Origin: a virus
Length of the DNA stretch: 64,000 bases
Reading direction: 5' to 3' (one strand)
Virus record (IMG/VR): IMGVR_UViG_3300042988_001339
Span: 1 to 64,000 of that record
Shown here: piece by piece, positions 1 through 64,000 of the stretch
Numbering within the stretch: position 1 is the stretch's first letter
Layout of the letters: each line of letters opens with the position of its first letter
Made by a program: the position numbers and the translations under genes
The notes under the pieces: generated by a model
Database searches by the model: none
What the model was told of the DNA's origin: nothing
What the model saw: only the letters and a program-made list of their open reading frames with translations

Positions 1-38
1 TGCCCGGGCAGGGTGCCCGGGCCGCCCCTCCCGCCCGC

Positions 39-120
39 ACCGGGCAGCCCGACCGGGCAGCCCGCGGGCACCGAACCGGGCACCACCGACAGCACCACGG
101 GCACCCAACCGGGCAGCCCG
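39..120. repeat. 13-bp direct repeats at left edge
   Basis: The 13-mer ACCGGGCAGCCCG occurs in tandem at 39-51 and 52-64 and again at 108-120, with shorter GGGCAC variants between. The frame is open from base 1 into the following gene, so the repeats may encode a Pro/Gly/Thr-rich segment of a protein that begins outside the window, or be an untranslated leader. Confidence 0.7.
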
Positions 121-147
121 AACACCACCCCCAAGGAGCACGACACC

Positions 148-513
148 ATGCCGCAGGCACCGCAGAACACCGCCGCCCTCGTCGCCGAGTGGACCAACAT
201 CGACGAAGCGATCCGGGACGCCGACACCATCCGGGCCAGGATCCTCGTGGTCCTCGACTACCTCGCCGAACTCGCCGCACACTCGCGGGCGATGCCGGAC
301 CGGATGCGTGCCGCGACGTTCTACCCGGGCCCGCACGCCGAGCAGAAGATCCTGGCGCTCGTCGACGCCACCCCGGACCCGCAGGGGTTCACGGACTGGG
401 CGGATGCCGCGCACGCCACCACGGAGGCACTCCGGGCGGTCAAGGCGACCGTCGGTGAGCAAGTCGACGCGAAGGGCGTCGCGGGCCAGGCGAAGGCCTT
501 CGCGTCGGCCTGA
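148..513 (+). CDS. hypothetical alpha-helical protein, 121 aa
   Basis: No family recognised. The ATG at 148 is preceded by AAGGAG at 133-138, a good ribosome-binding site, so I chose it over the upstream in-frame GTG at 13. The frame stays open to base 1, so a longer protein with a Pro/Gly/Thr-rich linker encoded by the 13-bp repeats is possible. The product looks soluble, mostly helical and Ala-rich. It lies 64 bp upstream of the FtsK-like gene and is probably cotranscribed with it. Confidence 0.6.
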   Translation: MPQAPQNTAALVAEWTNIDEAIRDADTIRARILVVLDYLAELAAHSRAMPDRMRAATFYPGPHAEQKILALVDATPDPQGFTDWADAAHATTEALRAVKATVGEQVDAKGVAGQAKAFASA

Positions 514-577
514 CCCCGCCCGCCATGCCCGCCTGACCCGACCTGCCCGATCGACCTGCCCGGAGGAGGTGCCCGCC

Positions 578-2728
578 ATGCCCGAGATCCACACGCCCCG
601 CCCGGGGTACCAGTACCGCGAGGTCCGGCAGCGCGGGCTGCTCGCCCGCCTCGTCCGGGCCGCAGCCCGCGCGACGGTCCTGCCCGTCGCGAAGCTCACC
701 GTCAAGGTGGTGGCGGTCATCCTCGCCGCCACCGCCGTCGGTGTCGCCACCACGGTCCGGGCGGTCACCGTCGGCCGGTACCGGGCGCACGCCGCCCCGG
801 TGTGGGTGGCGGTCGCCGCGGTCACCGTCCGGTCCTGGCCCGTGTGGGCCGGGGTCGCGGTGGTCGCGGTGGCCGCCCCCCACATCCACGAGTGGCGGGC
901 AGCCCGGGCAGCGACCCGGGGCCGCCCGGCGCCCCGCCGGCACCTGTCCGCCCGGGAAGCCCGTCTCGTCGCCGTGGTGGCGGGTGGGGTGGGCACGTGG
1001 TGGGCGGTCGCTGCGGGCGCCGGGTGGCGGGTCCTGCCCGTGGCGGTCACGGTGGCGGTGGTGGCGTGGCCACGTCTCGGGCACCTGCACGTCGGGGCGC
1101 GGGCGGTCGCTGCGGGGTCGGTGGGTGTGGTGGTCTTCGGGCTTCTCGTCGGCGCGGACCTTGTCCCGGCGGTCGCGCCGTGGTGGACGCCCGCGTTGAT
1201 CCCGTCCGCGGGGGCGTGGCCGTGGTGGCGTGGCCGTCGTGTCGCTCGCCCGGTGGCGCCGCCCGCGATCGTCGCGGCGTGGGCGGAACGGATCACCGAG
1301 GGGGACCCGGCGTTGGTCGCGGCGCTCCGTGGCACCCAGATCGTCGACTTCGGCGGGGTGAAGGACACTCCGGGTGGCCCGGCGGGGGACGCTGTCCTCG
1401 CGTTGCCGTTCGGGACGCTCCCATCGCAGGTCACGACCAAGGATGAGCTCGCGCAGCACGTCCTGGACATGCCCGCCGGGTCGGTGCAGATCGGTGTGGA
1501 CCCGACCGGGTCCACCCGCCGGGTCCGGGTCCGGTTCGTGCCCGCCGGGGACCGCGACCGGGTCCGCCACTTCGAGGAGCCCACTTACGACGCCAAGACC
1601 GGCTTGTTCCTCTCCGGGTTCGCGCACGAGACGGCGCCGTCGATGGCGGCGCTCAACCGTCCGGGTGGCGCCATGCACTGGGCGGCGGTCGCGGGGACGG
1701 GCGGCGGGAAGGGCGGGACGTCCCGGCTGATCGTCACCGAGGCGAACTTGTCCGAGCACTGGATGACGGTCGTCCTCGACGGGAAGCACGGGGCGGGTAT
1801 CCCGTCGGTCCGGGCCGGGTGCGGGTTCTACGCGCGGACTGCGGACGAGTGGCGGACCGCGGGCCATGCGGTCGCCGAGATGCTCCAGGCCCGCATGGAC
1901 GCCTACGGGGCGGCGGGTCGTGACCGGTGGACCCCTGGCCCCGGCGAGCCGGGGATCTTGCTGTGGTGCGATGAGTGGAAGCGCATCCACGAGACGCACC
2001 CCGCGCTTCTCGCTCTCGCGCAGCGGATCACCGCGGAGGGCCGCTCGCTCGGGTTCGCGTTCGGTGCCGCGATGCAGAAGGGCGACGCTTACGGGTGGGG
2101 CAACATCGAGATCCGCAACAACGTATACACCGGTGGCACCCTGTGGGCCGGGTCCGCGGGTGACGCCGCCGCGGCCGGGGTCGCCGCCCAACAGTTCGGG
2201 ATCGACTTCACCACGATCCCCGGGTCGCCGGGGTGGGGTGCGTGGCTGTCGCAGGTCGATGGCCGGACCACGGGCGAGATCACCCGGGGCCTGTTCTTGC
2301 CGTCGCAGTCCGACGTGGAGGACGGCGCGCCCGCCCCGTTCGGCCGGGCCGAGGACTGGAACGAGGACGCCGCCCGGCAGGGCGTGCGCCGTCCGGCGCT
2401 CCAGCCCGCACTCCAGGCGATCTTCGACAAGCTCGTGCACGGCGACCCGGAGCTTGCGGCAGACGCGCAGGACGCCGCGCAGTCCGCGGGCCGCGAAGTG
2501 CAGGCCCGGACCGTCGACAAGATCCTCGCGTTCCTCGCGGCGGATGACGTCGCGGAGGTCGGGGCGCAGCGCGCGGAGATCGCCGAGGGCGTCGGCGGGG
2601 CACCCGGGTACATCTCCCAGGTCCTCGCGGACGCGAAGGCCGCAGGCCTGGTCGATCAGGCCAAGAAGTTCGGCCCGTGGGCAATCACGCCCGCAGGGAA
2701 AGAGCGAGCGATGGAGGTCGCGGCGTGA
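578..2728 (+). CDS. FtsK/SpoIIIE (TraB-like) DNA translocase ATPase
   Basis: A 716-aa membrane-anchored motor ATPase. About four hydrophobic helices occupy the first ~220 residues. The ATPase core follows, with a Walker A-like loop GTGGGKGG (373-380, Lys378; the residue after Lys is Gly rather than Ser/Thr) and a Walker B strand ILLWCDEW ending in Asp465-Glu466. The C-terminal ~80 residues look like the winged-helix gamma domain that binds DNA in FtsK. Families of this type move double-stranded DNA between mycelial cells in actinomycete plasmids (TraB/Tra). The start follows GGAGGAGGT at 562-570. The next gene overlaps by 4 bp and encodes a membrane protein, matching plasmid transfer operons. 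A role in DNA transfer rather than phage packaging is an inference. Confidence 0.85.
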   Translation: MPEIHTPRPGYQYREVRQRGLLARLVRAAARATVLPVAKLTVKVVAVILAATAVGVATTVRAVTVGRYRAHAAPVWVAVAAVTVRSWPVWAGVAVVAVAAPHIHEWRAARAATRGRPAPRRHLSAREARLVAVVAGGVGTWWAVAAGAGWRVLPVAVTVAVVAWPRLGHLHVGARAVAAGSVGVVVFGLLVGADLVPAVAPWWTPALIPSAGAWPWWRGRRVARPVAPPAIVAAWAERITEGDPALVAALRGTQIVDFGGVKDTPGGPAGDAVLALPFGTLPSQVTTKDELAQHVLDMPAGSVQIGVDPTGSTRRVRVRFVPAGDRDRVRHFEEPTYDAKTGLFLSGFAHETAPSMAALNRPGGAMHWAAVAGTGGGKGGTSRLIVTEANLSEHWMTVVLDGKHGAGIPSVRAGCGFYARTADEWRTAGHAVAEMLQARMDAYGAAGRDRWTPGPGEPGILLWCDEWKRIHETHPALLALAQRITAEGRSLGFAFGAAMQKGDAYGWGNIEIRNNVYTGGTLWAGSAGDAAAAGVAAQQFGIDFTTIPGSPGWGAWLSQVDGRTTGEITRGLFLPSQSDVEDGAPAPFGRAEDWNEDAARQGVRRPALQPALQAIFDKLVHGDPELAADAQDAAQSAGREVQARTVDKILAFLAADDVAEVGAQRAEIAEGVGGAPGYISQVLADAKAAGLVDQAKKFGPWAITPAGKERAMEVAA

Positions 2729-3777
2729 CCGCGCAGGTGATGGAGCGCAACGGACAGGCATTCGGGGACGCCTACGGGCTCGGCCCCGGCCAGTCATCCG
2801 CGGTAGAGGCGTGGATCCGGCGGCCCAAGGACCAGTCGGAGGGCCAGCCGGAGAAGCAGATCCCGGCCGCGCGCACCGAGGTGGACTGGCACCGCCTCGC
2901 GCGGTCCGCTGTCCTCGTCGTCCCCATCGTCTTGGTCAACGGATTCGCCGCCTACGGGCAGGCGATGTGGGCACACGCCAACCTCACCGGGGGGTGGCCG
3001 GTCGCGATCTTGTTCGCGGCTGCGCTGGAGTCCATCGCCCTCTACCTCGCGGCGGAAGCGCACGCGGCGATGCTGTCCGGTGACGCCGCACTGATGCGGC
3101 GCGCGGCGTCCTACGGTGCCGCGAGCCTCGTCGGCATCCTCAACTGGCTGCACTGGGCCGACGTGCCGGGCCGCCAAGCGGAGATCCTCGGCTGGGTGTT
3201 CGCCGGGTTCTCAATGGTGTCGCCGTGGCTGTGGTCGATCCGGTCGCGGTCGATGCGCCGCGACGCGCTCCGCGAGGCAGGGCTGATCGACCCGCGAGCG
3301 GTCCGGTTCGCGCCGGTCCGGTGGCTGCTGTTCCCGGTCCGCACGTTCCGCGCGTTCCGCGCGGCGGTCGGGGAGGGCGTGGTCGACCCGCAGGAGGCGT
3401 GGGCGCTCGCCCCCGCGAAGACGCCTGCGGCGCCCGCGCCGGTCGAGCCCGCCGCGGTCCCGGTCACCGTCGAGGTGACCCCAGTCAGCCAGCCCCCGGC
3501 CGCCGCGGTGGCGGCACCCCTGATCACCGTGCCGGGGCCCGTCGCCCCCCCGAAGGCCCCGGCACGGCCCACCCGCCAGACCCGCACCACCACCGGTGGG
3601 CCCCGGGCTGCGACCGACGAAGACGTCCTCCGGGTCACCCGTGGCGTCCTCGCGAAGAAGCCGTCCGCGGGCCGGGTCGTCGTGACCCGGGCCCTCGCCG
3701 AGGAGGGGTACAGGCCTGGGGACAAGACCCGCCTCGACCGGCTCATCAGCCAAGCCCGTGGGGAGCAGCAGTCATGA
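2725..3777 (+). CDS. multi-pass membrane protein, possibly DUF2637/SpdB-like
   Basis: 350 aa from GTG 2725, overlapping the FtsK-like stop by GTGA. Residues ~60-200 hold about four hydrophobic helices. They are followed by a basic stretch, a long Pro/Ala/Val-rich linker (~235-300) and a compact C-terminal region (~305-350) that resembles a small DNA-binding or winged-helix domain. The arrangement of membrane half, linker and charged tail next to a TraB-like ATPase recalls the spread (Spd) proteins of Streptomyces-type plasmids, often annotated DUF2637. I cannot confirm the family from sequence alone. Confidence 0.6.
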   Translation: MTAQVMERNGQAFGDAYGLGPGQSSAVEAWIRRPKDQSEGQPEKQIPAARTEVDWHRLARSAVLVVPIVLVNGFAAYGQAMWAHANLTGGWPVAILFAAALESIALYLAAEAHAAMLSGDAALMRRAASYGAASLVGILNWLHWADVPGRQAEILGWVFAGFSMVSPWLWSIRSRSMRRDALREAGLIDPRAVRFAPVRWLLFPVRTFRAFRAAVGEGVVDPQEAWALAPAKTPAAPAPVEPAAVPVTVEVTPVSQPPAAAVAAPLITVPGPVAPPKAPARPTRQTRTTTGGPRAATDEDVLRVTRGVLAKKPSAGRVVVTRALAEEGYRPGDKTRLDRLISQARGEQQS

Positions 3778-3980
3778 CCACGCCATCGTCGATCCCGTCA
3801 ACCAACCAGCAGCAGGAGGCACCAGTGAACATCCCCGCCGTCGAGGTCCTGGACGAGGTCCGGCCGCCCGCGTACCGGGTCGCGCCGCGCCTGTCGCGTC
3901 GTCTCGGGTACGCATGGGCGCCCGTCGTTGTCGGTGCCGTTGGCGCCGTTTCGTGGCTGGTGCAGGTGGTGTCCCGGTGA
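3774..3980 (+). CDS. small single-pass membrane protein
   Basis: 68 aa from ATG 3774 (ATGA overlap with the previous stop). A second start, GTG 3825, has AGGAGG at 3814-3819 and would give 51 aa. One hydrophobic helix lies near the C-terminus. It belongs to the same overlapping operon as the FtsK-like ATPase, so it may be an accessory membrane component. No family recognised. Confidence 0.6.
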   Translation: MTTPSSIPSTNQQQEAPVNIPAVEVLDEVRPPAYRVAPRLSRRLGYAWAPVVVGAVGAVSWLVQVVSR

Positions 3981-4348
3981 CCGCGCTCGTGCCGTTCACG
4001 CCGCTGACCGAGGTGCAGCGGGTGCCGCAGCCGGGGGATGTGGACTGGGAGGGCACCATTCGCCTGGACACGGACTGGCGGGATGTCGCCACGGTCGTCG
4101 GGTCGATGGGGCTCGTCGGGGTGTCCTCGGTGACGGGGTTCGCGGTGACGGGCGGCCCGGTCGGGCTCGTCGGGTCCGGGCTGGGGGCGTTCGCTGCGGT
4201 GGTGGGCGCGCACAAGGTGGCGTGGTCGCTCGCCCGCCGCCGGCGGGTGGACCAGACGCCCGTGGCGCCGCTGCCGGTGCCTGTGTCGGTGGAGGTGCTG
4301 GAGCACGCGCCGGGCGTGTACGTGGAGGGCGCACCCCGATACGCGTGA
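3977..4348 (+). CDS. small membrane protein, 123 aa
   Basis: Starts at GTG 3977, overlapping the previous stop by 4 bp. The middle (~35-75) is a Gly/Val-rich hydrophobic stretch that could span the membrane twice. The flanks are polar, with an Arg-rich patch after the second helix. It is the last gene of the transfer-like operon; a strong hairpin terminator follows 12 bp after the stop. Confidence 0.65.
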   Translation: MTALVPFTPLTEVQRVPQPGDVDWEGTIRLDTDWRDVATVVGSMGLVGVSSVTGFAVTGGPVGLVGSGLGAFAAVVGAHKVAWSLARRRRVDQTPVAPLPVPVSVEVLEHAPGVYVEGAPRYA

Positions 4349-4360
4349 CCCCCGCCCGCG

Positions 4361-4399
4361 ACGGCGGTGCCCCCACTCACAGGGTGGGGGCACCGCCGT
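4361..4399 (+). terminator. Rho-independent terminator after transfer-like operon
   Basis: A perfect 16-bp stem (4361-4376 with 4384-4399) with a 7-nt loop TCACAGG and TTTCT at the 3' end. It closes the operon that starts upstream of 148. Confidence 0.85.
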
Positions 4400-4526
4400 T
4401 TCTGCACCCGAGCCCGTATGCCATGGACCCAATACGCCACGGGAGACACGCATACCGCCCACCAGCAGGTGGGACACCATCCCGTAGTAGGCGACACGGC
4501 CGGGCGGCCCCCGTAGCCTCGGACTC

Positions 4527-4970
4527 GTGAAGGATCTCGCCGCGTTCCTCGCCGCCCGCTTCGACGAAGCCGAAGAGCGCGCCCACACGTGCACGCCAGT
4601 CTTCGCCGGTCCGGGCGGCCCGGACGCGACGACCGTGTGCGCGACAGGGCCAGCCGATTGCCCGCAGTCGATGGCGGACGCCGCGCACATAGCGGCCTAC
4701 GACCCCGCGCGGGCACTCATGGACGTCGCGGTCCGGCGGGCGATCCTCACCGCCGTGACCGGGTGGCGGCACCACGTCAACGACGAAGACCCGTGGTACA
4801 CGTGCAGTGCCGCGACCACGGAAGCGGATGGCGGGGAGACCGCTGACCTGTCCCGCCGCGGCGGGGACTGCGACTGTTGTCGGGACACCCGGGCCCGGCA
4901 GATCCTCGGGCCTCTCGCGGTCCCGCACGCCGACCACCCCGACTACGACCCCGCGTGGAGTGCGCCCTGA
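4527..4970 (+). CDS. DUF6221-like protein (copy 1)
   Basis: 147 aa from GTG 4527. The organisation is that of a small actinobacterial family usually annotated DUF6221: an N-terminal helix (FLAARFDEAEE), a central HIAAYDPARAL motif, and a C-terminal VPHADHPDY segment. Cys residues in the second half could bind a metal. Function unknown. There is no clear Shine-Dalgarno, but TAGCCT at 4513-4518 is spaced as a -10 for a near-leaderless message. A second copy of the family lies at 10013-10477 beside the integrase. Terminators lie on both sides, so this is a monocistronic unit. Confidence 0.75.
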   Translation: MKDLAAFLAARFDEAEERAHTCTPVFAGPGGPDATTVCATGPADCPQSMADAAHIAAYDPARALMDVAVRRAILTAVTGWRHHVNDEDPWYTCSAATTEADGGETADLSRRGGDCDCCRDTRARQILGPLAVPHADHPDYDPAWSAP

Positions 4971-4977
4971 CGTGCGG

Positions 4978-5013
4978 ACGGCCCGATCCCTCGGGGCAGG
5001 GGGGTCGGGCCGT
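4978..5013 (+). terminator. Rho-independent terminator
   Basis: 5' arm 4978-4990 and 3' arm 5001-5013 pair over 9 bp plus 3 bp after a bulge, followed by CCTT. It lies just after the DUF6221-like gene. Confidence 0.7.
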
Positions 5014-5097
5014 CCTTGACGCGGGCCGGTTACGGGGGCGTTCGCGGCGCCGCGCACCCCACGATAGGCACACGACCCCACTTTCGGCAGGCGATCC

Positions 5098-5186
5098 GCC
5101 TACTTGCGGTGGGTGGGCACCCGGTCCGGGGCCTCCACCGCGGGGCCGTCGACACGCCGCCAAGGTAGTCACGCCGCCAAGTAGGC
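5098..5186. promoter_or_regulatory. inverted CGCCTACTTG elements before DUF2510 gene
   Basis: CGCCTACTTGCGG at about 5097-5109 recurs inverted as CCGCCAAGTAGGCG at about 5173-5187. The same CCTACTTG core forms the -35 part of the minus-strand promoter family at 50.7, 55.3, 56.2 and 59.6 kb. It probably controls the gene that starts at 5201; polarity and exact promoter positions are unclear. Confidence 0.4.
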
Positions 5187-5200
5187 GTCATGCTCGCCCC

Positions 5201-5461
5201 GTGACGATGCAGCCCCCGGCACCCCCACCGCCCGGCTGGTACCCCCACAGCGCGGGGACGCTGCGCTACTGGGACGGCCAGCAGTGGACCGCGGACATCG
5301 CGCCCGCCGTACAGGCGCAGGCACCGCGGGCACGGGCCGTGTCCGGGATGAGCACGGGGGAGAACATCCTCCACCTCATCCTCACCATCTGCACCATCGG
5401 TCTCTGGGCGCCGCTCTGGTGGCTCCGTGCGCGACTGTCCCGCCGGAGGATCATCTACTGA
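5201..5461 (+). CDS. DUF2510 domain membrane protein
   Basis: 86 aa from GTG 5201. Residues ~10-30 carry the DUF2510 signature PGWYP...RYWDG..WT, a short module common in actinobacterial surface or membrane proteins. A C-terminal hydrophobic helix (LHLILTICTIGLWAPLWWL) is followed by Arg residues, so it is probably a single-pass protein with a positive cytosolic tail. It stands alone between regulatory repeats upstream and a terminator downstream, so it may be expressed independently, for example in the lysogen. Role unknown. Confidence 0.8.
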   Translation: MTMQPPAPPPPGWYPHSAGTLRYWDGQQWTADIAPAVQAQAPRARAVSGMSTGENILHLILTICTIGLWAPLWWLRARLSRRRIIY

Positions 5462-5491
5462 CCCGGGCCGCCGCGCCCGGCTCAACCAGCG

Positions 5492-5529
5492 AAGGCCTCC
5501 TTCCATGCGCGGGCATGGGGGGAGGCCTT
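5492..5529 (+). terminator. Rho-independent terminator
   Basis: A 17-bp stem (5492-5508 with 5513-5529, two G-T pairs) with loop GCGG. It begins 31 bp after the DUF2510 stop. Confidence 0.85.
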
Positions 5530-5686
5530 TCCTGTGCCCGCTGGCGCCTAGCGCGAGTGGGTGACGCACCTACAGGTCGACGGCGGCGCGGCCGATGATT
5601 GGTGTGCAAGACAAAAGAGCGGGCCCCCGGAAGCGCTGCGAACGCACCCGGGAGCCCTACGACCCCGGACCCACTCGGAGGGCACC

Positions 5687-6010
5687 GTGACCGCGACCGC
5701 CACACTGCCACACCCCCGCACCCCCACCGATACGCCCATCGCGCGTGTCGCACCCGACGCCCACTGGATGTGGGGCGTCCTCGCCGCCGGCGCGACCGGG
5801 TCCGTGGCCATCGCCGCGACCGCCGTGTGGGGTGCCGTCCAGCACCCGGGCGCCGCCGCCGTCATCTTCGCCGCTCTCACCGTCTGGGCGTTCACCGTCG
5901 CCACGGTCCGGGAGATCCGGGAGACCCGGAGGGCGCCGCGGGGTCTCGGCGCATGGCGGATCGCCTGCGGCGCGACACCCCTCGACCTCACCCTCCCGGC
6001 CCGGGCGTGA
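5687..6010 (+). CDS. membrane protein, 107 aa
   Basis: The GTG at 5687 has CGGAGG at 5676-5681, so I preferred it to the upstream in-frame start at 5561. Two hydrophobic helices span ~28-48 and ~55-72, followed by a basic stretch (REIRETRRAPR). No family recognised. It is the first gene of the plus-strand cluster that runs to about 7125. Confidence 0.6.
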   Translation: MTATATLPHPRTPTDTPIARVAPDAHWMWGVLAAGATGSVAIAATAVWGAVQHPGAAAVIFAALTVWAFTVATVREIRETRRAPRGLGAWRIACGATPLDLTLPARA

Positions 6011-6075
6011 CCCGGACCGACCGCATGACCCCCGAACGCCACCACCCGCCGACCACCCGACCTGAGGAGCACCCG

Positions 6076-6483
6076 ATGCCCGCCACCCCCGTCCCCGCCG
6101 TCAACCTCCGCGCCGCCCTGATGCGCGCCGCTGTCGCCTACGGCACCCTCGCCGCGCCCCTCGACGGCATCGAGATCCCGCTCCGCGTCGCCATGTCCGT
6201 CACCTGGGAGAACGGCGTCGCGCACATCAACATCGGGGACGCCGACGCCGCCGAACGCGTCGCCCACACCCTCCACCTCGACTACCAGCCGCACGCATCG
6301 ACCGCCCGCGTCCACAACTGGTCGGGGACCCTCCACGACCAGCCCGTCATCGTCACCGGCCACGGACCCCTCGGCACCAACCCCGACGTCCTCCGCCTCC
6401 GGGCCCGTGCCGCGGCCCGCCGCAAGCTCGACCTCCTCGTGCCCGCCGCCCGCACGGCCCGCGTGATCGACGTGACGGCGTGA
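6076..6483 (+). CDS. hypothetical protein, 135 aa
   Basis: Starts at ATG 6076 with TGAGGAG at 6063-6069. It is soluble, mixed alpha/beta and ends in an Ala/Arg-rich helix. No cysteines or recognisable motif. It lies in a tight run with its neighbours (4 bp to the next gene). Confidence 0.6.
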   Translation: MPATPVPAVNLRAALMRAAVAYGTLAAPLDGIEIPLRVAMSVTWENGVAHINIGDADAAERVAHTLHLDYQPHASTARVHNWSGTLHDQPVIVTGHGPLGTNPDVLRLRARAAARRKLDLLVPAARTARVIDVTA

Positions 6484-6487
6484 CGGC

Positions 6488-6796
6488 GTGACCGCCCAGA
6501 CCGAGGGGGCCCCGCGCCGTGGTCCCGGACGGCCCCGCCTCACCACGGACGAAACCAGCGTCCTCGTGACGCCCCGGTTCGCCGGCGAGTGGCACGCCGA
6601 CGGGTACCCCTGGTGTGACCAGTGCGGGATGCCCGCGGTGCGTGTCCCCGGGTCCACGTGGCTCCACGCCGCTCCCGGGCACCGCGGCGGGGTCCCCCGG
6701 GAGTTCGACACGACCGGGCACCGGGTCACCGCCAACGACTGGTGGGATCTCGTCGTCAACGGGCCGGGTCACAGCGACCCGAGGGACGCCGCGTGA
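6488..6796 (+). CDS. hypothetical protein with CxxC motif, 102 aa
   Basis: GTG start at 6488. A basic Pro/Arg N-terminus (PRRGPGRPRL, AT-hook-like) precedes a WCDQCG motif at ~42-47 that could be half of a zinc site. No family assigned. Confidence 0.6.
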   Translation: MTAQTEGAPRRGPGRPRLTTDETSVLVTPRFAGEWHADGYPWCDQCGMPAVRVPGSTWLHAAPGHRGGVPREFDTTGHRVTANDWWDLVVNGPGHSDPRDAA

Positions 6797-7125
6797 GGGG
6801 CATGGCACGGATCGTCCGCTGGTGGCGGCGGCCCGGGGCGCTGGACCCGGTGGCGGCGCGCATGGAGCGGGAGTACCCGGACGTGATGGATCGGATCTTC
6901 GGCCCGGACCCTGATCGTTCACCCCGGCCACTAGTCGACCCGGAGCGGCCCTCGCCCGCGTATCAGGCCGCGGTGGTCGTGGCCGTGGAGTGCCTCGCGT
7001 TCTGCGAGGTGCACCCTCCCGGTCACTGGAACTGCCGGAAGGCGTGCGCGAAGCCCCTCGGGCACCAGCGGCCCGGCGGCGGCAACAACTCGCACGCCTG
7101 CGCCACCGTGATCTACGGCTGGTGA
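6793..7125 (+). CDS. hypothetical Cys-containing protein, 110 aa
   Basis: GTG at 6793 overlaps the previous stop by GTGA. The C-terminal third has several Cys and His residues (CLAFCEVH, WNCRKAC, HAC) that may bind a metal. Last gene before the hairpin at 7146. Confidence 0.6.
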   Translation: MRGMARIVRWWRRPGALDPVAARMEREYPDVMDRIFGPDPDRSPRPLVDPERPSPAYQAAVVVAVECLAFCEVHPPGHWNCRKACAKPLGHQRPGGGNNSHACATVIYGW

Positions 7126-7145
7126 GCTACGGCTGGTAGTGGGAT

Positions 7146-7174
7146 GCCCCTCGGCCCTGCACCGGCCGGGGGGC
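7146..7174 (+). terminator. hairpin terminator candidate
   Basis: An 11-bp stem with one G-T pair (7146-7156 with 7164-7174) and a 7-nt loop. There is no clear T tract, so it may be a weak or factor-assisted terminator. Confidence 0.5.
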
Positions 7175-7247
7175 GTGCCGCTTGTGGGGTGGCGTGGTGC
7201 CTAGTGTGGGTCGGCTGTTCGGGGGATCTGTGGTGTGTCCACTTCAG

Positions 7248-7272
7248 AAACTACGGCGCAGCGCCGTAGTTT
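7248..7272. promoter_or_regulatory. perfect 25-bp palindrome, probable operator
   Basis: AAACTACGGCGC, one central A, then GCGCCGTAGTTT. The arms are 12 bp with no mismatch, and the one-base centre is too short for a terminator loop. It lies in a relatively AT-rich pocket 50 bp before the 52-aa gene at 7322. The binding protein is unknown. Confidence 0.65.
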
Positions 7273-7321
7273 ACTCATGTGAGGCCGGAACGCCCGGCCC
7301 ACACCACCCCCGGAGGTCACC

Positions 7322-7480
7322 ATGTTCCGCACCGCGCAGTACGGCGTCGAGCACAACGGCAGCCCGCTCGTGGTGCGCTGCGACAGCGCCAGCGAGGCGC
7401 TGACCCTCGCCCCGGAGTTCGACGGTGGCGTCGCGGTGCGCCGCGACCCCCGCACGGGGACGTGGCAGCGGCTCGGGTAG
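7322..7480 (+). CDS. small hypothetical protein, 52 aa
   Basis: ATG at 7322 with CGGAGG about 6 bp upstream. A compact beta-rich small protein with one Cys. First gene downstream of the 25-bp palindrome, so probably controlled by it. No family recognised. Confidence 0.6.
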   Translation: MFRTAQYGVEHNGSPLVVRCDSASEALTLAPEFDGGVAVRRDPRTGTWQRLG

Positions 7481-7550
7481 CCGCCCAACGGCTGGCCCCC
7501 ACGGGGGCCCGCCACCGCCACCATCGCCACCACCCCAGGAGGACCCCACC

Positions 7551-8027
7551 GTGACCACCCACACCTACGCCGACGTCCAAGAGGGCGACACCATCGTCCT
7601 GCCCGACGGGCGACCCGCCATCGTCACGTTCGCCTTCACCACCGACGCCCACGGCGGCACCTTCTACGGCGGCGCCGACTCGGCCGTCCACTACCACCAC
7701 GACCCCACAGCGCCCGTCGTCGGCACCACCCGCGTGAGCCTCTGCGAGGCCACCGACACCCCCGTCACCCTCCTGGGACCCATCGCCCCCCGGGCCCGCT
7801 CCCACGCCCACCCCACCCACCGGCCCGCCCCGGGTGACACCGTGCGGGTCGTCACGGCCAGCACCCCGGACCTCACGGGCCGCACCGGGAGCGTCCAGCA
7901 GGTACACCCCGACGGCACCACCGTTCTCCTCTCGCTCGACCCGGCGCCCGAGGATGACGCCGAACCGTTCGCGGAGCCCGGCAAGGGGCGCCTCTGCGTC
8001 GTCTACGCCGTCGAGCCCGTCGCCTGA
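7551..8027 (+). CDS. hypothetical protein with KOW-like C-terminus
   Basis: 158 aa from GTG 7551, with AGGAGG at 7537-7542. Both halves contain short beta-strand runs. The segment at ~95-130 (GDTVRVV...LTGRTGSVQQV...TVLLSLD) resembles a KOW or SH3-like barrel, a fold that often binds RNA or ribosomal and transcription partners. This is motif-level similarity only. The next gene overlaps by one base. Confidence 0.6.
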   Translation: MTTHTYADVQEGDTIVLPDGRPAIVTFAFTTDAHGGTFYGGADSAVHYHHDPTAPVVGTTRVSLCEATDTPVTLLGPIAPRARSHAHPTHRPAPGDTVRVVTASTPDLTGRTGSVQQVHPDGTTVLLSLDPAPEDDAEPFAEPGKGRLCVVYAVEPVA

Positions 8028-8404
8028 TGGACGACACCAGCCCCGCGGGGCCCGCCCGCCCGGACGACAAGACCGCAGGCGTGGACCTCCCATACGGGCG
8101 GCCCCTCGCCGAGATGTCGCACGAGTGGCTGTGCGCCGAGGTCCGACTGCTGCACCTCCAGCGGGCCACCCTCCAGCGGGAGGTCGGCGAGCTCGCGGGT
8201 GACGCCGCGCGGTGGCGGGCCCTCGCCCGTGGTCTTGCCGCGGTCATCCGGGGGCTCCCGCGGCGCCCCGTGATCCGCAAGGCGTGGGCGCAGGCGTTGC
8301 CGTGCCTGGAGTGGGCGGAACGCGCCCAGCCCTACAGTGACGTCCCCGGGTGGGCACCCACCCCGAAATGGATCACGGAGGAGCCCGGCCATGACCGATC
8401 TTGA
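8027..8404 (+). CDS. hypothetical helical protein, 125 aa
   Basis: ATG at 8027 shares its A with the previous TGA stop. The middle (~33-70) is strongly helical with heptad-like leucines, consistent with a short coiled coil. No family recognised. It overlaps the start of the HTH gene by 14 bp. Confidence 0.6.
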   Translation: MDDTSPAGPARPDDKTAGVDLPYGRPLAEMSHEWLCAEVRLLHLQRATLQREVGELAGDAARWRALARGLAAVIRGLPRRPVIRKAWAQALPCLEWAERAQPYSDVPGWAPTPKWITEEPGHDRS

Positions 8405-8624
8405 AGGGGAGTGGGTCGACGTCGCCGGAGCCGCCAACATCTGCGGGATCAAGCCCGGGACGTGGCGTGACTACGTGTCCAGCGGGCACGCCCCAGCACC
8501 CGACGACCCGGACGCCGGCGCCCCACCCGCGAGACGCAGGCCCCGTTGGCGACGAGAGACCGTGGAGCAGTGGCACGCGGGGCGTCCCGGGCCGGGTCGG
8601 CACGGACCCCGGACGACCTCCTGA
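8391..8624 (+). CDS. helix-turn-helix DNA-binding protein (excisionase/AlpA-like)
   Basis: 77 aa from ATG 8391 with CGGAGGAG at 8377-8384. The layout WVDVAGAANICGIKPGTWRDYV, a Pro-rich wing and RWRRETVEQWHAGRPG matches the MerR/excisionase-type winged HTH common in actinobacterial mobile elements. It could be a recombination directionality factor or a repressor. A second protein of this general type is at 13560 and a third at 56350. Confidence 0.7.
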   Translation: MTDLEGEWVDVAGAANICGIKPGTWRDYVSSGHAPAPDDPDAGAPPARRRPRWRRETVEQWHAGRPGPGRHGPRTTS

Positions 8625-8639
8625 CAGTAGGTGTGTCGC

Positions 8640-8680
8640 CTAGCCAGGAGGGGTCCAGGGCCCTACTATCGACGTAGATA
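8640..8680 (+). promoter_or_regulatory. promoter candidate for 8712 operon
   Basis: TACTAT at 8664-8669 is a good actinobacterial -10. It is followed directly by CGACGTAGAT, which resembles half of the operator palindrome of the minus-strand promoters. CGCCTAGCCAGG lies in the -35 zone. The region drives 8712 and the overlapping genes up to the integrase. Confidence 0.5.
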
Positions 8681-8711
8681 ATTCCTGTTATCCACGGACC
8701 GGAGCCCTGAA

Positions 8712-9059
8712 ATGCCCATCCCCATCCGCACCCCCGACGGAACCCCGCTCGGACACGCGACCATCCACCTCCCCCCGGGCCTTACGCCCGGCGACCTCAT
8801 CGCAGGGATCCGTGACGGCGGGGTCGACGAGTACGTCCACCTCCCGCGCGCGACCGGTGCGGGTACCACCGCCGACCGGATCCGGGAGGGCCTCGGCATC
8901 CTCGCCCAGTACGGCAAGGTCGACTGTGCCGCCGGGCACGACGAGTTCTTCGCGGGCGTGGACAGGGCGCTGTCCCCAGCGGACCTCGACGCGATCCTTG
9001 CGCTCGGGTGGCGGTCGGACTCCGACGGCGGCCCTGGCTCGTTCGGGATCTTCGTCTGA
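8712..9059 (+). CDS. hypothetical protein, 115 aa
   Basis: ATG at 8712, first gene of the operon that ends with the integrase cluster. A mixed alpha/beta protein with no recognised motif and one Cys-His pair (CAAGH). Its stop overlaps the next start (TGATG). Confidence 0.6.
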   Translation: MPIPIRTPDGTPLGHATIHLPPGLTPGDLIAGIRDGGVDEYVHLPRATGAGTTADRIREGLGILAQYGKVDCAAGHDEFFAGVDRALSPADLDAILALGWRSDSDGGPGSFGIFV

Positions 9060-9313
9060 TGCGGGCCCTCCCGCGCCACCGCGGCGCCATCATCGAGGCC
9101 ACCGTGCCCGTGGGCGCGGACGGCCAGGCCTCCGCCATGCTCGTCCTCAGGGAGGACGACAACATCGTGTGGGACTCCCTCACCCTGGGCACCTACCCCA
9201 CCTACGTCCCCAGTGAGCTGACCGACGTGACGGTCCACTTCGCTGGGATCGGCGCACGCCCCACCCCGACCACCCCCGCCGGTTTCGGTCGCACTCTCGG
9301 GGTCGTCCCGTGA
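9059..9313 (+). CDS. hypothetical protein, 84 aa
   Basis: Starts at ATG 9059 within the previous stop and ends overlapping the next GTG. Beta-rich, no family recognised. Confidence 0.55.
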   Translation: MRALPRHRGAIIEATVPVGADGQASAMLVLREDDNIVWDSLTLGTYPTYVPSELTDVTVHFAGIGARPTPTTPAGFGRTLGVVP

Positions 9314-9654
9314 GCGACCTGACCACCGAGCGGGTCGCCCACAGCGCGATGGTCGGCGCCCTCGCCCTCGCCAACCCGGGGACCGAACTCCCCGACTGGT
9401 TCCGTGAAGCGGCGCTCGGGTACGGCATGCGTCCAATCGCCGAGCCTGTTACCCGCGCGGTGCTCGCCGACCTGGAGGACCGGTACATCCTCATCCCCCG
9501 GGAAGGCGTCACCGTCCGCACCGACTGGGGCATCCAGATGCCCACCACTGGCCGCGTGTTCACCGAGATCCGGGAACCCGACTGGGACCTCAAGCACGGG
9601 CAGGTCAAGGTGAGTCGCACGCACATCGTCGGCGCCTGGGAGGCCCAGTCATGA
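9310..9654 (+). CDS. hypothetical protein, 114 aa
   Basis: GTG at 9310 (GTGA overlap). N-terminal helices, then a beta-rich second half containing LEDRYILIPREG. No family recognised. Confidence 0.6.
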   Translation: MSDLTTERVAHSAMVGALALANPGTELPDWFREAALGYGMRPIAEPVTRAVLADLEDRYILIPREGVTVRTDWGIQMPTTGRVFTEIREPDWDLKHGQVKVSRTHIVGAWEAQS

Positions 9655-10016
9655 CTGGCACCCGAGAGATCACGGGCGACGTAGAGCGGACCTGCCTCGC
9701 GTGCGCCTGCGCCGTCCGGAATCCCAAGTCCCCCCAGTCGTTCGGTGACGAGGTGCTGACGGAACTGGTCGCGGGGTACCTGCGCGACCACCGGTACCAG
9801 CGCGGCGACGGCGGGTCCAAGGTGGACCGGGGTGACGAGTTCCGTGCGGCCACCCTCGTGCACCTCGTGCTCGGGCACAGCGCGGAGGTGGAGCGGCTGC
9901 GTGCGGTGGAGGTGGACGAGCGCCGGCACTGCGACGAGCAGACGCAGGAGATCGAGGCCCTGTCGCGTCAGGTCCGGGACCTGGCGCTCCGCGCGGCACC
10001 GGAGGCGACCCTGTGA
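9651..10016 (+). CDS. hypothetical protein with C-terminal coiled coil
   Basis: 121 aa from ATG 9651 (ATGA overlap). A CLACAC cysteine cluster lies near residue 15. The C-terminal ~40 residues (VERLRAVEVDERRHCDEQTQ onward) have heptad-like spacing. No family recognised. Confidence 0.6.
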   Translation: MTGTREITGDVERTCLACACAVRNPKSPQSFGDEVLTELVAGYLRDHRYQRGDGGSKVDRGDEFRAATLVHLVLGHSAEVERLRAVEVDERRHCDEQTQEIEALSRQVRDLALRAAPEATL

Positions 10017-10477
10017 GCGCCCCCGGGATCGTGGCGTTCCTCCGGGCCCGCCTCGACGAGGACGAGGCGGCGGCCAGGCTCGCAGGGGCCACTCCTGACG
10101 AGCGGTGGCGACGCCACGAGAACGCCGTCCTCGAAGACGTCCCCGATGGCCACCGGGGGGCATGGATCGCCCAAGCCTGTGAGGATGAGGAAACCGCCGC
10201 GCACATCGCCAGCCATGATCCCGCGCGCGTCCTCGCGGACGTCTCGGCGGTCCGGGCGCTGATCGCCGTGGTCGCATCGTGGCGGCACAGGGCCGACTTG
10301 GATGCGTGGGTGTTCTGCGCCCGCGCGCCCGAGACCCGCGCGACGTTCCCCGACGACTGGGACGAGGGTGGCGATCGGTGTACGTGCGGCCGGGACCGGG
10401 ACGTCCTGGCGGTCCTCGGTCCGTTCGCCGCTGTCCACGCTGCGCACCCCGACTACCAGCAGGCGTGGAAGCCGTGA
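10013..10477 (+). CDS. DUF6221-like protein (copy 2)
   Basis: 154 aa from GTG 10013. Shares with the 4527 gene the N-terminal FLRARLDEDE helix, the HIASHDPARVL motif and the C-terminal AAHPDYQQAW end, so it is a diverged second copy of the same actinobacterial family (DUF6221). A CTCGRD segment may be a metal site. Unknown function; it overlaps the integrase start by 4 bp. Confidence 0.75.
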   Translation: MSAPGIVAFLRARLDEDEAAARLAGATPDERWRRHENAVLEDVPDGHRGAWIAQACEDEETAAHIASHDPARVLADVSAVRALIAVVASWRHRADLDAWVFCARAPETRATFPDDWDEGGDRCTCGRDRDVLAVLGPFAAVHAAHPDYQQAWKP

Positions 10478-11454
10478 GCGGGCTCGCGGCCATCGAGACG
10501 GCCACCCAGGACATCGCGGTCATCGAGTTCCCCGACGGATCCGACCCCTGGAGCGTCCTCGTCCGCGCATGGCTGCACTCGTTCCGCAAAAAGCACACCA
10601 CCCGCCGGGCCTACCTGACGGACGCGAAGCAGTGGACAGAGTGGTGCACAGGCCGGGGCATCGACCCGTTCTGGGCCTACCAGGTCCACGTCGACCAGTG
10701 GGCCGAGCACCTCGCCGAGCGTGGCGGGCACGGCGGGAGACCGGCGGCGACCAAGACGCTGGCCCGCAAGCTCGCGGCCCTCGCGTCCCTCTACCGGTAC
10801 GCGAAACGCCACGGGCTCGTGGAGAACAATCCGCTCCCGGACGTCGACAGGCCGGACGTGTCCCGGGACTACGCGGCCACCATCAGCCTCGACGAGGCGC
10901 AGACGCGGGCGGTGGTGCGGGCGGCGCGGGACCACTCCCCTACGGCGCACGCCCTGGTGGTGCTCCTCGCGTTGACGGGTGTCCGGGTCGCTGAGGCGCT
11001 GGCCGCGGATGTCACGGACCTTGTCGACGATCACGGGTACCGGTGCCTGAACGTGACCCGGAAGGGTGGTGCCGTGGACCGTGTCGCGTTGCCGCCGCAG
11101 GCCGCGCACGTCGTCGCCGGGTACCTCGGTGACCGGGCGGACGGGCCTTTGTTCGTGGGTGTCACGGGGGGGCGGGTGACGTACTCGGCGGCCCGGTGGA
11201 TGCTGACCCGGATCGGCCGGGCCGCGGGGTTGTCGTTGGCGTTGCATCCGCACATGTTGCGGGCGTCGTTCGCGACCATCTCGTTTGATCATGGGGTTGG
11301 GCCGGACCGGATCCAGGACGCGATGGGGCACGCGGACCCACGGACGACCCGCCTGTACGACCGGGGCCGAGGGAAGCTCCGGCGGAAGGCAGAGCCGGGG
11401 AACGTAGTCGCGAAGTTCGTGATGCCCGACGACGAGGAGGTGGGTCGTGGGTGA
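10474..11454 (+). CDS. int: tyrosine integrase (XerC/D-like)
   Basis: 326 aa from GTG 10474 (GTGA overlap). An N-terminal SAM-like DNA-binding domain (~25-125) precedes the catalytic domain with the full set of residues: Arg171 (TGVRVAE), Lys197 (TRKGG), His260-x-x-Arg263 (HMLRAS), His286 (GHADPRTT) and nucleophile Tyr295. It would catalyse integration and excision between attP and attB. The end of a plus-strand operon, with the excisionase-like gene 2 kb downstream at 13560, fits a temperate phage or integrative element. There is no AP2-type arm-binding domain. Confidence 0.92.
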   Translation: MSGLAAIETATQDIAVIEFPDGSDPWSVLVRAWLHSFRKKHTTRRAYLTDAKQWTEWCTGRGIDPFWAYQVHVDQWAEHLAERGGHGGRPAATKTLARKLAALASLYRYAKRHGLVENNPLPDVDRPDVSRDYAATISLDEAQTRAVVRAARDHSPTAHALVVLLALTGVRVAEALAADVTDLVDDHGYRCLNVTRKGGAVDRVALPPQAAHVVAGYLGDRADGPLFVGVTGGRVTYSAARWMLTRIGRAAGLSLALHPHMLRASFATISFDHGVGPDRIQDAMGHADPRTTRLYDRGRGKLRRKAEPGNVVAKFVMPDDEEVGRG

Positions 11455-11665
11455 CCCGCTCCCCGAGGTCGCCGTGACTTACGCCATCGACGTCGGGTGG
11501 ACGTCGTCGCGGCCCGTCATCCCCGATGAGCATGTCCGGCGGGTCGTCGTGTCGTCGACCGACGGGACGGGCCGGGACGCGACGCTCCTCGCGGCGCAGA
11601 TGGTCGCGTGCGACCCGCGGTGTGAGATGCCCACCAGCACGACGATCGTGGGGGTGGAGGCGTGA
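11447..11665 (+). CDS. hypothetical protein, 72 aa
   Basis: GTG at 11447 overlaps the integrase end by 8 bp. A short beta-rich protein, no family recognised. Translationally coupled to the integrase. Confidence 0.55.
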   Translation: MGDPLPEVAVTYAIDVGWTSSRPVIPDEHVRRVVVSSTDGTGRDATLLAAQMVACDPRCEMPTSTTIVGVEA

Positions 11666-11961
11666 CGCCGGCGGACGATCCGATGGCACGGGTCCGGGGT
11701 CTGCTCGCGGAGTCTCGGGCGGCGGTCCGTGAGGGGCGGGCGCTCATCGAGCGGGCCGTGGATCTCCGGGGTGAGGCGTTCGCGGCGTTGCCGGTCGGGA
11801 CGCGGCTCCGGTACGACTCGCAACTCTTGGAGTACGTGGTGGAGCTGCACCGGGACGGATGGCGGCAGGTCACCGGGGATGGCCGCCCGGAAGCGGGTTG
11901 GGTGCGGGAGCAGTGGAGCCACAGCAACTGGCGGATCGTCGGGGAGGACGACCTAGGGTGA
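11662..11961 (+). CDS. hypothetical helical protein, 99 aa
   Basis: GTG start at 11662 overlapping the previous stop by GTGA. A long helix at ~10-45 is followed by short strands. Last plus-strand gene of the integrase operon, converging with the minus gene that ends at 11989. Confidence 0.55.
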   Translation: MTPADDPMARVRGLLAESRAAVREGRALIERAVDLRGEAFAALPVGTRLRYDSQLLEYVVELHRDGWRQVTGDGRPEAGWVREQWSHSNWRIVGEDDLG

Positions 11962-11988
11962 CCTGCTTCGAGGACCGGGGTAGGTGCC

Positions 11989-12657
11989 CTACGGGGCGGG
12001 CGGGATGAGTCCCTTCACGCGGGCCCGGTGGATACGGCCCCGGACCGCGGCTAGGGACACATCTTCCCCGTCGTCGACGAGGGTGCGGTGCACGTAGATG
12101 GCCGGGCGACGCGCGGAGTCCCCGCCAGCAGCGACCGCGGCAGCGTGGAGGGACGCGACAACCCGCAGGGCGTCCCCTGGGGTCTGTGGCCGGGACTGGG
12201 GTGGCCCCGGCGCGGTGAGCTCGGCGGCGCCTTCCTGGTCGCCTGTGGCGGCGCGTGCGGCTGCGAGGCGGGCGCGTGCGGCTTCCGCTATCTCCCCGGC
12301 CCGCAGGCTGCGGAGCGCCGGGTGGTTGACGTCGGCGAGTCCCCCGGGGCCCGGGGTGTTGTCTGCGGTGAAGGTCCGGACGTCGAGGCCGACGAGGGTC
12401 ACGCGGCCCCGGACCCGCGCGAGGTGGCAGGTCAGCAGGTAGGGGCCGGTCTCGTTGGGCCACCGTAGGGTCACGGGTTTCCCGTCGGGCCCGGGGGTCA
12501 ACCAGTCGATGTCGTCCACGACGTGCACGGTAGCGGGCAAAGGCACGAGGGCCCCGTGTAGGAGCGCGGGGCCCAAGGCGATGCGGCAAGCCCCGGGGGG
12601 CGGATGCGGGGCGCGACCTACGGGCCCCGTCGTCCGGCGGGAACTCCCGTAGGTCAC
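11989..12657 (-). CDS. actinobacterial hypothetical protein with C-terminal HTH
   Basis: 222 aa. The N-terminal ~100 residues are beta-rich (LLTCHLARVRGRVTLVGLDV). The C-terminal ~50 residues hold a helix-turn-helix-like end (SLAAVRGRIHRARVKGLI) seen in a widespread Streptomyces-type family (possibly DUF6214). Probably a regulator or accessory protein. The GTG start at 12657 follows GGAA closely, so the true start could be slightly internal. Confidence 0.6.
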   Translation of the reverse strand: MTYGSSRRTTGPVGRAPHPPPGACRIALGPALLHGALVPLPATVHVVDDIDWLTPGPDGKPVTLRWPNETGPYLLTCHLARVRGRVTLVGLDVRTFTADNTPGPGGLADVNHPALRSLRAGEIAEAARARLAAARAATGDQEGAAELTAPGPPQSRPQTPGDALRVVASLHAAAVAAGGDSARRPAIYVHRTLVDDGEDVSLAAVRGRIHRARVKGLIPPAP

Positions 12658-12775
12658 TTCCGGGCCCCACCTCGGTCGGACCCGGCGTCGCGCCGCGGGG
12701 GCTCAACCGTCCGGACGGGCCCCACGCGACACTTCCCGCCCCCGGAGGGACGGGCACGCTCGTGACGCTACCGGG

Positions 12776-12955
12776 TCAGTCGCCCGCCGACCACCCGTAC
12801 CGGGTCTCGACGCGCCTGTAGGCGTCCCGGATGTCCTCGGGCATCGCCCGGAGGAGGATCGCGTCGGCCTCCCGGTGTGCGTCCTCGGGGTTGCCGGTGT
12901 CGATGGCATCGAGGGCGTCCATGATCTGGGCTGGGTGCGCGTACTCGTCGTCCAT
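12776..12955 (-). CDS. small acidic hypothetical protein, 59 aa
   Basis: ATG at 12955 encodes a short acidic helical protein beginning MDDEYAHPAQIMDALDAIDT and ending YGWSAGD. TACCAT at about 12962-12967 (minus sense) is correctly placed for a leaderless or near-leaderless transcript. Confidence 0.55.
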   Translation of the reverse strand: MDDEYAHPAQIMDALDAIDTGNPEDAHREADAILLRAMPEDIRDAYRRVETRYGWSAGD

Positions 12956-13033
12956 CTGCCGATGGTAGGCGCGTCCCGGGCCCCGGGGACAGGGCTAGGG
13001 CAACCACGGGGCGGCGGGGCCCCGGCCCGGGGT

Positions 13034-13249
13034 GTGCCGGACGGGGCCCCCACGGTGACGTTCCCGGCGCCGTTCACGAACACCCCGCGGGTGCTCTTGG
13101 CGCCGCCTCGGACGGCGGCCGGGTCGGCTGTCGGGTCGTTCTTCCAGATCACCGCGCTGAGCGCCACCTCGGTGACGATCCGGTGGGGTATCGCCGCGAG
13201 CACCACCACGTCGTGCTCCGTCGACTGGGTGGCGGTGCAGACGCTGTGA
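13034..13249 (+). pseudogene. tail-fibre H-type lectin domain fragment
   Basis: 71 codons from GTG 13034. They encode a beta-rich domain with TVTFPAPFTNTPRVLLAP near the start and SVDWVAVQTL at the end. This pattern (F.kpF...P.V....W.A) is the H-type lectin or receptor-binding domain found at C-termini of phage tail proteins. It stands alone with no tail-attachment part, on the strand opposite the tail genes, with no convincing ribosome-binding site. I read it as a relic of a receptor-binding protein or a swapped tip cassette. Confidence 0.5.
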
Positions 13250-13559
13250 CGGGCATCTGCGCGGCGACGCGTCAGCGTTCGCCCCAACCAGATCATCTTC
13301 GTCTTGGTCTTCGTGAGGGTTTTCTATAGACGGCCTGTTGCCGCCCGGCCGTTCTCCACTAGTGGATTCCTGCCGGATGGTCTGACCTGCGGTTATGTCT
13401 CTGACCTGCATGTTCGTGGTCCCACGTTGGCCCGGGTGTGGCGGTTCGCTAGCGGTTCGCTATCGGTTCGGACCCTAGGCGTTTGACCTGCCACCACTAG
13501 GCGGAGCACACTCAGAGTCATCACCACATGCCACAACGAGACCCGCGTAAGGAGGAAAG
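13250..13559. other. 310-bp AT-richer non-coding region, possible attP/control region
   Basis: No gene is supported here. Base composition is visibly more AT-rich than the surroundings (TTTTCTATAGACGG, CTAGTGGATTCCTG). It holds three GCGGTTCGCTA-type repeats (13441-13470) and TTGACC at 13483-13488. It lies directly before the excisionase-like gene and 1.8 kb after the integrase gene, where attP and integrase or Xis binding sites are commonly found. Confidence 0.45.
13441..13470. repeat. 11-bp tandem repeats
   Basis: GCGGTTCGCTA at 13441-13451 and 13452-13462, then a partial third copy TCGGTTCG at 13463-13470. The 11-bp period equals about one helical turn, as in cooperative excisionase or integrase arm sites. 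Confidence 0.75.
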
Positions 13560-13742
13560 ATGACCGCCTGGCTGAGCAAGCGCCAGACCGCCGAAGCCCT
13601 CGGAGTCACCGTCAAGACCCTCGACGAGTGGACCGCCAAGGGCACAGGGCCACCCCGCATCAAGCTCGGGACCACCCGGCAAGCCACCGTCCGCTACGAC
13701 CCCGAGGCGGTGCGCGAGTGGATGCGCCAACACGCCGTCTGA
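13560..13742 (+). CDS. excisionase-like HTH protein
   Basis: 60 aa from ATG 13560 with the strong site TAAGGAGG 4 bp upstream of AAAG-ATG. The sequence WLSKRQTAEALGVTVKTLDEW, a short wing and VRYDPEAVREWM matches MerR/AlpA-type excisionases. It probably controls recombination direction for the integrase at 10474, or acts as a regulator. A tight terminator begins at its stop codon. Confidence 0.8.
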   Translation: MTAWLSKRQTAEALGVTVKTLDEWTAKGTGPPRIKLGTTRQATVRYDPEAVREWMRQHAV

Positions 13743-13778
13743 ACGGCGAAGAGCACGGCGCCGGGCTCTTCGCCGTTT
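13742..13778 (+). terminator. Rho-independent terminator of excisionase gene
   Basis: A 13-bp perfect stem (13742-13754 with 13765-13777) with a GC-rich loop, ending in TTT. It overlaps the last base of the stop codon. Confidence 0.85.
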
Positions 13779-13867
13779 AGCTACGGCCGTTTCGGAGGGC
13801 GTCCGTTCGGGTGACGTGCCGTCGTGTCGCCACCCCCACAGCGGCCCCGGGGCCGCACGCTAGTGGT

Positions 13868-13904
13868 GTGGGGGCCGGATCCCGTTGGCGCGCCCGGCCC
13901 CCAC
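13868..13904. terminator. hairpin between convergent transcription units
   Basis: An 11-bp perfect stem (13868-13878 with 13894-13904). No T tract. It lies between the excisionase terminator and the late-operon terminator. Confidence 0.5.
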
Positions 13905-13933
13905 GCCGACCATGATGCCCCCGGGAACGACAG

Positions 13934-13977
13934 GACAGGCCCCTCCCCCGCCCCGAAGGGCAAGGGAGGGGCCTGTC
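13934..13977. terminator. bidirectional terminator at end of late operon
   Basis: A 14-bp perfect stem GACAGGCCCCTCCC / GGGAGGGGCCTGTC (13934-13947 with 13964-13977). It lies 38 bp beyond the stop of the last minus-strand late gene (14015). Confidence 0.8.
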
Positions 13978-14014
13978 TGTGTGGTCCCGCAGATCGACGC
14001 TCGTGCCGAGAGGG

Positions 14015-14470
14015 TCAGGCAGTGAACCCGGCGTTGAGTTCGTCGCGGACGACAGTCGCCGGCGGATCCGCGAAGGCGTGGACGATCGCCGTCACACCCG
14101 ACGCGAGGGCCGCCACGACGATCGCCCGGGCATCCGCGTGCAACAGGTCGAACCCCTCGGCGGTCAACGCGGCACCGATCGATGCGGCGACCGCACTGAT
14201 CGCCCGGTACCCGTACTGGATGATCAGGGGCGAGTCGGGGCCGGGGGCGACCCGGGCGACCCGGAGCACGATCACGGAGAGGGTCGCGACCCCGAATGCG
14301 GTGAGCGTCGCGAGAGCGGACCCGCCGTCGAGGCGACCGTCGGCGCCGACGAGAACCAGGAATGGCAGGAGGATCTGGAGGTTCTGCCGGAACGCGCCCT
14401 CCACGACGGCGGCCCACCAGGCGCGGGTCGCGAGGGGCCCGAATCGGGCTGCGGGAACGGGGGCGGTCAT
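14015..14470 (-). CDS. holin-like membrane protein
   Basis: 151 aa from ATG 14470, overlapping the previous stop by ATGA. Three to four hydrophobic helices (around 32-45, 55-75, 88-105 and 115-135) and a short polar tail. Placement immediately after the endolysin and another membrane protein at the end of the late operon matches phage holins, which form the inner-membrane hole that releases or activates the lysin. The family is not identifiable by sequence. Confidence 0.65.
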   Translation of the reverse strand: MTAPVPAARFGPLATRAWWAAVVEGAFRQNLQILLPFLVLVGADGRLDGGSALATLTAFGVATLSVIVLRVARVAPGPDSPLIIQYGYRAISAVAASIGAALTAEGFDLLHADARAIVVAALASGVTAIVHAFADPPATVVRDELNAGFTA

Positions 14471-14883
14471 GACGACTCCTTCGGGTGGTGGATCGTGGGC
14501 ATCGGGGGCGGCGCGGGTGCGTCGATCCCGTTGGCGTGGAGGAGGTCCGTGACGGTCTCGTGCCACGTCTTGTCTCGGGCCAGGTACAACGTGACGTCGT
14601 CGCGGAACGACGCGAGTCCAGCGACGTCCTTGCGGAGTTCGCTGATCTCCGCGGACTGCGCTTTGATCCATTCCTGGGCGTCCCGCTGGATCTGCGACCG
14701 GAGACCCGCGTTCGTCCTCCACGCGGTCCCGAGGACACCGATGACGCCACCGAAGACGGTGGCGATGGTGGAGATGACAGCGACGGTGCCGCTGCCCGTG
14801 GTCTGCGCGGCCTCCCCCGCGATGAGCCCCGCGGGCATGGTCGCTGCGGCGACGATGACGGTGAGGCCCGCGACGGGACTCAC
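14467..14883 (-). CDS. lysis-cassette membrane protein with coiled coil
   Basis: 138 aa if started at GTG 14883. The frame can extend to GTG 15066 (199 aa) but the extra part is low-complexity Pro/Arg. Two hydrophobic helices (~5-25 and ~33-50) precede a charged helix (SAEISELRKDVAGLASF) typical of phage holin/antiholin or spanin-like accessory proteins. It lies between endolysin and holin-like genes, so a second holin or holin regulator is likely. Confidence 0.55.
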   Translation of the reverse strand: MSPVAGLTVIVAAATMPAGLIAGEAAQTTGSGTVAVISTIATVFGGVIGVLGTAWRTNAGLRSQIQRDAQEWIKAQSAEISELRKDVAGLASFRDDVTLYLARDKTWHETVTDLLHANGIDAPAPPPMPTIHHPKESS

Positions 14884-15077
14884 GTCGACCCCCAGGACCC
14901 GCAGGTGCGGTGACGGGCGGGGGGTCCCGATCGGTGGTGGCGTGGCATGCGCCCGGGGTGGATCATGTGGTGTCCTGTCGGCTGGGCGCCGTCCCCCCGG
15001 ACGACGGTCGTCGGCTGTGGTTCGGCCGTGGCGCTCGACCGCATGCTGTGGTGCTGCTGTGGGCACGTCCGGGCCCC

Positions 15078-15857
15078 TCAGAGGTGCCGGTTGATGTACC
15101 GCTGGAGGGCCCGGACCGTGAGAGGGCCGATGGCGCCGTCGGGCTTCGCGCCGACGCGCCGCTGGAGGGCCTTCCGGTCCGCGGCGTCCCAGGTGCCGTC
15201 CTGGCGGCGGGACAGCCACCGCTCGACGTCGCGGCGGAAGTCACGGTCGATGCGCCCGTCGACGGGGGTGTCCCGGAGGACGACCTGGAGACCGGACGTG
15301 GTCGCCTTGCCCCAGATGCCGTCGACGATGAGGGGGCGGACGGGGCGGGTCGACCGGGACACGGACCGGGGGGCGGGGCGGACCACGGTCTCCCGGGTGT
15401 ACGCGGGGTACGCGTAGACGACCACGAGGGACGTCGGGCGGACCCGCCGATAGACCCCGCCGCCGTCGGCTTGCGACCCCCGGACCCCCGAGCTGGTGTT
15501 GCCTTCGATGGTGGTGATGGTCCCGTTGGCGTGGACCTTCTCCACGAGTCCGACGTGCTGGATCCGGTGGACGGTGTCCGGGAAGTCGAAGAACGCGATG
15601 GCCCCACGGTGGGGCGTCGTCCCCCACCGGGCCGTGCCCTGCTGCATGTAGTGGCGGGCCATCGCGGGGGTGTACGCGATGGCCGGGATCAGGGTGTCCC
15701 CACCGGACGTGCGGTGCCCGCACCACCACAGGAACATGGCGCACCAGGGCGCGTTGTCCAGCCCGTAGGCCTTGCCGTACTTGCTCGCGTTGTTCCTGCC
15801 CTCGATGTACCCGAGTTCGGCGCGGGCGACGTTGAGGAGAGCGGTCACAGTCGTCAT
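15078..15857 (-). CDS. endolysin: CHAP amidase/peptidase plus C-terminal binding domain
   Basis: 259 aa. The N-terminal ~150 residues form a CHAP-type cysteine hydrolase: Cys39 in NAPWCAMFLWWCGH, His101 in QHVGLVEKV, and Glu118/Asn120 in IEGNTS complete the expected triad. The domain cleaves peptidoglycan amide bonds. The C-terminal ~85 residues contain two peptidoglycan-binding-like repeats (VDGIWGKATTSGLQ and PDGAIGPLTVRALQRYI). Start is ATG 15857. First gene of the lysis cassette. Confidence 0.9.
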   Translation of the reverse strand: MTTVTALLNVARAELGYIEGRNNASKYGKAYGLDNAPWCAMFLWWCGHRTSGGDTLIPAIAYTPAMARHYMQQGTARWGTTPHRGAIAFFDFPDTVHRIQHVGLVEKVHANGTITTIEGNTSSGVRGSQADGGGVYRRVRPTSLVVVYAYPAYTRETVVRPAPRSVSRSTRPVRPLIVDGIWGKATTSGLQVVLRDTPVDGRIDRDFRRDVERWLSRRQDGTWDAADRKALQRRVGAKPDGAIGPLTVRALQRYINRHL

Positions 15858-15860
15858 GGG

Positions 15861-16052
15861 TCAGTCCTCCTGGACGGCGGGGTCAGCGAGGGCCGCATCG
15901 GCGTCGGAGTCGGCGACGTCGGCCTCCTCGAACCCGGGCTCCTGGTCGGCCGGCGTCTCGTCGTCGGGGCCGGTCGTTTCGACCGGCGGGGGGACGGTCG
16001 TCGGGTCGGCGTTGGCGATGAGCGCGAGGAGTTCCGCGGGGATTTCGGGCAT
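15861..16052 (-). CDS. small acidic protein, 63 aa
   Basis: Almost wholly Asp/Glu/Ala/Pro with no cysteines; predicted disordered. Lies 3 bp before the endolysin start, between the tail-tip and lysis genes. Function unknown. Confidence 0.6.
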   Translation of the reverse strand: MPEIPAELLALIANADPTTVPPPVETTGPDDETPADQEPGFEEADVADSDADAALADPAVQED

Positions 16053-16095
16053 GACGGTGTGCCCCTTCCTTCGGGGTTGGGGTGGGGGTGGTGGG

Positions 16096-16605
16096 TCAGG
16101 CGGTGTAGGCGACCCAGCGCATCTGGAGGCGTGCTTCGACGAGGGTCCTGGTGGCGCCCGATGACTGTTCGACGAACACTTCGACGTAGTCGTTGGTCAC
16201 GAATTCGCGTTCGATGACGAAGTTTGTTGCTACGAACGCGGTTGCGGTGCCTGTGACTGACACGTTCAGTGGCACGTAGTTGTAGATCGAGGTGCCGCCG
16301 GTGCCGGAGCTTCCGGCGTTGGCGCGGGTGTTGATGTTCAGGAGGCTGTAGTTCGCCGCCGCCATGATCACCGATGTGGTGATGACATACAGGCCCGGCG
16401 TCTTCACCGTGAGACGAGTCGGGGTCCCCGCAGACCACATCGAGTCCGTGTCCCACCCCAGGCTGGAGAACGTGATGACGGACTTCACGGTGTTCGCGAA
16501 ACTCCCCGACGCCGACGAGATGAACCCCCGCGGCGGGTCGAGAGCGAACGCAAGCTGCGCCGCGGTGACAACGGCACCATCACTGAACGTCGGTGGAGTC
16601 GCCAA
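16096..16605 (-). CDS. tail-tip protein with C1q/TNF-like jelly roll
   Basis: 169 aa from ATG 16605. After a short tail-attachment N-terminus the sequence alternates beta strands with the C1q-like pattern (W..G.P.RLTVKTPGLYVITTSV ... NDYVEVFVEQSSG). Such trimeric jelly-roll domains cap phage tail fibres and bind host surface polymers. Adjacent to the large minor tail protein, it is a candidate receptor-binding protein. Inferred from strand pattern and position. Confidence 0.6.
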   Translation of the reverse strand: MATPPTFSDGAVVTAAQLAFALDPPRGFISSASGSFANTVKSVITFSSLGWDTDSMWSAGTPTRLTVKTPGLYVITTSVIMAAANYSLLNINTRANAGSSGTGGTSIYNYVPLNVSVTGTATAFVATNFVIEREFVTNDYVEVFVEQSSGATRTLVEARLQMRWVAYTA

Positions 16606-16629
16606 CGGTCCTCCTCGATGCGGGGGCGG

Positions 16630-19077
16630 CTAGAACACGGCGATGGTCGTTGACCCGAGAACCCCATAGGTGGCGTCCCCGAGGATCCATGCCTGCGCCG
16701 GTTCGATCGGCACGAGCTGGAACTTCGTTTTCCACACACCGGGGCCGGTTTCGTGGGCGCGGTGCAGGATGTAGAAGTTGTTGGTCATCGTGAAGGCGCG
16801 GGTCCGTCGCTTCACGGCCACCCGGTCCCCGAACTTCAACCCGAGAGCGACCGGCCACAGAGACGGGTTCGCCGCAGGGTTGATCTCGATTTCGGTGACC
16901 CGCAACGCCGGCTGCTTGTACTTGGCCAGCAGGTGGTCCCGGTACCGGGTGACGTCCTGCTCGCGGTCAAGGGTCGTCGCCCGTTGCAGCGACGACCGGA
17001 AGAACGACAGTGCGGACGCGGCGTCGCTAGCGGCACCGGAAGTGATTTCCCCGTACCCCGTGACCTCGATGTCGTTGTACACGAACGACGGGTCGAAGTC
17101 GTACCCGATGCCCCCGCTGTACGGCACTTCCCCGACGGTCGTGTCTTCCCCGAACGTCACTTTCGGTGCCGTCTGAAGCTGGAACGACTCGCGGGTGATG
17201 AGGGTCAGGTCCCCGTCGGGGTGACACACCACGTGCCCGCTCTCCGCGACCGCCACCTCACCGACGATCTCGGCGACGGTGCGGCCTGCGAGCCCCACGG
17301 TGGGGCCCATCACGTCCGCGCCATCCGAGGTGATGGCTTGGGGGCCAAGCCAGTTCGCCCACGCGAGGACCCGGCGGAGACGTTCCCCAGGGAGGTCCCG
17401 GAGGTGGCCGTGCGCGGCGGACGCCGCGTGGTCCGCGATCCGCTGCGCACTGAGTTCCGCCCAGTACCAGGACACCCACGCGACTTGCCCCGAGAACGGT
17501 GGGCCCGTGAACCCGTAGTAGGCGCCCCCCACGAACATCGTGTACGGCAGGTAGGAGGAGCCCCCGAGGAACGCGCCCACGTGCTGCGCGACCTGCACGC
17601 CATCGACGAACAGAGTGGACGTCTTCGTCGTCGACCCGGTCTGCGTCCACACCACGTGATGCCAGTCGTCGTTCGTGTACGACGCACTCGACGTGATCGT
17701 GTAGAAGAACGTGGGGGTCCCGTTGTTGTTGACCTGCCGGGCGAACACCTGCCCCAGCGCATTCACCCCGATCTGCAAGGGCTGCGCCGACGAGGGAGCG
17801 AACGCGTCCGCGATGACCTCCACGGCACCCGGTGGCCCGGCGGCCCGCCGGAACCACAACTCCACGGTCGCCGCGAACCCCGCGGCGAGTGGCACCGCCC
17901 CCGTGATCCGGAACATCGTGTAGTCCGTCGGGGAGTCCGGCGTGAACGACACGCAGGTCCCTCCGTCGACCGACGGTGACCCGGGCGTCCCGAGGGCCGG
18001 GGCCGTCCGGCCGTCCTCGTTGGCCCACTGCGAGGACCGCGTGACAGGCGTCCACGGGGCAGGCCGCGGGACCCGCCCCCCGTTGTCCCCGAACGTGAAC
18101 GTGACTTTCGGGGAGTCCGCGGAGATGTCCTCCGACAGGCAGTCCATGAGTTCCACGCGGGGCAGGACCGCCAACGAGTCGACGCACGTCAACGTGGCCT
18201 TACCGAGGTAGCCGGCGGCTTCCCAGCCGATCGGGTACCGCTCGATGTGCCCGGCGAACAGGGGGTAGATGACCGGGCCCGTCGTGGTGAACGTGGATGC
18301 GGTCGGCCCGAGGTCGATCTGCACGGAGTCAACCCACACCTGCTGGCCGCTCGTGTTGGTGTCGGGGTAGACCTGGATCGTGGACCACACGGCGTCCGCG
18401 GTCCACGTGACCGTGACCCGCTGCCACGTGGAGTTGCTGGTGGGGCTGACGACAGCCGAAGACCCGAGTTGGACGCGCATCCGCGGGACGCCGGTCGCTG
18501 CCCACACGTACAGGGACAGGGTGTACTGCTCCCCGATGGTGAACGGGCCCTGCGATGGCGCGGACACGAGACTGATGGTGTTCGTGCCGCCGTTCGCGGC
18601 GGTCGGCCACGTGATGAGCATCGACCGTGTCCCGGTATGCGCGCGGACCGTTGACGATGCGCGGGTGGGTGGCGTCGACCCTGACGCGACCCATTCCCCG
18701 AGGCCGCCACCTTCGAATGTGGACGTGTCCGTGGACTGCCCCCACTGGGTGGCGTTCGCCGCGTTGAGGAGGTTCCCGGGTGTCGTCGGCCAGGTCGCGG
18801 TACCCATGATCCGCCGGTACGGGAGGAGCCGGTTGCCCGCGCTGTTGAACGGTGACGCGGTGTTCGCGGGGTTCAGTGCTTCGTCGTCGTTGAGGAGCGC
18901 GAGTTCGCATTCCCCGGCCTCGATGGTGTTGAGCTCGTACTGGCCGCCGTACCCGGCGCGGAACCCCAGGACGCGCCCGTTGAGGCTCGACCAGGTGTTG
19001 CTGCCGGCGAGGGTGGTGTTCGGGTCGGCGGAGAACAGGGCATGCCAGCCCTCGATGGGCCAGTTCGCGTTCGGCAT
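16630..19077 (-). CDS. minor tail protein with LamG/concanavalin domain
   Basis: 815 aa from ATG 19077 with AAGGGG upstream. The N-terminal ~130 residues and the C-terminal third resemble tail-tip hub or distal-tail proteins of actinophages. A carbohydrate-binding module-like beta domain (~130-260) and a LamG-type jelly roll (~395-555; VELWFRRA, DDWHHVVWTQTG, SGQVAWVSWYWAELSAQRI) are inserted between them. The insertions probably bind cell-wall glycans. It follows the tape measure gene in transcription order, as usual for tail-tip genes. Confidence 0.75.
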   Translation of the reverse strand: MPNANWPIEGWHALFSADPNTTLAGSNTWSSLNGRVLGFRAGYGGQYELNTIEAGECELALLNDDEALNPANTASPFNSAGNRLLPYRRIMGTATWPTTPGNLLNAANATQWGQSTDTSTFEGGGLGEWVASGSTPPTRASSTVRAHTGTRSMLITWPTAANGGTNTISLVSAPSQGPFTIGEQYTLSLYVWAATGVPRMRVQLGSSAVVSPTSNSTWQRVTVTWTADAVWSTIQVYPDTNTSGQQVWVDSVQIDLGPTASTFTTTGPVIYPLFAGHIERYPIGWEAAGYLGKATLTCVDSLAVLPRVELMDCLSEDISADSPKVTFTFGDNGGRVPRPAPWTPVTRSSQWANEDGRTAPALGTPGSPSVDGGTCVSFTPDSPTDYTMFRITGAVPLAAGFAATVELWFRRAAGPPGAVEVIADAFAPSSAQPLQIGVNALGQVFARQVNNNGTPTFFYTITSSASYTNDDWHHVVWTQTGSTTKTSTLFVDGVQVAQHVGAFLGGSSYLPYTMFVGGAYYGFTGPPFSGQVAWVSWYWAELSAQRIADHAASAAHGHLRDLPGERLRRVLAWANWLGPQAITSDGADVMGPTVGLAGRTVAEIVGEVAVAESGHVVCHPDGDLTLITRESFQLQTAPKVTFGEDTTVGEVPYSGGIGYDFDPSFVYNDIEVTGYGEITSGAASDAASALSFFRSSLQRATTLDREQDVTRYRDHLLAKYKQPALRVTEIEINPAANPSLWPVALGLKFGDRVAVKRRTRAFTMTNNFYILHRAHETGPGVWKTKFQLVPIEPAQAWILGDATYGVLGSTTIAVF

Positions 19078-19108
19078 GCCCCGCCCCTTCCTCTTTGTCG
19101 GTGCTTGG

Positions 19109-22100
19109 TCAGGCGGGGGTCTTCGCGGACAGCCCGTTCGTCCCGTTGCGTTGCTCCCGCCGCAGGCTCCGGGTCTGCACGTTCCGTTGGATCTCCCGGC
19201 CGTCGAGGTGCACGACGACCGTCACGGTCTCCGCACCGGACGTCCCGCCCTGGGTCATCACCGCGGCCTGCCCCGGGGTCATCCCCCGGACCGCGGACCG
19301 CCCGCCCCGGGGGGTCGCCGCAGCGACCATCCCGTTGACCGCGGCGACCGCTGTCCCGGTGTGCCGCAGGACACCAGCCGCGACCCCCTCGGGGATCATC
19401 CGGCCAACCTCGTCGGCCATCACCCCGGACGGCGACTTGATCCGCAGCGCCCGCTTCACGGCGATCACCAGGGACTTCGCGAGAGCCGCCATCTCCCGGG
19501 CAAGGTTCGCCCGCTGAGACTGGAGACCCTTCAGGATGCCCTGCGCGGCCTGGATCCCCGAGTTGTACATCTCCCCGGCCCACCCAGCACCGAGGCGGCC
19601 CGCGCCCGTCGCCAGCGAAGCGGCCTGCTTGTTGATGTTCTTCAGGACCCCGCCGTCCGCGTTCCGCAGCGACCCGACGAGATCCCCGGCCTGCTCGACA
19701 CCCGCCGCCGCGAACTGCGACAGGATCGTCTTCGACACGCCCCGCTTCTTCAACGCATTGAGGTTCCGGCGGAACGCCGCGAGTTGCTTCGCCCTGTCCT
19801 CCAGCACCTTCGCGTAATCCGACGCGAGGTTCCCCGTCCCTCCGGGCTGCCCCTTCTCCGGGATCGCCCCGATCAGGGACGCCGCACCCCCGTAGTTCGC
19901 GGCAGCCGTCGACTGCGCGTACTGGGCCCGGGCCTGCCCAAGTGCCTGCACCCGCGCCTGCTGCGCCTGGATCCGCGCGTCGATCGCCTTCAACGCATTG
20001 AACTTCGGAAGGTAGCTGGATGCGATGTCCTGCACCCGGGTCCGGGTCGCCGTCGACACCCTCATCGACGCGATCCGATTCGAGAACGCCCGCAGGTAGC
20101 GGAACACGACAGGTGCCTGCTGCTCCATGCCCCGCTGGATGCCCGTGAAGATGGACGTCCCGAGGCGGGCCATCCGCCGCGACGGAGACCGAATCTCCAG
20201 CACCTTCGCGGTCGTCGCAGGAATCAGACCAGCCATCGCCGCAGCAGCCGACGTCAGGGACGACTTGCCGGCGCCCATGCCGGACGCGAGGCCCGCCGCG
20301 GCGGACGCCCCGAGGCCCTGCATGTCGCCGACGCCGCCGCCCTTCGCCATGACCGCGGAAGCACCGGTCCGGTACACGGCGGACCCACGCGGGAGGTCCA
20401 CGAGTTCTGGGCCGTGCTCACCGACCCAGGACGGGCCACCCCGCCAGTGCTGCGTGCCCGTCGCGTTGTACCCGTACTGGCGGGACGATCCCGCTTTCCC
20501 AACCGTGCCAACGGATCGCACGTTGATGGTGACGGTCTTGCCCTTGATGGCGTCGATGTTCGCCTGGATGTCCCGGGCGCTGTCCCGCGCGGCGGTCGCG
20601 GCGTCCCGCATGCTCGCGGCGAGGTTCTTGTCGAACACCCCGACTGCGCCCGCGACGCCATCGAGCATCGACGCGACGACCCCCAGGAGGCGCCGCAGGA
20701 TGCCCCCGACGGTGCTGGCGACGACCTCGAACGTCTTGTCGATGACCCGGACGACCCCGAGGAACAGGCGGATCCCCGCGCCCATCGCGGCGAGCTCGGC
20801 GCCGAGGAACTGCCCGAAGGCCTTCACGAGAGGCTTCGCGCCCTCCCATGCGGCTGCGATCGTGGGCCCGATCTCATCCCACGTCGCCTTCATCTCGGGC
20901 CACACCTGATCCCACTGGGATTTGATCAGCCCCATGGTGGAGGAGAACCCCTCCTTGAACGCGGACCAGTTCTCCTTCGACGCCTGAACGATCCGCTGGA
21001 CCGTCGGGTCCTGCTCGACCTTCGCCCACGTCTGCTTCCACCAGCCGCCCGCGTCACCGAGTTTCGCCTTCACGGTGTCCCAGTTGTTCGCGAGGAGAGT
21101 GAACGCGCCGATCGCTATGGCGATGGGGTTGCCGGTCGCGACACCGATAGCGAGACCGAGCGCAGCGAACGCGTCAGCGAACTGCTTGACCTTCTCACGG
21201 TTGTCGGCCATCCACGTCACGGCATCCTTGACGACCCGGATCTTGTCGCCGACGAACGCGAGGGCGTCCCCGGCAGTCTTCAGGCCGTTCGTGATGTCCT
21301 GCGCGGACTTGGAGTCCGCCCACTTCTTGAACTTGTCCGCGAGCCGCCCGACCGCCTCACCGGCCTTCTTGAACCGGTCCGCGATGTCCCCACGGTTCGC
21401 GAGATCCCCGAGGGCTTCCACGGCCCGCTCCACCGCCGGGGCGGCAGCCTTGAACGCGTCAGCGGCACCCTTCGCGGTGTCCCGGATGAGCTTGATACCG
21501 GGAGCACTGTTCACCCACTTGCCGAGGGCGAGACCGGTGGTGTTCGACGTCCGCGCGATGCTGTCGATGCTGGCGGCGATCGCCGGCATGTTGAGACGGC
21601 TGAAGTCGAGACCGACCTGACGGAACCCCCGGGACCCGATCTCCTCCGCGCGTTTCTGTGCCCGCTCGAAGGCCTTCGCGACGGGCTCAAGGTCTTCGGT
21701 GATGCCCTTCGCGACAGACTTCACCGTCGAAGAGATCAGTTTGAAGCCGCCGATGAGGGACGGGACGAACGCGACGAGCGGCCCGAGGGAAGCGATCCCC
21801 TTCGCCAACGCCACGATCTTCGTTGCGGCGATGCCCGCACTCATCGCGAGGAGACCCACCGACGACGCAGCGATCCCGATGTACGGCAACGCTGTCTTGA
21901 GTGCGCTCGTGATCTGCCCCAGCGCGGCGCCCCCGACCCGACCGAGGAGCCTGTACCCCGCGACGTGCGCGTTGATGAGGCCCCGCACAGGCCCCATCCG
22001 GGCATACGCGGTCTTCATCTGCGTGGACGTCTTCTCCGCGAACTCCCGCGCGGCCTGCGCGACAGTCCCCTTGAGGCCCGCACGCATCTGCGTCGCCACA

Positions 22101-22309
22101 GCGGGCGCGATGTTCCGGCCGATCGCCTCACCGGTCTGAGCGCCGACCTTCTTCCCCTCGGCCTCCATGCGCCTGCCGCCCGCGTTGACCTCGTCCGCGG
22201 CGCCCTTCATCGCGGCAGCGGTCGCGGCCCGGAACTTCGCGAGCTCCGCGTAGGCGTCACGAGCGTTCGCCTTGATCTGGAGCACGACGGGCGGCAGGTA
22301 GTTGCTCAC
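19109..22309 (-). CDS. tape measure protein
   Basis: 1066 aa, the longest tail gene. Ala/Lys/Gly-rich and mostly helical, with a hydrophobic stretch at ~155-200 (SVGLLAMSAGIAATKIVAL), a Trp-rich helical middle, and a C-terminal region with KSLVIAVKRALRIKSPSGVM, typical of tape measure proteins. It sets tail length; at about 1.5 angstrom per residue this predicts a tail of roughly 160 nm. GTG start at 22309. It follows the chaperone pair and a gp10-like gene. Confidence 0.9.
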   Translation of the reverse strand: MSNYLPPVVLQIKANARDAYAELAKFRAATAAAMKGAADEVNAGGRRMEAEGKKVGAQTGEAIGRNIAPAVATQMRAGLKGTVAQAAREFAEKTSTQMKTAYARMGPVRGLINAHVAGYRLLGRVGGAALGQITSALKTALPYIGIAASSVGLLAMSAGIAATKIVALAKGIASLGPLVAFVPSLIGGFKLISSTVKSVAKGITEDLEPVAKAFERAQKRAEEIGSRGFRQVGLDFSRLNMPAIAASIDSIARTSNTTGLALGKWVNSAPGIKLIRDTAKGAADAFKAAAPAVERAVEALGDLANRGDIADRFKKAGEAVGRLADKFKKWADSKSAQDITNGLKTAGDALAFVGDKIRVVKDAVTWMADNREKVKQFADAFAALGLAIGVATGNPIAIAIGAFTLLANNWDTVKAKLGDAGGWWKQTWAKVEQDPTVQRIVQASKENWSAFKEGFSSTMGLIKSQWDQVWPEMKATWDEIGPTIAAAWEGAKPLVKAFGQFLGAELAAMGAGIRLFLGVVRVIDKTFEVVASTVGGILRRLLGVVASMLDGVAGAVGVFDKNLAASMRDAATAARDSARDIQANIDAIKGKTVTINVRSVGTVGKAGSSRQYGYNATGTQHWRGGPSWVGEHGPELVDLPRGSAVYRTGASAVMAKGGGVGDMQGLGASAAAGLASGMGAGKSSLTSAAAAMAGLIPATTAKVLEIRSPSRRMARLGTSIFTGIQRGMEQQAPVVFRYLRAFSNRIASMRVSTATRTRVQDIASSYLPKFNALKAIDARIQAQQARVQALGQARAQYAQSTAAANYGGAASLIGAIPEKGQPGGTGNLASDYAKVLEDRAKQLAAFRRNLNALKKRGVSKTILSQFAAAGVEQAGDLVGSLRNADGGVLKNINKQAASLATGAGRLGAGWAGEMYNSGIQAAQGILKGLQSQRANLAREMAALAKSLVIAVKRALRIKSPSGVMADEVGRMIPEGVAAGVLRHTGTAVAAVNGMVAAATPRGGRSAVRGMTPGQAAVMTQGGTSGAETVTVVVHLDGREIQRNVQTRSLRREQRNGTNGLSAKTPA

Positions 22310-22375
22310 GGCGCGGCCCCTCCCGGGTGTCAGTTCGTGGCGCCCAGGACGGGCAGGCAGAGGGGGTGTGCGTGG

Positions 22376-22822
22376 CTACCTGGCGACGGCCCGGGCCCAC
22401 CGCTTCACGGCGACCGCCTGGAGCCGCTTGTGGGAGTCGTCCGCTGCGGGCTTGAGGTAGGGGAACGGGCGGGTCCGCTGGTGCCCCCGGCCGCCCCCAC
22501 CGCCGGGGTAACCGAGTTCGATGCGGCGCCCGTAGACGGTGGTCGGGCCCGTCTCGCCCTCCCACGACGCGACCCCGGCGCGTCGGGCGGGGGTCGACCT
22601 GATGGACCGCCGCAGGTTGCCCGTCACGATGTTCGGCTTGTTGCCGCCGACGTGCGGGTACCCCGGAGGGTGCGACCCCTCGAAGTTGCCTTTCGCGGCC
22701 CGCTCCACGACCGCCAGGCCCTCAGCGACAATCCCGCGGCCCGCGCCGTCGATACGGCGTTGCATCGCCGCGACCGCCCGGGAGAACGCCTCCAGGCCTT
22801 CGACCTCACCCCGGAACCGCAC
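22376..22822 (-). CDS. HK97 gp10-like tail component
   Basis: 148 aa. The pattern GLEAFSRAVAAMQRRID ... VTGNLRRSIRS ... PFPYLKPAADDSHKR is that of the HK97 gp10 / tail-completion family, which joins head to tail. The usual place of this gene is between connector and tail tube. Here it lies between the chaperones and the tape measure, which is unusual. Confidence 0.7.
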   Translation of the reverse strand: MRFRGEVEGLEAFSRAVAAMQRRIDGAGRGIVAEGLAVVERAAKGNFEGSHPPGYPHVGGNKPNIVTGNLRRSIRSTPARRAGVASWEGETGPTTVYGRRIELGYPGGGGGRGHQRTRPFPYLKPAADDSHKRLQAVAVKRWARAVAR

Positions 22823-22840
22823 GCCGACCTCCCCCGGGGG

Positions 22841-23090
22841 CTACTTGCTGGCGTCCTGTGCTTTGCGGCGTCCCCGCTCGACAACGGCGTCAATCTCCAG
22901 GAGCCAGCGGATGACCCGGGGGTCCTCATCGAGGTACGCGTTGTGCGTGTACCCGGGGAACGCCGCGAGGAACTGGTACTCCGTCCACCACGCGTGGGTG
23001 ACGGGGTCGAGGCGGGACGCGTTGATGGTGCCGTCTGCCCCCAGCGCGTCCTTCAGGCGCCGGAGGCCCCAGTAGGGGACGTGCGGTCCT
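22841..23090 (-). CDS. tail assembly chaperone, frameshifted extension (GT-type)
   Basis: The -1 frame relative to the upstream chaperone carries a coding-quality sequence with no start codon of its own: HVPYWGLRRLKDALGADGTI, then VTHAWWTEYQFLAAFPGYTH and VIRWLLEIDAVVERGRRKAQ, stopping at 22841-22843. It overlaps the end of the 23053-23610 gene. This is the classical long chaperone made by programmed -1 frameshifting. A candidate slip site is GTCCCCT near 23075-23081. The N-terminal limit is approximate. Confidence 0.7.
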
Positions 23091-23610
23091 CGATGCCGTC
23101 GACCGTGTACGGGTCGATGACGTGCGGGCCGGGCGCCGGGAGCGCGGCCACGGGGGTGGACTCACCAGGCGCCGGGACCACCACGGGCGGTTCCGGGGCA
23201 GGGGCGGGTTCCATGCCGGGCGACCCGAGGAGTGCGGCGCCGATGTCCTTCGTTGCTTCCTGGAGGGCGTCGTACAGGTGCGGGGGGAGGTCCATCATGG
23301 CGTCCGCGTTGGCGGGGATCGGCTGGTCGATCGTCCACGACAGGAGGCACGCGGCGACGACCCGGTCACCCAACGACATGAACGTGTCGGCTTCCCGTTG
23401 GGTGAACGCCAGTTCCGGGTCAGCGATGAGCCCTTCGATGGTGTCGTCGTCCGACGCGATGATCTGCGCGAACCGCTGCGGGTTCATCTGCATCATGAGG
23501 GTCCGGACGGGGCGGCGGTGCCGTTCGGTGATCTCGTGGACCTCGCGGAGCGTCGCGTGGGCGGGCGGGTCCGAGGGGTTCCATCCGGGGATGGTGACGA
23601 CGGTCGGCAT
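23053..23610 (-). CDS. tail assembly chaperone (short, G-type)
   Basis: 185 aa from ATG 23610, directly downstream of the tail-tube gene. Helical core (HEITERHRRPVRTLMMQMNP, RFAQIIASDDDTIEGLIADP) followed by a Pro/Ala-rich tail. Position and the overlapping -1 frame identify it as the short form of the chaperone pair that coats the tape measure before tail-tube polymerisation. Confidence 0.75.
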   Translation of the reverse strand: MPTVVTIPGWNPSDPPAHATLREVHEITERHRRPVRTLMMQMNPQRFAQIIASDDDTIEGLIADPELAFTQREADTFMSLGDRVVAACLLSWTIDQPIPANADAMMDLPPHLYDALQEATKDIGAALLGSPGMEPAPAPEPPVVVPAPGESTPVAALPAPGPHVIDPYTVDGIEDRTSPTGASGA

Positions 23611-23709
23611 GGGGGTGTCCGTTCCTGTTGGGGGCTAACGGTTCTCGTGCGGGTGGTGCTGTGGTGCACGGGTGGGGTGCCGGGCCACGGCACCCCACCC
23701 GGCGTCCTG

Positions 23710-24690
23710 CTACAGGGGGGTCGAGGCGGTGTTCGCGAGGATGAACCGCATCGGGGACTGCCCACCACCCACGGCGTCCGTGGAGTTCGCGAGGGCCTCC
23801 CACTTCGCCTCGATCTCCAGGAACTTCCCGGCCGCACCGTTGATCGATGCCTCGTCGTAGGCGACGACGGACATCTGCCACCGCGCGTAGTGGGTGGCGT
23901 CCCCGACGGGGTTGACCTGGACCAGCAGCACGGGCTGCGTGTTCACGAGGTAGTTCTGGAGGTCGAGGGGGGCGCCGGTGTGGCCCTGGTAGACGCCGGT
24001 CAGTTCGCCGGTGACGGTGATGGGGCCGACGAAGATGGCGTAGGGGGCCTGGGTGCCGTCGGCGGTGTGGATCGGTTGCGTCTCCCGCTTCACCGTGATC
24101 TTCACGGAGGAGTAGACGAGCGCCGCCGACCCACCGAGGGTGACCGTCGTGTTCCAGCCCGCCCACGGACGCAGCGTCGTCGGCGTGTTCGTCGGGACCG
24201 ACCCCAGCTTGACCGCGGGCATCCCCATCCACTGGTAGGAGCCCGTGGGGGCACCCTCCGCGGGGATATCGAACTCGCCCTGGACGAGCTGTGAGGCGGC
24301 CATCTGCCAGCACTCGGACCCGTTGTAGAGGAACAGGGTGTACGACGGGGGCTGCGCGTCACCGGTGTTCTTCAGGCTGAACGCGTGGGACCAGGGGTCC
24401 GCGCTGCCCGTGACGGTGTCGACGCCCCCCAGCAGGTTCCGGACGTGCGTCACGAGCGAGTCGAGGTAGAAGTACGCCTTGTAGTCGATCGTGTCGTGGC
24501 GGACACCCTGCACCTGCTGGAACGTCGCCGCCATGCTCCCCCGCATGGCGTCGTCCTTGAGCATCGTCTGGACCGGGGTCCACTTCGGGTCGAGGACAGG
24601 CACCCAGATGGTGGGGGCGGCCTCTGCGGTGCCGGGGACGGTCTCTCGCGCGAGCCCGACCCACGTCAGATTGCTGGGGAACACGGCCAT
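23710..24690 (-). CDS. major tail tube protein
   Basis: 326 aa from ATG 24690. The opening (LTWVGLARETVPGTAEAAP) and later strands (SSVKITVKRETQ, FVGPITVTGELTG, ARWQMSVVAYDE) match the tail-tube family of long-tailed phages, which polymerises into the DNA conduit. It precedes the chaperones and tape measure as expected. No sheath gene is nearby, supporting a siphovirus. Confidence 0.8.
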   Translation of the reverse strand: MAVFPSNLTWVGLARETVPGTAEAAPTIWVPVLDPKWTPVQTMLKDDAMRGSMAATFQQVQGVRHDTIDYKAYFYLDSLVTHVRNLLGGVDTVTGSADPWSHAFSLKNTGDAQPPSYTLFLYNGSECWQMAASQLVQGEFDIPAEGAPTGSYQWMGMPAVKLGSVPTNTPTTLRPWAGWNTTVTLGGSAALVYSSVKITVKRETQPIHTADGTQAPYAIFVGPITVTGELTGVYQGHTGAPLDLQNYLVNTQPVLLVQVNPVGDATHYARWQMSVVAYDEASINGAAGKFLEIEAKWEALANSTDAVGGGQSPMRFILANTASTPL

Positions 24691-24741
24691 TGCTGTCTCC
24701 TACGGAGGGTGCGGGTTTCGGGCTGCGGGGGTGCTAGTGGG

Positions 24742-25101
24742 TCAGGCGGCGTCGGGCGCGGGCGGGGTGTCGCTGGCCGCATCAGCGGTGGGGCGCCGGC
24801 GGGTCGACCGCGGGACCTGCGCGGGCACCGGGGCGGCCTCCACGGGCTCACTCGCGTCGTCCGCGGCGTCGGCGGTGGTGTCCTCGGCTGCGGGCGCGGC
24901 GCGGTGCGTGCTGCCCGCCAGGAACGCGTGGAAGAACGGCAGCGGCTCGTCGGTGACGAGGACGTCCCCGGGGCGCAGGACGACCGTCGATCCCAGGTCG
25001 GCGGGCACGTCGTCGCCGTCGCGGACGACCCGGACGCCGGGGCCGTGCGACAGGTCGGAGAACACGCGCTCTTCGGTGTCGGTGTACGGGTACTCAGGCA
25101 T
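24742..25101 (-). CDS. hypothetical structural-region protein, 119 aa
   Basis: ATG at 25101. A folded N-terminal half (~1-65; RVVRDGDDVPADLGSTVVLR) and a disordered Ala/Pro/Asp tail. Between tail terminator and tail tube. No family recognised. Confidence 0.6.
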   Translation of the reverse strand: MPEYPYTDTEERVFSDLSHGPGVRVVRDGDDVPADLGSTVVLRPGDVLVTDEPLPFFHAFLAGSTHRAAPAAEDTTADAADDASEPVEAAPVPAQVPRSTRRRPTADAASDTPPAPDAA

Positions 25102-25174
25102 GGCAGAGGAACCGCCCTCTCGCGGTAGACGGGTCTGGGGAATGTGCAGGGTCGGCGGGAACCCCGCCGGAAAC

Positions 25175-25684
25175 TCAGGTGGTGACCATCTCCGTCACCT
25201 CGAACTCCAGAGCGGCCCACACCACGACCTGCCCCGAATCCTCATGCGGCGCATCGACCTGCACCCGGACGTCCTGCTCACCCTCACCGGCCTGCCAGAT
25301 CGGCCCCGACGACCCGCACCCGAACGTCCGGTCACCCCGGATCCGCTCCACCAGGTCATCGATCAGGCCGTCGAACGCGTCAGTCCACCCGTCGGTCACG
25401 TTGTCCGGGCCGTGGTCGGTGTACCGCCACCGGAAGAACACGACCAGCGCGCACTGGTAGTCGACCCTCTTGATGCCACCGTGCTCCCCGCCCATCGCGA
25501 CCCGCGACTCCACGCGGTCGTTGAGGTGCACGTAGGACCCGGCGCCCCACCCGGAGTCGACACCGATCGCCCAGTCCGTGTCGACGATCGTCACCGGGAG
25601 CCCCCGGTACACCGTCGACAGGCCCGGGATGGCGGGCGGCGCCAGGTACGCGGCGATCGCTGCACGGACCCCCTTGGAGCCCAT
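25175..25684 (-). CDS. tail terminator-like protein
   Basis: 169 aa. An N-terminal helix (GVRAAIAAYLAPPAIPGL) and an alpha/beta body with RVDYQCALVVFFRWR and a C-terminal strand VVVWAALEFEVTEM resemble tail-terminator (gpU-like) proteins. These end tail polymerisation and dock to the connector. Its position between the connector and tail tube supports this. Confidence 0.6.
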   Translation of the reverse strand: MGSKGVRAAIAAYLAPPAIPGLSTVYRGLPVTIVDTDWAIGVDSGWGAGSYVHLNDRVESRVAMGGEHGGIKRVDYQCALVVFFRWRYTDHGPDNVTDGWTDAFDGLIDDLVERIRGDRTFGCGSSGPIWQAGEGEQDVRVQVDAPHEDSGQVVVWAALEFEVTEMVTT

Positions 25685-26580
25685 CAGCGGACCCGCGCGA
25701 ACGGGCGGAGCATCTCCCGGACGTCCGCCATCTCGTCGAGGTTCAGGGCGTTCCCCGGGGTCTTCGTTTCCGGCTGGGACCGCATGCCGCCCATGACGAT
25801 CGCTGACGCGGACCGGGTCTTGATGAGCGCGGACGTCGTCAGTACGGCGGCCTGCTTGATGACCGGCGGCAGCCCGGACACGCTGATCCCCACCGTGTCA
25901 TGCGCGTACTGCAAGGGGCCCGTGAGTGGGACCGTCAGCGACCCGAAGGTGTACCCCGCGGCGACAGTCACGGTCTCCGTGGAGTTGTTGTCGTACAACG
26001 TGATCCGTGAAACGCCAGGGACGAGACCCGTCCCGTCCGTGACACTGATCTGCGTGGCGCCCGCGGCTGCGGGCGCGGCGAGGGTCGTGTTCGGCCACCC
26101 GTTGACGTACTCCCACTGGCAGTACGCCTCACCGCCGGGCCGGACGATCCCACCGAACTCGATGGGCCCCGTCCACGCCCGGGCCCCGATCAGAGGGACC
26201 ACGAACGCGGCGTCCTCCACCCACACCCGGGACAGGTCCGTGACCGGGGTGACCGCGGAACCCGCCGCGCCGTAAGAGAATCCGGTGACGGCGACGATCG
26301 GCGAGTACCGGCAGTGGATCCGGAGCAGCCCGTCCCGGCCGACCCTGAACCTGCCCGACTCCGTGTCGACCGTCGCCGACAACACCTGGTTGCAGAGCTG
26401 GTCGATCCACGACGACGCCCGCCCGATGATGTTCACGAGTTCCGTCGCGGACGCGGCGGCGTCACCGGGGACGAGCGCGGACGCGTCGACCCCGGACGGG
26501 GCCCGCCGGTACTCCTCGGCCGTGAGGTACGGCCGGGACACCTGCGGGGCCGACGCGGACAGTGCGTAGGTCGCGGTCAC
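25684..26580 (-). CDS. head-tail connector (gp6-like adaptor)
   Basis: 298 aa from GTG 26580; the frame extends upstream to 26835 but that part is Arg/Pro-rich shadow sequence. YLTAEEYRRAPSG near the N-terminus and ASSWIDQLCNQVLSAT are typical of connector proteins that bind under the portal. The middle carries a beta-rich domain (ISVTDGTGLVPG, a phage glycine-rich strand pattern). The C-terminal helix ends EMADVREMLRPFARVR. Confidence 0.65.
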   Translation of the reverse strand: MTATYALSASAPQVSRPYLTAEEYRRAPSGVDASALVPGDAAASATELVNIIGRASSWIDQLCNQVLSATVDTESGRFRVGRDGLLRIHCRYSPIVAVTGFSYGAAGSAVTPVTDLSRVWVEDAAFVVPLIGARAWTGPIEFGGIVRPGGEAYCQWEYVNGWPNTTLAAPAAAGATQISVTDGTGLVPGVSRITLYDNNSTETVTVAAGYTFGSLTVPLTGPLQYAHDTVGISVSGLPPVIKQAAVLTTSALIKTRSASAIVMGGMRSQPETKTPGNALNLDEMADVREMLRPFARVR

Positions 26581-26611
26581 CGGGGGCCCCCTTCTCGGGA
26601 CGACAGGCGGG

Positions 26612-26851
26612 TCAGGCTGCGGTGTTGGCGCGGCAGCGGGAGCAGTCCTTGAACCACGACCGGAACCCGCACCGCCCGCACGTGTGACCCCCGGCCTTCG
26701 CGACGCCACCGAGGGACGCCGGGAAGTACCCCGCGTCCCGCAACGCCTGCTCGTGCGCGGGATGCGCGTCGAAGATCCGGCCCCGGTAGCGGGTCGCGTC
26801 GACCTGCGTCTCGATCGCACCCCGGTCCGGGGCAACCCACCGGCGGCCCAT
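26612..26851 (-). CDS. small zinc-finger protein in head operon
   Basis: 79 aa from ATG 26851, overlapping the upstream stop by ATGA. The C-terminus has two CxxC pairs (CGRCGFRSWFKDCSRC), a zinc ribbon. Position suggests a minor head or assembly role. Confidence 0.6.
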   Translation of the reverse strand: MGRRWVAPDRGAIETQVDATRYRGRIFDAHPAHEQALRDAGYFPASLGGVAKAGGHTCGRCGFRSWFKDCSRCRANTAA

Positions 26852-27282
26852 CAGGCGAGACGCTTCCCGACGATCCCCGTGGCGGGGTCGACCGCCCACT
26901 CGGTGCCGTCGCCGAACGAGACGCACTCGGCGCCGACACAGACGAACTCGCCCGTGTGGTCGCCCTGCACGCGGGGCACCTCCGGGGCCTGCGGCTCGGG
27001 GTCGGGTCCACCCTGGGATGCGGTGGCGGCGGCGTCGGCCGGCGGGAGGTTGGCGTCGGCGGTGTCGATGACGCCGAGCGCTGCGGCGGCGGACGTCACG
27101 GCCGGGTCGGCGTCCGGGTCGGTGGCGTCCGCGGGGTCGGTCGTCGCGGTGTCCGGGGTGGTCTCGGAGTCCACGGCGTCGGCGTCGGTGGGGACGCTGG
27201 TGGTGTCGGTGGCCTGCTCGGTGGCCAGCGCCTCAGCGGCGGCCTTCTCGGCGGCGATGGTCGCGGCACTCTTGCGGGGCAT
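26851..27282 (-). CDS. hypothetical head-region protein, 143 aa
   Basis: Start ATG 27282 rather than upstream. A long acidic Ala/Asp/Thr-rich N-terminus (~1-95) leads into a compact domain (EFVCVGAECVSFGDGTEWAV). It could be a head-decoration or connector accessory protein; none is recognisable. Confidence 0.6.
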   Translation of the reverse strand: MPRKSAATIAAEKAAAEALATEQATDTTSVPTDADAVDSETTPDTATTDPADATDPDADPAVTSAAAALGVIDTADANLPPADAAATASQGGPDPEPQAPEVPRVQGDHTGEFVCVGAECVSFGDGTEWAVDPATGIVGKRLA

Positions 27283-27440
27283 CAGGGGGGCTCCTCGATT
27301 CGGTGCGGGGGTGGGACGGTGGAAGTCGTTGCGTGGCATGGGTGACGCGGGCACCCCACCCCCAAGGAAGGCCACCCGCGCCACCCGCCCACACGCGCGC
27401 CGCCCCCGATCGGGGGCGAGGGCGGCGCGCGCGAGACCAT

Positions 27441-27473
27441 GCCGGGACCCGTTACAGTGCAACGGGTCCCGGC
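27441..27473 (-). terminator. terminator after capsid gene
   Basis: A perfect 13-bp stem (27441-27453 with 27461-27473) with a 7-nt loop, 4 bp beyond the capsid stop. A second GC hairpin lies at about 27397-27432. This would lower expression of genes after the capsid relative to the capsid. Confidence 0.75.
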
Positions 27474-27477
27474 CAGA

Positions 27478-29244
27478 TCACTTCCGGACGATCCCGGACA
27501 GGCACCCGTTCCACGCCGGGGCGTAGCACAGGAACGTCCCGAACCAATACGACGACACGTCGTAGGAGTGCTGGAGCACCGGCCACTGCACGGCCATGTA
27601 GTCCTGCACGTTCACGACGGACCAGACGTCCGACACCTCGGTGTCCGGGATCGGCAGCGTGAGGCTGAGGATCGGGGACACGCCCTGCGGGAGCCAGGGG
27701 TGGACCATCAGGTCCACCATCTTCCCCGTCACGGCGTTCTGGACGCCGCTGATGAGGGTGCCGACGGTGGCCTGCTGCGCCTGGTCCGAGGTGAGCGCGA
27801 TCCGGTACCCGGACGAGTTCGCGTTCAGCTTGATGGTGTCGGAGAGCTGCTTCCGGTCCCCACCGTTGAGGAGGATGAGGTCCGGGTCGGCCTTCACGCT
27901 GTCGTACATCGACGCGAACGCGACGTTGTACTCGTCCGCCGGGTTGCTGCTGAACGTGGTCCCGAGGTTCCGGCGGTAGCCCGACTGCGAGCCGAGAGCG
28001 ATCGTCAGGATGCCGTCGTAGTCGAGGGCCGACGAGTCGTTCGCGACGGTGGGCGGGTTGGAACCCGAGTTCGGGAGACCGCCCGTGCCACCACCGTTGA
28101 AGTTGATCGTGACAGCGCCGTCCTGGCCGCTGGCGATCGCGAGGGTCGCAGCCTGGTTGTCCGGGTTCGGGGTCCGGGCCGCGGTGCCGCTGGAGATGGT
28201 GAGGGTGGCGGGGAACACCGACGCAGCGGCGTTCACTGAGCCCGCGTACACCTTGTACCCGACGGCGCCCTGGACGGCGGCGGCGAGCTGGACGTCCACG
28301 ACGCGGCCCGTGACCGCCGACAGGCCCGTGCTGGTGGCGGTCCCGGACACCGTCTCACCGAACACGGTCGCCGCGGTCACGTACACGAACAGGTTGGCGA
28401 TGTTCGCGGTGTTGCCCTGCTCGCCCGCGCCCGCGACGCGGACCGTGAGGGTCGGGGTACCCGGCGTCGACAGGGCGCCCGCGAACCCGGACGCGGTGCC
28501 CCGGCCACCGAGGAGCAGACGCTCCTCGGTCAGCATCGACGAGTACAGGAGGCTGGTCTGCGAGAGCTGCCGGATGTCCTCGAAGCCCTGCCCGGCGTAC
28601 TGCGCCGACCACGGCACCGAGTCCGACAAGCCGAACTGGAGGTACGGGACGGCGGCCTCGTCGCCCGCGTACGAGATCTTCGGTCCGCGGTTCATCGTCA
28701 GCGAACCGAACGTGGCCGTGCTGGAGTCGGTGATGCCGGGGCGGATGACACCCACACCACCGGTGCCGCTGCCGGTGAACCCGGTGATCCGCTTGTAGCG
28801 GCGGGCCGTACCGGTCCCCTTTTTCCGCGAGATCATGTTGCGGAGCGGCGTCGGCCGCGGAGCGAGGACCTTCGCGCCCTGCTCCAGGTCGAACGCCACG
28901 TACCCGGTGGACAGCGGCGACGTGAGGGTCAGATCCTTCACGATGTCCGCCTGCTGCGCCGCCAGCGTCGCCTTCAGGCTGGAGATCGTGTCCGCGGACA
29001 CGCCACCGACACCCTTGTTCAGGGTGCCCTCCAGCGACTCCAGGCCCTTCACGACGTCCGCGAGGGTGTCGACGGGGGTCGCCGGGGGCGCCTCGAACCC
29101 GGGCAGCTCCGGCGACCAGCCCGTCTTCGTGCTCGGGGCCGTGTCGAGGGCCTTCTTCAGGGTCTCCAGCCGGGTGACGACCTCGGCCGGGTCGTTGGTG
29201 CCGAATGCGGACTTCAGGTCCACGGTTGCACTCACAGTGCTCAC
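27478..29244 (-). CDS. major capsid protein (HK97 fold) with inserted beta domain
   Basis: 588 aa from GTG 29244 (GGAAGG just upstream). A helical scaffold-like N-arm (~1-110) precedes the HK97-type core (TPLRNMISRKKGTG, DSVPWSAQYAGQGFEDIRQL, TSLLYSSMLTEERLLLGG). Residues ~262-360 form a beta-rich Ig/fibronectin-like insertion. The C-terminal part (YDGILTIALG ... DPDLILLNGGDRKQL ... MAVQWPVLQHSYDVSSYWFG) resumes the capsid fold. The product forms the icosahedral head; the insertion may be surface-exposed. Function is supported by the neighbouring protease. Confidence 0.85.
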   Translation of the reverse strand: MSTVSATVDLKSAFGTNDPAEVVTRLETLKKALDTAPSTKTGWSPELPGFEAPPATPVDTLADVVKGLESLEGTLNKGVGGVSADTISSLKATLAAQQADIVKDLTLTSPLSTGYVAFDLEQGAKVLAPRPTPLRNMISRKKGTGTARRYKRITGFTGSGTGGVGVIRPGITDSSTATFGSLTMNRGPKISYAGDEAAVPYLQFGLSDSVPWSAQYAGQGFEDIRQLSQTSLLYSSMLTEERLLLGGRGTASGFAGALSTPGTPTLTVRVAGAGEQGNTANIANLFVYVTAATVFGETVSGTATSTGLSAVTGRVVDVQLAAAVQGAVGYKVYAGSVNAAASVFPATLTISSGTAARTPNPDNQAATLAIASGQDGAVTINFNGGGTGGLPNSGSNPPTVANDSSALDYDGILTIALGSQSGYRRNLGTTFSSNPADEYNVAFASMYDSVKADPDLILLNGGDRKQLSDTIKLNANSSGYRIALTSDQAQQATVGTLISGVQNAVTGKMVDLMVHPWLPQGVSPILSLTLPIPDTEVSDVWSVVNVQDYMAVQWPVLQHSYDVSSYWFGTFLCYAPAWNGCLSGIVRK

Positions 29245-29364
29245 GTCCTTCCATGACGTGGGGCACACCAAGACGGCCGGGCGCCCCGGACGTGGCGGGG
29301 GCCTCTCGTGGCGTGCGGGATGGGGTACAGCAGGAGAGAGGTTGAGGACCAGACCCCGGCGGGG

Positions 29365-31263
29365 TCAGCCCTCGGCGGTCAGCGCCGCGGCCTGCGCCTC
29401 ACACTCATCGGCGCGCCGCTCGTACTCCGCCGCCAGATCCGGGGTCAGGCCACTCCTCGCGGCCCGCCGGAACCCGGCAGCCTTCGTCCGCAGCACGTCG
29501 CCCTCACGGGACGACCGCAGCGCTGCGACCGGGCGGGTCCTCACGGGCCCACCGGGTGCCGCCGCCTTCGCCAACTGCTCCACACGCGCCTTCAGGTCCG
29601 CGTTCTCCGCCGTCAATGCCTCGACGGCCTTCTGGAGGACAGCGGGCCCGGAGGCCTCCGCGTCTGGTGCCTGCACGGTCTCGGGCTGGTCGGCCTTGCT
29701 GATGGTGCTACCCGCCACGAGGGCGGGAGTCTCGATGGACACCGGGGCGTCCGAGGTGACGGCCTTCCCGGCCGATTCGGCGGTGGTGGTGTCGTGGGTG
29801 CAGGCGTCGCAGCAGCCACACCCCGAGGACTTCACCGAGACCACGCCACCCGACAGGTCATCGTCCGGGCCACCCACCAGCACGCTGGCGACAGCCTCCG
29901 CGGCCTCGACCGTCTGGTCCACCGCACCCACCTCACGGGGCGGCGGCGCCTCCCCATTCAGCGCCTCGCACCGCCACCAGCAGAGGAAGACGTCGAGGGA
30001 GTCGAGGAGCATCCGCATGTCCTGCGTCTCGTCGTCACCGTTGAGTGCCTCCGTGGCCTCCGCGATGATCAGCGACAGGAGACCGTTCCGCACCGAGCGG
30101 AGCGCCCCCACGTCATGCGTGACGCCGTCGCCCTTCACGAGGTCCGGGACCGCCCGGCCACGCGCCGACAGGTGCGCGACCACAGCCGCCACGTCACCCT
30201 TCACGGCCGGGGCGGCGACGGGTGCGGCGGCCGGGATGGTGCCCGCGGCCTTCAGCAGGTCCGCGACCCGCGCCGCGAGGACGTCGAGGTCCAGGGCCGG
30301 GGCGTCCGGCGTGACCGCCTTCACCGCAGGCTCCACGGGCGCCTCCGCGACCGGCACGGCGACCGGTGCGACCTCCGGGACCGGGACCGCATCCACGGGC
30401 GGCACGACAGCCGCCAGGGCCGCCCGCCGCGCGAGTTCATCCGCCGGCGACAGGACCGACTCACCCGGCCGCACCATCGGCACGTCCGGCGCGGGCTCCA
30501 CGACCGGGATGTCCCCCGGTGCGCCCGGGGTGGCGGCGTCACCGCCCCCTTCCCCAGCGGCAGCGACGTCACCGCCCACGGGCGCACCGGAGACCGTGCC
30601 CGCCTCGACAGCCACGGGGGCGTCGGCAGCGGGAACCTCAGGGGCGGCCTCGGCGACCTCGGCCGGGCTGTCCGGGACGGCGACGTCCGCGAGATCCTCG
30701 GCGGTGAGGGTCTTCACGAGGTCCGCGCCCTCGGCCTTCTCCTCGAACTCCTCGACACGGACGAGACGTGTCTGCGGGTCGAAGTCGCCGGTGCGGACCT
30801 TCGTACCTGGCTTCGCGGACTTCGCGAGGGTGAGGAGGCACGTCGGGTTCGCGGGCCGGTCCACGAGACTGACCTCCACGATCTGGCCGTCCACGATCCG
30901 GCCACCGGGCGCCGCCTTGTCCGTCGCGATCCGCGGGTTCCTGATGCCGATGCTGAATCCCTTCAGCACCTTCGCCTTCACCTTGGCGATCGACCCCGTG
31001 TCGACGATGTGCGCGGTGATGACGTGCCGGTCACCCTCGTCCTGCTTGTACTCCGTCGCGACACCCGCCGCGATGTTGGAATGCTGCTCCCGGACGTTTC
31101 CGAACGAGAACCACGCGGGCATCGCGGTCTTCAGCCAGGCGGGGTCGCAGACCTGCTGATCGACATCGAGCGTCGGGTCGGTCGCGATGCCGGTCACGAG
31201 GAGCGTCCCGTCGGGCTGCTCGTCGGACTTCGTGATGGCGGCGTAGACGTTCGCGGTTTCCAT
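29365..31263 (-). CDS. prohead protease with long scaffold-like extension
   Basis: 632 aa. The first ~150 residues are a prohead protease: His61 in REQHSN and Ser132 in VEVSLVDRPANP are the expected catalytic residues. The remaining ~480 residues are Ala/Pro/Val-rich with charged helices, an unusual Cys cluster (CGCCDACTHD) and a C-terminal coiled coil. A tail of this kind is likely a scaffold that is cut away during head maturation. Typical proteases of this family are ~200-250 aa, so this is about three times longer. Confidence 0.8.
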   Translation of the reverse strand: METANVYAAITKSDEQPDGTLLVTGIATDPTLDVDQQVCDPAWLKTAMPAWFSFGNVREQHSNIAAGVATEYKQDEGDRHVITAHIVDTGSIAKVKAKVLKGFSIGIRNPRIATDKAAPGGRIVDGQIVEVSLVDRPANPTCLLTLAKSAKPGTKVRTGDFDPQTRLVRVEEFEEKAEGADLVKTLTAEDLADVAVPDSPAEVAEAAPEVPAADAPVAVEAGTVSGAPVGGDVAAAGEGGGDAATPGAPGDIPVVEPAPDVPMVRPGESVLSPADELARRAALAAVVPPVDAVPVPEVAPVAVPVAEAPVEPAVKAVTPDAPALDLDVLAARVADLLKAAGTIPAAAPVAAPAVKGDVAAVVAHLSARGRAVPDLVKGDGVTHDVGALRSVRNGLLSLIIAEATEALNGDDETQDMRMLLDSLDVFLCWWRCEALNGEAPPPREVGAVDQTVEAAEAVASVLVGGPDDDLSGGVVSVKSSGCGCCDACTHDTTTAESAGKAVTSDAPVSIETPALVAGSTISKADQPETVQAPDAEASGPAVLQKAVEALTAENADLKARVEQLAKAAAPGGPVRTRPVAALRSSREGDVLRTKAAGFRRAARSGLTPDLAAEYERRADECEAQAAALTAEG

Positions 31264-31329
31264 GCGTGCGCTCCCTGTCGGGCATGAAGAAGCCCCGGGC
31301 CGGGCGGGCTCCGGGGCTGAGATGTGCGG

Positions 31330-32256
31330 TCAGTCGTCGAATGCGTCGGCCGCGGGCCGTGCGCTGCACCTGCACGCCGGGTGCTGGGGTGGTGCGGGGG
31401 CCCCGAGTTCGTAGGGCCCGCCTTGTTCCCGGGCCGCGCACGCGGGGCAGGCACCGTCGGACGCGGTCCAGTCCCAGCGGGTGATCCCGGCGGCCTCGTA
31501 CTGGAGGAGGGTCGCGCGGGTCATCGCCCGCGCGGTCTCGGTGTGCGCGATCCGCAGGGCCCGTTTCGGGTCGTCGAGGATGTCGGTGCAGTCCCGGGCG
31601 ATCCGGTCAGGGCCGTGCCCGGCTTCCAGGCCGTCGGCGATGCGTTCCCCGAGGCGCTTCACGGTGGTGTCGGTGATGCCCTTGAGGCTGATGCCGGCGT
31701 CGTCGAGGAGCCGCCCGAGTCCCCCGCGGCGTAGCAACTGTTCGGCGTCGGGGGTCGACACGTGGGTGTCGTGCCAGTCGATGCCGTCTGCGATGGCGGC
31801 GAGGTCGGCGGCGGCCCCGGGGGTGGGTGTGCGCCCGGTGCCGTCGAGTTGTTCGGTGGCGGCGTGGGTGCCTGCGAGGAGCGCGTCGGCTTCCAGTCCG
31901 GTGAGGGCGTCCCGGAGTGGTTCCAGGTTGGGGTCGGACGCGGTGAGTGACCCGGTGACGGACTGGATGATGGCGTCGCGGACGCCGTCCGGGAGGGGGT
32001 CGCCCGGGGTGTCACCGGTGACGCCGGTGAGGTCGGCGGGGAGCGGGGTGGGGGTGTGCTGCCGCGCGGTGAAGATTGCGGCGAGGATTGCGCCCGGCGT
32101 GAAGACAGCACGGATTGCCGCCGTGATGACAGTAACCCATGCGAGGGCTAGGGTGATGTCGTAGCGGGATTGGGGTTCACGTGTCCCCTGGTCTCGCCAC
32201 CCTTTCGTGAGGGTGGCGCGGGTGGCCCGGCCGGTGATGACCTGGGCCACCCGCAT
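31330..32256 (-). CDS. Mu F-like minor head protein
   Basis: 308 aa from ATG 32256. The C-terminal ~110 residues show the Mu F pattern: RIAHTETARAMTRATLLQYE, then WTASDGACPACAAREQGG and PPQHPACRCSARP, with paired Cys and His. The N-terminal half is helical. These proteins bind the portal and can be ejected with DNA. The best RBS (AGGAGGGGG near 32290) is too far from this ATG, so the true start could differ. Confidence 0.75.
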   Translation of the reverse strand: MRVAQVITGRATRATLTKGWRDQGTREPQSRYDITLALAWVTVITAAIRAVFTPGAILAAIFTARQHTPTPLPADLTGVTGDTPGDPLPDGVRDAIIQSVTGSLTASDPNLEPLRDALTGLEADALLAGTHAATEQLDGTGRTPTPGAAADLAAIADGIDWHDTHVSTPDAEQLLRRGGLGRLLDDAGISLKGITDTTVKRLGERIADGLEAGHGPDRIARDCTDILDDPKRALRIAHTETARAMTRATLLQYEAAGITRWDWTASDGACPACAAREQGGPYELGAPAPPQHPACRCSARPAADAFDD

Positions 32257-32297
32257 GGTGGCGCGTGCGCGGGCGTCGACGTCGCCACCCCCTCCTG

Positions 32298-35200
32298 TTA
32301 GATGTCGAGGCAGGCGACGGCGGCGGCGTAGTCGCCGTCTCCGGCTAGTGCGTTCGCGGCCTCCGCGATGTGTGACGCGTGGGCCTGGAATCCGAAGGGG
32401 CGCCAGGGCCTGTCGCCTTTCCGGACGCGGCGGACGAACATGCGGAACGCCGTGGATTCGGCGGCCTTCGCGGTGTCGTCTGCCCCGAGCGCCTGCAACA
32501 CGACGTCGAGGCTGGCCGCGAGCTCTGCTCGGACGGCGGGGTTCCCCCGGAGGTCGGCGGGTGCCCACCACGCGAGGGCCTCGGTGACGTCCCCGTCGGG
32601 GTCGTCTGGGTTGGTGACCCACCGGTCGCCGCGGATGTTGACGGCGTCCTCGTCGGGGACCTGGAGGACAACACCGACGTACCCGCCGGACTGCCAGCCT
32701 CCGGTGACGTCCCCGGGTGGGACGTGCATGCCGGTCTCTTCGGCCCATTCGCGGCGGGCCGTTTCCTCCGGGGTTTCGACGCCGTCCACGCACCCGCCGG
32801 GGAGTTCCCACGTGCCGGATGCGGGGTCGCCGTCGGTGAGGGCCCGCTGGAGCATGAGGACCCGCCCGGTGGATCGGGCTTGGATGGCGAGGCCGGCGGC
32901 GACTACGGGGGCCGGGCCGGTCTCGTCTTCGGGTTGTGCGGCCTTGGCGGTGCGGGGGGCGGGGACCTTGACGGGTTCCTGTTCCCTGTCCGTGGGCTCG
33001 TCGTCCTCGGTGTCGCCCTGGTCGGTGTCGGGGTCGTCGTCGGGCGTATTGCCCGCCGGGGCGGTGAGTGCCGCCTGTGCCGCTGCGGCGGTCGTGAGGA
33101 CGGTGTTCGCGCGGTCCGCGATCCCCGCCAACGGGATGACCGTGTTCCCCGCGTACAGGAGCGGCATGTCCGCTTCGGGGACGTCGAAGCGGGGCAACCC
33201 CGCCTCGTCGCGGCCCTCGTTGATGGTTTTCCGTCCGGTCCGCACGCGCTCCGACTCGGCGGCCTCATCGTCCTCGTCATCATCGAAGACGAACGAGAAC
33301 TCCAAGGTCTCGGGCATCCCCAGGTACTCGGCGCTGATGGCGTTGATGATGCCAGCCATCCACTTCGCTGTGGGTTTGGTGGCGCGGCGTTCGTTGCGGC
33401 GTTCGTCGCCTTCGTCGAAGCCGGCGCCGCCGAGTCCTCCGGATGGGGGGAATCCGAGTTCTTGTGCGGTGATGTCGAAGTGGTTCCCGATCATGCGGAT
33501 CAGGAACAGGTCATAGTCGGGCTTGTACCGGGACTCCAGTGACGGCAGGAGGGTCGGGACGAACCCTGCGGGGAGCATTTTCGCCCGGTGCCGTTCCGCG
33601 ATGTTCCCCGACAGCATGTCGTTGAACACGGTCTCGTACGCCCGCAACTGGTCGGGCGTCATGTTCGCATTCACGTTGATCAACAGTTCGGGGGCTACCC
33701 CGTCGTCGTACTCCGAGTTCATCCACGCGCGCCGCTTCAGGTACAGGTCGGCGTCCTGGATGGCCTGCTCCGTGGGGCCGTACCCGTAGGGGGTGTGGGT
33801 GCGGCGGTTCCGGGGCCGGTAGATGAGGCTGTCCGCGGTGTACTCGCCGTCCGCCTGGTTCGACGCGGTGAACTCGCCGCGGGGGAACCCGTGAAGGATC
33901 TGCTGGTAGGCGGGCCCCTCCTGCGGCGTGGACCCGGTGTGGTCAAGCAGCGGCTTGATGGTGTTACCGCACCACGCCGGACGCCCGTTGCGGCGGACGT
34001 ACAGGACCTCATTGGGCACGCTGACGCAGTACACGTCCCCCTCGTAGGGGACGGTCGTCATCGACGTGATCTTGTTGCTGCGTGCGCGCCGAAGCGAGAT
34101 GTCGTAGCGGTCCCGCTTGAGCGATCCCGCCCTGCGGTGCACGCCCGCGGAGAACCCGAGCTTGACCGCTATCTCCTGGACGGCGCCCGCAATCATGGGG
34201 CTCGTCGTGGTGATGTAGCGCGCCTTCGGGTCCCCGTGCCCGACCCAGCCGTCACCCAGCCAGTAGAAGTGCAGGAAGATCTCCAACTGGCGGGCCGACA
34301 TGTTGAGGATCTCGGACGGGACGGACTTCTCCCACGACTTCCCGAACCGCGCCACATACTCGGCCAGGGTGCGACTGTAGACGAGGAACCCGCGACCGGA
34401 CTCAGCCGCAGGTCGCCCCAAGATCCGTGCCAGCAAATCCTTGAACTCCTGGTAGCCCTTGGACTTGGACTCCTGTGAGATGACGACCGTCGAGTCGTAC
34501 TTTCCGTGGGATCCGCGCTTGTCGACGTGCCCCTCCGCAAGGTACATGCCCATGAAGGCGGCGAAGTCGTCGCCGGACATGCGGAAGTCGCTCGACCGCT
34601 TGCCGGCGGCCGGGATGACGAACTCGTCGAGGTCGGGGGCGTCCCATGACGCGACCACGGGGATGCGGGGGGTGTCGCCACAGGCGAGGGCAAGGGCTTC
34701 GGCGGGGATGATGACTTCACCGCGACCCCGGCTTGCGTGGCCGCCCAGCACCCGCGGGAGGGACTCCACGAGCATCCGGTGGTTTGGCGTCACCAGCAGG
34801 TCGATCGCCCGGGACGTGAAGTGGTACATCGGGCCGTCGTGGCGGGCCTTGTGGAAGTAGGTGGCCTGCTGCCATTCGAAGGCGTGGGTCTTCTGGTTGC
34901 GGGTGGCGAACTCGTCGTCCGTCGTGGTGTCGGCAAACTTCACCCAGCCGCGGCGGGTGAGAACCTCGGTGTCGTCGGAGTAGCACGACCCGTCCAGGAT
35001 CGTCAGGGAGTGGAGGTCCCCACCCAACGTCGCCCGCGGGAAGATGCTGAGCGCGTCAAGGACCAGCGCCTCCTCCATCGCGGCACCCAGCCAGTCCTCC
35101 ATCGTCCAGCCCTGGATCTGGTCAGGGTGCTTCCACCACCGCTTGAGGTTGGTGATCTGCTCGGCGTTGTCCCTGCGGAACGACCGCTCCCACGCCGCGC

Positions 35201-35789
35201 GGGACGCGGGCATCGCGGCCCTCTGGTCGGCCTTCGCGTCCCGGTCCCCGGACATGGCTGCGCGGGCCCGGGACGCCTCGACAGCAGTCCCGGCGGCCCC
35301 CGCCATCGCGGACTCAAACGCACTCTCGGATGCGACGAAGTCCCAGCCGAGTTGGGTGAGCTGGCCCTTGCGGATCTCGATGCACTTCCTGATGATCCCC
35401 ACACCGTCAGCCAACTGCCGCAGGACGGTCCAGGGCATGACCCGGTCCCCGCCCCCCGGCAGGTTGTGCGACACCGCGTACTCGGAGCGGCGGGGCAGCG
35501 GGCGGCCGTCCGCGCCGAGGGGGTCGATCGCTGCGGGCCGCAGCGGGCGGCCCGGCCCGAACGGGACGAGGGGGTCCGTCCAGCCACCCGGGACGAGCGG
35601 CGCGGCCTGCCCGGCACCCCACCCGGGGGACTGCTGGAGCCCGGCCTGTGTCGCCTGCGGCACGAGGTCAGTGACCGTCGCCCCGCGCGGGGCCTGGATC
35701 ATCTTGAGGAGTTCGGCGGCGATGGCCTGCGCCGACGGGCCCTGCGGCTGCACGGGCTGGGGGCGGGGAGAGCGGCGCTTCCGCGACAA
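32298..35789 (-). CDS. portal protein containing an intein and a C-terminal Nudix domain
   Basis: 1163 aa as translated. The portal parts are residues 1-268 and 610-~900 (VGIIRKCIEIRKGQLTQLGW; YGYGPTEQAIQDADLYLKR; FLIRMIGNHFDITAQELGF), typical of the dodecameric DNA gate. An intein interrupts at Ser268/Cys269 and ends at Asn609/Thr610. After an acidic linker (~905-955), residues ~961-1101 form a Nudix hydrolase with a complete box: Gly999, Glu1005, Arg1013-Glu1014, Glu1017-Glu1018 and Gly1020. Mature extein would be 822 aa. Such a portal-Nudix fusion is uncommon; substrate unknown. Confidence 0.88.
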   Translation of the reverse strand: MSRKRRSPRPQPVQPQGPSAQAIAAELLKMIQAPRGATVTDLVPQATQAGLQQSPGWGAGQAAPLVPGGWTDPLVPFGPGRPLRPAAIDPLGADGRPLPRRSEYAVSHNLPGGGDRVMPWTVLRQLADGVGIIRKCIEIRKGQLTQLGWDFVASESAFESAMAGAAGTAVEASRARAAMSGDRDAKADQRAAMPASRAAWERSFRRDNAEQITNLKRWWKHPDQIQGWTMEDWLGAAMEEALVLDALSIFPRATLGGDLHSLTILDGSCYSDDTEVLTRRGWVKFADTTTDDEFATRNQKTHAFEWQQATYFHKARHDGPMYHFTSRAIDLLVTPNHRMLVESLPRVLGGHASRGRGEVIIPAEALALACGDTPRIPVVASWDAPDLDEFVIPAAGKRSSDFRMSGDDFAAFMGMYLAEGHVDKRGSHGKYDSTVVISQESKSKGYQEFKDLLARILGRPAAESGRGFLVYSRTLAEYVARFGKSWEKSVPSEILNMSARQLEIFLHFYWLGDGWVGHGDPKARYITTTSPMIAGAVQEIAVKLGFSAGVHRRAGSLKRDRYDISLRRARSNKITSMTTVPYEGDVYCVSVPNEVLYVRRNGRPAWCGNTIKPLLDHTGSTPQEGPAYQQILHGFPRGEFTASNQADGEYTADSLIYRPRNRRTHTPYGYGPTEQAIQDADLYLKRRAWMNSEYDDGVAPELLINVNANMTPDQLRAYETVFNDMLSGNIAERHRAKMLPAGFVPTLLPSLESRYKPDYDLFLIRMIGNHFDITAQELGFPPSGGLGGAGFDEGDERRNERRATKPTAKWMAGIINAISAEYLGMPETLEFSFVFDDDEDDEAAESERVRTGRKTINEGRDEAGLPRFDVPEADMPLLYAGNTVIPLAGIADRANTVLTTAAAAQAALTAPAGNTPDDDPDTDQGDTEDDEPTDREQEPVKVPAPRTAKAAQPEDETGPAPVVAAGLAIQARSTGRVLMLQRALTDGDPASGTWELPGGCVDGVETPEETARREWAEETGMHVPPGDVTGGWQSGGYVGVVLQVPDEDAVNIRGDRWVTNPDDPDGDVTEALAWWAPADLRGNPAVRAELAASLDVVLQALGADDTAKAAESTAFRMFVRRVRKGDRPWRPFGFQAHASHIAEAANALAGDGDYAAAVACLDI
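33963..34985 (-). other. intein in portal gene (LAGLIDADG type)
   Basis: 341 residues, 269-609 of the precursor. Block A starts at Cys269 (CYSDDTEVLTRRGW), block B has VTPNHRML, the endonuclease core shows two LAGLIDADG-like helices (FMGMYLAEGHVD; FYWLGDGWVGHG), and the C-terminus has DVYCVSVPNEVLYVRRN, then WCGN with Asn609 and +1 Thr610. The penultimate residue is Gly rather than the common His. The frame is continuous, so splicing would restore the portal. Confidence 0.9.
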
Positions 35790-35831
35790 CGGGTGCCCCC
35801 TTCGAGGGTGGTCGGCTTGGGGCCGGGCGGG

Positions 35832-38800
35832 TCAGCGTCCGGGGAGGATGAGGCCAGCGATGGTGACTGTCCCGTCGGGGGCGGTCGTGATGGGCCCGGG
35901 CACGTCCGGGGCGTCCGGGGTGTCCGGGGTGTCGCCGGGGTCGTTGGGGATCGGGATGGATCCCGGGACTCCGGGTGGCCCGTCGGGGCGGAGTTCCACC
36001 GGCAACGCCGCGGGCCCTGTGGGTGCCGCGTGCGGGAGTTCCTTCCCGCACCGGAAGCACGTGGCGCGGCCGGTCGTGTTCGGGGTCTTGCACTCCGGAC
36101 ACGGCGCACTGAGCTGGGTGAGGAACGCGAGAGCGGACGCGCCACCCGCCAACTCCGTCACCGCCCACACGAACGCATCGAGACGGTCCGGGGACCACCC
36201 GGAGGTCGGGTTCCACGTGCACAACTGGTCCTCAAGCTCAGACCAGCGGCCGACATGCCGGACCATCTTCCGCTGCGTGAGGACCGCGATCGGTTCCGCC
36301 CGGACCGCCTTCCCCCGCGACGCGCGGACGACGGTGACAGGCAGGTTCGGGTGCGCGGCCTTGATGGTCGCCTCGACCATCTCGCCACCGAAGTTGATTT
36401 CGGCGCAGATAGCGTCCGCGGTGTGCTTCTCGTACGCGGCGTACACGCGGTCCGCCCACTCGGTGGGTGACCACGAACCCGAGAGGTCTTCGAGGACGTA
36501 GAACCGGCCGTCGGACCCGAGCCCGACGACGACGATCCCGCACTCGCTCTTGCCGTTCGTGGATGACCCGGACGGGTCGACACCGACAACGACACGGACT
36601 AGGCGAACGTCCGGGGGGACACTGCCGACCCGCTGTGCATCGATGACGTCCTGGGACCACAAGGCGCCGGGGATGGCGTCCATGGCGTCCCAGTCGCCGT
36701 CGAGGAGCGCCCGGCGGAGGCGGGAGTCGGGCATCGCTCGTAGCTGCGCGACGTACCCGGGGTTGGACTTCATCAGCCCCGGGTTGTCCTCGATGGTCGC
36801 GGGGAGGAACGCCCGTTTTGGGTGCCAGCCGATGACCTTCCCGTCCTCCACGACGGGCGGTGACCACGGGACGCCCGCGTCCGGTGGCGCTTGGCCCTTG
36901 GCGAGGTCTTCGGGGCGGGGGGACACGAACCGGCGTTTCACCCACCGGAACCCGACGCCCTCAGGGTTCGACGCGGAGATGACGTGCGCCCGGTGCCCCC
37001 GCGCGGACCGGACCCGGCTGAGCATGAACGTGTACTGCGACTCCGTGAACTCGGTGAGCTCGTCGAACAGGAGCAGGTCGAACTCGGCCGACTTGTAGTT
37101 CTGCTCATCGCCCGGGCTGTTGTCGCTGCCCGCGTTCTGGAGGCTGATGAACCGGATCACGGAGGCGTTGGGGAACGTGAACGTGAAGTCGGTCTTGTTT
37201 TCGCGTGCGTGCCCGGCGAGCATCCCGGGGAGGTGCAGGCCGTGGGTCTGCTTCAGCATCGGCAGGGTGCGGCGGACGAGCGCGATGTGCGCGCCGGGGT
37301 GCGCGACCGCGAAGTCACAGGCGTAGGACCGGAGGAAGAACGAGTTGTGGGTGACGATGTAGTCGTCGGTCACGTACAGGTGGTTCAGGTTGTCGACCGT
37401 GATGCACCGTGAGTTGTCGACCACGGTAGGGACGACGGACACGACGCGATGCCAGGGCTCGTGGTCGCCGCCGTTGAACCCCGCGACCGCCCGTGCCCGC
37501 TTCCGGGGCATGTGGAACAGGTCCACGGTGGCGCGGCCCTGGATGTAGAGCCGGTACGCGAGGCGGCCGGCGCGCTTCTCCCCCCCATGGGTGTACGTGG
37601 TGGTCTTGGTGTTCAGGGTCGCCCGGTAGCCGAGGGACCGGAGGATGGCCTGCATGTCCTTCGCGAGGCGCTCGGACACGGTGACGAACTCGACGTGGCC
37701 GCGGTCGTCGATGTGCCCGTCGGTGTCCATGAGGCCCTGGACGAACGCGAGCCGGTCGGGGGTGGGTGCGCGCATGATGCGCCCGGGGATGAACTTCTCC
37801 CACGAGTGGAGCCCGTACAGGCCGTCCCGCTTGAGGAGCGTCGCCGCGGACTCGCCGGTCCGCTTCGGGTAGGCCGCGACGAGTTCGCCGCCCGCGTTGA
37901 GGGCGTCATCGAGTCGCTGTGCGGTGGCGGGTCGGGGCCAGACGGTGCCTCGTTCGATGGTTCCGATCGTCCCTTGCGGGGAGCCGATGAGTGCGCCTAG
38001 TTCACGTTGCCCAAGGTTGCGCGCCTTCCGCCACCTCTTCATGGTTGCCGTGAATTCGGCGAGGGCGTCCCGGTCGTCGCGGTCAGCGCCAGGGCGGGTG
38101 ATGCTGTAGGTAGGGCAGTGCGCCCCGTTGTCGGTGCCCGTGACCTGCCGCAACTCCAAGCCGTGGGGTAGTTCGGCGCGGATCCGGTCGAAGATCTCCG
38201 GGTCTACCCCGCAGATCGACACGTTGACGGAGATGCTGCCGTCGCCGACGAGCGCGCCGAGCGTGTAGGGGCTGAACGTCGCCCACTGCGTTCCGACCCC
38301 AGTCATGGTGACGGGGTTCGTGAGCGGCAACTGCACGTAGTGAGGGCGGAGGCCGCGGGCCTTCTCGTCGTCGGCTCGGGCGACGAGCCGTGCGAGCTCG
38401 ACGGTGTTGACGACCTTCGCGCGGGACTGGACCCGCAGGTTCCATTCATCCTCGGGGCGTAGGCCCTTGGGGATGGCTGGCGGGTCAATCTTCCGGCGCT
38501 TCCGTTGGCCCGCGATCGATACGGCCCAGAGGTGCTCGTCGTCGGCCTCGACGGTGGACCCGTCGGCGAGAGTGACCCGGTAGAACTGCTTCGGGCCATT
38601 GTCGGTGACCTTGATGACGGTGGCGGTGGTCCCGTCGGGGTTGCAGACGGTGTCGCCGACCTTGATGTCACCGAACAGGGTCCAGCCCTTGGGGGTGAGG
38701 ATCTTCGTTTCTTGGTCGGGCGTGTACCCGGGCGCGGTGCGGTCCGGGGTCCGGCCGCCTTTGCCGGGGCCGGCGCTTCCCCCGAACAGCAACTCGAAGA

Positions 38801-38918
38801 CTTCGCCCGCGAGTTTCACGGCCTGCGCCTGCTTGGGGTGCGGGGTCCAGAACTTCACGGGCTTCGGGTTGAACACGTCCAGAGCGTGAGCGAAGACATT
38901 TGTTTGGGGGCTCTGCAC
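35832..38918 (-). CDS. terL: large terminase with class-3-type intein
   Basis: 1028 aa as translated. Extein residues 1-53 end in GGSAGPGK, half of the Walker A loop. The intein fills 54-525 and Ser526 completes the loop. After splicing (556 aa) the ATPase has LLLFDELTEF (Walker B) and VISASNPEG. The C-terminal nuclease begins with the RNase-H-like GVDPSGSST and has DRLDAFVWA near its end. A zinc ribbon (CPECK...CFRCGK) and Pro-rich tail follow. TerL cuts and packages DNA through the portal encoded next. GTG start at 38918 lies about 15 bp from a -10 element, suggesting a leaderless message. Confidence 0.92.
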   Translation of the reverse strand: MQSPQTNVFAHALDVFNPKPVKFWTPHPKQAQAVKLAGEVFELLFGGSAGPGKGGRTPDRTAPGYTPDQETKILTPKGWTLFGDIKVGDTVCNPDGTTATVIKVTDNGPKQFYRVTLADGSTVEADDEHLWAVSIAGQRKRRKIDPPAIPKGLRPEDEWNLRVQSRAKVVNTVELARLVARADDEKARGLRPHYVQLPLTNPVTMTGVGTQWATFSPYTLGALVGDGSISVNVSICGVDPEIFDRIRAELPHGLELRQVTGTDNGAHCPTYSITRPGADRDDRDALAEFTATMKRWRKARNLGQRELGALIGSPQGTIGTIERGTVWPRPATAQRLDDALNAGGELVAAYPKRTGESAATLLKRDGLYGLHSWEKFIPGRIMRAPTPDRLAFVQGLMDTDGHIDDRGHVEFVTVSERLAKDMQAILRSLGYRATLNTKTTTYTHGGEKRAGRLAYRLYIQGRATVDLFHMPRKRARAVAGFNGGDHEPWHRVVSVVPTVVDNSRCITVDNLNHLYVTDDYIVTHNSFFLRSYACDFAVAHPGAHIALVRRTLPMLKQTHGLHLPGMLAGHARENKTDFTFTFPNASVIRFISLQNAGSDNSPGDEQNYKSAEFDLLLFDELTEFTESQYTFMLSRVRSARGHRAHVISASNPEGVGFRWVKRRFVSPRPEDLAKGQAPPDAGVPWSPPVVEDGKVIGWHPKRAFLPATIEDNPGLMKSNPGYVAQLRAMPDSRLRRALLDGDWDAMDAIPGALWSQDVIDAQRVGSVPPDVRLVRVVVGVDPSGSSTNGKSECGIVVVGLGSDGRFYVLEDLSGSWSPTEWADRVYAAYEKHTADAICAEINFGGEMVEATIKAAHPNLPVTVVRASRGKAVRAEPIAVLTQRKMVRHVGRWSELEDQLCTWNPTSGWSPDRLDAFVWAVTELAGGASALAFLTQLSAPCPECKTPNTTGRATCFRCGKELPHAAPTGPAALPVELRPDGPPGVPGSIPIPNDPGDTPDTPDAPDVPGPITTAPDGTVTIAGLILPGR
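37344..38759 (-). other. class-3-type intein with internal HTH in terminase P-loop
   Basis: About 472 residues (54-525). There is no N-terminal Cys or Ser: the first residue after Lys53 is Gly. It has the WCT set of class 3 inteins: Trp131 in DDEHLWAV, Cys505 in SRCITVDN and Thr523 in IVTHN. LAGLIDADG helices occur at ~217-228 (YTLGALVGDGSI) and ~390-404 (AFVQGLMDTDGHID). Between them, ~288-350, lies an XRE-like HTH (RWRKARNLGQRELGALIGSP). Start boundary inferred from the Walker A consensus. Confidence 0.85.
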
Positions 38919-38924
38919 GTTCAG

Positions 38925-38960
38925 GAGCCTACTATTACTAGGCTAGTTTGCTAGCGTGAC
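38925..38960 (-). promoter_or_regulatory. promoter of terminase gene
   Basis: On the minus strand CTAGCAAACTAGCCTAGTAA is followed by TAGTAGG and the GTG start. TAGTAA/TAATAG is a good -10, and CCTAGTAATAGTAGG is a near-palindrome recalling the CCTA...TAGG elements of the other promoters. Distance to the GTG (~15 bp) fits a leaderless mRNA. Confidence 0.55.
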
Positions 38961-38995
38961 GCGGCGACGCCGAACCGGCGAACCTCGCGGTGCCG

Positions 38996-39532
38996 TCAGG
39001 TGATGGTGAGGGTCCCGATGGCCCGGACGGGGATCTCTGGTGAGTCGATGATGCGGATCCAGACGATCCAGAATCCGTGGCCGAGGTCAGCGGTTTGGCC
39101 GGGGCCGACCAGGACGCGGGCGGCGTACTGGACGGGTGGGCCGGTGAGGGTTTCCCAGGTGCCGGGGACCCAGACGGTGACCGTGGTCCCGTAGGTCGCG
39201 GTCCCGTAGGTGGACTGGCCGTAGACGGCCCCGGTGGGTGCGGTGCCGGTGCTGGTCCCGGGGGCGGGGCCCGCGGTGAATGCGAACTGGGCGGTGCCCG
39301 CGGTGGGGTTGACGGGGGCGCCGGCGGTGAGGGCGCGGACCATGACGCGGATCCGTTGGGTGGATGCGCGGTGCATGCGGCGGGGGCTGGTGGGGTCGGT
39401 GGTGAACTGCCATGAGGTGGCGCCGAGGACGGGGGCCCCGCCCCCGGTCCCGCCGCCCCCTCCGGTGCTGGTGGTGTAGTTGCCGGACACGGTCTGGCCG
39501 TAGATGGCCTGTCCGAGCACTGCGACTGTCAC
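38996..39532 (-). CDS. hypothetical structural-region protein, 178 aa
   Basis: GTG start. Gly/Thr-rich with repeated YGQS/YGT-type motifs (GQAIYGQTVSGNY, GAVYGQSTYGTATYGTTV) and a beta-rich C-terminal half. It lies between the second recombinase and terminase. Could be a fibre or head-decoration protein; not recognised. Confidence 0.6.
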   Translation of the reverse strand: MTVAVLGQAIYGQTVSGNYTTSTGGGGGTGGGAPVLGATSWQFTTDPTSPRRMHRASTQRIRVMVRALTAGAPVNPTAGTAQFAFTAGPAPGTSTGTAPTGAVYGQSTYGTATYGTTVTVWVPGTWETLTGPPVQYAARVLVGPGQTADLGHGFWIVWIRIIDSPEIPVRAIGTLTIT

Positions 39533-39576
39533 GGGCCGCCCTCCTCGTTGTGTGGTCGGGGGCCCGCGGCGCCGGG

Positions 39577-40500
39577 TTATGACGCTGAGGCGAGCAGTGC
39601 GGCGACGGTGTTCGAGGCCTGGGCGTGGAGCTCGACACCAAGCCTGTCGTAGGACATGGTCGTGCGGCTGCTGGCGTGGTCCATGCCGTCTTGGACGACG
39701 CGGAGGTCTACGCCCGCCTGGAGCGCGAGCGTCGCGAAGGACCGGCGGAGGGAGTGCGGGCTGACCTTTTTCGTGATCCCTGCGTCGCGGCAGAGACGCT
39801 GGAGCGCCCGGTCTGCCGACCGGCGGGTCATCTGGGTGCCGTCGCGGCGGGTGATGAGCCAGCCCGTGGCGCGCCCGGCGGTGACCGCGTCCACGGCCTG
39901 CATCACGGGGATGGGGAGCACCTTGACGGACGGTTTATTGCCCTTCCCGACGGTGCGGAGGACCCGGTAGCCGAGTTCAGTGGTCGAGAGGTCCTCGATG
40001 CGGATGGCGCACGTGGCGGAGACCCGCATCCCGACGGTGCCCATCAGGGAGATGAGTGCCCAGTCCGACGGGGACGATGCCCGGGCGGCCCGCAGCAGCG
40101 ACCCGAGTTCGAAGCGGTTGAGCCATGTCCTCCGGGACGGATCGTCGTGGATCTCCGGGAGGACCAGGTGGTGTGCGGGCGAGTGCTCGATGAAGCCGTC
40201 GACCACGGCGAGGTCGTAGTAGCCGCTGATGGTGCCCATCCTGCGGACGACGGACGCGGGGGCGTTCTTCCGGTGCTCGACGAGGTGCACGACGAACGCC
40301 TGGATGTGGCCCCGCTTCATCGTGAACGGGTGGAGGCCCCTGGACGCGCACCACTCGAAGAACAGGCGGAGGTCGAGTTGGTAGGCGGCGCGGGTGTTCG
40401 CGTTGAGGAACCGGCCGAGGAACGCCATCGCCGCGAGGTTCGCGGGGTCGTTGAGGGCGTCGTGGGTTTGGGCGGCGGGCAGGAGGGTAGCGTCGTACAT
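39577..40500 (-). CDS. tyrosine recombinase (second integrase)
   Basis: 307 aa from ATG 40500 with CTGGAG upstream. N-terminal core-binding domain (~25-120) and catalytic domain with Arg159 (GMRVSA), Lys186 (GKGNK), His249-x-x-Arg252 (HSLRRS), His275 (MDHASSRTT) and Tyr284 (SYDR): all catalytic residues present. Only distantly similar to the integrase at 10474. Unusually it lies inside the late module between tail fibre and terminase. It could resolve genome multimers, invert a segment, or be the mark of a second inserted element. Confidence 0.9.
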   Translation of the reverse strand: MYDATLLPAAQTHDALNDPANLAAMAFLGRFLNANTRAAYQLDLRLFFEWCASRGLHPFTMKRGHIQAFVVHLVEHRKNAPASVVRRMGTISGYYDLAVVDGFIEHSPAHHLVLPEIHDDPSRRTWLNRFELGSLLRAARASSPSDWALISLMGTVGMRVSATCAIRIEDLSTTELGYRVLRTVGKGNKPSVKVLPIPVMQAVDAVTAGRATGWLITRRDGTQMTRRSADRALQRLCRDAGITKKVSPHSLRRSFATLALQAGVDLRVVQDGMDHASSRTTMSYDRLGVELHAQASNTVAALLASAS

Positions 40501-40532
40501 GTCGGGCTCCAGGTTGCTCTGGGGTTCCGGCT

Positions 40533-40564
40533 GGCCCGGCCAGCGCTGACACGCTGGTCGGGCC
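40533..40564 (-). terminator. hairpin between tail fibre and recombinase
   Basis: A 13-bp stem with one G-T pair (40533-40545 with 40552-40564) and a 6-nt loop, 79 bp after the tail-fibre stop. Confidence 0.65.
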
Positions 40565-40642
40565 TTCCTGTTGTCGCCGGATCGGACGCGCTGGGCGCGC
40601 GTCCGGTTCCAAGTAGCCGTGAATATGGGTCGCAGCGAGCCC

Positions 40643-43576
40643 TTACGGGTTGGTGTTCGTGACCGTCGTCGTGATGGTGGCGCCGGTGAGGTCCTGTTGC
40701 GCCGTGATGGCACCCACCGTGTCGTTGCCGTCGTACACCAGGCGCGTGACGGTGCCGCCGGTGAGCTGGAGCCCGTGGGACATGCCCGCCGATCCACCCC
40801 TGTTGTCCCAGAGGATGTTGCCCCGCACGTACATCGCGGCGGCTGACGCGCCGGACACGATCGCGGGGCGCGGCGTTGCGGGCGCGCCGCAGTTACGGAC
40901 CCTATTGCCCTCGATGATGATCCGGTCCCAGGTGCCGTCCGCCACCCAAACCCCCCGGGCCGTCCCCTGCGCGTCAAGGCATGAGTTGCCGTCCACCACG
41001 AGAGTCCCGAGGGTGCCGCCCGTGACGGTGGTCACCCTGATACCGGCCGTCCCTGCGAGCCTGATGTCATTCCCGCGGATCGTGAGGTCCCCGGCGTTGG
41101 TGATGCTCGTGATCCCTTCGGCCTGACCGTCGCAAATTACGACATTGTCCAGCACCTGCGCGGAAATCGAGTAGAGCCCCGCCACGAATCCACCGCCGAT
41201 GTAGATCCCCGTGGATCCAGGCCATCCCCCTACGACAGTGTTGCCCTGGATGATCGTCCCGTCGCACGCTCGGTCGGAGATGCCGAAGCCGCAATCCTCG
41301 ACGTGGTTTCCGATGATTCGCGCACCCCGCGAGCGAATGTTGCCGGACTGCGATTCAGTGAAGATTCCATTCTTTCCGCACCACCGGACCACGTTCCCGA
41401 TGATCGTGAATGCTTCGTGGTGGAAGAATCCAGTTCCGATGCCGAAGCCAGACCCGCCAGCCGTGCCACCGAGTTCGGGGACCTGCGCCCCGCCCCGCTC
41501 GATGACATTCCCCACCATGTAGCCATCGGGCAAGAAATCGCACCCGAACGCAGTGGCGCTCGTGTCGTGGATGTACATGTTGGCGCAGGTCAGGCGCACA
41601 CAGTTGGTGATGTAGATGCCCTTGTTTACACTGCTGTAGGTCGCGACGCGGGACCCAGAGCCATCAATCTCGAAGTCGCGGAACGTCACATCAGTGATCG
41701 TCCCGCTGTTCTGCGTGCCGCCCTCATAGCGCCACGCCGACCCGCCGACCCCGCAGTAAGAGACGATAGAGCGACCAGCGCCGTACCCCCACCAGGTCGT
41801 CCGCGAGAGCACGGGCAGTTCGCCGGTGACCATGTAACTGCCAGGCTCGATCTCAATCGAGCCGCGAACGCTCGCGGCAGCCGTGAATGCCGCCGTGTCG
41901 TCAGTGCCCACGCCGACCCACGCCCCAGGAATCGCCACGGTCCTGCCCGAAACCGTTGCGCGCGACGCCCCAAGCACGGTTGCCGCCGTGGCGCTCTGAA
42001 TCGCGACGATCCACGTGACCATGTCGGCTCTCTGCGCGTTCGCGCGGATTCGTCCCGCGCCCGGGATGACGATCCGCTTGCCGATGTCGGCGGAAGTCCA
42101 GTTGGCGGTAGCACTGTTGAGCGTGCTGCTGTTGTTGTTGATCGCGCCGTCGGTGATGGTGCGGCCAGCCGTGACGCTCTTGGTCGGCGCAGACGCGAGC
42201 GTGGCCTGCGTCGCGGACACCACGGCGGCGATCGTCGTCAGGTGCGTGCGCCCGACGGTCAGAGTGCCGTTGTCCGCTCCCGCGTAGGGGATCGCCACGG
42301 TCTTTCCAACGTCGCCCGCCGTGAATGCGGCCGTGGGGGATGTGAGGGTGGTCGACGCGGCGGTCACGGTCGCGTCGGTGACCACTCGCATGTCACCGAC
42401 GGCGCCGAAGACTCGCTTCACGCCGTTGCTCGACGCTGACAGGGTGCCCCAGCCGAGCGCGAGCGGACTCACTGTCGTGACGACAGGGACCTGTCCGACC
42501 GTGGGGGTGCCGACCGGGCGAGGCGCCGCGAAGGCGGTCGTGGCGATGCTCGTGTCATTGTCGCCCGCGCTCGGCGTGGGAGCCGTCGGATTGCCCGTCA
42601 GGGCCGGGCTCGCCAGGGGCGCATACGTGCCAGTCAGTGAAGGGCTCGGGGTGTCCGTGGAGGTGATGACCCACGCCGAGACACCGTCACTGGTGAGCTC
42701 CACCGACTCCCCCGCGAGGGTCAACGCCCGGGACGTCTGCCCGACCGCCGTCCCCGTGATGGTGTCGCCCCCGGCCCGTGACACGGTGACCACGTTCGCT
42801 GAACCGTCGATCTTCTTGACGCCCGTCACCGTCCCCGCCGCGACCGAGTTCGCCGCCGGCAACGTCCGGGCGATCGCCGCGGACGTCGCGTCCACCAGGG
42901 CCATCTGGCCCGCGACGAGTGTCCCCGTCGTCGCGGTCGACGGGGCACCCAGTGCCGCCGTCACGGCGGTCAACGCGGGCGCGCCCAGCGCCGCCCGGGC
43001 GGTCGCGGCGTCCGTGCCGCCGGTGCCGCCCCGGGCCAGGGGCAGGGTGCCCGACGTGATGTCGGCCGCCGAGTGCGCGTGCACCGTCCCAGCCTTGGCC
43101 GCGAGTGCGGCGGTCGTCGAGGCGGACAGGGCCGTCACGTCCGCGTCGAGAGCCACCTCGATGGTGGTCGTCCCGTCGGAGATCGTGCCGTCGGCATCGA
43201 TCGTGATGGACGAGCCGCCACCGCCGGTCGCGTCGGCCTGCCACGTCGCCGCCGTCGGGGACGTCGCCTTCAGGACCAGCCCCGCGGAGGCGGTGCCGGT
43301 GACCGTGACGCCACCGACAGCGGCGGTGTCCGCCGCGGTCCCCGACGTCGCGAGCTTCCCCGCGACGGTCGTGTCCAGCGCAGCCAGACGCGCCGCGACA
43401 GACGCGGCGGACCCCTGAGGGGTCAGGCCGAGAGTGTCCTCGATCTGGTTGATGGCGGTCTCGACGGCGTTCGCTGCCGCCGCGCTGATCCGCGCGGTGC
43501 TCGGGGCGTCCGCGGGAGCACCAGTCCAGTCGGTGCGGTTCGCGGGGAGGTTCGACAGATCGTCGGGGTATGCCAC
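40643..43576 (-). CDS. tail fibre/spike with right-handed beta-helix
   Basis: 977 aa from ATG 43576. The N-terminus (MAYPDDLSNLPANRTDWTGA, VETAINQIEDTLGL) is the standard attachment end of actinophage fibres, followed by Ala/Thr-rich shaft repeats. From ~510 to the end the sequence has pectate-lyase-like coils (GIYITNCVRLTCANMYIHDT, FTIIGNVVRWCGKNGIFTES, TIRGNDIRLAGTAGIRVTTV). Such a beta-helix usually cleaves or binds surface polysaccharide. Base composition from ~41.2 to 42.3 kb is noticeably less GC-rich than the neighbours, suggesting an exchanged host-range domain. Confidence 0.85.
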   Translation of the reverse strand: MAYPDDLSNLPANRTDWTGAPADAPSTARISAAAANAVETAINQIEDTLGLTPQGSAASVAARLAALDTTVAGKLATSGTAADTAAVGGVTVTGTASAGLVLKATSPTAATWQADATGGGGSSITIDADGTISDGTTTIEVALDADVTALSASTTAALAAKAGTVHAHSAADITSGTLPLARGGTGGTDAATARAALGAPALTAVTAALGAPSTATTGTLVAGQMALVDATSAAIARTLPAANSVAAGTVTGVKKIDGSANVVTVSRAGGDTITGTAVGQTSRALTLAGESVELTSDGVSAWVITSTDTPSPSLTGTYAPLASPALTGNPTAPTPSAGDNDTSIATTAFAAPRPVGTPTVGQVPVVTTVSPLALGWGTLSASSNGVKRVFGAVGDMRVVTDATVTAASTTLTSPTAAFTAGDVGKTVAIPYAGADNGTLTVGRTHLTTIAAVVSATQATLASAPTKSVTAGRTITDGAINNNSSTLNSATANWTSADIGKRIVIPGAGRIRANAQRADMVTWIVAIQSATAATVLGASRATVSGRTVAIPGAWVGVGTDDTAAFTAAASVRGSIEIEPGSYMVTGELPVLSRTTWWGYGAGRSIVSYCGVGGSAWRYEGGTQNSGTITDVTFRDFEIDGSGSRVATYSSVNKGIYITNCVRLTCANMYIHDTSATAFGCDFLPDGYMVGNVIERGGAQVPELGGTAGGSGFGIGTGFFHHEAFTIIGNVVRWCGKNGIFTESQSGNIRSRGARIIGNHVEDCGFGISDRACDGTIIQGNTVVGGWPGSTGIYIGGGFVAGLYSISAQVLDNVVICDGQAEGITSITNAGDLTIRGNDIRLAGTAGIRVTTVTGGTLGTLVVDGNSCLDAQGTARGVWVADGTWDRIIIEGNRVRNCGAPATPRPAIVSGASAAAMYVRGNILWDNRGGSAGMSHGLQLTGGTVTRLVYDGNDTVGAITAQQDLTGATITTTVTNTNP

Positions 43577-43633
43577 GGGAGGCCCCTTCTCGGGAGGGTT
43601 CAGGTCAGGTGGACGGGGGGCCGCGGCCCGGGG

Positions 43634-43816
43634 TCAGGAGAGAGCGGCCTGCGCTTCGCGGCCGACAGCGAGTTGGAGATCCTGCACGGTCGCGGCCTCC
43701 GCCGCAGCGACAGACCGGACCGCGAGAGCGGCGGCGGCAACCTCAGCGGCCTTCGCGGCGGTGAACCGGGCCTGCATCCGGGTCCGGGCATGCGGGGTGT
43801 GCGGGGTCGACGGCAT
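43634..43816 (-). CDS. small Ala-rich helical protein, 60 aa
   Basis: ATG at 43816, with GTGAGG 6 bp upstream; GTG 43828 is an alternative start. One long Ala-rich helix. It immediately precedes the tail-fibre gene and may be a fibre-assembly helper. Confidence 0.55.
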   Translation of the reverse strand: MPSTPHTPHARTRMQARFTAAKAAEVAAAALAVRSVAAAEAATVQDLQLAVGREAQAALS

Positions 43817-43844
43817 CAGGGGCCTCACTTCCGGGGTGTTTATG

Positions 43845-43915
43845 TGTTGTGACCTGCGGCGATACCTATAGAACGATCATGCATGAGGGCAGGCATGACA
43901 CCCAGTGCAACTAGG
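43845..43915 (-). promoter_or_regulatory. intergenic region at head of late operon
   Basis: About 100 bp without a gene. On the minus strand it contains GTGACCTAGTTGCACTGGG (TTGCAC as in the -35 of promoter B) and, further down, GATCGTTCTATAGG. A late promoter is likely here but -10 and -35 cannot be paired at standard spacing. Confidence 0.4.
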
Positions 43916-44092
43916 TCACCCGGGCGCCGACAACGCACCGTCAGGGCTGGGCCGCGCCACCCACGCCGCCACCAGAAGCGCCCCGAACCCCCACGGGTCC
44001 ACCGCCCACAACCACGACGCCAGACCACCCACCACAGCGAGCAGCACAACACCCGCCACCCACAGGCCAAGGACCACCACCACGCGGGTCAC
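43916..44092 (-). CDS. small two-helix membrane protein, 58 aa
   Basis: GTG at 44092 overlaps the previous stop by GTGA. Two hydrophobic helices (VTRVVVVLGLWVAGVVLLAV; WGFGALLVAAWVA) with a short loop. Coupled to the small terminase gene. Holin-like size, but position is far from the lysis genes. Confidence 0.6.
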   Translation of the reverse strand: MTRVVVVLGLWVAGVVLLAVVGGLASWLWAVDPWGFGALLVAAWVARPSPDGALSAPG

Positions 44093-44856
44093 GACCCGAC
44101 CGCCGGCACAACCTGCCCCACAACCACCGAAGGGTCAGGGAACGGCTCCGACCCCGCGAGACACCGCAACGCCGTCAGGAGCAGCCCACGGAACGTCTCA
44201 ACCTCCGAAGCGTCCAACTCCCACACCACAGCCGCCGCACGCTGCACCCACGCGAACGCCTCCGCGACCCGCGCCGCCTGATCCTGCGCAAGCTGGACAA
44301 CCTTCTCCTCCAGCCCGATCTGCACCGCCTTCACGCACAGATTCCCGAGCCGGTCACGTTCCTCGTCGTACTTCCGTAGCCACAGGTGGACCTCAGGCCC
44401 AACCTCCGTGACCGTCTGCGTGACGTCCGTGTGGTTCCCACCCTCGGAACCCTTCCGCTCGGTCCGGGACACACCCCGAGTCCCCTGGATCAGCAGGTGC
44501 GCGCCACCCAACGCCTGCACCTGACCCCGGTAGAACTCGACATGCCCCGCGCTCCACCCGATCAGTTCGAGGAGCATCGCCTTCGGATTCGGCACATCCA
44601 CCAACGCACCCAGAAGAGGCGCCGCCGAACCCATCTCAGCCACCACAGACCGCACAGCCTCAGCCGCCGCAGCACCCGCCAGATTCTCGGCAGCCTTCTT
44701 CTTCGACACCTGGTTCGCACCGCCATGCATCCGGCACGCCGCCGTACCAGCAGCAGGCCGAGCCATACACGGCTCCGGCGGGTCAGTCCGCTTCTTGTGC
44801 CCCGAGCACCACGGATGCGGCTGCCCGCACTTCTTGCACGGAGACCCGTCGCTCAT
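44089..44856 (-). CDS. small terminase-like protein with N-terminal Cys/His motif
   Basis: 255 aa from ATG 44856. The N-terminus has CKKCGQ...CSGHKK and CRMHGG, a zinc-binding pattern found at the start of many phage small terminase or TerS-like proteins. The rest is helical with KYDEERDRLGNLCVKAVQIG. It would recognise the packaging site for TerL. It lies 5 kb upstream of terL, first gene of the late block. Confidence 0.6.
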   Translation of the reverse strand: MSDGSPCKKCGQPHPWCSGHKKRTDPPEPCMARPAAGTAACRMHGGANQVSKKKAAENLAGAAAAEAVRSVVAEMGSAAPLLGALVDVPNPKAMLLELIGWSAGHVEFYRGQVQALGGAHLLIQGTRGVSRTERKGSEGGNHTDVTQTVTEVGPEVHLWLRKYDEERDRLGNLCVKAVQIGLEEKVVQLAQDQAARVAEAFAWVQRAAAVVWELDASEVETFRGLLLTALRCLAGSEPFPDPSVVVGQVVPAVGS

Positions 44857-44950
44857 GTGGCTGTCCCGGGCGCGTGGCGCTCATCGGGCATGGCAAGGCG
44901 GCTGTCGTGATGACAGTACCTGATGGGGGTGTTGTGGGTGGGGTGGCGGG

Positions 44951-45178
44951 TCATGTGTCGTTCCTGTTCGGGTGGGTGGTTCGGATGCGTGGCGTGCGGG
45001 TCCAGCGGGGGGTGTGTCCGCGTTTGGCGCGCCAGTTGGGGTGGCGGGGGTGGGTGGTGATGGTGATGTTGTCGGGGATGACGATGGGGTCGCCTCGACG
45101 GAGGGCCTGCGTGATGGCGGCTTCGAAGCGTCGGAGTTGGTCGGGGCTACAGGGGTCCCGAACGGTGACGACGATCAT
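44951..45178 (-). CDS. hypothetical protein, 75 aa
   Basis: ATG at 45178. Short alpha/beta N-terminus (MIVVTVRDPCSPDQL) and a basic Arg/His/Pro C-terminus. ATGA overlap with the upstream gene. Last gene of the 48.5-45 kb operon. Confidence 0.6.
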   Translation of the reverse strand: MIVVTVRDPCSPDQLRRFEAAITQALRRGDPIVIPDNITITTHPRHPNWRAKRGHTPRWTRTPRIRTTHPNRNDT

Positions 45179-45336
45179 TTGTTGCTCTTGGGGTTGGCGT
45201 TGGCCGTGATGAAGATGCCGAGGAGGCCGAGGGATTCGGTGGGGGTGAAGCCTTCGTTGGTGAGGGCGATGTAGAGCTGGCGCCAGGCGGAGGCCAGTTG
45301 GCGGATGTCGGAGGAGGGTTCGATGGGTGTGGTCAT
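45175..45336 (-). CDS. small hypothetical protein, 53 aa
   Basis: ATG 45336, ATGA overlaps on both sides. A helical protein (SAWRQLYIALTNEGFTPTES) resembling short regulators of mobile elements; family unknown. Confidence 0.6.
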   Translation of the reverse strand: MTTPIEPSSDIRQLASAWRQLYIALTNEGFTPTESLGLLGIFITANANPKSNK

Positions 45337-45602
45337 CGGGGGTCCCCTAGGAGGGTGTGGGTGAGGTCGGTGATGGTCGGGTACCGGCTGTGTCCGGTGC
45401 CGATGACGCCGCGGGCGAGGAGGTCGGGGGTGGCGGCGCCCCAGCGGACGATGGACCAGCGGTGCCAGGTGTCGGGCCCGTTGTCGGTGGTGTGGTGGGC
45501 CCATTGGGTGCAGCGGGTGCGGGGGTCGGGGGTGAGGGTGGCTGTGCAGCGTTCGCGGATGCGGATGTTGTGGGGCTGGTCCCACCAGGGGGTGGCGGTC
45601 AC
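45333..45602 (-). CDS. hypothetical protein, 89 aa
   Basis: GTG at 45602 (GTGA overlap). Contains an RERCTATL...RTRCTQWAHH segment with Cys/His residues that may bind zinc. Confidence 0.55.
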   Translation of the reverse strand: MTATPWWDQPHNIRIRERCTATLTPDPRTRCTQWAHHTTDNGPDTWHRWSIVRWGAATPDLLARGVIGTGHSRYPTITDLTHTLLGDPR

Positions 45603-45997
45603 CGGGAGGCGTCCGCGGTGAGGACGACGAGCGGGAGGACGCGGCGGCCGGGGATGTCGGCGTGGTAGGCGCACACGTTGTCCAGTGCCGCCTCTGGGCG
45701 GGGCCCCGTCCGGTACCAGGGGTAGTCCGCGCAGATCGGCGGACGGTCCTCGTATGCCGTGCAGCGGCGTGAGGTCGTGTCGAACTTCGCGCACGTCATC
45801 CGCCACGTCACAGGTGTCTCGTCGGGCGGGTTGATGCCGTGCTCGCGCAGCGTCCAGTGCTTGGCGGCGAACGCGGCGTTGGCGACCGTCGTCCAGTGCG
45901 CCCCTTCGGCGGCGGCCTTGGCAGGCCAGGTCGCCGGGTCGAACGAGAGGACGACCGGGTCACAGCAGGCGCCGCAGTGGGGCGGGCATTCGGTCAC
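45599..45997 (-). CDS. YkgJ-type cysteine cluster protein
   Basis: 132 aa from GTG 45997. The N-terminal HCGACCDPVVLS and C-terminal CTAYEDRPPICADYPW with Cys residues between match the CxCC/YkgJ family, thought to hold zinc or an iron-sulfur group. Biochemical role unclear. Confidence 0.75.
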   Translation of the reverse strand: MTECPPHCGACCDPVVLSFDPATWPAKAAAEGAHWTTVANAAFAAKHWTLREHGINPPDETPVTWRMTCAKFDTTSRRCTAYEDRPPICADYPWYRTGPRPEAALDNVCAYHADIPGRRVLPLVVLTADASR

Positions 45998-46260
45998 GGG
46001 CCGTCCTGCTGGGCGGCGTAGTGGAGGGCTGCGACCTTGAGGGGCCATGGCTGGATGGGTTCCCCGAGCCAGGTGAGGGTGGCGGCCATGCCCTCGCGGA
46101 CGATGAGGCGGGCTTCGGTGGCGTTCCGGGAGGGGATCCCGACGTGGATCACCTTGCGGGTGCCGGCGGGCACGTAGGCCTGCCCTTCGGGGATGAGGCG
46201 GGACCCGACGATCGGGACGCCGAGGGATCCCGCGAGGGCGTCGAGAGCGGGGGTGGTCAT
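45994..46260 (-). CDS. hypothetical protein, 88 aa
   Basis: ATG at 46260. Alpha/beta, with IPEGQAYVPAGTRKVIHVG in the middle. No family recognised; coupled to the LexA-like gene by a 4-bp overlap. Confidence 0.6.
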   Translation of the reverse strand: MTTPALDALAGSLGVPIVGSRLIPEGQAYVPAGTRKVIHVGIPSRNATEARLIVREGMAATLTWLGEPIQPWPLKVAALHYAAQQDGP

Positions 46261-46592
46261 GGGGTCTCCTTGGGGATGGCGTGGTGGAGGCCGCGGGCGG
46301 TGAGTTCGCGGCGCATCGCGGTGTTCTCGGCGGCGAGGCGGGTGATGGTGCGGGTCGCGGCGTCCGCGGGGGTGTCCCCTGGGGGTTCGTCGAGTACCTC
46401 GATGCAGCGGGCGCCGGGGCCGCGGCGGATCCGGCCTTTGCGGGTGAGGGCTGCGAGGGTGTGCGCGACGGATGATGTGGAGGTGACGCCGAGGATGGTG
46501 GCGAGTTCGCGGACGCTGGGTGGGTAGCCGCGGTCTCTGGTGGCGAGGATCGCGTCGAGGCAGGCGGCTTCGCGGGCGGTGAGAGCGGTCAC
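46257..46592 (-). CDS. LexA-type winged-helix regulator without protease domain
   Basis: 111 aa. Residues ~1-65 match the LexA DNA-binding domain: REAACLDAILATRDRGYPPS, VRELATILGVTSTSSVAHTL, then a wing GRIRRGPGARCIEV. The C-terminal part is a short helix with no self-cleavage Ala-Gly or Ser/Lys catalytic region. It could compete at host SOS boxes or regulate phage operons. Confidence 0.75.
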   Translation of the reverse strand: MTALTAREAACLDAILATRDRGYPPSVRELATILGVTSTSSVAHTLAALTRKGRIRRGPGARCIEVLDEPPGDTPADAATRTITRLAAENTAMRRELTARGLHHAIPKETP

Positions 46593-46936
46593 GTGGTTTC
46601 CCGCGCGGGGGGCTGGGGGAACTGGAGCGTCGGCGGCGGGCCGGTTGGCGTGGTGGTCCCGAGCCAGGAGAACGGCTGCGTGGGCATCCCGTGCGGGACC
46701 GTCGGGTGTGGGTCTTCGTGGGGGGTGTCGACGATGGGGATGAGGATGCGGTGCTGTCCGGGGCCCCCGTCGGGGTGGGGGACGCTGGTGAGGGCGGTGA
46801 TCTCGATGGAGTTGGGGCCGAAGCGGATCGCGGAGACGGCGGTGGCGTCGATGCCGAGGCCCGCGAGGGCGTCGCGGAGGGCCCCGCGGTCGATGCGGGC
46901 GGGGATGCTGACTGTGAACGGGGCGGGGGTGTTCAC
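46589..46936 (-). CDS. hypothetical protein, 115 aa
   Basis: GTG at 46936. Beta-rich (FTVSIPARIDRGALRDALAG, SIEITALTSV) with a Pro-rich tail. Coupled upstream and downstream by 4-bp overlaps. Confidence 0.55.
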   Translation of the reverse strand: MNTPAPFTVSIPARIDRGALRDALAGLGIDATAVSAIRFGPNSIEITALTSVPHPDGGPGQHRILIPIVDTPHEDPHPTVPHGMPTQPFSWLGTTTPTGPPPTLQFPQPPARETT

Positions 46937-47187
46937 GGGGTGGTCTCGGTGCGGGCGGCGATCGCGGCCCGGATGAGGCAGTCTTTCGCTTCGAGGAGCT
47001 TCCGGAGACCGGTGGTGAGTTCGGGGTCGGCGGGGAGCCGTTCGGCGAACTCCCACGCGAGGTCGGCGATGGGCCGGGCGACGGCCTGGAGGTCCGGCGC
47101 GAGGTGGGTGTGGGCGAACCAGCGGAGGATGCCCCGGACGGACGGGTGGAGGGGCAGGAGGTGGCGGTGCTCGGGCGCTACGGGCAT
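46933..47187 (-). CDS. hypothetical helical protein, 84 aa
   Basis: ATG at 47187. Helical, no motif. GTGA coupling to the next gene. Confidence 0.55.
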   Translation of the reverse strand: MPVAPEHRHLLPLHPSVRGILRWFAHTHLAPDLQAVARPIADLAWEFAERLPADPELTTGLRKLLEAKDCLIRAAIAARTETTP

Positions 47188-47399
47188 GGGGTCTCCTCGG
47201 TGGTGGTTCTCGCCGCGCGGCGGGCGGCGACATGGGCGGTCTTCGTGCTGCACGGCCACGGCTGCCAGCACTCGTTGCACCACAGGTACGCCTCGCAGTC
47301 GTCGCCTGCGTCCGGGCCGCAGGTGGGGTGCCCGTGGTGCGGGTGGTGGACGCGGGTAACGCACTGCCCGCAGACGGTGGCGGGGGCCGGGTCCGTCAC
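47178..47399 (-). CDS. Cys-rich small protein, 73 aa
   Basis: GTG at 47399. VCGQCVTRVHHPHHGHPTCG and LWCNECWQPWPC provide at least two metal-binding knuckles. Probably a small zinc-finger DNA- or protein-binding factor. Confidence 0.6.
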   Translation of the reverse strand: MTDPAPATVCGQCVTRVHHPHHGHPTCGPDAGDDCEAYLWCNECWQPWPCSTKTAHVAARRAARTTTEETPCP

Positions 47400-48553
47400 G
47401 GGGTCTCCCCTGCGTACAGGGCGGCGGCGATCCGCTCGGCGGTCGCGAGGTCGTAGAGGGTGCGGCCCTGCGGGTCGGTGCCCACCCGCGGCAACGTCCC
47501 GTGTTGCGTGCCGCGGCAGGACCACTGCCAGATCAGCGACGGCTTGATCTCCCGGCCGTGCTCCGCGGACAGCCACGCGGCGATGGCGCGGCCCGTGGCG
47601 GCGGTGTCCCGGCCCGGGGTGGGGTCGTCGTGGTCCGGTTGGCCGGGGCGGGCGAGCATGATGCGCCGCCACTCGTGGGGTTGCCCGGTGTGCCCGCAGG
47701 TGGGGCAGGTGATGGTGAGGGTCCCGAGTTTCGCGCGGACGGGTCCCCCGCAGGGGGTGCCGTCGGCGGCGGGGAGGGGGCAGGGGCCGAGGAGGACCCC
47801 GCTGGGTGGGGTGGGGTACGCGGTCCTGGTGGCGTCCGCGACGCACGCCAACACGTCGTACACGAACTGGTCGGCGTGGTCCGACGCGAGGAGCCATTCG
47901 GTGTGCCGGTGGACGGTCCGGATCGTGTCGTGCGGGTCGCTCGACGTGGGGCGGGACAGGCCGCGCCCGTAGGGGCCGGCGGGTAGCGGGTCCGGGACGG
48001 GCCCGCCCCGGAGGTAGGCGACGTTCATGGCGTGGGCGTGGGCGTCGCGCTGCGCCTTCGTTGGTTCGACGGGTTGGGCGAGGATGACCCGCCAGTGCAG
48101 GAGCATCACCCGGATCCACTCCCGGGACCAGCGGGGCCCGTCGGCGAGGACGAGACGGGATTCTGCGGTGCCGGTGACCCGTCCCGAGTAGGCGACGCGG
48201 GTTGGGGTCAGCAGGTCCTCGTAGATGTCGGCGAGGGTGTCGAGGGCTGTGGTGGTTCGCTCCCAGCACGTCATGCAGACCATGCCGCCGGGTAGGGCGA
48301 GCCTGGGGGCGCAGCCGGTGCAGTCGGGGTCGGGGCCGTGGTGGCAGCCGCCGGGGACGTCGCAGGGCGGCGGGTATGCGGGGTTCCGGTGGCAGATGCA
48401 GTCGCAGTCCTGGGCGCCGCAGCCGGGGGCGTGTTTCCCGCGGACGGTGCACTGTCGCACGCAGGGGCGGGGCGGCGTGTGGGGTGCGGGGGTCACGCGG
48501 TGTGACCCGTGCGGGCCCGGGGAAGGGACGTCACGGTAGGCATGATGCCGCAT
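47396..48553 (-). CDS. large Zn-finger/HTH actinophage protein, 385 aa
   Basis: ATG 48553. The N-terminal ~95 residues are Cys-rich (CVRQCTVRGKHAPGCG, CDCICHRNP, CTGC, CMTCW). A helical middle follows, then a zinc ribbon around residue 270-300 (CPTCGHTGQPHEWRR), and a C-terminal domain (IAAWLSAEHGREIKPSLIWQ) that looks like an HTH. It resembles hypothetical zinc-binding proteins of actinophages. First gene of the 48.5-45 kb operon. Confidence 0.6.
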   Translation of the reverse strand: MRHHAYRDVPSPGPHGSHRVTPAPHTPPRPCVRQCTVRGKHAPGCGAQDCDCICHRNPAYPPPCDVPGGCHHGPDPDCTGCAPRLALPGGMVCMTCWERTTTALDTLADIYEDLLTPTRVAYSGRVTGTAESRLVLADGPRWSREWIRVMLLHWRVILAQPVEPTKAQRDAHAHAMNVAYLRGGPVPDPLPAGPYGRGLSRPTSSDPHDTIRTVHRHTEWLLASDHADQFVYDVLACVADATRTAYPTPPSGVLLGPCPLPAADGTPCGGPVRAKLGTLTITCPTCGHTGQPHEWRRIMLARPGQPDHDDPTPGRDTAATGRAIAAWLSAEHGREIKPSLIWQWSCRGTQHGTLPRVGTDPQGRTLYDLATAERIAAALYAGETP

Positions 48554-48625
48554 GACGCTAGGTGCGGGTGCTCATCTGTTCGGTTGCGTGTCGCGTGCGT
48601 CCCGGGGCCCCTCTCGGGGCGTCGG

Positions 48626-48937
48626 TCACTCTGTGTGTGTGGCTACGAGTCCTTCGGGGTGGGACCGGTCGGGGGTGACGTCGACCCCGAGGACCATGGC
48701 GGTGAGGTCGGTGGAGCGCGCGAGGGGCCCGAACGGGGAGACGGTTCGGGCCATTCGTTCTAGTGTGGCCGGGTGCGCGACGACCCGGGAGCGGGTGGCG
48801 CGGGCGGTGCTGGTGATGGCTTGGATGTCGTGGGGGGTGGCGTTGGGGGTGAGCCACCACAGGTCGATCCATGTGGGTGCGTCACGCTGGGTGTTGTCGT
48901 TACCGCGCGCGTGTGTGTGATGTCGCCGCTCAGTCAC
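48626..48937 (-). CDS. hypothetical protein, 103 aa
   Basis: GTG start at 48937. WIDLWWLTPNATPHDIQAIT and a following helical part; no family recognised. Separately placed between two intergenic gaps. The upstream gap carries CCTAGTCCGAATGGGCTAGG. Confidence 0.55.
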   Translation of the reverse strand: MTERRHHTHARGNDNTQRDAPTWIDLWWLTPNATPHDIQAITSTARATRSRVVAHPATLERMARTVSPFGPLARSTDLTAMVLGVDVTPDRSHPEGLVATHTE

Positions 48938-48967
48938 TATCCCAAGGTCCCACGCATCACCCGTTCT

Positions 48968-48990
48968 GCCTAGTCCGAATGGGCTAGGTG
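48968..48990 (-). promoter_or_regulatory. CCTAG...CTAGG inverted repeat before 48937 gene
   Basis: CCTAG TCCGAATGGG CTAGG in the gap 48938-49014, similar to the -35 palindrome of the four strong promoters. No matching GTCTA-N8-TAGAC operator is present, so this is at most a diverged relative. Confidence 0.4.
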
Positions 48991-49014
48991 CCTGCCGTGT
49001 CGCAGTCGCGGGGC

Positions 49015-49260
49015 CTACGCCCCACGGGCAGGGTCAAGGATCTCCTCGACGTCGCAGAACTCGAACCAGGCGGAGCACGGCGGGCACACCTTCACCTGTT
49101 CCGGGCGTCCACCCGGGCCGGACGGGAGGACCACCCGGACCGTGTACCTGTCCCCCGGGGCGATGTCCCCGGCGCACCCGTAGTAGCCCGTCGCGTTGCA
49201 CGCGTGCCGCTTCCGGGCAGTCCTCGTTACCACCGCCGTCTCGTAGTGGTGCCCGGTCAT
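49015..49260 (-). CDS. small zinc-ribbon protein, 81 aa
   Basis: ATG 49260. RKRHACNATGYYGCAGDIAP and KVCPPCSAW form a probable zinc ribbon; the beta strand DRYTVRVVLPSG between them is typical of small actinophage proteins seen near early genes. Last gene of the operon driven by promoter A. Confidence 0.6.
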   Translation of the reverse strand: MTGHHYETAVVTRTARKRHACNATGYYGCAGDIAPGDRYTVRVVLPSGPGGRPEQVKVCPPCSAWFEFCDVEEILDPARGA

Positions 49261-49535
49261 GCCTTCACTGTCCGGTACCGGGCGGTCCGGCCCGTCCCCG
49301 TGTGACGGGTCGCGGCGCCCATGTCGACGAGACGATTGAGGAACACACGGGTGTCCGTCAGGGACTCCCCGGCCCGGCGCGCGACCGCGGACGGCAGCGC
49401 CCCGCGGGGGTCACCGCCGGCGGCGAGGGCCGAGCATTCCTGGGTGAGCGCGAGCTCCACCCGGTCCATGGCTGCGACGAGCGCATCGGGCATCCGGTCG
49501 TGGATGCCGTCCCGGGTCAAGTCGAAGACGGTCAC
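49257..49535 (-). CDS. winged-helix-like protein, 92 aa
   Basis: GTG 49535. The C-terminal half (ESLTDTRVFLNRLVDMGAAT then RHTGTGRTARYRTV) has the look of a winged HTH. Probable regulator. Confidence 0.55.
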   Translation of the reverse strand: MTVFDLTRDGIHDRMPDALVAAMDRVELALTQECSALAAGGDPRGALPSAVARRAGESLTDTRVFLNRLVDMGAATRHTGTGRTARYRTVKA

Positions 49536-50056
49536 GGTGTCTCCACGGGGTAGATGTCGGCGATGAGCGCGGGCCTGCTGTCGGCGGTGGAAGCGGCGGT
49601 GGGGCCCCATGCCCCTTCGCGGGCTAGGCCGCGGTCGATGAGGGTGAGGCCCGCGGCGGCGTAGGGCGCGTGCCCGGGCGGGATGGTGAGGGTGGCTGCT
49701 GCGACGACGGTCCCGGCGCGGTTGAGGAGGCGGAGCGTGGTCCCGTCGATGACAGCGGTCCGCGCGTCCCGGACGTTGGTGGTCATCGCGACGGCCCTGG
49801 GGATGTTCCGGGTGGTGTCCCAGCCGCACGCGAGGTGGCCGAGGTCCCCGGTCTTGGGGCAGTTCGCGCGGTCGAGGTCGTCGTCCTGCGGGGGCCGCCC
49901 GGTGGCTGCCGTGTACGTCTCGGCGTCGATCCCCGGGTCGACGGTCGCGGGGGTGTCGGTCGTTGCGTGGGCCGGTGTGGCGCTGGCCCGGGCGGCGCGG
50001 ACGCTGCGGAGCAGCGCGGTGCACAGGTCCACCTGCTCACCCTCGGGGGCCGTCAC
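49532..50056 (-). CDS. hypothetical protein, 174 aa
   Basis: GTG start at 50056. An Ala-rich N-terminus, a CPKTGDLGHLACGW segment and a beta-rich C-terminal half. No family recognised. Confidence 0.55.
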   Translation of the reverse strand: MTAPEGEQVDLCTALLRSVRAARASATPAHATTDTPATVDPGIDAETYTAATGRPPQDDDLDRANCPKTGDLGHLACGWDTTRNIPRAVAMTTNVRDARTAVIDGTTLRLLNRAGTVVAAATLTIPPGHAPYAAAGLTLIDRGLAREGAWGPTAASTADSRPALIADIYPVETP

Positions 50057-50316
50057 GACGCGGCCTGCGACTGGAGGGCCGTGACGGCGGCGACGACTTC
50101 GGCGTGACCCGCGACCGCGGCCTCACGGGTCGCGTACCGGGTCCCCAGGTCCGGGTGCGGGTCCCTATCGGCCGCGGTGGGGTCCGCGGATACCACGGAG
50201 GTCTCCCAGTAGACGGGCTGCCGGTACATGGCTCCGAGGCCGAAGTACAGGGTCGACACGACGACGTCACCGACGTGGTCCTGTCCGACGTCCGCGGTGG
50301 TGAGGAGCATACGCAT
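50053..50316 (-). CDS. hypothetical protein, 87 aa
   Basis: ATG 50316. Alpha/beta, with YFGLGAMYRQPVYWETSVVS in the middle and an Ala-rich helix at the end. Common type of small actinophage protein. Confidence 0.55.
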   Translation of the reverse strand: MRMLLTTADVGQDHVGDVVVSTLYFGLGAMYRQPVYWETSVVSADPTAADRDPHPDLGTRYATREAAVAGHAEVVAAVTALQSQAAS

Positions 50317-50328
50317 CGTGGTCTCCGT

Positions 50329-50475
50329 TCAGAGGGCGGTGACGGCGGCGACGGCGGCGACTGCTGCGCCGCCGGTGGCGCCGAGGATGGCGGCGACCGT
50401 GACGAGGACGAGGACCGCGAGGATGCGGCGGGCCGTGTAGTTGGGGCGGCGGGCCGCGTGCCGTGCGGGGGTCAT
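50329..50475 (-). CDS. small membrane protein, 48 aa
   Basis: ATG 50475 (ATGA overlap). A basic N-terminus (RHAARRPNYTARR) and one hydrophobic helix of ~25 residues. Confidence 0.6.
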   Translation of the reverse strand: MTPARHAARRPNYTARRILAVLVLVTVAAILGATGGAAVAAVAAVTAL

Positions 50476-50678
50476 GCGGTCACGACCTGGACGTGGACGG
50501 GGGTGCGGGCACCCCACGTGACGCGGCGGACCCGGCCGGTGATGGTGCGGATGGTCAGCTCCACCTTCCCGGCGGGGGTGGTCAGGTCGCGGGCGGGGCG
50601 GGTGAGGACCGTGCAGCCCGTTCCCGCGAGGGTCATGCCGGGGGCGAGTGCCCCGGCGGTGGTGCGGGTGGTGGTCAC
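50472..50678 (-). CDS. hypothetical protein, 68 aa, first gene of promoter A operon
   Basis: GTG 50678 with GGAG 9 bp upstream. ATG 50690 is in frame, but the layout GGATGGAGCCCC followed by a start is the same as at promoter B, supporting 50678. Beta-rich, no family. Confidence 0.6.
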   Translation of the reverse strand: MTTTRTTAGALAPGMTLAGTGCTVLTRPARDLTTPAGKVELTIRTITGRVRRVTWGARTPVHVQVVTA

Positions 50679-50698
50679 TGGGGGCTCCATCCGTGCGT

Positions 50699-50754
50699 GT
50701 CTATCTCGACATAGACGAAGGTAGCGGGGCACTGCACCTAGCGCAAGTAGGCAC
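50699..50754 (-). promoter_or_regulatory. promoter/operator module A
   Basis: Minus strand: -35 TTGCGC (50741-50746) within CCTACTTGCGCTAGG, 17-bp spacer, -10 TACCTT (50718-50723), then one base and the palindrome GTCTATGTCGAGATAGAC (50699-50716) across the expected start of transcription. Drives 50678 to 49015. Confidence 0.8.
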
Positions 50755-50765
50755 ACCCGCCCGGG

Positions 50766-50891
50766 CTACGGCGCGTCCCGAGACGGCGGGACACTCCCCA
50801 CCGGGGGCGGCGCATCACGGACACCCCCGCCCTGGAACGCCAAGACGTCGGCATCGCGCTCCTCAGCAGTCTTGCCCCCGGGGCCGGTCAT
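50766..50891 (-). CDS. small hypothetical protein, 41 aa
   Basis: ATG 50891 overlaps the YdjM-like stop by ATGA. Short, Gly/Pro-rich, with GKTAEERDADVLAFQG in the middle. Last gene of the promoter B operon. Confidence 0.5.
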   Translation of the reverse strand: MTGPGGKTAEERDADVLAFQGGGVRDAPPPVGSVPPSRDAP

Positions 50892-51421
50892 AGGACTCCT
50901 CCGATGGTGAGGGCGAGCCACCCGGCGGCGGGCAGCAGCAGAGCGTTCACGGCGTGCTCGGTCCACCCGTCGGCCTTCAACCCGAGGCCGACGTGCCAGC
51001 CCCATGGGAGGAGCGGCACCCCCCGCTTGAGGCCGTACCGGGCGTTCCCGCGGCCGAACATCAAGTCCCCCGCGATGTGGGAGCCCCACCCGGTGACGAC
51101 GCCGAGCGCGACCGGCGCGAGCTCCGCGGGGAACCGCCCGAGGTAGACGGCGACGGCGAGGGCCGCGGGGATCCCCCACCAGTGCGCCAAGCCCCGGTGC
51201 TGCATCGGGCCCCCGTTCCCGAGGATCTCGTCGGGCAGCCACCGGTCCAGGGTCTTCCACCACGACTGGTTGTCGACGTCGCAGGAGAGTTTCCCGCCGG
51301 CGGTGGCGGTGGCGGTGGCGATGTAGGCGGCGGTCGCGGTGGCCCCGGTGACGGGCGGCGCCCAGTGGATGAGCGCGAGGGCCGTAACGACGCCGAACAG
51401 GTGGTGGGTGGGGGTCCTCAT
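50888..51421 (-). CDS. YdjM-like membrane-bound metal-dependent hydrolase
   Basis: 177 aa from ATG 51421. MRTPTHHLFGVVTALALIHW, HRGLAHWW and WGSHIAGDLMFG provide the His/Asp set of the YdjM/DUF457 family. Several hydrophobic helices follow. Members in enteric bacteria are SOS-regulated inner-membrane proteins. Target unknown here; may modify membrane components during infection. Confidence 0.7.
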   Translation of the reverse strand: MRTPTHHLFGVVTALALIHWAPPVTGATATAAYIATATATAGGKLSCDVDNQSWWKTLDRWLPDEILGNGGPMQHRGLAHWWGIPAALAVAVYLGRFPAELAPVALGVVTGWGSHIAGDLMFGRGNARYGLKRGVPLLPWGWHVGLGLKADGWTEHAVNALLLPAAGWLALTIGGVL

Positions 51422-51669
51422 GTCGGCCACCCGGTGCTCTCGGTCGGGTCGTTGGGGACGAGGCGCATGCGGGCACCCCACCGGCCGGACCGGGCCCGCT
51501 GTTCGTCGGCGGCGGTGAGGGCTGCGGCTAGGCCCGGGTCGTTGTCGGCGAGTTCGTCGAGGTATGTGTCGACAGCGGCGGCGGTGAGTTCGGGGACGGG
51601 GCGGCCGAGGTAGAGGGCGGTGTCGCGGAGGCGGTGGGAGCGGCGCAGGGCGGCCGGGTCGTGGGTCAC
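51418..51669 (-). CDS. hypothetical helical protein, 83 aa
   Basis: GTG 51669. Helical with Arg/Asp residues, no motif. Coupled by 4-bp overlaps. Confidence 0.55.
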   Translation of the reverse strand: MTHDPAALRRSHRLRDTALYLGRPVPELTAAAVDTYLDELADNDPGLAAALTAADEQRARSGRWGARMRLVPNDPTESTGWPT

Positions 51670-51998
51670 CGGAACAGCACCCCCTGCCAGACGCCGGGGC
51701 CGGGCGCGGTGACGTAGCCGAGGTGGCCGATGTGGTCGCCGCCGCTGTAGCAGTTCCGCGGCGAGCAAGGGTTCCAGCGGAACAGGCCGACCCTGGATAC
51801 CTCCGCGGTGTCGGCCCAGGTGGGGATCTCGTCCGGTGACATGCAGAGGTCGGTGTAGATGCTCTTGATGTCCTCCGCGGCCCACTCCTTGAGCGCTTCC
51901 CTGGCTGCGGTGACGTCGAGGGTCCCGCGGACGACGGGGCCGCCCTCTTCCATGCCTGTGACCTTGAGGGCCGCGGTGGTCGTGAGGATGGTAGTCAC
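51666..51998 (-). CDS. hypothetical protein, 110 aa
   Basis: GTG 51998. A mixed protein with LKEWAAEDIKSIYTDLCMSP and a C-terminal region FRWNPCSPRNCYSGGDH. No family recognised. Confidence 0.55.
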   Translation of the reverse strand: MTTILTTTAALKVTGMEEGGPVVRGTLDVTAAREALKEWAAEDIKSIYTDLCMSPDEIPTWADTAEVSRVGLFRWNPCSPRNCYSGGDHIGHLGYVTAPGPGVWQGVLFR

Positions 51999-52366
51999 GG
52001 TGCGCGTACCTCCGTTTCGTCGTCGAAGGGCTGGAGTAGGTCGGTGACGGGGTCCGTCTGATCCGCACTGAGGCGTTCGCAGAGCGCGGTGAGGTTCTCC
52101 CGCACCAGCCAACCGCGCTGGTCGTAGATGAGGCCCTGCCCGAACCGGAGGTACGGGTCCGTCGTGGTCGGCCACAGTGCGGATGAGCCCGTGGCGTCAG
52201 CGCGGTCGAAGCGGGCGGCTGTGCGGTCTGCCTCGTCGAGCAGCGGCGTGAGGTACGCGCGGGACCCCCACGCGACGGGGCCGTCGCTGTTGTCCGACCA
52301 GATGACGTAGAAGTCCCCGGAGTCGGGAGCGGGCTTGACGATGGTGCCCCGCAGGTAGCCGGTCAC
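51995..52366 (-). CDS. hypothetical protein, 123 aa
   Basis: GTG 52366 gives a GTGA overlap with the upstream stop; GTG 52375 is three codons longer. Beta-rich N-terminus (FYVIWSDNSDGPVAWGSRAY) and helical C-terminus. No family recognised. Confidence 0.55.
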   Translation of the reverse strand: MTGYLRGTIVKPAPDSGDFYVIWSDNSDGPVAWGSRAYLTPLLDEADRTAARFDRADATGSSALWPTTTDPYLRFGQGLIYDQRGWLVRENLTALCERLSADQTDPVTDLLQPFDDETEVRAP

Positions 52367-52581
52367 GGCGTGCACTCCTCGTGGATGTAGGCGCCGGGTG
52401 TCCCTGCGTGACGGATCATGTCGCCGTCGTGGATGGGGTCACCGCACCCCGAGCAGTGGCCCGGGTAGCGGGCGGGGAACGGTGGGCCCGGGTCCCCGGC
52501 CGGTTCGGGTTCGGTGGGGGCGTGGATGCGGCACCCGCACTCGGTGACGAGGAGGTCGGAGAGGTCGCAGCGGTCAGCCAC
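52363..52581 (-). CDS. small zinc-finger protein, 72 aa
   Basis: GTG 52581. LLVTECGCRIHAP, then GHCSGCGDPIHDGDMIRHAG and a final Cys give a zinc-ribbon/treble-clef pattern. Confidence 0.6.
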   Translation of the reverse strand: MADRCDLSDLLVTECGCRIHAPTEPEPAGDPGPPFPARYPGHCSGCGDPIHDGDMIRHAGTPGAYIHEECTP

Positions 52582-52843
52582 GGATGCCCTCCCCGTCGAG
52601 GTAGTCCATCCGCCACGTCGGGTGCCACGGACGGGCGTGCCGCTCCCCGTCGAGGCGGACACGGATCCGGGCGCCGTCCCCGCGGGTGATGCGGCCCGGT
52701 TTCCCGTTCGCGACCACCCGGGCGCCGCGCTTCGCGGGGACCCCGTAGTAGGCCCGGACGTACCCGAATGACGTCTTGTCGATCTGGTCCGGGCTGGTCG
52801 CCCAGTGCGGGAGTTGGTCCAGGTTCAGGCCGCCGTCAGCCAC
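52574..52843 (-). CDS. hypothetical protein, 89 aa
   Basis: GTG 52843. The C-terminal half (GARVVANGKPGRITRGDGAR then IRVRLDGERHARPWHPTWR) looks like an SH3/KOW-type small barrel widespread in actinophages. Role unknown. Confidence 0.55.
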   Translation of the reverse strand: MADGGLNLDQLPHWATSPDQIDKTSFGYVRAYYGVPAKRGARVVANGKPGRITRGDGARIRVRLDGERHARPWHPTWRMDYLDGEGIRG

Positions 52844-53396
52844 GGGGCACCTCCTGCACGTCGTACTCCGCCCACGCCACGGCCTGCGCGATCCTGCACG
52901 CGGCCCGTGCTTCCGCCCGGGACTCCGGCGGGCCGCACAGCACCCGCAATCGGGCCGCCGCGAGCTCCGGCGTGTCGATCGGGACGACCCCGCACGTGTC
53001 GCAGAACACGGCCCGGCGCGTGAACGGGCGCCGCACCCGGCACACGGGGCAGTCGGCGACCCAGCGGCGTTCCGGGGCACGCTCGATGATCGGGCCCGTC
53101 TTGTGCACGGGCCGGGCCCGGTGCCGGGTGATGTCGTGGATCGCGACGACCACCGCACCCGGGTGCGCGGCCCGCGCCGTCAGGACGTAGGCGTCCGGGT
53201 TGTCGGCGGCGACCGCGTCCCCCTCCCGGGTGATGAGCGCCGCGACCCGGACCGCGAGCCCGGGCCTGCGCGACGGGATGGACACGATGTACCCGTCACG
53301 CCACCCCCGGACGGTCACCGCGAGCATGTCGTCCACGGCGTCCGTCCCGGCGAACGCGACAACCAGGGACCGGCGGACCGCACCAACGTCAAGCAC
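52836..53396 (-). CDS. zinc-ribbon protein, 186 aa
   Basis: GTG 53396. A beta-rich first half, then CPVCRVRRPFTRRAVFCDTC, a clear zinc ribbon at ~115-135, and a C-terminal helix. Possibly DNA-binding. Confidence 0.6.
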   Translation of the reverse strand: MLDVGAVRRSLVVAFAGTDAVDDMLAVTVRGWRDGYIVSIPSRRPGLAVRVAALITREGDAVAADNPDAYVLTARAAHPGAVVVAIHDITRHRARPVHKTGPIIERAPERRWVADCPVCRVRRPFTRRAVFCDTCGVVPIDTPELAAARLRVLCGPPESRAEARAACRIAQAVAWAEYDVQEVPRG

Positions 53397-53664
53397 GGGG
53401 CGCCTCCTCGGCGGGGTGAATGATGATGGATCGGAGCGGCCCGTACACGCGGGCAACCCGCGCCTCGTCGGCCTCACGGAGCGTCGGTTCCGTCGACGTC
53501 GGGTAGCACTCCCACCGGCCGCGCCCGGCTGACCAGAGCCACAGGTCCCCGTCCCGGTCCATGAACCCCGTCACGGGCAGGGCGCCGGCCGCGTCCGCGG
53601 TCAGGAGCGCATCGATGGCACCCGGGTCGGGCGCCGGATAGGTGATCTGCTGGTCCGCGGTCAC
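53389..53664 (-). CDS. hypothetical protein, 91 aa
   Basis: GTG 53664. Beta-hairpin-like GFMDRDGDLWLWSAGRGRWE in the middle, typical of a short actinophage domain. No family recognised. Confidence 0.55.
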   Translation of the reverse strand: MTADQQITYPAPDPGAIDALLTADAAGALPVTGFMDRDGDLWLWSAGRGRWECYPTSTEPTLREADEARVARVYGPLRSIIIHPAEEAPRA

Positions 53665-54122
53665 CGGTCGACCTCCGCGCTGTGCTCGCCGCCGCTGCTG
53701 GGTGCGGGATCTTCCACAGGGTCCGGGAGTCGCACGAGACCCACGTCTTCCGCGTCGTCCCCGTAGACGTCCGTGCCGTCCTGGCCGATCCAGACCGTGA
53801 CCAACGGGGATGCGTCGTCGTTGCGGCCTTGGGTCGTGAACCACCACATCGGGTCGCAGCCCGGCAGGCTGCCCCAGAACCGGGCCCCGGGTGCGGTGGG
53901 CAGCGGCAGATAGGCCGCCACAAGCCGGATCCGCTCGATGACCGAGGGAGACCATGAGGTCTCCTCGCCGGTGCGGTGCGCGTCCCCATCCCGGAGCGCG
54001 GTGAACAGCCCGCCCGGCTCCTTGATGGACGTGACGGTCCCCGTCCACGACTTCTGTGTGATCTCGACGCGCATCCCGGGCCGGAGGTCGCGGACGTTGA
54101 TGATGTTGTCGGTGCCGCTCAC
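53661..54122 (-). CDS. hypothetical protein, 153 aa
   Basis: ATG or GTG start at 54122. N-terminal small barrel (LRPGMRVEITQKSWTGTVTS) and a C-terminal beta-rich half with VTVWIGQDGTDVYGDDAEDV. No family. Confidence 0.55.
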   Translation of the reverse strand: MSGTDNIINVRDLRPGMRVEITQKSWTGTVTSIKEPGGLFTALRDGDAHRTGEETSWSPSVIERIRLVAAYLPLPTAPGARFWGSLPGCDPMWWFTTQGRNDDASPLVTVWIGQDGTDVYGDDAEDVGLVRLPDPVEDPAPSSGGEHSAEVDR

Positions 54123-54337
54123 CGGGCACCGCCCGGAGCGTCGTCAACCAACCGGTAACCGTTCGACGTCGGCCGGAAACGGTCGAGGCGGATACGGGTC
54201 TCTCGCTTGCCCCGCATGTCAATGACCGTCGCGTGAGTGGCGTCGATGCTGATGACCCGGACCTTGCGGCCCGCGGACCGCTTGTCGTTGTCGGCCCAGA
54301 CCTGCCCGACCTTGGGCGCGGTGCTGTCGGCGCTCAC
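54119..54337 (-). CDS. small SH3/KOW-like protein, 72 aa
   Basis: GTG 54337. VGQVWADNDKRSAGRKVRVI and later VIDMRGKRETRIRLDRF are a recurring small module of actinophage genomes. Upstream of two other barrel-like proteins in the same operon. Confidence 0.55.
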   Translation of the reverse strand: MSADSTAPKVGQVWADNDKRSAGRKVRVISIDATHATVIDMRGKRETRIRLDRFRPTSNGYRLVDDAPGGAR

Positions 54338-55044
54338 CGGGCACCTGCCAGGGTCCGGGACCGCATCGCCCACTCACCGCACACGTCGTCCGCGGGCTTC
54401 CCCACCCGCTTCAGGTACGCCGCGAAGTCCGCCTGACGCGCCGCATGCCATCCCGCCTGCGCGGCGTGCAGGTCCGGGAGCGACAGGCCCGCGACCGCGG
54501 GGAACATGCAGCCGATCCGCCACACCAGACGTGCCGCGCACACGGCGTCAGCGGTCGCGTCGTGCGCGCCGTCCAGAGAAACCCGGTAGTGCTCCGCCTG
54601 CGCGGTGAGGGTCCGGGACCCCTTCCGGTACTTGTCGACCTCCCGGTCAATCACGTAGGGGTCGATGACGGGGCCCGCCACGGTGAAGGTGGTGTCGTGG
54701 TGCCGGGCAATCTCGCGGTCCAGGACGGTCAGGTCATAGGCGGCGTTGAACGCGACGACGGGAAGACCACTCGACCACGCGTCCGTGAGGGCGTCCGTGA
54801 TCTCGCGGACCGCGACCGCCGGGTCCACGCCCTCGGCGCGGGCCCTCTCGGTGGTGATGCCGTGGACAGCGGTCGCACCCTCCGGGATCTCGACGCCCGG
54901 GTTCACCAGCCACTCACGGGCTTCGGTGGGGAGCCCGCCGCCGACGTGGACGACGCACGCGGTGACGATCCGAGCGTCCTCCGGGCTGGGCGCGGACGTC
55001 TCCAGGTCGAAGGCGACCATGCGGCCCGTGTGCCAGCCGCTCAC
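54334..55044 (-). CDS. DnaQ-like 3'-5' exonuclease (DEDDh)
   Basis: 236 aa from GTG 55044. Exo I MVAFDLETS (Asp13, Glu15), Exo II FNAAYD (Asp104) and Exo III HDATAD (His161, Asp166) give all five DEDDh residues. The family removes nucleotides from 3' ends, as the proofreading subunit or in repair. No polymerase gene lies in the window, so it may act alone in host-DNA degradation, repair or recombination. Confidence 0.88.
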   Translation of the reverse strand: MSGWHTGRMVAFDLETSAPSPEDARIVTACVVHVGGGLPTEAREWLVNPGVEIPEGATAVHGITTERARAEGVDPAVAVREITDALTDAWSSGLPVVAFNAAYDLTVLDREIARHHDTTFTVAGPVIDPYVIDREVDKYRKGSRTLTAQAEHYRVSLDGAHDATADAVCAARLVWRIGCMFPAVAGLSLPDLHAAQAGWHAARQADFAAYLKRVGKPADDVCGEWAMRSRTLAGAR

Positions 55045-55259
55045 CGGATGTCCTCGGTGGTGGTGAGTTCCGCGGTGCACGCCCAGCAGGACCGGATGTG
55101 GTCGTCGAGGTCGGTGTCGCAGAGGACACCGGTGTCGCACCCGGCGGGCGGGGCGTCGATGGTCGCGGTGTCCACGCGGTCCCCGCAGCCGGTGCAGGCC
55201 TCGATCTCGGACACGTCGGGTGCCCACTGCGCGGGGGGCGCGAGGGTGGCGGTCGTCAT
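55041..55259 (-). CDS. small zinc-binding protein, first gene of promoter B operon
   Basis: 72 aa from ATG 55259 with GGAG 8-9 bp upstream. CTGCGDRVD, CDTGVLCD and SCWACT provide two CxxC-type knuckles. Probable zinc ribbon. Confidence 0.65.
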   Translation of the reverse strand: MTTATLAPPAQWAPDVSEIEACTGCGDRVDTATIDAPPAGCDTGVLCDTDLDDHIRSCWACTAELTTTEDIR

Positions 55260-55282
55260 TTGGGGCTCCATCCCGTCCGGTC

Positions 55283-55337
55283 GTCTAGTTCGACATAGAC
55301 GAAGGTAGCGGGGTGATGGACCTAGTGCAAGTAGGCA
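55283..55337 (-). promoter_or_regulatory. promoter/operator module B
   Basis: Minus strand: -35 TTGCAC (55325-55330), 17-bp spacer, -10 TACCTT (55302-55307), operator GTCTATGTCGAACTAGAC (55283-55300). Drives the 13-gene overlapping operon 55259 to 50766. Confidence 0.8.
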
Positions 55338-55359
55338 CTCGGCGAAACACCCAACATCG

Positions 55360-55629
55360 CTAGGCAGACCAGTCAGGCAGCAGACCCAGCAGATACTCCG
55401 CGCGCGCAGCCCGCCGCGCAGCCGTCGGGGCGTTCTGGTAGTCCCGCCGCGCCTGCCGACACGCCTCATCAGGCGTCTCCCCGGCCCGGTAGTGCGCCAT
55501 GAACGCTGCATGAGTCCCGCACGGCGCCCGCGGGCGCGGCGGCTTCCGTGGCGTCGGAGCCGCCGGCGTGGAGGCAGCCCGGAGGATCGCTTCCGCGAGG
55601 GCCCGCGCCGACTCCGGTGGGCGCGTCAC
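55360..55629 (-). CDS. small actinobacterial protein, 89 aa
   Basis: GTG 55629. CGTHAAFMAHYRAGETPDEA followed by CRQARRDYQ is a common actinobacterial small-protein motif, often near WhiB genes. Directly downstream of whiB by 4-bp overlap. Confidence 0.65.
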   Translation of the reverse strand: MTRPPESARALAEAILRAASTPAAPTPRKPPRPRAPCGTHAAFMAHYRAGETPDEACRQARRDYQNAPTAARRAARAEYLLGLLPDWSA

Positions 55630-55904
55630 GCCGCCTCCCCGGCCCGCGCCAGCGCGCGCCGCCGTTCCCGCTCGGTGAGCCCACCCCAGACGCCGTACTC
55701 CTCGCGGTTGGCGATGGCGGAGGTGAGGCACTCGACCCGGACGGGGCAGCCCCCGCAGACCCGCTTGGCTTCGCGGGTTGACCGGGCGTCCGCCTCCGGG
55801 AAGAACAGTTCCGGGTCGGCGGTCGCGCATGCGGCGCGGTCCTGCCACTCCAGTGCCCCGACGCTCTCCGGGATGATCGTGTCCGGCGCGGAGCGTCGCA
55901 TCAT
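55626..55904 (-). CDS. WhiB-family iron-sulfur regulator
   Basis: 92 aa from ATG 55904. Four cysteines (Cys26, Cys50, Cys53, Cys59; CGGCPVRVECL) would hold a [4Fe-4S] cluster. GVWGGLT (71-77) is the family beta-turn, and the C-terminal ERRRALARAG is the basic DNA/sigma-contact tail. Phage WhiB proteins can bind the housekeeping sigma factor and block host WhiB2 or superinfection. It belongs to the three-gene operon of promoter C. Confidence 0.92.
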   Translation of the reverse strand: MMRRSAPDTIIPESVGALEWQDRAACATADPELFFPEADARSTREAKRVCGGCPVRVECLTSAIANREEYGVWGGLTERERRRALARAGEAA

Positions 55905-56176
55905 GACCACACCCGCAGGGCCACGACATAGGCCACGACCGCGGCGACAAGCACCGAGGCGAACGCCAGCGCGTGCAGCCACCCGCCGCGCGTCTCGGGG
56001 TCGGGGCTGACCGGGATGGCGGCGGCCTGCCCCGCGTAGGCGGCGTGGTGGCGCTGCGCCCGGTGCTCCCAGATGCGGGTGAGGGCGGTGATGGCCGCCG
56101 CGTGTGCGGCGGCGGTGATGTAGGCGTGTTCGTCGGCGGTGAGCACGGCGGGGCTGGTGGGTGGTTCGGTGGTCAC
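55901..56176 (-). CDS. membrane protein, first gene of promoter C operon
   Basis: 91 aa from GTG 56176 with GGAGG 9 bp upstream. An Ala/His-rich helical N-terminal part and a single C-terminal hydrophobic helix (ALAFASVLVAAVVAYVVALR). Confidence 0.65.
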   Translation of the reverse strand: MTTEPPTSPAVLTADEHAYITAAAHAAAITALTRIWEHRAQRHHAAYAGQAAAIPVSPDPETRGGWLHALAFASVLVAAVVAYVVALRVWS

Positions 56177-56196
56177 GGGGGTGCCTCCACAACGGG

Positions 56197-56252
56197 GTCT
56201 AGGTCGACATAGACGACCGTAGAGCCAGCGGGTCACCTACCACAAGTAGGTG
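56197..56252 (-). promoter_or_regulatory. promoter/operator module C
   Basis: Minus strand: -35 TTGTGG (56240-56245), 18-bp spacer, -10 TACGGT (56216-56221), operator GTCTATGTCGACCTAGAC (56197-56214). The most diverged of the four modules. Drives the membrane protein, whiB and an 89-aa gene. Confidence 0.7.
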
Positions 56253-56299
56253 ACTAGGCACGTCACCCATCCGTCCTAGGTGCCTCCGGGCAAGCAGAA

Positions 56300-56324
56300 G
56301 GCCCCCGCCGTTGAGGCGAGGGCC
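56300..56324 (-). terminator. hairpin terminator after HTH gene
   Basis: A 10-bp stem with one mismatch (56300-56309 with 56315-56324), loop GTTGA, with CTTCTGCTTG following in the minus sense. It ends the monocistronic HTH gene 56350-56655. Confidence 0.6.
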
Positions 56325-56349
56325 CTGCGCGGTACCGGAGAGGCCGCCG

Positions 56350-56655
56350 TCACTTCCAGACGACCACCGACGGGTCAGCGAGGAATGCCTGGACGTCCTC
56401 GCGGTCCACCGACCACAGCAAGATCCGCGCGAACGGCGGCGGACGCTCACCCGCAGGATCCGGCGCAGGGACGACCGCCCCGGCGCACAACCCACCGAAC
56501 CGGCGCCCCCGATGTAGGTCACGGTGCACCGCGGACGGCGTCACACCTTTCGCCTCCGCGATGTCCTCCACCGTGTAGTGCGCGGGCATCGACTTCGGGG
56601 CCGGGACGGCCAGCGTCTTCGTCTTCGCGGGCGTCACGTGGCCCTCCCCTTCCAT
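56350..56655 (-). CDS. HTH regulator with its own operator (excisionase/AlpA-like)
   Basis: 101 aa from ATG 56655; GTG 56637 is an alternative. AHYTVEDIAEAKGVTPSAVH and LLWSVDREDVQAFL form an HTH of the excisionase/MerR type. It is monocistronic, with the operator palindrome just upstream at 56674-56691 and a terminator downstream. It is the best candidate in the window for the regulator that recognises GTCTA-N8-TAGAC. That assignment is inference. Confidence 0.65.
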   Translation of the reverse strand: MEGEGHVTPAKTKTLAVPAPKSMPAHYTVEDIAEAKGVTPSAVHRDLHRGRRFGGLCAGAVVPAPDPAGERPPPFARILLWSVDREDVQAFLADPSVVVWK

Positions 56656-56673
56656 GGGATCAATCGTGCAGGT

Positions 56674-56720
56674 GTCTACGTCAGACTAGACGCACGCGCG
56701 GGGTGATGTCACGGCAGGGA
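56674..56720 (-). promoter_or_regulatory. promoter/operator module E (divergent form)
   Basis: Palindrome GTCTAGTCTGACGTAGAC at 56674-56691 with the same N8 centre as the four modules. In the minus sense TGACAT, a 17-bp spacer and TAGTCT form a promoter whose -10 lies inside the operator. It drives the HTH gene at 56350. Confidence 0.6.
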
Positions 56721-57167
56721 CACGCCCGGCGCGTGCACGATCAGGGCCCGCCGCAGACACGCCGCATAGGCATGCTTCGTCAGCCCCGTGCTCGCCGCGA
56801 GCTCAGCGAGAGTCGCCCACGGGTCCGCGACCCGCGCCGTGAGGACCACACGGTACTTCTCCGTCAGCGGCGTGTCGGTGTCGAGGATGGCCTGCGCGGC
56901 GACCACCGTGCGGGCCGCCGCGACGCCCGTGCGGGTCGCGTTCGCCGCCGCGAACGCCGCTGCCTGCCTCGCCGACGGGGGCCGCGTCCGCCGCGCCCGC
57001 GGCATGTTCGGGAGCAGCCCGCTCCTGTACCTCCAGGTGCGGACAGCCCCGATGTCCACCCCGTGCCGGTCCGCGATCTCCCGGTCCGTCAGGCCACGCA
57101 TCCACGACCGCCGCAGCGGCCCCGCCCACGATGCGGGGGCGGGTGGGGTTGCCGGCGCGGCGGTCAC
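56709..57167 (-). CDS. HTH protein with WhiA-like C-terminal domain
   Basis: 152 aa from GTG 57167. An N-terminal HTH (GLTDREIADRHGVDIGAVRT) and a C-terminal segment DPWATLAELAASTGLTKHAY AACLRRA (with one residue gap shown) that matches the DNA-binding end of WhiA, the Streptomyces sporulation regulator. Last gene of the promoter D operon. Likely a regulator of phage or host developmental genes. Confidence 0.65.
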   Translation of the reverse strand: MTAAPATPPAPASWAGPLRRSWMRGLTDREIADRHGVDIGAVRTWRYRSGLLPNMPRARRTRPPSARQAAAFAAANATRTGVAAARTVVAAQAILDTDTPLTEKYRVVLTARVADPWATLAELAASTGLTKHAYAACLRRALIVHAPGVSLP

Positions 57168-57454
57168 GGGGTGACCTCCCCGACGGTGACCGGGGCGCGG
57201 AGGCACGCGACGATCAGGACCGCGTCCGGGCGGTCGTGCCCGCCCCGGACCCCATCGTCCGGTGAGCGACAGATGGGCCACCCGCCCCTGACCGCAGCCA
57301 GGATCGGGACATCGTCCTCGTCGGCCGGGAGGCTCCACGGACCGGCAGATGCGTCACGGTCGAGGCTGTCGAGGCTGTCGGCCTCGGCATCCATCGCGTG
57401 CGCTGCGGCACGCAACTCCTCGACAGGCGACAGGACGCGCGCAGCCTCAACCAC
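57164..57454 (-). CDS. hypothetical protein, 96 aa
   Basis: GTG start at 57454. VEELRAAAHAMDAEADSLDS is a common actinobacterial N-terminus of small unknown proteins; WSLPADEDDV and C-terminal strands follow. Overlaps the next gene by 4 bp. Confidence 0.55.
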   Translation of the reverse strand: MVEAARVLSPVEELRAAAHAMDAEADSLDSLDRDASAGPWSLPADEDDVPILAAVRGGWPICRSPDDGVRGGHDRPDAVLIVACLRAPVTVGEVTP

Positions 57455-57698
57455 GGGGCACCTCCTGCCCGCCGGTGTCCTCGACCCGCAGCAACGTGAA
57501 CCCGGTCACCACGACCGGGGACGAACCGACGTTCCGGGCGAGCTGCTCGGAAAGGTGGACGAGGGACCCGCCGTGCGTGATCGGGGCCGGGAAACTGGCC
57601 TCGGTCGCGCCGGCGCCCCCGGTGAACGAGTAGGCGATCCAGTAAAACCACTGCTTCGCCGGGGCCGGGGGGTTGTCCATCTGGTCAGTCATGGTCAT
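57447..57698 (-). CDS. hypothetical protein, 83 aa
   Basis: ATG 57698 (57692 alternative). Beta-rich with WFYWIAYSFTGGAGATEASF; no family. Confidence 0.55.
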   Translation of the reverse strand: MTMTDQMDNPPAPAKQWFYWIAYSFTGGAGATEASFPAPITHGGSLVHLSEQLARNVGSSPVVVTGFTLLRVEDTGGQEVPRG

Positions 57699-57870
57699 CT
57701 CCTGTCGTCAGCGGCACGGTGCCGCGGAAACCCTTCGGGGCGCGCGACACGCGACGTGTCGCGCGGTCCCGCACAACCTCACGCCACAAGACGTCAGGGA
57801 CGTCCAGGTCCTTGGGTCGCAGGCCACGCGGCGCGGGGGCCGGGAACAGGCCCGGCTTGTCATCGCTCAC
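57685..57870 (-). CDS. hypothetical protein, 61 aa
   Basis: GTG 57870 rather than upstream. Basic, Pro-rich, overlapping the next start by 14 bp. No motif. Confidence 0.5.
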   Translation of the reverse strand: MSDDKPGLFPAPAPRGLRPKDLDVPDVLWREVVRDRATRRVSRAPKGFRGTVPLTTGDDHD

Positions 57871-58103
57871 CGCTCCGGCACCCCACACGTCCCGCCGGAG
57901 GTGGCCAGCGCCACGGACACGATGCTTTCCGCTGGCACGTAGGCGGAGATGCGCCCGAAGTCGGCGAATGCGGGATCGGCGGCCAGATCGACGTCCAGGG
58001 ACATGGCCCCGATGCGGGTGATGCGCGCCCGGATGGTGATGTCGACGACGTCACCGGCCCCGACCCCGTAGGTGCGGGGGTCAACGGCCCGGAGTGGCTT
58101 CAC
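57867..58103 (-). CDS. hypothetical protein, 78 aa
   Basis: GTG 58103. A small beta-rich protein (VVDITIRARITRIGAMSLDV). GTGA couplings at both ends. Confidence 0.55.
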   Translation of the reverse strand: MKPLRAVDPRTYGVGAGDVVDITIRARITRIGAMSLDVDLAADPAFADFGRISAYVPAESIVSVALATSGGTCGVPER

Positions 58104-58372
58104 CGCTGACTCCAGGCGATCGCCTTGAGGCGGTCCGCGCCACCGAGGTCTGTGGTGATCCATCGGTGTGCCGTGACCAGCCCCGGGAAGCCGGAGGCGA
58201 GGCGCTCCAGATTCCACGCGTCCGCGGCGCGCATCGCCGCGATCAACTCGGAGAAGAACGGCGGCGGAAGTCGACCACCCGCGACGCGTGAGTACCCGAA
58301 CCGGTGCAGTACCCACGCGGCCTCATCGGGTGTCGGCTCGACCATCACTGCACTGTCCGTTGTGTCGCTCAC
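58100..58372 (-). CDS. hypothetical protein, 90 aa
   Basis: GTG 58372. Helical with AAWVLHRFGYSRVAGGRLPP and DAWNLERLASGFPG; no family. Confidence 0.55.
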   Translation of the reverse strand: MSDTTDSAVMVEPTPDEAAWVLHRFGYSRVAGGRLPPPFFSELIAAMRAADAWNLERLASGFPGLVTAHRWITTDLGGADRLKAIAWSQR

Positions 58373-58572
58373 TGGTTGTCTCCTGCGCGCTCGTTGGTGA
58401 CTGTCTGTGGGCTCGCCGGGCACATGCAGGGCGGGGGCCCCGCGTGGGTGCACCCGCGGATGTCGTCGTGTTCCCCGGCCGTGTGCGACGGCGGGCAGAG
58501 GCAGCGGCGGCCCGTGGACGGGCCCGCACCGAGCGCCCGGCGGACCCGGTCGATGAGGACGGCGCGCTTCAC
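58369..58572 (-). CDS. Cys-rich small protein, 67 aa
   Basis: GTG 58572. A short helix then CLCPPSHTAGEHDDIRGCTH and CMCPAS, a Cys/His-rich probable metal-binding region. Confidence 0.55.
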   Translation of the reverse strand: MKRAVLIDRVRRALGAGPSTGRRCLCPPSHTAGEHDDIRGCTHAGPPPCMCPASPQTVTNERAGDNQ

Positions 58573-58952
58573 GGGGCCACCTGCCGGATCTGCCGGGCGG
58601 TCGGCGCCGGGGCCTGCGCGAGCCGCGCGAGGTCCGCGGCAACGGACTCCATCAGGGCAGCCGGGTCGGTGAGCCCGCAGCGGGCGTCCGCGGCGGCGTC
58701 CGCGAGGAGCCCCGCGAGGCTGTCGAGGTACGCGGCGACACCCGGCGGCACGGCGCCGGGCCGGGAGGTGACATCGAGGGGAACGGGATCCACCCCGCTG
58801 GGCCGCAACACGAACGCGTCGAAACGGGCCTCGTACTGCCGCCCGGTCTCGGGGTCGACGTCCCACGCGGCGCGGGCCATGTGCCCGGCCCACGTCGCGA
58901 GCATCACCCGCGCGTGCGGGTTGCTCGTTTCGATCGTCACTGCGTGGAGCAT
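58569..58952 (-). CDS. hypothetical protein, 127 aa
   Basis: ATG 58952. Helical with WAGHMARAAWDVDPETGRQY and a C-terminal Ala-rich helix. No family recognised. Confidence 0.55.
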   Translation of the reverse strand: MLHAVTIETSNPHARVMLATWAGHMARAAWDVDPETGRQYEARFDAFVLRPSGVDPVPLDVTSRPGAVPPGVAAYLDSLAGLLADAAADARCGLTDPAALMESVAADLARLAQAPAPTARQIRQVAP

Positions 58953-58954
58953 CG

Positions 58955-59125
58955 TCAGCCTTCCTGGATGGCTCGGGTGATGGCCGCGCGGCGGGTGCGG
59001 GCGCGGCGGGTACGTCGGTCGCCGTGGATGCCGTGCGCGCCGGAGCGGCGGCGCTCCTCGCGGGCACGGAGACGCTCGGCGGCGTCGGGACTCTTCGGGG
59101 GCCGCGGGTGCATGGTCCGGCTCAT
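58955..59125 (-). CDS. very basic small protein, 56 aa
   Basis: ATG 59125. Arg makes up about a third of the residues (AERLRAREERRRSGAHGIHG, RRTRRARTRRAA). Likely binds nucleic acid. Coupled to both neighbours. Confidence 0.55.
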   Translation of the reverse strand: MSRTMHPRPPKSPDAAERLRAREERRRSGAHGIHGDRRTRRARTRRAAITRAIQEG

Positions 59126-59532
59126 GCGGCACCGACCGTGGCCCGGGACGTCGCGAGACAGTCCGCGACGAACCCGAACAGGTCACCGGGGACCGCCCGG
59201 TCCCGGAGGGCGGTGACGGCTTCCCCGGCGGCCCCGGCGCGGCCAGTCACGGCTACCTCCAGGTCGCGCTGGGCGACGGCCTCGGCCCACAGGGCACCGA
59301 AGTCGGCGGCGGCTGCGGTCTCGGCGCGTGTGCGGCGCTCGGCGTGCTCGGCCTGCGCGACGGTCCACGACCAACCAGTCATCTGCTTCGCGTGGGTGGA
59401 CCCGACGTGGGAGATGGTCCCGTCGGGGCCTTGTATGCGGAAGCGGCGGGTGAGGGTCCGGCCGCAGTGGTCGCAGGTGCCGCGGGTGTGGTCGATTCCG
59501 AGGAGGGTCCACGTGGTGGTTGCGGTGGTCAC
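59122..59532 (-). CDS. zinc-finger protein, first gene of promoter D operon
   Basis: 136 aa from GTG 59532 with GGAGAG upstream. GTCDHCGRTLTRRFRIQGPD near residue 20 is half of a zinc ribbon; the remainder is a long helix with possible coiled coil. Confidence 0.6.
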   Translation of the reverse strand: MTTATTTWTLLGIDHTRGTCDHCGRTLTRRFRIQGPDGTISHVGSTHAKQMTGWSWTVAQAEHAERRTRAETAAAADFGALWAEAVAQRDLEVAVTGRAGAAGEAVTALRDRAVPGDLFGFVADCLATSRATVGAA

Positions 59533-59552
59533 TGTGCTCTCCCTCCTCGGTC

Positions 59553-59607
59553 GTCTATCTCGACATAGACGACAGTAGTGCGGCACGGTGCCTAGCGCAA
59601 GTAGGCA
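59553..59607 (-). promoter_or_regulatory. promoter/operator module D
   Basis: Minus strand: -35 TTGCGC (59595-59600), 17-bp spacer, -10 TACTGT (59572-59577), operator GTCTATGTCGAGATAGAC (59553-59570), identical to that of module A. Drives the ten-gene operon 59532 to 56709. It begins 5 bp after the end of the CRISPR-Cas operon. Confidence 0.8.
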
Positions 59608-59611
59608 CGCA

Positions 59612-59989
59612 CTACCGGTCGTGATGCCCCGGCCCATGCTCACCAGACGCGCACAACACGCACGCCACAGGCGACACCGGGCGCAGCGGAACCCACTGCC
59701 CGCCCAGCCCCACATACGGCTGCGCAGCCCGCGGGTCCCCCGGATGCGCCGCAGCCCACACCGCCATCCGCTCCAGCGCGACCTTCACCAGGTGCCACGT
59801 CGTACTGCCGTCACCCGGCGGCGACACCCGCGCCTGCCCAGCGATCGCCACGAGCTGCCCCCGGCTACACCGGTCCAGGTCGGCCGCCGTGATGCCACGC
59901 TGCCAGCACCACGACGCGACCACCGCGACCTTCCGCCGCCGGTTCACCTCCGCCGCCGGCGTGTGCCGGAAGTCGACGCCTTCAGCCAC
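59612..59989 (-). CDS. hypothetical protein at end of CRISPR-Cas operon, 125 aa
   Basis: GTG at 59989, overlapping the previous gene by 8 bp. Helical (KVAVVASWCWQRGITAADLD), with CVLCASGEHGPGHH at the C-terminus as a possible metal site. Last gene of the csf operon; its link to CRISPR function is unknown. Confidence 0.55.
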   Translation of the reverse strand: MAEGVDFRHTPAAEVNRRRKVAVVASWCWQRGITAADLDRCSRGQLVAIAGQARVSPPGDGSTTWHLVKVALERMAVWAAAHPGDPRAAQPYVGLGGQWVPLRPVSPVACVLCASGEHGPGHHDR

Positions 59990-60269
59990 GACCCGTACCC
60001 ACCGGGACCGTGCACAGGACGCTCACCGTCTGCCCCCAGCAGTACGCGCACGCGAACCCCCTGGCCGCCCCTTGTGCCGCACACGCGCGACACGAGTACG
60101 ACCACGCCACCGGCACGCACCCACACGACCGGGCCAGCAGGTCAGCGGTCACCGCGGGGTCCTCGCACAGGTCCTCGACGCCGGTCAGAGCGTGAGGCCA
60201 GATCGTCTCGCACACCGGGGCCACCGCGAGAGCAGGGGCGCCGGCGGGGGCCTCCGTCGCGGCGGTCAC
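59982..60269 (-). CDS. Cys-rich hypothetical protein in CRISPR-Cas operon, 95 aa
   Basis: GTG 60269 with GGAGGGG upstream. The C-terminal half has CGCVPVAWSYSCRACAAQGA and CAYCWG, two probable zinc knuckles. It could be an RNA- or protein-binding accessory; not a known Cas family. Confidence 0.55.
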   Translation of the reverse strand: MTAATEAPAGAPALAVAPVCETIWPHALTGVEDLCEDPAVTADLLARSCGCVPVAWSYSCRACAAQGAARGFACAYCWGQTVSVLCTVPVGTGRG

Positions 60270-60625
60270 GTCCCCTCCATCTTCCTTCGGTGCCCAATGC
60301 AGACGAGCGGGTTCGGCCGCAGGGCACGCGGATCCCCGGCGTAAGTCACATAGGCCTGCCGGAGTCGCTTCGCGTGACGGCGAGGACACCAACCGATGCC
60401 GCAGCGACGCGTCACCCCGGACAGGGATACCCCGATGCCAGGACGACGACCGGACACCTGTCGGGCGGTCACGAACCGCGGTCCCCGCAGCCTCCATCCG
60501 AGCCAAACACCCCGCAACCTCCACCAGGCCAGCGCCCACACCGGCAGCAACAGCAGCCGCCACAGTGGACCGGCGACGGTCTGCCCGCGCAGGCAGCCAC
60601 GCCCACACCCGGGCCTCCAAGTCAT
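60266..60625 (-). CDS. membrane protein after cysH in CRISPR-Cas operon, 119 aa
   Basis: ATG 60625 overlaps the cysH stop by ATGA. A hydrophobic Trp/Leu-rich segment (GPLWRLLLLPVWALAWWRLR) in the first half and an Arg/Cys/His-rich C-terminal half (RRCGIGWCPRRHAKRLRQAY). A tightly coupled membrane protein would be an unexpected neighbour for a type IV-B effector. Confidence 0.55.
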   Translation of the reverse strand: MTWRPGCGRGCLRGQTVAGPLWRLLLLPVWALAWWRLRGVWLGWRLRGPRFVTARQVSGRRPGIGVSLSGVTRRCGIGWCPRRHAKRLRQAYVTYAGDPRALRPNPLVCIGHRRKMEGT

Positions 60626-61359
60626 GCGCCGTAGCGTCGGCGGACACCGAAACCTCCTCGGACACTCAGCACCTCCGGGTAGTAGTGGTTCTCCCATTCC
60701 CACCGACCGTGATCAGCGCCCCGGTCGCCGCCGAGGCTGGTAACACGCAGCCGATCCCGAGGCAGGACCCCACCGAAAGACATCGCGTAAGCCGGATGCA
60801 GCGGCAGGTCATGAAGGGCCGCGTACAGCCAGATGTCTTCCGAACGCCAGTCGATGATCGGGCGGCAGGACCGTCCCGTTGACGTGCCGTGGACACCCCG
60901 GGACCGTGCCCGCGCGAACGACTCGTCGGCGCGGAGCCCGGTGATGCGCCGAGCGGACACGTTCCGCTCGATCCACCGGTAAGGATGCGGGTCGTCCACG
61001 GGGATCTCCTGGTACGGGGCGGGCCACCGGTCCAGGTAGGCGGCGGCAACCGCCGCACAGTCAGGGTTCGCGAGCCTGTCCGTCCGGGTCGGCGCGTAGG
61101 TCACCCAGATGAGCGGGATCCCGAGACCGGCCGCGAGGTGCGCGACGGTCACGGAGTCCCGGCCCCAGGAGACCCCAATGTGGCAGTCGCCGGCCGCAGC
61201 GAACGTCTCAATCTCGGCTCGGGCGGTCACGGTGAGGCGGTCGAGCCGCCGCCGGGTTGCCCCGGCGGCGGCGATCGCCCGGTCGTACCGCCACATCCGC
61301 GCCCACTCGGCACGGTCGGCGTCCGACAGGCGCGGGCAGTCGACTAGCACGGCCTGCAC
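60622..61359 (-). CDS. CysH/PAPS-reductase-like PP-loop protein of type IV-B CRISPR-Cas
   Basis: 245 aa from GTG 61359, overlapping csf3 by 16 bp. The PP-loop is VSWGRDSV (63-70; Ser64, Asp68, Ser69), followed by IPLIWVTYAPTRTD and the C-terminal PIIDWRSEDIWLYAALHDLP with PAYAM, the typical PAPS-reductase/DndC-like fold. The ECGLH motif of assimilatory PAPS reductases is absent, so sulfate assimilation is unlikely. CysH-like genes are the recognised companion of subtype IV-B loci. A nucleotide-dependent role in RNA or DNA modification is plausible but unproven. Confidence 0.85.
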   Translation of the reverse strand: MQAVLVDCPRLSDADRAEWARMWRYDRAIAAAGATRRRLDRLTVTARAEIETFAAAGDCHIGVSWGRDSVTVAHLAAGLGIPLIWVTYAPTRTDRLANPDCAAVAAAYLDRWPAPYQEIPVDDPHPYRWIERNVSARRITGLRADESFARARSRGVHGTSTGRSCRPIIDWRSEDIWLYAALHDLPLHPAYAMSFGGVLPRDRLRVTSLGGDRGADHGRWEWENHYYPEVLSVRGGFGVRRRYGA

Positions 61360-62069
61360 CTGACACGCCGCAGCGGGTGCCAGTGCGGTGCCCGAGCTGA
61401 CTCGACGACCGTCCCAGCCGGGTCAGGCAACGGACGGTCCATCCACCCATCCCGAGGCCCGGCGCAGGGTTCGACGCGCACGGAGTGGATGCGGCCCCAC
61501 CCGTGGCGGGTCAGCCGCCCAACCCCCTTGAGTCGCAGCAACAACTCGATGAGAGGGTCCGGTCGGCCGAGGAGCCGCCACTGGATGATGTCGGCCCACG
61601 CGGCGGGGTGCGGGACGTTCCGCGCCTTGTGCGGACCAAGAGCGGCATGGAACCGGTTGTCCTGAGCGAACCGGGCATGTTCCTTGACCGGTGGAACTTT
61701 CCGGGTGTGTGCCGTGGTCCACGCGACCGGTCGCCAGTCGCCGCGGGACACCGCCCACCCCCACACCTCGCCCGCCTCGTTGAGGAGCGAAGGGTGTGTC
61801 CCCTCGGGGGCCGGTCTTGTCCACGTCGCGACCGGTAGAGCGAAGTCCACGGGAGGGTTGCCGGGCGACAGGGGCGGCAGGACAGCGTGCGCGTCACGGG
61901 CCGCCAGGTACGCGGCCCACGACAGCGGCCCGTCGCCGACCAGGAGATCGGCTGTCGACACGACAGGCTCCGCGAGACGAGCCGTGACGAGGAGCGGCAC
62001 GAACTCGGGGTCCCCGGTCTGGTCGACGACCGTGGCGCCGTCGACCATGAGGGGCGGCCGAGGCGTCAC
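61344..62069 (-). CDS. csf3: Csf3, Cas5-like subunit of type IV CRISPR-Cas
   Basis: 241 aa from GTG 62069 (overlaps the csf2 stop). The order DGPLSWAAYLAA, NRFHAALGPHKARNVPHP, WADIIQWRLLG and GVGRLTRHGWGRIHSVRVEP is that of the Csf3 family, a Cas5-type RAMP that binds the 5' end of the guide RNA in type IV complexes. The glycine-rich G.GR.T..GWG loop near ~190-200 corresponds to the RAMP G-loop. Order csf1-cas11-csf2-csf3-cysH is as in subtype IV-B. Confidence 0.85.
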   Translation of the reverse strand: MTPRPPLMVDGATVVDQTGDPEFVPLLVTARLAEPVVSTADLLVGDGPLSWAAYLAARDAHAVLPPLSPGNPPVDFALPVATWTRPAPEGTHPSLLNEAGEVWGWAVSRGDWRPVAWTTAHTRKVPPVKEHARFAQDNRFHAALGPHKARNVPHPAAWADIIQWRLLGRPDPLIELLLRLKGVGRLTRHGWGRIHSVRVEPCAGPRDGWMDRPLPDPAGTVVESARAPHWHPLRRVRCRPC

Positions 62070-62905
62070 CGCAGGCCCGTGAGGAGATCCCGGATCGCCG
62101 CGGCATGCCCGACGGTGTGCTCACGGTGCCGGGCGGCGGCTGCCCGCAGGTCAGCGTCGGACGCGCCGATCAGGACGGCATCACACGCCCCGTACCCCTG
62201 GGCGGTCTTCGCGCCGAGCGTCCACCCACTGTCCGTGACCGCGACGAGTGCCGCGGCGAGAGCGTCGTCCTCGGCCGGGGTCGCGGCCTCGGTGGACAGG
62301 CCGAGGGTCCACCGGGACCCCGCCAGGACCACCTGGAAATCGTAGATCATCTGAGTGGTTTTCGTTGGGGACAACATGACGTCCTCAACGATCCGGTCGA
62401 CAGCAGACCCGTCGACATCGTGACGGGTACCGAACTCCTCCGCGAGCCAGTCAGCGGCCGGGACCGCGGGGACGCCCGGGTCAGCCATCCGCCACGCGTT
62501 CTCGGCGCACCACAGGTGGACGTGGGTCGCGCGGAGCGCACCCGTCACGATGTCCGGGCCGTGGGAGTACCCAAGGAGCGGGAGCATCGGGAGCAGCGCG
62601 TGCCGATCCCGCATCGACACCAGGTCGGTCTGGGCGCCGGCCTGGGTGAGGGCACCCCCGGACCAGAGCAGGTCGACACACGCTTTCGACAGGGCGCCGT
62701 CAGCGATGCCTGCGTCTGCGACGAGCAGCCACGCGAGGGCGGCACGGATCTTGTGGCGGATGCTGTTCCCCGACACGAAAGGGACCTTAGCGGGGGTCCC
62801 GTCGGGGAGAACGATGTCCTGGAGGCGCATGAGGGCCGTGTTCCCGGACGTGCCCGCGCCGTGGTGGATGGGCGCGGTCGCGGTGAGCTCAATGCTGACG
62901 TGCAT
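62066..62905 (-). CDS. csf2: Csf2, Cas7-like backbone subunit of type IV CRISPR-Cas
   Basis: 279 aa from ATG 62905. It begins ELTATAPIHHGAGTSGNTAL, then VPFVSGNSIRHKIRAALAWL (~41-60), the RAMP signature of Csf2/Cas7. Further conserved-looking parts are LPLLGYSHGPDIVTGALRAT, LSPTKTTQMIYDFQVVLAG and the C-terminal LGAKTAQGYGACD. Cas7 subunits polymerise along guide RNA and form the complex backbone. ATGA-type coupling to csf3. Confidence 0.9.
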   Translation of the reverse strand: MHVSIELTATAPIHHGAGTSGNTALMRLQDIVLPDGTPAKVPFVSGNSIRHKIRAALAWLLVADAGIADGALSKACVDLLWSGGALTQAGAQTDLVSMRDRHALLPMLPLLGYSHGPDIVTGALRATHVHLWCAENAWRMADPGVPAVPAADWLAEEFGTRHDVDGSAVDRIVEDVMLSPTKTTQMIYDFQVVLAGSRWTLGLSTEAATPAEDDALAAALVAVTDSGWTLGAKTAQGYGACDAVLIGASDADLRAAAARHREHTVGHAAAIRDLLTGLR

Positions 62906-62928
62906 GATGATCAGGAGTCCTCTCGGGG

Positions 62929-63381
62929 TCAGAATATGGGGGCGTCGACAGCAGCCGACGCCTTCGGGGCGGCCGTCGCGGGCTTCGCGGCTGCACGGGC
63001 GGTCTTGCGGTCGTCGCGGCGGAGCCGGACCATCGCCGCGACGAACACGGCGTCGCGGGCCGCGAGGCGCCGCCACCTGGCGAACAGGTCGGGGTCCCGC
63101 AACGCTTGCGCGAGCCGGTCGATCTGCTCCGCGGTCTCGATCTGGAGGGTGTCGATCTGGAGTTTCCGGGCCACCCTGGTCGTGACCTCCCGGACGTTCG
63201 ACCCGGCGTAGCAGCCGGTCTCCAGCGCCGTCTTCGCGCGGTCCCACCAGCGGTTCACGCCGATCACGGCGACGTCCGCGGAGCGGAGCATCGCGTCGAG
63301 GAAGTCGACGGCGTAGTCGATGAGCTGATCGTCGGTGACGACGACCGTCCCGGCGTCAGGCGAATCGGTCGGCAAGGTCAT
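62929..63381 (-). CDS. putative Cas11-like small subunit
   Basis: 150 aa from ATG 63381, overlapping csf1 by 26 bp. All helical: DDQLIDYAVDFLDAMLRSAD, RWWDRAKTALETGCYAG, IDRLAQALRDPDLFARWRRL, and a disordered Ala/Lys tail. Size, fold and position between csf1 and csf2 match the small (Cas11) subunit of type IV-B effectors; sequence similarity in this family is too low to confirm by eye. Confidence 0.7.
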   Translation of the reverse strand: MTLPTDSPDAGTVVVTDDQLIDYAVDFLDAMLRSADVAVIGVNRWWDRAKTALETGCYAGSNVREVTTRVARKLQIDTLQIETAEQIDRLAQALRDPDLFARWRRLAARDAVFVAAMVRLRRDDRKTARAAAKPATAAPKASAAVDAPIF

Positions 63382-64000
63382 TGAGGGTCTCCTTCGTGGT
63401 GAGGTACAGGGCCAGGTCGAGGATCTGGCTTCCTGCGTGGGGGCGGATCGTTGACGCGTGGCGGCGCCACGCGTCGAGTCCTGCGCCGGTCAGCGCGGGG
63501 ATGGAGGGGTTCGCTTCGCGGATCCGGTCGGGATGGTGCCCGGTGCGACGCAGGTCCGCAGCGGCCCCGAGGAGCCCCGCGAACGTGGCGGGGCTGGACG
63601 CGATGGTGGCCGCCTCGAACCGGGCCAGCCACGGGCCGGCGCCGCGGTTCACGGGCGTGTAGGGCAGCAGGTGCTTCTGCCCGGACTGTGCGACCGCCAC
63701 GGCCCACGAGTCGCCTGCCGGGGGGCCTGTGAGGATGTCGACAACGGCCGACATGTCGCGGCGGTTGCACAGGTGCAGGTGCAGCCCGGACGCGGGAGCA
63801 GTGTCCGGGGACGGTGGGAGCGGGGTGTCGGCGGTCGTGACGATCGACCACATCCGCAGCGTCGCCGGGGGTTTCCCTGCGAGAGCCCACGAGCAGGCTG
63901 GGCAGACACGGGTGCTGTCGGGGCGGGTCGCGGTGAGGAGGTCGAAGTTCGCGCCGAGCGCATCTTTCGTCGATGACGTTACGTCGGCGGACGTCCCGCA
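63356..64000 (-). CDS. csf1: Csf1, large-subunit of type IV CRISPR-Cas (partial, cut by window edge)
   Basis: The C-terminal 214 residues are visible; the start lies beyond 64000. The first visible codon is Cys, followed by LGANFDLLTATRPDS and VCPACSWALAGKPPATLRMW. This is the zinc-finger region of Csf1, with Cys33 and Cys36 and, further on, HLHLCNRRDM. The remainder (LPYTPVNRGAGPWLARFEAA, DLALYLTTKETLNDLADRF) is a mixed domain. Csf1 acts as the Cas8-like large subunit in type IV. The ATG at 63853 is internal and should not be taken as the start. Confidence 0.85.
   Translation of the reverse strand, partial: CGTSADVTSSTKDALGANFDLLTATRPDSTRVCPACSWALAGKPPATLRMWSIVTTADTPLPPSPDTAPASGLHLHLCNRRDMSAVVDILTGPPAGDSWAVAVAQSGQKHLLPYTPVNRGAGPWLARFEAATIASSPATFAGLLGAAADLRRTGHHPDRIREANPSIPALTGAGLDAWRRHASTIRPHAGSQILDLALYLTTKETLNDLADRFA

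What the first reader, a model, noticed from the sequence alone, without database searches (positions are those of the whole stretch)
37344..38759. Class-3-type intein inside the terminase Walker A loop, with an HTH inside its endonuclease
The intein splits GGSAGPGK from S, so the ATPase is inactive until splicing. It lacks the N-terminal Cys/Ser and has the Trp131, Cys505, Thr523 set of class 3 inteins. An XRE-like HTH (about residues 288-350) lies between the two LAGLIDADG helices, which could extend homing-site recognition or give transcriptional control. Class 3 inteins are rare and mostly known from phage genes.
Basis: partly seen in the sequence, partly recalled or inferred. Interest (0 to 1): 0.75.

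Follow-up and report, generated by a model that had tools for sequence, protein, structure and literature searches.

The report
Class 3 terminase intein with HTH
A self-removing protein element sits inside the ATP-binding loop of a phage's DNA-packaging motor and carries a homing DNA-cutting enzyme with an extra DNA-gripping module; every part is a known kind, but the placement of the module and an extra conserved loop near the element's start look new, and natural relatives with and without the module make its role testable.

Summary
ORF 35832..38918(-), 1028 aa, is a Terminase_6-type large terminase; 37344..38759 encodes a 472-aa intein between Lys53 and Ser526 of the Walker A loop. An intein-free relative (L090, 82% identical terminase) reads GGSAGPGK|SFFLRS, fixing both boundaries. 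W131, C505, T523, H129, HN and S+1 are present and residue 1 is Gly: class 3 by sequence. An XRE-type HTH (Pfam E 1e-9) lies between two LAGLIDADG helices that keep their acidic residues. New here: the HTH sits between the LAGLIDADG repeats (in TliVMA it follows the endonuclease); it is modular, present in 9 of 10 close members, absent in L010 and L019, and the whole endonuclease is gone in mini-intein L066; and the family has a conserved ~12-residue loop in block A, with a Cys at position 4 that is Thr here. Best reading: an active homing class 3 intein whose HTH tunes DNA recognition; transcriptional control is unlikely. A second, class 1-type intein sits in the neighbouring portal gene.

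The parts
35832..38918 (-). Intein-containing large terminase gene (GTG start), 1028 aa, Terminase_6N/6C, with a C-terminal zinc-ribbon-like stretch (weak match)
38760..38918 (-). N-extein, residues 1-53, ending in the Walker A half GGSAGPGK (38760-38783)
37344..38759 (-). Class 3-type intein, 472 aa (ORF residues 54-525)
   Evidence: empty site in L090
38712..38750 (-). Family-specific loop in block A (intein residues 4-16, TPDRTAPGYTPDQ; CPDRxAPSY... in relatives)
   Evidence: absent in ordinary class 3 inteins; residue blocks pLDDT 92-94; kept in mini-intein L066
38526..38534 (-). Block B H129-L-W131 (His B10, Trp B12 of the WCT triplet)
38238..38270 (-). LAGLIDADG helix 1 (block C, PYTLGALVGDG, Asp173 of the intein)
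37872..38057 (-). XRE/Cro-C1-type HTH between the two LAGLIDADG helices (intein 235-296, ORF 288-349)
   Evidence: C.AhdI, C.BclI folds, TMt about 0.8
37716..37748 (-). LAGLIDADG helix 2 (block E, AFVQGLMDTDG, Asp347 of the intein)
37404..37406 (-). Cys505, block F position 4, predicted class 3 branch-point nucleophile
37344..37352 (-). Block G T523-H524-N525; followed by Ser+1 at 37341-37343
35832..37343 (-). C-extein, residues 526-1028 and stop, starting with Ser+1

Best explanation
A mobile class 3 intein occupies the Walker A loop of the phage's large terminase. Cys505 (block F) is predicted to attack the Lys53-Gly54 bond with help from His129, Thr523 and Trp131; the N-extein then passes to Ser526, Asn525 cyclises, and the intact GGSAGPGKS P-loop is restored, so packaging ATPase activity needs splicing. 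The embedded two-motif LAGLIDADG endonuclease is predicted to cut intein-free terminase alleles at the P-loop codons and so copy the intein. The XRE-type HTH, inserted in the linker between the two LAGLIDADG repeats, is a separable accessory DNA-contacting module that tunes affinity or specificity of homing. Shown here by sequence: boundaries, signature residues, intact reading frame and motifs, empty alleles, modular presence and absence of the HTH, sequence constraint. Inferred: splicing, cleavage, and the role of the HTH.
For: Signature residues conserved. Best solved-structure matches of the splicing half are class 3 DnaB inteins 6bs8, 6rix, 6riy. Empty site in L090, also in L091 and L092. 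Both LAGLIDADG acidic residues kept in all 10 members. AlphaFold2 mean pLDDT 88.9, pTM 0.84; Foldseek to PI-SceI, TliVMA and I-DmoI, and to XRE regulators C.AhdI and C.BclI. HTH found in 9 of 10 close members, absent in L010 and in the more distant L019 with the endonuclease otherwise intact. HTH pairwise dN/dS 0.13-0.59, so still constrained though it diverges fastest (mean identity 43% against 72% for the second LAGLIDADG half). The same gap between repeats holds a NUMOD1-like DNA-binding module in L050 (E 1.8e-4). Accessory-domain precedent: TliVMA (PMC8966425).
Against: No splicing, cleavage or DNA-binding data. Gly at position 1 could matter: an A1G change abolished trans-splicing of the AceL NrdHF class 3 intein (PMC7891396). 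HTH-less relatives occupy the same site, so the HTH is not required for homing there. Flanking DNA of intein-bearing alleles agrees mainly at the P-loop codons, leaving little evident conserved sequence for an HTH to read.
Confidence: 0.8

Rival explanations
1. The HTH is a passenger or decaying insertion without a role in homing.
For: It is the fastest-changing part (mean identity 43%), is cleanly missing in L010 and absent in L019; its GC3 in the window (0.75) is lower than in the rest of the intein (0.90-0.98).
Against: The HTH fold is still recognised in 9 of 9 carriers, in frame, with dN/dS below 1 in all pairs tested (synonymous sites near saturation, so approximate).
Confidence: 0.17
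2. The HTH makes the excised intein a transcriptional regulator of phage genes.
For: XRE/Cro-C1 family is typical of phage repressors; Foldseek finds C.AhdI and C.BclI.
Against: No own gene or domain outside the endonuclease; absent from intact relatives; the carrier is a packaging gene. No operator was searched for.
Confidence: 0.05
3. It is a class 1 intein starting at position 4 (Thr here, Cys in relatives), with GGR belonging to the extein.
For: Cys at position 4 in the 11 relatives with the loop.
Against: Intein-free terminases read GK|S with no GGR (L090, L091, L092, L093); GGR or AGR follows Lys in quite different terminases; the WCT triplet is complete.
Confidence: 0.03
4. The intein is decayed and does not splice, leaving the terminase inactive.
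For: A class 3 pseudogene intein is known (PMC3196547), and a decayed relative exists in Kutzneria (L017).
Against: All catalytic residues intact and one open frame through both exteins.
Confidence: 0.05

Closest known systems
Class 3 DnaB inteins (Mycobacterium smegmatis 6bs8, M. chimaera MchDnaB1 6rix)
   Same: HINT fold, WCT triplet, His B10, no N-terminal nucleophile; best sequence and fold matches of the splicing half
   Different: Those solved structures are short splicing domains without endonuclease; no loop in block A
TliVMA and PI-TkoII inteins with HTH-like accessory domains (PMC8966425)
   Same: HINT plus LAGLIDADG endonuclease plus HTH-like domain; TliVMA also sits at a P-loop
   Different: Archaeal; TliVMA has the class 1 Cys1; its accessory domain lies between endonuclease and C-terminal HINT, here the HTH lies between the two LAGLIDADG repeats
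Mycobacteriophage TerL1-a intein (PMC5050341)
   Same: Inserted after the invariant Lys of the terminase P-loop
   Different: Terminase_1 family; the paper names TerL1-c and -e, not -a, in its class 3 comparison, and its only TerL6 site is the C-motif. Here: class 3, Terminase_6-type, P-loop
PIN-PhoH class 3 inteins with NUMOD1-like module (L020, L050)
   Same: Class 3 signature; DNA-binding module in the gap between LAGLIDADG repeats
   Different: NUMOD1-like, not XRE; different host protein and site

Membership tests
Class 3 intein | No Cys/Ser/Thr at intein position 1 | tested here: met
   Gly1; boundary fixed by empty site L090
Class 3 intein | Trp at block B12 | tested here: met
   W78 of the intein, invariant in 10
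Class 3 intein | Cys at block F4 | tested here: met
   C452, invariant in 42
Class 3 intein | Thr at block G5 | tested here: met
   T470, invariant in 42
Class 3 intein | Groups with class 3 and apart from class 1 inteins | tested here: inconclusive
   Best matches are class 3 DnaB inteins; no tree with class 1 inteins was made
Class 3 intein | Branched intermediate on the F4 Cys | not testable with these tools
   Needs C505A splicing assay
LAGLIDADG homing endonuclease intein | Two LAGLIDADG motifs with acidic residues | tested here: met
   D173 and D347, invariant in 10
LAGLIDADG homing endonuclease intein | Intein-free alleles at the same site | tested here: met
   L090, L091, L092
LAGLIDADG homing endonuclease intein | Cuts the intein-free site | not testable with these tools
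   Needs a cleavage assay
HTH accessory domain of TliVMA type | HTH fold | tested here: met
   Pfam HTH_31 and HTH_3; Foldseek
HTH accessory domain of TliVMA type | Located between endonuclease and C-terminal HINT | tested here: not met
   Located between the two LAGLIDADG helices; TliVMA position
Mycobacteriophage TerL1-a intein | Inserted between P-loop Lys and Ser/Thr | tested here: met
   K53|G54 and N525|S526
Mycobacteriophage TerL1-a intein | Terminase_1 host protein | tested here: not met
   Terminase_6N and 6C

The most novel reading that the evidence does not exclude
The conserved block A loop (GGRCPDRxAPSY) is a regulated splicing element: its Cys4 could pair with the catalytic Cys or the conserved Cys39 and hold splicing, and so packaging, until a redox or assembly cue; this phage (Thr4) has lost the lock. 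Independently, changing or losing the inter-repeat HTH may let the same endonuclease move between quite different terminases.
Probability: 0.1. Interest if true: 0.65.

Novelty: new variant of a known kind. Interest (0 to 1): 0.45.

Why it matters
The family is a natural deletion series at one site: intein with HTH, without HTH, and without any endonuclease, plus empty alleles. That makes the unsettled role of accessory DNA-binding domains in intein homing endonucleases directly testable, and it adds an insertion point (between LAGLIDADG repeats) and an apparently unrecorded block A loop to class 3 inteins.

Tried and rejected
Class 1 boundary at position 4: rejected by the intein-free alleles. 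HTH as a general class 3 feature: not supported; in the 42-sequence alignment HTH_31 matches 8 members at E 0.01, no more than the 9 known carriers (the table does not name the members). Family in cultured phages: none of 314 matching phage records reached 60% identity. Family in sequenced Actinomycetota: of 397 genomes only the centre genome (S. turgidiscabies) matched the start of the block A loop; the other 39 align only from about model position 9-20. Rfam and tRNA scans of the window: nothing. The second structure job and third fold search were not used. Tori and Perler 2011 was not held. Tree support inside the family is low (35-100%, mostly under 85), so that L010 lost the HTH, rather than others gaining it, rests on its nested position only. 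The position of PI-TkoII domain IV relative to the LAGLIDADG repeats was not checked.

Full report
What is there. The - strand ORF 35832..38918 (1028 aa, GTG start) matches Terminase_6N and Terminase_6C. Between Lys53 and Ser526 it holds 472 residues (37344..38759) with intein blocks A, B, F and G and a LAGLIDADG endonuclease. The window lies in a virus record of 67,284 bases; portal, head, tape-measure and integrase genes surround it, so it is a phage or prophage, probably actinobacterial by composition and by the hosts of its relatives (inference; L010/L016 is in Streptomyces turgidiscabies Car8).

Boundary. A viral contig (L090) whose terminase aligns at 82% identity lacks the intein and reads FELMFGGSAGPGK|SFFLRSYAADF; L091 (64%) and L092 (61%) read GGGK|S. 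The window's exteins join to exactly this. The junction DNA of window and L090 is 35/45 and 32/45 identical on the two sides.

Class. Residue 1 is Gly. His76, Trp78, Cys452, Thr470, His471 and Asn472 (ORF 129, 131, 505, 523, 524, 525) occupy B10, B12, F4, G5, G6, G7. All are invariant in the ten close members, and all but Trp are invariant in 42 class 3 relatives, Trp being at 90% or more. The nearest solved structures of the splicing half are class 3 DnaB inteins. A formal tree against class 1 inteins was not made.

Endonuclease and HTH. Two LAGLIDADG helices (PYTLGALVGDG, AFVQGLMDTDG) keep their acidic residues. Between them, residues 235-296 of the intein match HTH_31 at 1.1e-9 and HTH_3 at 7e-8. 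The AlphaFold2 model of the intein with ten flanking residues each side has mean pLDDT 88.9 and pTM 0.84; Foldseek gives PI-SceI, TliVMA and I-DmoI for the body and the XRE controllers C.AhdI and C.BclI for the HTH. Pfam finds HTH_31 in 9 of 10 members of the close family, the window included, the exception being L010, which has a clean deletion (395 aa); the more distant member L019 (395 aa) also lacks it; L066 is a 159-aa mini-intein with no endonuclease in a different terminase. HTH sequence changes fastest (mean pairwise identity 43%, against 72% for the second LAGLIDADG half), but dN/dS stays below 1 (0.13-0.59; synonymous sites near saturation, so approximate). In PIN-PhoH class 3 inteins a NUMOD1-like module lies in the same gap (L050, E 1.8e-4, just under the curated cut-off).

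Block A loop. Ordinary class 3 inteins start K|AQPLxxKILTP; this family starts K|GGRCPDRxAPSYxxxxETKVLTP, about 12 residues longer. The loop is kept in the mini-intein, so it belongs to the splicing domain, and the model gives its residue blocks pLDDT 92-94. The L037 group (K|AGRASK...SYNSS...) has a longer insertion at the same place and branches next to the family (98% support). The Cys at position 4 is Thr in the window. Its role is unknown.

Known or new. P-loop terminase inteins (PMC5050341), class 3 inteins with LAGLIDADG endonucleases (82.5% of 1701; PMC7891396) and HTH-like accessory domains (TliVMA, PI-TkoII; PMC8966425) are all described. In TliVMA the accessory domain lies between endonuclease and C-terminal HINT and its presence added a second cleavage site. 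An HTH between the LAGLIDADG repeats of a class 3 intein, and the block A loop, were not found in the papers searched (open-licence library only, so absence there is weak evidence).

Mechanism. Splicing and homing are inferred from conserved residues and empty alleles. The HTH most likely contacts DNA beside the P-loop target and tunes recognition; because HTH-less relatives use the same site, it is an accessory, not a requirement.

Noticed in passing
33963..34985 (-), in ORF 32298..35789: A second intein, 341 aa, in the portal gene: starts Cys (CYSDDTEVL), ends WCGN|T, LAGLIDADG_3 match, no HTH; class 1 by sequence with Gly in place of the penultimate His. L090 has the empty site (LTILDGS|TIKALLDH), so it lacks both inteins.
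   Followed up: partly
ORF 32298..35789 (-), residues 963-1082: NUDIX hydrolase domain fused to the C-terminus of the portal protein (Pfam 8e-15); a NUDIX-like stretch seems to follow the portal region in the same frame of L092.
   Followed up: no
ORF 35832..38918 (-), residues 939-962: CPxC...CxxC zinc-ribbon-like stretch near the terminase C-terminus (weak Pfam match), also in L090 and L091.
   Followed up: no
37872..38057 (-): GC3 of the HTH stretch is 0.75 against 0.90-0.98 in the rest of the intein, hinting at a different origin.
   Followed up: partly
L017 6383..6715 and upstream: Decayed remnant of the same intein family in Kutzneria buriramensis: broken frame, and the block F Cys is gone.
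   Followed up: no
39577..40977 (-): Integrase gene (PHROG 1; tyrosine type by sequence) two ORFs upstream of the terminase, suggesting a temperate phage.
   Followed up: no
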